In this document: piece after piece, positions 1 to 10,069 of the stretch
Layout: each line of letters opens with the position of its first letter
Position numbering within the stretch: the stretch's first letter is position 1
Assembly (NCBI GenBank): GCA_021802115.1
Contig: JAKABA010000141.1
Span: 1 to 10,069, forward strand
Direction of reading: 5' to 3'
DNA: 10,069 nucleotides
Source: a bacterium
Lineage (GTDB): Bacteria; Chloroflexota; Dormibacteria; UBA8260; Bog-877
Translations under genes and position numbers: made by a program
The notes under the pieces: generated by a model
Seen by the model: only the letters and a program-made list of their open reading frames with translations
The model's database searches: none
Told to the model about the DNA's origin: nothing

Positions 1-2
1 GG

Positions 3-650
3 CACCGTGAGGTGCTGGGGGTGGACGTCTTCACCGCCGAGGATGGGGCGGCCTGGCTGGCCTTCTTGCGCGGCCTGGTGGCCAGGGGGCTCTCCGGGGT
101 GCAGCTGGTGATCTCGGACGACCACCAAGGCCTCAAAACGGCGCTGGCGGCCACGCTGCCCGGCAGCGCCTGGCAGCGCTGCCGGGTGCACTTCCTGCGC
201 AACCTCCTGACCCGGGTGCCCAAGTCCACCCAGACGATGGTCGCCACCCTGGTGCGCTCGATCTTCGCTCAGCCCGACCAGACTGAGGTCCTGGCCCAGC
301 ACCGCCGGGTGGTGGAACAGCTCTCCCAGCGGTTCCCGGCGGCCGCCGCCCTGCTGGCCGAGGCCGCCGAGGAAGTGCTCGCCTTCTCCACCTTCCCCAA
401 GGAGCACTGGCGCCAGATCTGGTCCAACAACCCCCAGGAGCGGCTCAACCGGGAGATCCGCCGGCGCACCGACGTGGTGGGCATCTTCCCCAACCGCCAA
501 GCCGTGATCCGTCTCGTTGGTGCCGTCCTCGAGGAGCAGAACGTGGAGTGGGCTGTGGCCCGCCTCTACCTCAGAGTGGATGCCCTCACAGCCCATCCCG
601 CTCCGACCGCCACCGATCCCGATGTCCCGTTGCTGGCTGCGGCCAGCTGA
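3..650 (+). CDS. IS256-family (mutator-type) transposase, 5'-truncated by window edge
   Basis: C-terminal part of a DDE transposase that cuts and joins IS ends. The frame is open from the first base of the window, so the true start lies outside; position 3 is the first complete codon. The protein begins HREVLGVDVFTAEDG, typical of the central IS256-family domain. The second catalytic Asp lies in VISDDHQGL, the conserved C/H region is CRVHFLRN, and the catalytic Glu is in the block NPQERLNREIRRRT followed by VVGIFPN. The first Asp of the triad must lie upstream of the window. The C-terminus (VGAVLEEQNVEWAVARLYL) is of normal family form and ends at a TGA, so this part looks intact. The IS tip follows 34 bp after the stop. 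The family call is secure; whether the whole copy is functional cannot be seen. Confidence 0.95.
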   Translation, partial: HREVLGVDVFTAEDGAAWLAFLRGLVARGLSGVQLVISDDHQGLKTALAATLPGSAWQRCRVHFLRNLLTRVPKSTQTMVATLVRSIFAQPDQTEVLAQHRRVVEQLSQRFPAAAALLAEAAEEVLAFSTFPKEHWRQIWSNNPQERLNREIRRRTDVVGIFPNRQAVIRLVGAVLEEQNVEWAVARLYLRVDALTAHPAPTATDPDVPLLAAAS

Positions 651-699
651 TGTTCAACGGATGTCCGATGGTCTCTCGTACACCACTTGACTCGACATG
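651..699 (+). mobile_element. 3' non-coding end of the IS256-type element
   Basis: Stretch between the transposase stop and the presumed IS tip. It contains a CACCACTTGAC-type sequence and ends ACTTGACTCGACATG at 685-699. The same 15-mer, with one difference, occurs after the stop of the second IS256-type fragment on the other strand (9347-9361). The sequences diverge immediately past the final G, which is why I place the element boundary at 699. The exact terminal base and any target duplication cannot be fixed from one end. Confidence 0.6.
685..699 (+). repeat. IS256-type terminal repeat, left copy
   Basis: ACTTGACTCGACATG. It matches the reverse complement of 9347-9361 (ACTTGACTTGACATG) at 14 of 15 positions. 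Both lie just downstream of an IS256-type transposase C-terminus. The two copies are inverted relative to each other and face inward on the liv-lyase-citrate synthase cluster. Confidence 0.6.
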
Positions 700-707
700 G
701 CCATAGG

Positions 708-1388
708 CTACTCGGCCGCCACAACCCGGCCTACCTCCAAGGCCACGAAGCGCGTGCAGAGCAGCTGCGTAAGCGCTGCGCTCTGCTCCGCGATTACGAT
801 CGCCACCCCCGTGTCGTGCTGCACGCTGGCCAGGACATCCATGAGGCCCTCAGCCAGGCGCGGGGCAAGACCAAGCGTCGGCTCGTCCAGCACCAGCACC
901 TGCGGCCGGGCCATCATGGCGCGCCCGACCGCAAGTGCTTGGCGCTCGCCTCCGCTCAACTGGCCAGCCTTTCGCTTTCTCAGCCTCTCCAGCACGGGGA
1001 GCAGCGTCAGTACATCGCGAGCCCGCCGGTCACGCGGGCCCCTCGCGTCCCAGGGCGCGGCGCTGTACAGGTTCTCCATAACCGTGAGGTCGGTAAAGAC
1101 GTTTCCCGACTCAGGCACGAAGCGCACCCCTGATGCCACGCTGTCGGCGACGCGCCTGATCTCCGTGCCCCTGCGCAGGACCCGGCCGCTGTCCGGCTTC
1201 ACCAGGCCCACAAGCGTCCTAACCAGCGTCGTCTTGCCCGCTCCGTTGCGCCCGAGGACGGCCACGGACTCACCCTTTCGAACCGACAGGCTCACGTCCT
1301 GGAGGGCGATCGCCCCCGCAAAGTAAACACACAATCCCTGCCCGGACAGTTCCTCAGGCACGTCGCCCGCCGCGGGCTGGTCGATCAT
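708..1388 (-). CDS. livF: LivF-type ABC transporter ATP-binding protein, C-terminus trimmed
   Basis: 226-aa nucleotide-binding subunit of a branched-chain amino-acid-type (HAAT) importer. It would hydrolyse ATP at the cytoplasmic face as the partner of LivG. Visible motifs: Walker A GRNGAGKT (46-53), LivF-type TVMENL (102-107), signature LSGGE (144-148) and Walker B VLVLDEP (164-170). IAEQS (199-203) corresponds to the LivF-typical VEQN in place of the usual H-loop. The ATG overlaps the livG stop as ATGA, a sign of translational coupling. Compared with the family it has about 15 extra N-terminal residues. It ends at GRVVAAE, lacking the usual last ~18-20 residues (the region ending like AYLG). 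The stop is 8 bp from the IS tip at 699, so I infer that IS insertion or deletion trimmed the 3' end. All catalytic motifs remain, so it may still work. True substrate unknown. Confidence 0.93.
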   Translation of the reverse strand: MIDQPAAGDVPEELSGQGLCVYFAGAIALQDVSLSVRKGESVAVLGRNGAGKTTLVRTLVGLVKPDSGRVLRRGTEIRRVADSVASGVRFVPESGNVFTDLTVMENLYSAAPWDARGPRDRRARDVLTLLPVLERLRKRKAGQLSGGERQALAVGRAMMARPQVLVLDEPTLGLAPRLAEGLMDVLASVQHDTGVAIVIAEQSAALTQLLCTRFVALEVGRVVAAE

Positions 1389-2089
1389 TCTCTGACCTTC
1401 CCATAGTAAGCCGCTTGCACCGCGGGGAGGTTCAGTACCGCCCTTGGCTCGCCATCCCCCAACACTCGGCCAAAGTCCAACACCACCAGTTGCTCCGCGA
1501 AGGCGGCGACGCGCTCCACATCGTGCTCAACGACAAGGAGACTGACGCCACCTTCTTGGACAATCATCGTGAGTGTCGCCATCATCTCGTCCCGAGCGGT
1601 CCCGTCCAGGCCCGACAAGGGCTCATCGCAGACCAGCCACGACCTGCCGATCAGAAGTCCACGCCCGACGTCAATCAACTTTCTGATTCCGTAGGGAAGG
1701 GCGCTGGCGGGTCGATCCAGCCAACCTCCGACCCCGAGAAGGTCGCAGACGCGATCCACTTCCCGCCGCGACGCACGGCCCGCGCAGACTTCGAGGTTCT
1801 CCCTGACCGTGAGACTTGGGACAATGGTCGGGTGCTGGAAGCTGCGCCCCAGGCCCCGCTTCGCTCGGCTGCCCACGGATTGCGCCGACACCTCGCTGCC
1901 GTTCAGGTATACCGCTCCACGCGACAGCCAGGCGAACCCGCAAATGGCATTGAGCAGAGTCGTCTTGCCAGCACCATTGGGGCCAACGATCGCGCAGCGC
2001 GCCTTACCGAATGTCACGGTAACCCCGTCCACCGCGTGCACCCCTCCGAAGGTTACACCGACGTCGTCCAACCGCAATTCAGCGGTCAC
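1385..2089 (-). CDS. livG: LivG-type ABC transporter ATP-binding protein
   Basis: 234-aa ATPase subunit of the same HAAT-type importer. Visible motifs: Walker A GPNGAGKT (36-43), Q-loop in GRSFQHP (Q85), LivG-type signature LPYGIRK (131-137), Walker B WLVCDEP (151-157) and the H-loop His in VVEHD (H189). The C-terminus has the family tail AVQAAYYG, so unlike livF it is complete. The start is GTG: an in-frame TGA lies two codons upstream, there is no ATG alternative nearby, and a GGGGAG purine run sits upstream of it. It overlaps livF by 4 bp and follows livHM after 75 bp. A short ORF (2079-2117) with a good ribosome site overlaps its start and might couple its translation. Confidence 0.95.
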   Translation of the reverse strand: MTAELRLDDVGVTFGGVHAVDGVTVTFGKARCAIVGPNGAGKTTLLNAICGFAWLSRGAVYLNGSEVSAQSVGSRAKRGLGRSFQHPTIVPSLTVRENLEVCAGRASRREVDRVCDLLGVGGWLDRPASALPYGIRKLIDVGRGLLIGRSWLVCDEPLSGLDGTARDEMMATLTMIVQEGGVSLLVVEHDVERVAAFAEQLVVLDFGRVLGDGEPRAVLNLPAVQAAYYGKVRE

Positions 2090-2117
2090 TGCTCACTCCC
2101 CACGAACACGCTGTCAC
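2079..2117 (-). CDS. Possible 12-codon leader ORF overlapping the livG start
   Basis: GTG-initiated mini-ORF encoding VTACSWGVSSDR. It is preceded by a strong AAGGAAG (2122-2128) with 4-nt spacing and ends at a TGA inside livG, in another frame. It could load ribosomes that reinitiate at the livG GTG, which it overlaps. The evidence is only the ribosome site, the position and the overlap. It is short enough to be chance, and no function is claimed. Confidence 0.22.
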   Translation of the reverse strand: MTACSWGVSSDR

Positions 2118-2164
2118 GATGCTTCCTTCCCTATGCGACACGCGACCGAACTCTGACCCGATTC

Positions 2165-4030
2165 CTAAGATCCCTGCGCGGGCCGGCCGGTGACCGCCCC
2201 GCGTTCCACGGCCCTGGAGTAGATCCAGGCAAGGACCGTTTCGAACCCGCCCGGCCAGAGAATTACCACCACCACCAGCGCTGTGCCGAATACGATGGGG
2301 GGCCAATTCGTCAGTCCTGCTAGCAGCGTCGGTAGCACCACAACGAACGCCGCGCCGGCCAATGCGCCCACCGGCCCCCAAGCCCCCCCGATAATCACCC
2401 CTGCCAGAAGCGTCACGCTCACTGACACGTCCACCGAGGTAGGGCTCACATAGCCCCCGAGGACAGCCACCGCCGCGCCGCTGAGGCCGATGATGGCTGC
2501 TCCGAGTCCCTCAACTGCCGCCATGTGGAACCCACGGCGCACCCCGCTGGCCACTGCCCGGCTCGGGTCCGCGACGAGCATGAGCGTCCGGCCGCCGACA
2601 CGCCGCAGGCCGAACATAAGCGCTGCCCCGAGCCCAACGAGGAGCATGGCACCCAGTATGAGGGTCATGCCGAAGAGGCTCCCAGCTGGGGGCGTCACGT
2701 ACATTCCCTCGGCACCCCCAGTCCAGTGAGCCAGTACCAGCGCCAGATCGGCTACGGACGCGGTGAGGACAAGTGTGAGGGTTACGTAGTAGATGTCTTC
2801 CATTCGGTGGGTGACCCAGCCCACCAGGGCCCCAACTATCCCGGCTGCCACCACGGACCCGACCAGCGCGACTACCCACCAGACGTGGTCTCCCGTAGCA
2901 ATCGCGTACACGTACGAGCCCACGGCCAGGTATGCTGCCCCACCGAGGTTGACCCTCCCGGCGTAGCGCGTGATTAGGGCTAGGCCGGTGACCCCAATGG
3001 CATAAGCAATGACCAGCTCTGCAGTGTTCTGGGCTCCACCGCTGAGCAGGAGCATCGCCCCTAAGGCGATCACCAGCGCCACTACCAACTCGCCCACCGC
3101 TACCCGCCGGCCAGTCCTCGCCGCCTTGTAGTGGGGGCGGATCTCAAAGGCCTTGCTGCCGAGCACGACTCTCCCCCGCCACAGCGCACCAGGGTCCAGG
3201 CGGGTGCGGACCACGAACACGATGCTGAGGAGTACCAGCAGGGCAGTGTTGGTAAGCGGTACGTCCACGTACCGAGTGATCAAGTTCGTGATCACGCCAA
3301 CCACCACGGCTCCAATCAGCGTAAGGGGAATGTTTCGGAATGCCCCCCACGACGCCGCGACGGAAGCCGACAGTAGGAATGACACCTCAACAGTGGTGCT
3401 GATCTCCTGATAGGCCGCGAAAAGCACTATTGCCCACGCCGCCACCACGCCCGCAATCACCCAGATGCTGAGCCGGAGCCAGAACGTCGAGACGCCGCTC
3501 AGCAGCGTGAGCTCCGCATTGGAGGCTCCCATGCGCAGCGCCAGCCCGTACCTGGTGCCGAAGAGCAACCAGGCGAAGAGACCCAGCCCGACCGCGGCGC
3601 TCCCAATGATAACCACTCCTGCCAGAGGCAGACTGGTACCCAATATGGTCACAGAGTCCGCGGTCGGAAACAGGTTGAATGTGTAGGGGTTGTACCCAAA
3701 GAACTGGGCAAGCAGCCCGCCAGCAATCGTGCTCACACCAAGTGTCGTGACCATGGTCGCCAACACCCCCGCCCGGCGCACCTCCAACGGCCGAATGCAG
3801 GTCAGGTACACCAAGGCGCTGGCCACCCCAGACGCGACCAGCCCGAAGACCACCGCCAGCCAGAGAGGAACCTGCCTAGATGCCAGGGTGATTGTAATGA
3901 ATGCTCCCACCGCTCCCACGCTTCCCTGCGCGAAGTTGAAAGCACCGGATGTCCGGTAAATGAGAACCAATCCGACCACCAGGAGGGCGTACACGCTTCC
4001 TAGGATCAGCCCACCGATGAAAAGGCCCAA
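2165..4030 (-). CDS. Fused LivH-LivM-type ABC transporter permease
   Basis: 621-aa membrane protein joining the two permeases of a HAAT importer in one chain. Residues ~1-275 are LivH-like: GLILGSVYALLVVGL at the N-terminus and FNFAQG (31-36) for the family N-F-A-[HQ]-G motif. A basic linker (~276-310) follows. Residues ~311-610 are LivM-like: RYAGRVNLGGAAYLAVGSY (355-373), TGGAEGM (437-443), ADPSRAVASGV (487-497) and GAWGPVGALAGA (549-560). Most of the rest is hydrophobic, fitting roughly 15 or more membrane segments. The start is TTG, supported by AGGAGA at 4039-4044 with 8-nt spacing and an in-frame TAG just upstream. The cytoplasmic ATPases are the next two genes. The fused arrangement predicts one chain forming the whole channel. 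Confidence 0.94.
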   Translation of the reverse strand: MGLFIGGLILGSVYALLVVGLVLIYRTSGAFNFAQGSVGAVGAFITITLASRQVPLWLAVVFGLVASGVASALVYLTCIRPLEVRRAGVLATMVTTLGVSTIAGGLLAQFFGYNPYTFNLFPTADSVTILGTSLPLAGVVIIGSAAVGLGLFAWLLFGTRYGLALRMGASNAELTLLSGVSTFWLRLSIWVIAGVVAAWAIVLFAAYQEISTTVEVSFLLSASVAASWGAFRNIPLTLIGAVVVGVITNLITRYVDVPLTNTALLVLLSIVFVVRTRLDPGALWRGRVVLGSKAFEIRPHYKAARTGRRVAVGELVVALVIALGAMLLLSGGAQNTAELVIAYAIGVTGLALITRYAGRVNLGGAAYLAVGSYVYAIATGDHVWWVVALVGSVVAAGIVGALVGWVTHRMEDIYYVTLTLVLTASVADLALVLAHWTGGAEGMYVTPPAGSLFGMTLILGAMLLVGLGAALMFGLRRVGGRTLMLVADPSRAVASGVRRGFHMAAVEGLGAAIIGLSGAAVAVLGGYVSPTSVDVSVSVTLLAGVIIGGAWGPVGALAGAAFVVVLPTLLAGLTNWPPIVFGTALVVVVILWPGGFETVLAWIYSRAVERGAVTGRPAQGS

Positions 4031-4038
4031 GCGAACTA

Positions 4039-4044
4039 TCTCCT
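4039..4044 (-). promoter_or_regulatory. Ribosome binding site deciding the TTG start of livHM
   Basis: AGGAGA on the minus strand, 8 nt upstream of the TTG at 4030-4028. An in-frame TAG overlaps it, so translation cannot begin farther upstream. Confidence 0.7.
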
Positions 4045-4285
4045 ATGGTTCACGATGCTGTGCAACCGTCTATCTATGGCACCGGGACCCCGCACCGCCG
4101 AGCCAGGCCAAGCCAGGCTAGTACGGCACCGCGTCCGGGTCGTCCCGCAGCCGCGATCGCCGCCGATGTCAGCCAACCGGCCGCGCTGCCAGTGGCTCCA
4201 GGCGAAAACTCCCGGGCCGGCCCCCCCGACCAACATGCCCTGAGTGGGCCAGTCTGGTCTGCGGCTGATCCTGTCACTCCCGCCC

Positions 4286-5635
4286 CTACTGGAGATGGCG
4301 TTCGCCGCGGCCGACATAGAGCTGCCTCGGCCGGCCGATCCTCTGCTCTGGGTCCTGAACACTTTCCACCCAATGCGCCAGCCACCCGGGCGTCCGCCCA
4401 ATCGCGAAGAGCACCGGGAACATCCCGACCGGAAGGCCCATCGCCAGATAGATGATGCCAGAGTAGAAGTCGACATTCGGGTACAGCTTGTGCGAGACGA
4501 AGTATTCATCCTCCAGGGCGATGCGTTCGATCTCCTGAGCTACTTGCAGCAGAGGACTTGGCCCCGTCACCTCGAACACTTCATCCGCGATCCGCTTGAT
4601 CAGTTGCGCTCGAGGGTCGAAGTTCTTGTACACCCGGTGGCCGAAGCCCATCAGGCGGAACTCCCCGGCCTTCACCCGCTGGATGTACTCCGGGACAGCT
4701 GCTTTGGTGCCGATCCGGTTGAGCATTAGCAAGACCTGCTCATTGGCTCCGCCGTGGAGCGGGCCGTACAGCGCCGCACAGGCTCCAGACATCGCGGCAT
4801 ACGGGTCTGCCATAGAGCTTCCGACCAGCCGCATGGTGCTGGTCGAGCAGTTCTGCTCATGGTCAGCATGCAGCGTCAGAAGGACGTCCAGAGCCCGCTG
4901 CAGGACAGGATGGGGCTGATTCCTGTTGGCGGTACCGCGCCAGAGCATGGTGAGGAGGTTACCCGTGTACGGTAGAGTGGGGTCCGGGTAGACGTAGGGA
5001 AGGCCCCGGTTGTGTCGATAGATGAAGGCGGCAATCGTCGGCATCTTCGCGATGAGGCGAATGACCTGCGTCGCCCGCGATGCGGGGTCGTCGACCTGCT
5101 TGGCCTCGGGATAGAACGTGGACAGCCCAGCCACCACGGACCCCAATACCCCCATGGGGTGCGCATCATACGGGAACGCATCGATCAACTTCCGGGCGGC
5201 CTCGTGAACGCCTGCGTTCCGGGCAATCTCGCTCGACCAGGAGGCGATCTCGTTAGGGGTCGGCAGCTCGCCGTGCAGCAGTAGGTACGCGACCTCCAAG
5301 AAGGTCTTTTTCACGGCCAGCTCCTCGATTGGGTAGCCGCGATAGCGAAGGATCCCTTTCTCTCCGTCAATGAACGTGATGGTGCTGCGACAGCTGGCGG
5401 TATTCACAAAGGCAGGGTCATAGCTGAGGAGGCCAAAATCGTACCCGCTCGCTTTGATCTGACGCAGGTCAGGCGCTCGGACCGCCCCATCCACGATCTC
5501 CAGCTCGTAAGTCCGGTTAGTGCGTCTGTCCGTAATCTCGAGTTTCGCTTCAGCATCCTCAGTTGTCGGCACAACTCCCCCCCATTTGCCACAGGCATCC
5601 GTATCCATCTGAAGATCGGGAGTGGGCAGCGGCAA
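4286..5635 (-). CDS. gltA: Citrate synthase (type II, GltA-like)
   Basis: Condenses oxaloacetate and acetyl-CoA to citrate and CoA in the cytoplasm. With the chosen start it has 449 aa, and all hallmark blocks are present. HADHEQNCSTST begins at H256. GPLHGGAN contains the first catalytic His (H294), GFGHRVYKNFDPRA the second (H333), and YPNVDFYSG the catalytic Asp (D389). It ends with the family's GRPRQLYVG. These match E. coli His264, His305 and Asp362. Start: the frame is open far upstream. I chose TTG 5635 because it alone has an ideal ribosome site (GGAGG, 6-nt spacing). ATG 5608 (440 aa) or GTG 5572 (428 aa, closer to usual length) are possible. It lies between a lyase-like gene and transporter genes, unusual for a housekeeping copy, which suggests a pathway-specific role. 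A 2-methylcitrate synthase activity cannot be excluded by eye. Confidence 0.95.
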   Translation of the reverse strand: MPLPTPDLQMDTDACGKWGGVVPTTEDAEAKLEITDRRTNRTYELEIVDGAVRAPDLRQIKASGYDFGLLSYDPAFVNTASCRSTITFIDGEKGILRYRGYPIEELAVKKTFLEVAYLLLHGELPTPNEIASWSSEIARNAGVHEAARKLIDAFPYDAHPMGVLGSVVAGLSTFYPEAKQVDDPASRATQVIRLIAKMPTIAAFIYRHNRGLPYVYPDPTLPYTGNLLTMLWRGTANRNQPHPVLQRALDVLLTLHADHEQNCSTSTMRLVGSSMADPYAAMSGACAALYGPLHGGANEQVLLMLNRIGTKAAVPEYIQRVKAGEFRLMGFGHRVYKNFDPRAQLIKRIADEVFEVTGPSPLLQVAQEIERIALEDEYFVSHKLYPNVDFYSGIIYLAMGLPVGMFPVLFAIGRTPGWLAHWVESVQDPEQRIGRPRQLYVGRGERHLQ

Positions 5636-5641
5636 GCCACT

Positions 5642-5646
5642 CCTCC
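5642..5646 (-). promoter_or_regulatory. Ribosome binding site favouring TTG 5635 for citrate synthase
   Basis: GGAGG on the minus strand, 6 nt upstream of the TTG at 5635. ATG 5608 has no purine-rich site, and GTG 5572 has only a G-run (GGGGGGGAG) placed too close at 2 nt. The choice conflicts mildly with family length, so confidence is moderate. Confidence 0.45.
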
Positions 5647-5771
5647 GCGGACGGCCAGAACGATGCGCTCCTACCCTGTTGCGCCGTTGCACGTGACCAG
5701 CCACGCTGGTGGCGGTCCCGCACTCGATCGGCGGACCCGTGCGACCTTGGGGCGCTAGGCATGCTTTGCTC

Positions 5772-7262
5772 CTAGCCTGCTGCAAGCTGCGCCAGACCGT
5801 TGGCGAGCTGGGCCGCCGCTCGCTCATCATCGGCAAGGGCTGTCTCAACGAGAGCGGCATCCCTTTCCAGGGCTGAACGAGCCGCCTCTAGTTGCTCTCT
5901 GGTGCGGGCCGTGGAGGTTCCACCCCTTAGGGCGTGGGAGGCGACGACTGCGGGCACTCTGGTCCTGGCCTCGAGGGCGGCAACATCGCTCCCCTTGCCA
6001 CTGTCGAGCAGCGGCTGCAGGCGAGCTGACAGGGCCGATAGGTCATGGGTGTCCAGGGCCTGTCCAGCGCGACCCTGACCTTCTCGGTCGCGCTGGAACT
6101 CTGCGATGGCCCCGTGCGCGTCGCGGTAGGGCACCCCTCGCTCTCCGATGAGCCAAGCCAGTACGCCACCTACGACCGCGCTTGAGCTGTCGGCCGCGCG
6201 CCTGAGGCGGGCCTCGTCCACTTCGAGGTGGACCATCAGCTCCCTCAGCACCCGAAGGGCCCGGTTAGCTTCGTCGGACTGTCTTAGCACTTGCAGCGGC
6301 AACAGGGTCGCAGCTTCCAACTGCTCCGACGGCGCTTTTACGGCGCTAAGGCCTTCCATCAACCCGCCAGCGCCAACCGCTGCCAAGCCGCAGAGGAACT
6401 CTAGTACGTAGGGTATCCGCATATGTGGTGCAACGCTGGACGTGATGCTGAGCTGCCCGGGTATCCGTACAAAACCAAACTCGCTGGTGCTCCAGACGAG
6501 CAGGTCCGTTGCTAGCCGGGCGAGGGTGGTGTCTAGAATCGCCAGCCCGGCTAGGGTCTGAATCAAGTAGTCGTAGTTGCGAATCCCGTCGCGCGCGTTC
6601 AGGCATGGACGGGGGAAGCCGAGCAACTGGTCGAGCTGCTCAAGTGCCACGTGGTACGGGGTCCCAAAGCCTCCGTCGGACCCGACCACGCTGACATTCA
6701 CCACTTGGTATGAGTCGTACAGGCGCTGAGCATCGCGCTCCAGCGCCGCGCCCCAAGAGAGCAGGTAGTACCCCAGGGTGGTGAGGTCGATATGTTGGAG
6801 GTAGCTGTACCCCGGCATGTAAGTCTCGAGGTGGTCGGCTGCTAGGGCCAGGACGGCTCGCCTCACTTCAACGAGCGCGATCTGGACGCCCAGGATTCGC
6901 CTGCGCGCCGAGAGGCGGCTCGCCACTGCCCGGATCGACGGGCTGGACCGCCCCAGGTGGAGGAGGCTAGCGCTCTCGGGGCCACAGACTTGTCGCAGGA
7001 ACTCCTCCCCGCCGTGGATAACATTGCTCAACTGCAGGCGCGCTTCAACAACCCCCTCCTCCTCCATCTGGCGCAAGGCTCGCGCCAGGCGTTGCAGGGT
7101 GGGTCCAGGAGCGAGGTCAGCGCGCGCGAGCATGACCAGCTGGGCCCGGTCATAGTCATGGACCGCGCGCAGAAAGTCGGGCTCCTTCATGATCTCCGCG
7201 TAGTAGTGCATGAGGTCCGGGCTTGCCGAAGCGCCCAATCGCTGAGACCAGAAGAAGCTCAC
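5772..7262 (-). CDS. Argininosuccinate lyase-superfamily protein with altered catalytic motifs
   Basis: 496-aa member of the fumarase/aspartase/ASL fold, whose known members eliminate fumarate from N- or C-substituted succinates. ASL-like order is clear: N-terminal FFWSQRL (ASL LWGGRF region), MPGYSYLQ (149-156, ASL MPGYTHLQ), LLGF (213-216), LLVWSTSEFGFV (254-265), an SSVAPHMRIP loop (275-284), then an ASL C-terminal domain with RGVPYRDAH and GGTSTARTREQLEAA. Hallmarks are missing. The GYTHLQ His is Tyr154, the HTGRSRND block reads HLGRSSPS, and the mobile SSxMPxKxNP loop keeps the serines but loses Met, Lys and Asn. It is therefore unlikely to be ordinary ASL; a new lyase or non-lyase activity is inferred. 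Start: GTG 7262 has AGAGGAAG at 7-nt spacing and matches the ASL N-terminus. ATG 7286 (504 aa) has its purine run abutting it. Neighbours are the binding-protein gene upstream and citrate synthase downstream. Confidence 0.88.
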   Translation of the reverse strand: MSFFWSQRLGASASPDLMHYYAEIMKEPDFLRAVHDYDRAQLVMLARADLAPGPTLQRLARALRQMEEEGVVEARLQLSNVIHGGEEFLRQVCGPESASLLHLGRSSPSIRAVASRLSARRRILGVQIALVEVRRAVLALAADHLETYMPGYSYLQHIDLTTLGYYLLSWGAALERDAQRLYDSYQVVNVSVVGSDGGFGTPYHVALEQLDQLLGFPRPCLNARDGIRNYDYLIQTLAGLAILDTTLARLATDLLVWSTSEFGFVRIPGQLSITSSVAPHMRIPYVLEFLCGLAAVGAGGLMEGLSAVKAPSEQLEAATLLPLQVLRQSDEANRALRVLRELMVHLEVDEARLRRAADSSSAVVGGVLAWLIGERGVPYRDAHGAIAEFQRDREGQGRAGQALDTHDLSALSARLQPLLDSGKGSDVAALEARTRVPAVVASHALRGGTSTARTREQLEAARSALERDAALVETALADDERAAAQLANGLAQLAAG

Positions 7263-7269
7263 GGATGTG

Positions 7270-7277
7270 CTTCCTCT
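7270..7277 (-). promoter_or_regulatory. Ribosome binding site deciding the GTG start of the lyase-like gene
   Basis: AGAGGAAG on the minus strand, 7 nt upstream of GTG 7262. The alternative ATG at 7286 is directly preceded by GGGGGAGGA with essentially no spacer, which is poor geometry. Confidence 0.55.
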
Positions 7278-7443
7278 CGGATCCATTCCTCCCCCATGCC
7301 CCAGTTATAGACGCATCGGGAACAGCTGGTGCTGCGTGTATAGGTACCGTGCAGTCGGAGATCCGTCACCGCTGCACCGCCCTGGTAGAGCATCCCGGAT
7401 ACACGTCTCAATCTAATGCCTCGCAAACAACGTGGGAGAGGAA

Positions 7444-7475
7444 GCGGCCGGTCCGCCTAGTGGCGGACCGGCCGC
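7444..7475 (-). terminator. Perfect 14-bp GC-rich hairpin between binding-protein and lyase genes
   Basis: Arms GCGGCCGGTCCGCC and GGCGGACCGGCCGC pair perfectly around a 4-nt loop, beginning 41 nt after the binding-protein stop on the minus strand. No U-tract follows (next bases TTCCTCTCC), so it is not a classic strong intrinsic terminator. In other importers, hairpins right after the binding-protein gene partly terminate transcription or protect the upstream mRNA, so the binding protein is made in excess over the membrane parts. That role is inferred here. The rest of the gap (7287-7443) shows no gene. Confidence 0.65.
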
Positions 7476-7516
7476 GGACCCCTATCCCAGGCGCCTAGTC
7501 AGTTGCCTCTGTCCGC

Positions 7517-8767
7517 TCACTGAGCAAGCGAGACCGGCAAACGGGGAACCGGAAGTGGCCCGTAGACGTGTGGTGTCGTCTGGGTTGAAGGATCGTACCT
7601 GTACATATTCTCGGTTGCCGTGGGAATGACGTTCGATGCGGAGAACGTCAGCGTCGCTCCGAGATTTCCTGGTTCGAAGGCTGGGCCCGTTTCGAGAGCC
7701 TTTATCAACGAGGCCCGAGTCGGGGTCTTGCCGCCCTTTGTGGCCAGCTGCAGGGCGTGGATGAACACGCCCATCCCAATCCACCCCAGGGCGGCCTGAG
7801 CGCTGGGGTTCTGGTCGGAGGTGTACTGCCGCACGATGCTGATCATTGACGACACGCCTGGGTTCGAGGTGTCGGTGATGGGCGTGAACCAAGAGTCGAA
7901 GTAAATGGTGTCACCGAGCGCCGAGACCGGCTGGAAGACGGCAGGCACCGCGTTGTAGAAGGGAAGGACCACGGTCGGGTGGTAACCGATGGCCGCGCAC
8001 GCCTTCAGGAGCGCGATCACGTTCGGCGGCTCACCAAAGTCGAGCAGGTACGGGGCGTTGGCGCTGGCCAGAGTCGCGGCGTAGCCGGAGAAGTCCGTGG
8101 CGTTCGGGTTGTAGCCCAGGTTGGCCGCGAGGGTGAGGTGGAGCTTGGAGACCTCGTACGGGACTCCGGGCGCGGCGCCTTCGCCCGGAGCGTCCTGGGT
8201 GTACGCGAGCGAGATCTTGGTGGCGTGGAGCACGTTGGCAAGGAACTCGACTTGGAATGCCGTGATCTCGTCAAATGGAACCTGGTACCCAAAGAAGAGC
8301 CCCTCAGGGGTGGTGATCCCCTGGTGGGCAAGCACGCCGGTGTCCATTGAGAATCCAATGTCTGGCACCTTGGCCTGCTTGAGGATCGGAACATCGGCGG
8401 CGTTGGTAGGCGTTCCGACCAAAGCGGCGACGGCGAAGATGTTGCTCGCCAGAAGTTGGTGGAGGTCAGAAACCGCGAGCGACGGCTGATACTGGTCGTC
8501 CAAGACCGTGTAGTGGAGCTTCCACCCGTTGACGCCGCCGTGGGCATTGACGTAGTCGACGTACGCCTGAGCGGCGACCGAACCCTCTCCGAAGAGGGAG
8601 TAGGCTCCCGTCTTGGCAGCGCTTGCCCCGATGTCGATCGTATGGGTCTTGGTATTGACACCCGGCGACGCCCCGGACCCGGACGTTGCCGACTGCCCAC
8701 AGGCAGTCAGGGCCACGGCGCATGCACACAGCAGGCCGGTTGCCCACCCTAGCTTAGAGCGGAGCAT
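7517..8767 (-). CDS. Lipoprotein substrate-binding protein of HAAT-type ABC importer (LivK-like)
   Basis: 416-aa extracytoplasmic binding protein (type 1 periplasmic-binding fold) that captures the substrate for the LivHM-LivG-LivF importer encoded downstream. The N-terminus MLRSKLGWATGLLCACAVAL with lipobox ALTAC (Cys23) marks a lipid-anchored lipoprotein. A Ser/Gly-rich spacer follows, then IDIGASAAKTG (44-54), YVNAHGGVNGWKL (72-84) and DDQYQPSLAV (90-99), the usual opening of LivK-like proteins. Near the C-terminus are LLKACAAIGYHP and a YRYDPSTQ motif. ATG 8767 was chosen because GGAGGG (8776-8781) stands 8 nt before it and the signal peptide starts there; the open frame back to 8857 gives a non-signal extension. 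It is first in the operon, ~110 nt downstream of the promoter. The ligand cannot be read from the sequence; the family binds amino acids, amides, urea and aromatic acids among others. Confidence 0.94.
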   Translation of the reverse strand: MLRSKLGWATGLLCACAVALTACGQSATSGSGASPGVNTKTHTIDIGASAAKTGAYSLFGEGSVAAQAYVDYVNAHGGVNGWKLHYTVLDDQYQPSLAVSDLHQLLASNIFAVAALVGTPTNAADVPILKQAKVPDIGFSMDTGVLAHQGITTPEGLFFGYQVPFDEITAFQVEFLANVLHATKISLAYTQDAPGEGAAPGVPYEVSKLHLTLAANLGYNPNATDFSGYAATLASANAPYLLDFGEPPNVIALLKACAAIGYHPTVVLPFYNAVPAVFQPVSALGDTIYFDSWFTPITDTSNPGVSSMISIVRQYTSDQNPSAQAALGWIGMGVFIHALQLATKGGKTPTRASLIKALETGPAFEPGNLGATLTFSASNVIPTATENMYRYDPSTQTTPHVYGPLPVPRLPVSLAQ

Positions 8768-8775
8768 GTCGGGTT

Positions 8776-8781
8776 CCCTCC
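8776..8781 (-). promoter_or_regulatory. Ribosome binding site of the binding-protein gene
   Basis: GGAGGG on the minus strand, 8 nt upstream of ATG 8767. It fixes the start at the lipoprotein signal peptide. Confidence 0.7.
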
Positions 8782-8853
8782 ATTCACGTCTGATAGACAC
8801 AACCGGCACGACCGGCATATGGCAATGGGCACGATGGTGTCTCACGCCGTGAT

Positions 8854-8880
8854 ACATGCGTTGTCAAACATGCAGCATGC
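8854..8880. promoter_or_regulatory. Possible operator: clustered CATG repeats at the predicted transcription start
   Basis: On the + strand ACATGC occurs at 8854-8859 and 8868-8873, 14 bp apart start to start. The second forms a perfect interrupted palindrome CATGC-A-GCATG at 8869-8879. It overlaps the predicted transcription start (~8878), so a bound repressor would block the promoter. No regulator gene is seen in the window. Candidate only. Confidence 0.3.
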
Positions 8881-8884
8881 GGGA

Positions 8885-8913
8885 TTTATACTCTTGGGCT
8901 CCCCGCATGTCAA
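8885..8913 (-). promoter_or_regulatory. Near-consensus sigma70-type promoter of the operon
   Basis: On the minus strand a perfect -35 TTGACA (8908-8913) is followed after exactly 17 bp by TATAAA (8885-8890), five of six matches to TATAAT. Predicted transcription start is near 8878, giving a ~110-nt leader before the binding-protein ATG. It is the best promoter match I noticed in the window and sits in the only place that can drive the whole minus-strand cluster. The -35 lies inside CTTGACATG (8906-8914), identical to the last nine bases of the IS tip at 9347-9361. Confidence 0.75.
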
Positions 8914-9346
8914 GGGTCAGGTTCACCCGGTCAAGTGTCCGGGGAGCAAGCGGTGTCCCGGGTTGGATGCGCCCAGCTAGGCGGAGGACTTGCAACCGAG
9001 ATTCCGCAGTTGGAGGGTTCGCTGGGGTGCCGGTGGCCTGAATTGAAGTTGACACGGGGGTCCCAACACGCCCTGGCACAGGTTTGTCAAAGGCGAATTG
9101 GAACTGGACGGTAGCGGCCACCGGAACTGGACAGGCACGGTGAGGCGGTCCTCGCTCTGGTTTCTTGGTAGTGGAGTGAGGGGTGCGGAGGGGAGGCGTG
9201 GACACCGCCGAGACCTTGGACGGCCCATGCGGTGCCGGGCCTGGCTGTGGGTGCCCGAGGCGGGCTAAGGCCCTGGAAGTAGTTTCCACAGTAGGCGTGG
9301 GCTCCAGCTTGCGGGGCGCTTCGGGTGGGGATCCCTCCCCGGACGT
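8914..9346. other. 433-bp stretch without a convincing gene, possible IS debris
   Basis: The open frames here are low-complexity (Pro/Thr/Arg-rich), lack ribosome sites and match nothing I recognise. The stretch lies between the operon promoter and the second IS256-type fragment. It contains the IS21-like repeated motif described separately (9035-9132). I see no RNA gene. Confidence 0.6.
9035..9132 (+). repeat. Three imperfect direct repeats, possibly an IS21-type element end
   Basis: Three copies of a motif near GGC-N-GAATTGGAACTGGAC: GGCCTGAATTGAAGTTGAC at 9035, GGCGAATTGGAACTGGAC at 9092-9109 and GGCCACCGGAACTGGAC at 9116-9132. Spaced repeats of such a GGCC...AACTGGAC type are characteristic of the multi-repeat ends of IS21-family elements. 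No istA or istB coding sequence remains nearby. The family assignment is from memory of the pattern, so tentative. Confidence 0.35.
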
Positions 9347-9361
9347 CATGTCAAGTCAAGT
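9347..9361 (-). repeat. IS256-type terminal repeat, right copy
   Basis: On the minus strand ACTTGACTTGACATG, 14 of 15 identical to the left copy at 685-699 and in inverted orientation. It begins 18 nt after the TAA of the IS256 transposase fragment (9380), the same relation as on the left. A CCACCACT sequence upstream also mirrors the left copy's CACCACT. Confidence 0.6.
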
Positions 9362-9379
9362 CCCTTTGAGTGGTGGAAA

Positions 9380-9604
9380 TTAGGGAGGGGCTGGGGGCAG
9401 TTCATCAGGCAGCCAGTCCTGCGGCGAGGGGTTGGTGAGGAGTTGCTGACCGTCGCCTGAGAGCAGGGCCACGGAGGCCTCGGAGAAGTGGCGCTTGCCG
9501 TCCTGCCACTCGTCGTGCTGCTCTTGGAGAACAGCGGTGGCCAGGCGCCGCAGGGATTCGGAGTTGGGGAAGGTCCCCACGACCTTGGCGCTGCGACCGT
9601 TGAG
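9380..9604 (-). pseudogene. IS256-family transposase C-terminal remnant
   Basis: The minus strand reads ...LNGRSAKVVGTFPNSESLRRLATAVLQ, then EQHDEWQDGKRHFS, matching the C-terminal block of IS256 transposases (compare VVGIFPNRQAVIRLVGAVL then EEQNVEW in the gene at 3-650). The run ends at TAA 9380-9382. Upstream of LN no catalytic Glu block or earlier transposase sequence can be read in any frame, and the spacing LN to VVG is three residues short. This is therefore a broken remnant rather than a gene. It differs enough from the left transposase to be a separate, older insertion or a different IS256 subgroup. Confidence 0.75.
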
Positions 9605-9803
9605 GTCCGATCGGGCGCGTCGTACCCGCGCCCGTGGACGTATTCATCAGCACCATATGCCCTAGCCGGTCCGGCCAGTCGTCGCGGGGCCTCACCGGCC
9701 CTGGGGCCCAACACGAGGCCCGGCAGGACTCCGGCCCCGGGGCGGGTAGGTTAGGAGCGTGCCTGGGGTGCGGCCGCGGCCCGCGCGTCACCCATTGCCA
9801 TGA

Positions 9804-9848
9804 GGCGCCGTCTCCCCTATGGTGGCGCTGACGGCGCCAGAAGGCGCC
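9804..9848. repeat. Three GGCGCC palindromes upstream of the ATP-grasp-like gene
   Basis: GGCGCC occurs at 9804-9809, 9833-9838 and 9843-9848. TGGCGC/GCGCCA and GGCGCC-AGAA-GGCGCC can each fold into short GC hairpins just before the ribosome site of the gene at 9874. It may be regulatory, or simply high-GC background. The rest of 9605-9873 holds nothing I recognise. Confidence 0.3.
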
Positions 9849-9860
9849 CCGAGCCGTTGC

Positions 9861-9866
9861 AGGGGG
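9861..9866 (+). promoter_or_regulatory. Ribosome binding site of the 3'-cut gene at 9874
   Basis: AGGGGG, 7 nt upstream of ATG 9874. It supports the start of the partial gene. Confidence 0.55.
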
Positions 9867-9873
9867 ACCGAGG

Positions 9874-10069
9874 ATGGAGGCCAGGGTCGGGCTCTTGGTC
9901 GGGGTCGAGAACACCTTTCCCGAGCCCTTCATCTCGCTGGTCAACGAGCGAGGCCGGGCCCATGGGGTCGTGGCCGAGATGTGCCGGCTGGGAGGGGCTC
10001 GCGAACTTGAGGACCGGCAGCGCTACCAGGTGATCGTCGACCGCATCTCCCACGAGGTCCCCTTCTACC
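9874..10069 (+). CDS. Probable ATP-grasp-type protein, 3' end cut by window
   Basis: The first 65 codons of a plus-strand gene that runs off the window. It starts MEARVGLLVGVENTFPEPF, continues through GVVAEMCRLGG and ends YQVIVDRISHEVPFY. I recognise this opening, especially DRISHEVPFY, from a family of conserved actinobacterial and proteobacterial proteins annotated as ATP-grasp (RimK-like ligase) domain proteins. Only the pre-grasp N-terminal domain is in view, so no ATP-binding residues can be checked. The codon pattern (GC-rich third positions) and the ribosome site AGGGGG at 9861-9866 support real coding. It points away from the operon and is separated from it by IS remnants, so no functional link is implied. 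Confidence 0.75.
   Translation, partial: MEARVGLLVGVENTFPEPFISLVNERGRAHGVVAEMCRLGGARELEDRQRYQVIVDRISHEVPFY

Follow-up and report, generated by a model that had tools for sequence, protein, structure and literature searches.

The gene at 5772..7262 of the window (the whole analysed stretch of 10,069 nucleotides) encodes a protein with the predicted fold of argininosuccinate lyase (ASL), which belongs to a conserved protein family, probably an active, uncharacterised lyase family of the aspartase/fumarase superfamily, as judged from its residue pattern. By the roles published for the corresponding residues, this family appears to keep the catalytic base and the beta-carboxylate pocket (S106, S107, S276), in the Ser-Ser form of fumarase as opposed to the Ser-Arg form of ASL, and to have replaced the Lys and Asn that hold the alpha-carboxylate in relatives. 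We consider it plausible, at somewhat short of an even chance, that the family is an active subfamily and not a broken ASL, and that its members are beta-elimination lyases acting, probably in catabolism, on a substrate without a normal alpha-carboxylate. The proposal of such an elimination is based on residue roles established in other enzymes.

The lyase gene and its surroundings

The features of the window on which the analysis is based are the following:

7517..8857, minus strand: periplasmic binding protein of the branched-chain amino acid type (PF13458, 150.2 bits)
7444..7475, minus strand: perfect 14-bp GC-rich hairpin, terminator-like without a T run, between the binding-protein and lyase genes (repeat search)
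7271..7278, minus strand: Shine-Dalgarno-like GAGAGGAA, 8 nt ahead of the lyase GTG
5772..7262, minus strand: ASL-fold lyase-like gene, 496 aa (open frame, PF00206, AF2 model and Foldseek)
6936..6959, minus strand: region C1, HLGRSSPS, residues 102-109 (alignment with ASL, EDDS lyase, XcbC and FumC)
6795..6818, minus strand: region C2, MPGYSYLQ, residues 149-156, with Y154 at the leaving-group His site (alignment)
6411..6440, minus strand: SS-loop, SSVAPHMRIP, residues 275-284 (alignment)
4286..5578, minus strand: citrate synthase (PRK05614, 558.8 bits against a cut-off of 505; start position estimated from the frame and the length of homologues)
2165..4030, minus strand: ABC permease with two BPD_transp_2 stretches, resembling a LivH-LivM fusion
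1385..2089, minus strand: ABC ATPase, LivG-like
708..1388, minus strand: ABC ATPase, LivF-like

The lyase frame is intact over 496 codons and starts with GTG at 7262-7260. Its product passed the cut-off of PF00206 (Lyase_1; 79.1 bits, cut-off 27), scored 20.2 bits against a cut-off of 27.3 with PF14698, the ASL C-terminal domain that is precomputed as present in some members of the family, and failed the models of XcbC (NF052535; 158.9 bits, cut-off 575) and nitrosuccinate lyase (NF052556; 23.4 bits, cut-off 650). The fold, the length, the motif positions and the catalytic Ser are shared with ASL, whereas the ASL equivalog model TIGR00838 was failed (178 bits, cut-off 279.5) and all three ASL signatures, HTGRSRND, GYTHLQ and SSxMPxKxNP, are altered in the alignment. 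Active sites in the superfamily are composed of residues from three chains of a homotetramer; the AF2 model of one chain (pLDDT 85.1, with the Y154 stretch at low confidence) superposed on ASL, delta crystallins and EDDS lyase in the Foldseek comparison, and its fold is also that of trans-aconitate decarboxylase Tad1. The preliminary description had read from the letters an ASL-fold protein carrying HLGRSSPS, MPGYSYLQ and SSVAPHMRIP; frame and alignment locate the motifs where it had them, and no normal catalytic His was detected elsewhere in the protein by alignment or in the 79 proteins of the family.

Region C1 corresponds to HTGRSRND in ASL and to SSND in fumarase, so that the Ser-Ser of the beta-carboxylate pocket has the fumarase form. 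In a MAFFT alignment with four FumC rows, SSND matches SSPS and GKVNP matches HMRIP; the match of the family profile to FumC was weak and did not cover the loop. The SS-loop of the window lyase retains the catalytic S275 together with S276, Lys is replaced by M281 and Asn by I283, and the Gly of the loop consensus GSSxxPxKxN is Thr.

The binding protein, lyase, citrate synthase, permease and two ATPases form a run of genes on the same strand, with gaps of ~190-255 bp between the binding-protein gene, lyase, citrate synthase and permease. The 61-nt stretch at 7430-7490 that contains the hairpin folds at -47.5 kcal/mol (z -6.8). A promoter and terminator scan of 3900-9000 gave 0 promoter-like sites and 1 terminator-like site, both below the shuffle means, and the hairpin at 7444..7475 was absent from the terminator output. 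Relatives of the citrate synthase were found at 98% and 87% and then at 73-74%, several of them named Candidatus Dormibacteria or Dormibacterota, and the 73-74% matches include single MAGs named Nanopelagicaceae and Acidoferrales. This citrate synthase is probably a housekeeping enzyme; because of that appearance and of the gaps, its functional coupling to the lyase seems weak. The LivH-like and LivM-like permease domains at 2165-4030 seem to be fused in one 621-aa protein. A Mutator-family transposase frame at 3-650, beyond the ABC transporter genes, is cut by the window edge, and the overlapping minus-strand ORFs at 8864-9944, which have no Pfam matches, are probably not genes.

Conservation, distribution and tree position of the family

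The protein search, in which only the 7,996 candidates with most words in common were scored, returned 99 matches; the best 79 of these reached at least 297 bits and the next one 191, which delimits a family of 79 proteins. S275, S276, S106, S107, H102, R111, R224 and R228 are unchanged in all 79. Site 154 is occupied by Tyr in 78 proteins and by Phe in one, site 281 by Met in 78 and by Lys in one (the loop Lys is also present in locus L014), and site 283 by Ile in 77, Asn in one and Val in one. The family departs from the loop consensus, with Lys and Asn each absent from 78 of the 79, and no family protein with normal ASL motifs was found. The substitutions first noticed in the window copy recur in its homologues, with S275/S276 kept and His absent throughout (79/79) and the loop Lys nearly so, and this conservation supports the early view that keeping the fold and the loop serines while the rest changed speaks for a new substrate or reaction over decay.

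Identity between the window lyase and the family amounts to 82% in the three motifs against 37% elsewhere (mean over 47 family rows), and in the motifs it is 35-42% with eight ASL rows, 33% with EDDS lyase and 28% with XcbC. The pN/pS ratio of 0.04-0.25 in 8 chosen pairs of Burkholderiales copies indicates purifying selection. ArgH above 600 bits is also present in 11 of 14 carrier genomes other than that of the window; of the remaining carriers, two have best ArgH matches of only 374.6 and 378.2 bits, and the third gave no match at 1e-90. An ASL-like group with HIGRSRID and MPAYTHxQPAQV was also observed in carrier genomes (L018, 3680-5182; L019, 7940-9454), where it exceeds the ArgH cut-off at only 374.6 and 347.8 bits.

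Decay of an ASL gene, or an error of annotation, would explain the motif losses and nothing else, and the probability of this explanation is negligible. For the family as a whole, ArgH decay is excluded because of the invariant residues, the concentration of identity in the motifs and the low pN/pS. For the window copy itself, its unbroken frame, conserved motifs and 85% identical sister, P0003, argue against decay, and the strong ArgH elsewhere in most carrier genomes also counts against this explanation.

A scan of ~85,000 species genomes with two short patterns yielded 16 loci, 15 of which belong to the family. The titles of 13 of these 15 are those of Betaproteobacteria, Burkholderiales or Bordetella MAGs; one of the other two is titled Chitinophaga pinensis, in a genome grouped in the same family group as the other carriers, and one Rhodospirillaceae. 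Judged by the relatives of its citrate synthase, the window seems to come from a different lineage. The gene is present in 12 of 74 genomes of one taxonomic family, in searches that were centred on carriers and include them, and in 2 of 300 genomes sampled from the order, both of them carriers known before. No relative of the lyase was found in the viral contigs searched, and plasmid records gave 126 matches, all below 60% identity, with the 40 matches listed at about 26-34%.

In a maximum-likelihood tree of 50 rows with a midpoint root, the family forms a single clade (support 100/100), and the P0081/P0082/L017 group is its sister (95/92). The sister group resembles the family in the HSGE motif, in GRSS and in the replacement of His by Phe in two of three members, but retains the loop Lys and Asn. 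The family's side of the tree (99/94) also contains XcbC and the P0087-type group, whereas ASL, EDDS lyase and others are on the opposite side, EDDS lyase with the ASL side at 98/94. The branching order is less certain than the grouping of the family as one clade because of the midpoint root and the long rows, including that of EDDS lyase. EDDS lyase (6g3d) is the closest solved relative in both fold and profile (224 bits, the best ASL reaching 185) in a list of solved-structure profile matches that contained no XcbC structure. It keeps HIGRSRND and SSIMPQKKNP, however, and its pocket residues R112, N113, N288 and D290 correspond to Ser107, Pro108, Ile283 and Tyr285 in the window lyase. No solved structure matches better, but the tree does not support a direct relationship with EDDS lyase: it puts the family on the side of XcbC and two further groups and not next to EDDS lyase or ASL.

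P0087, P0089, P0090, P0091 and P0094 constitute a second divergent group, one member of which is named Hyphomicrobiales. Its proteins are characterized by Ala/Val in place of the loop Lys/Asn (SSALPHAKVP in P0087) and by His-His in region C2. As this group stands near XcbC on a long branch, the loss of the pocket may have happened twice.

Carboxylate pockets and candidate chemistry

In the nitrosuccinate lyase CreD, Ser302 is the base, Ser303 holds the beta-carboxylate together with T122 and S123, Lys308 and Asn310 hold the alpha-carboxylate, and the S302A, K308A and N310A variants are inactive (PMC13411527). The alpha-carboxylate pocket of AspB is composed of Thr187, Met321, Lys324 and Asn326 (PMC11744663). 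At the two pocket sites outside the Lys/Asn pair, the Met is replaced in the family by Ser/Ala at 278 and the Thr by Ser at 153, so the pocket has not simply become apolar. Cleavage of another succinyl adduct, which had been suggested at the outset, fits poorly with this pattern because the Lys and Asn that bind the succinyl alpha-carboxylate are lost.

XcbC is the 2-phosphosulfolactate enzyme of coenzyme M synthesis in bacteria; in its substrate, phosphosulfolactate, the carbon with the leaving group bears the carboxylate and a sulfonate occupies the beta position. The XcbC copy used here (633.8 bits, cut-off 575), which is adjoined by genes over the cut-offs of the XcbD and XcbE models, keeps the loop Lys and Asn and has an altered beta pocket (A106, and K276 in place of the second Ser); this agrees with the pocket logic and serves as a consistency check. 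This one copy differs from the family in these residues, but it resembles the family in Arg at 224, in a similarly shortened stretch near 312-314 and in Tyr at the His site. The loss of that His, on which the preliminary description laid emphasis, has precedents also in proven enzymes, namely EDDS lyase with Gln159 (PMC12363623) and CreD with Leu170 (PMC13411527) at the usual His site. Since EDDS lyase, CreD and the XcbC copy share it, the His loss was rejected as the key novelty. Tyr for His, along with Pro for Asn at 108, suggests that the leaving group may not be a simple amine requiring protonation by His.

In the proposed reaction, S275 on the mobile SS-loop would take a proton beside the carboxylate held by S106, S107 and S276, which would give an aci-carboxylate intermediate, as across the superfamily, described as eliminating groups from succinate derivatives (PMC13411527). 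The group on the neighbouring carbon would then leave and an alpha,beta-unsaturated acid would be formed. The replacement of Lys by Met, Asn by Ile, Met by Ser/Ala and Thr by Ser alters the clamp, so that the carbon of the leaving group would be expected to carry, in place of the succinyl carboxylate, an uncharged or bulkier group or else a more distant acid group. The gene would probably serve to break down a small organic acid taken up by the cell.

The proposed elimination is favoured by the four invariant serines (S275, S276, S106 and S107), by the near-constancy of Met281 and Ile283, by the high identity in the motifs and by the low pN/pS. It is also favoured by the sister locus L017, in which molybdenum hydroxylase genes and TctC are followed by the lyase, an enoyl-CoA hydratase and an acyl-CoA ligase-like gene, the last two being what an unsaturated acid product would need. 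However, the sister group keeps Lys and Asn with the same S106/S107, and therefore its enoate-type neighbours need not speak for the family. Also to be set against this reading are the non-apolar changes at 278 and 153, the occurrence of the loop Lys in one of 79 proteins and in L014 and of Asn in one of 79, and the strong hairpin that parts the binding-protein gene from the lyase in the window. R111, R224 and R228, constant throughout the family but not the residues of ASL and EDDS lyase at these sites, could hold a displaced carboxylate.

Because K308A and N310A are inactive in CreD, the loss of both residues could also mean that there is no catalysis. The protein might then have kept the ASL fold for a structural or other role without catalysis, as delta-1 crystallin has. 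This would agree with the absence of these residues and of the His that is needed in several members of the superfamily, but all 79 proteins have both loop serines, conservation in the three motifs far exceeds that of the remaining sequence and the relatives lie among catabolic-type genes, which leaves this explanation very improbable.

Gene neighbourhoods, rival substrates and engineered counterparts

TctC receptor genes are located within two genes of the lyase in 14 of the 15 family loci; in the exception, L010, an upstream frame that clustered with TctC was displaced by the gene caller. TctC accounts for 22 of the 54 genes close to the lyase and for 20 of the 101 more distant genes, a twofold excess in raw counts over a high background. 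MmgE/PrpD genes occur within four genes of the lyase in 8 of 15 loci by BLAST, and a ninth locus, L050, was added by Pfam. Near L002 and L013 the cut-off (369) of the tricarballylate dehydrogenase (TcuA) model PRK08274 was passed with 594 and 572 bits, and that of the second TcuA model, TIGR02485, was not. In L050, PrpD (480.7 against 458 bits) and LeuC are over their cut-offs and PRK09425 was not passed; L005 has an OYE-type flavoenzyme and an amine-oxidase-like set, and CoA-transferase genes are single or double occurrences among the family loci. No XcbB/D/E or other coenzyme M genes were present among the neighbours scanned, several of which were compared with Pfam only, and no report joining ASL with TctC and MmgE/PrpD was found in the open-licence literature.

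These neighbours are partly consistent with other substrates. The family might comprise lyases for succinyl-amines or aminopolycarboxylates (EDDS, iminodisuccinate, opine-like chelators), in which R111/R224/R228 would hold the alpha-carboxylate. This would be in line with EDDS lyase as the closest solved relative by profile and Foldseek, with the amine-oxidase-like set directly upstream of the lyase in L005 and with the frequent MmgE/PrpD genes, as MmgE/PrpD is the family of iminodisuccinate epimerase (PMC7347537). Such a role is nevertheless rather improbable, given that EDDS lyase retains the Lys, the Asn and the RND of C1 that the family does not, and that it belongs, though on a long branch, to the ASL side of the tree. 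The idea that the enzyme is a lyase, isomerase or decarboxylase for tricarboxylates or compounds derived from them (of the tricarballylate, aconitate, methylcitrate or alkylcitrate type) has likewise only a modest chance of being correct. The TcuA, PrpD and LeuC matches, the nearby TctC genes, the citrate synthase adjoining the lyase in the window and the fold of Tad1 are in its favour, but TctC is generally common in these stretches, the window citrate synthase looks like a housekeeping enzyme and the neighbours vary widely between loci. The tricarballylate dehydrogenase, PrpD and LeuC neighbours point to polycarboxylates and count against the proposed elimination; together with the three family-specific arginines, they leave room for a second acid group held elsewhere.

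The proposed loss of the alpha pocket would have a counterpart in engineered AspB. AspB variants with I/I/M/C at the four alpha-pocket sites catalyse the hydroamination of acrylate, crotonate, pentenoate, fumaric monoamide or cinnamate are substrates of earlier variants, and of the two carboxylates the authors expect the mechanism to require the beta one only (PMC11744663). AspB-A1/6x (T187I M321I K324M N326C) shares with the family the Lys-to-Met change at the corresponding site and an apolar or less polar residue in place of the loop Asn; it is unlike the family in being engineered and in belonging to the aspartase branch, and at the other sites Ser153, Ser/Ala278 and Ile283 of the family stand against Ile, Ile and Cys (PMC11744663). 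It is possible, though on the whole unlikely, that a natural branch of the superfamily lost the alpha pocket and carries out beta-elimination, or the reverse addition, on substituted monocarboxylic acids with acrylate-type products. A natural superfamily member without the alpha pocket was not found described in the accessible text of the open-licence literature.

Recognition of the family would also correct its naming, as 19 of the 79 proteins are called argininosuccinate lyase by one source though the family fails TIGR00838. If the alpha pocket is indeed lost, the catalytic serine serves and the products are of the acrylate type, the family would be a natural counterpart of the engineered Lys-to-Met aspartases, in which evolution took the same route as protein engineers, and it would supply a starting scaffold and possibly a ready-made biocatalyst for hydroamination or hydrofunctionalisation.
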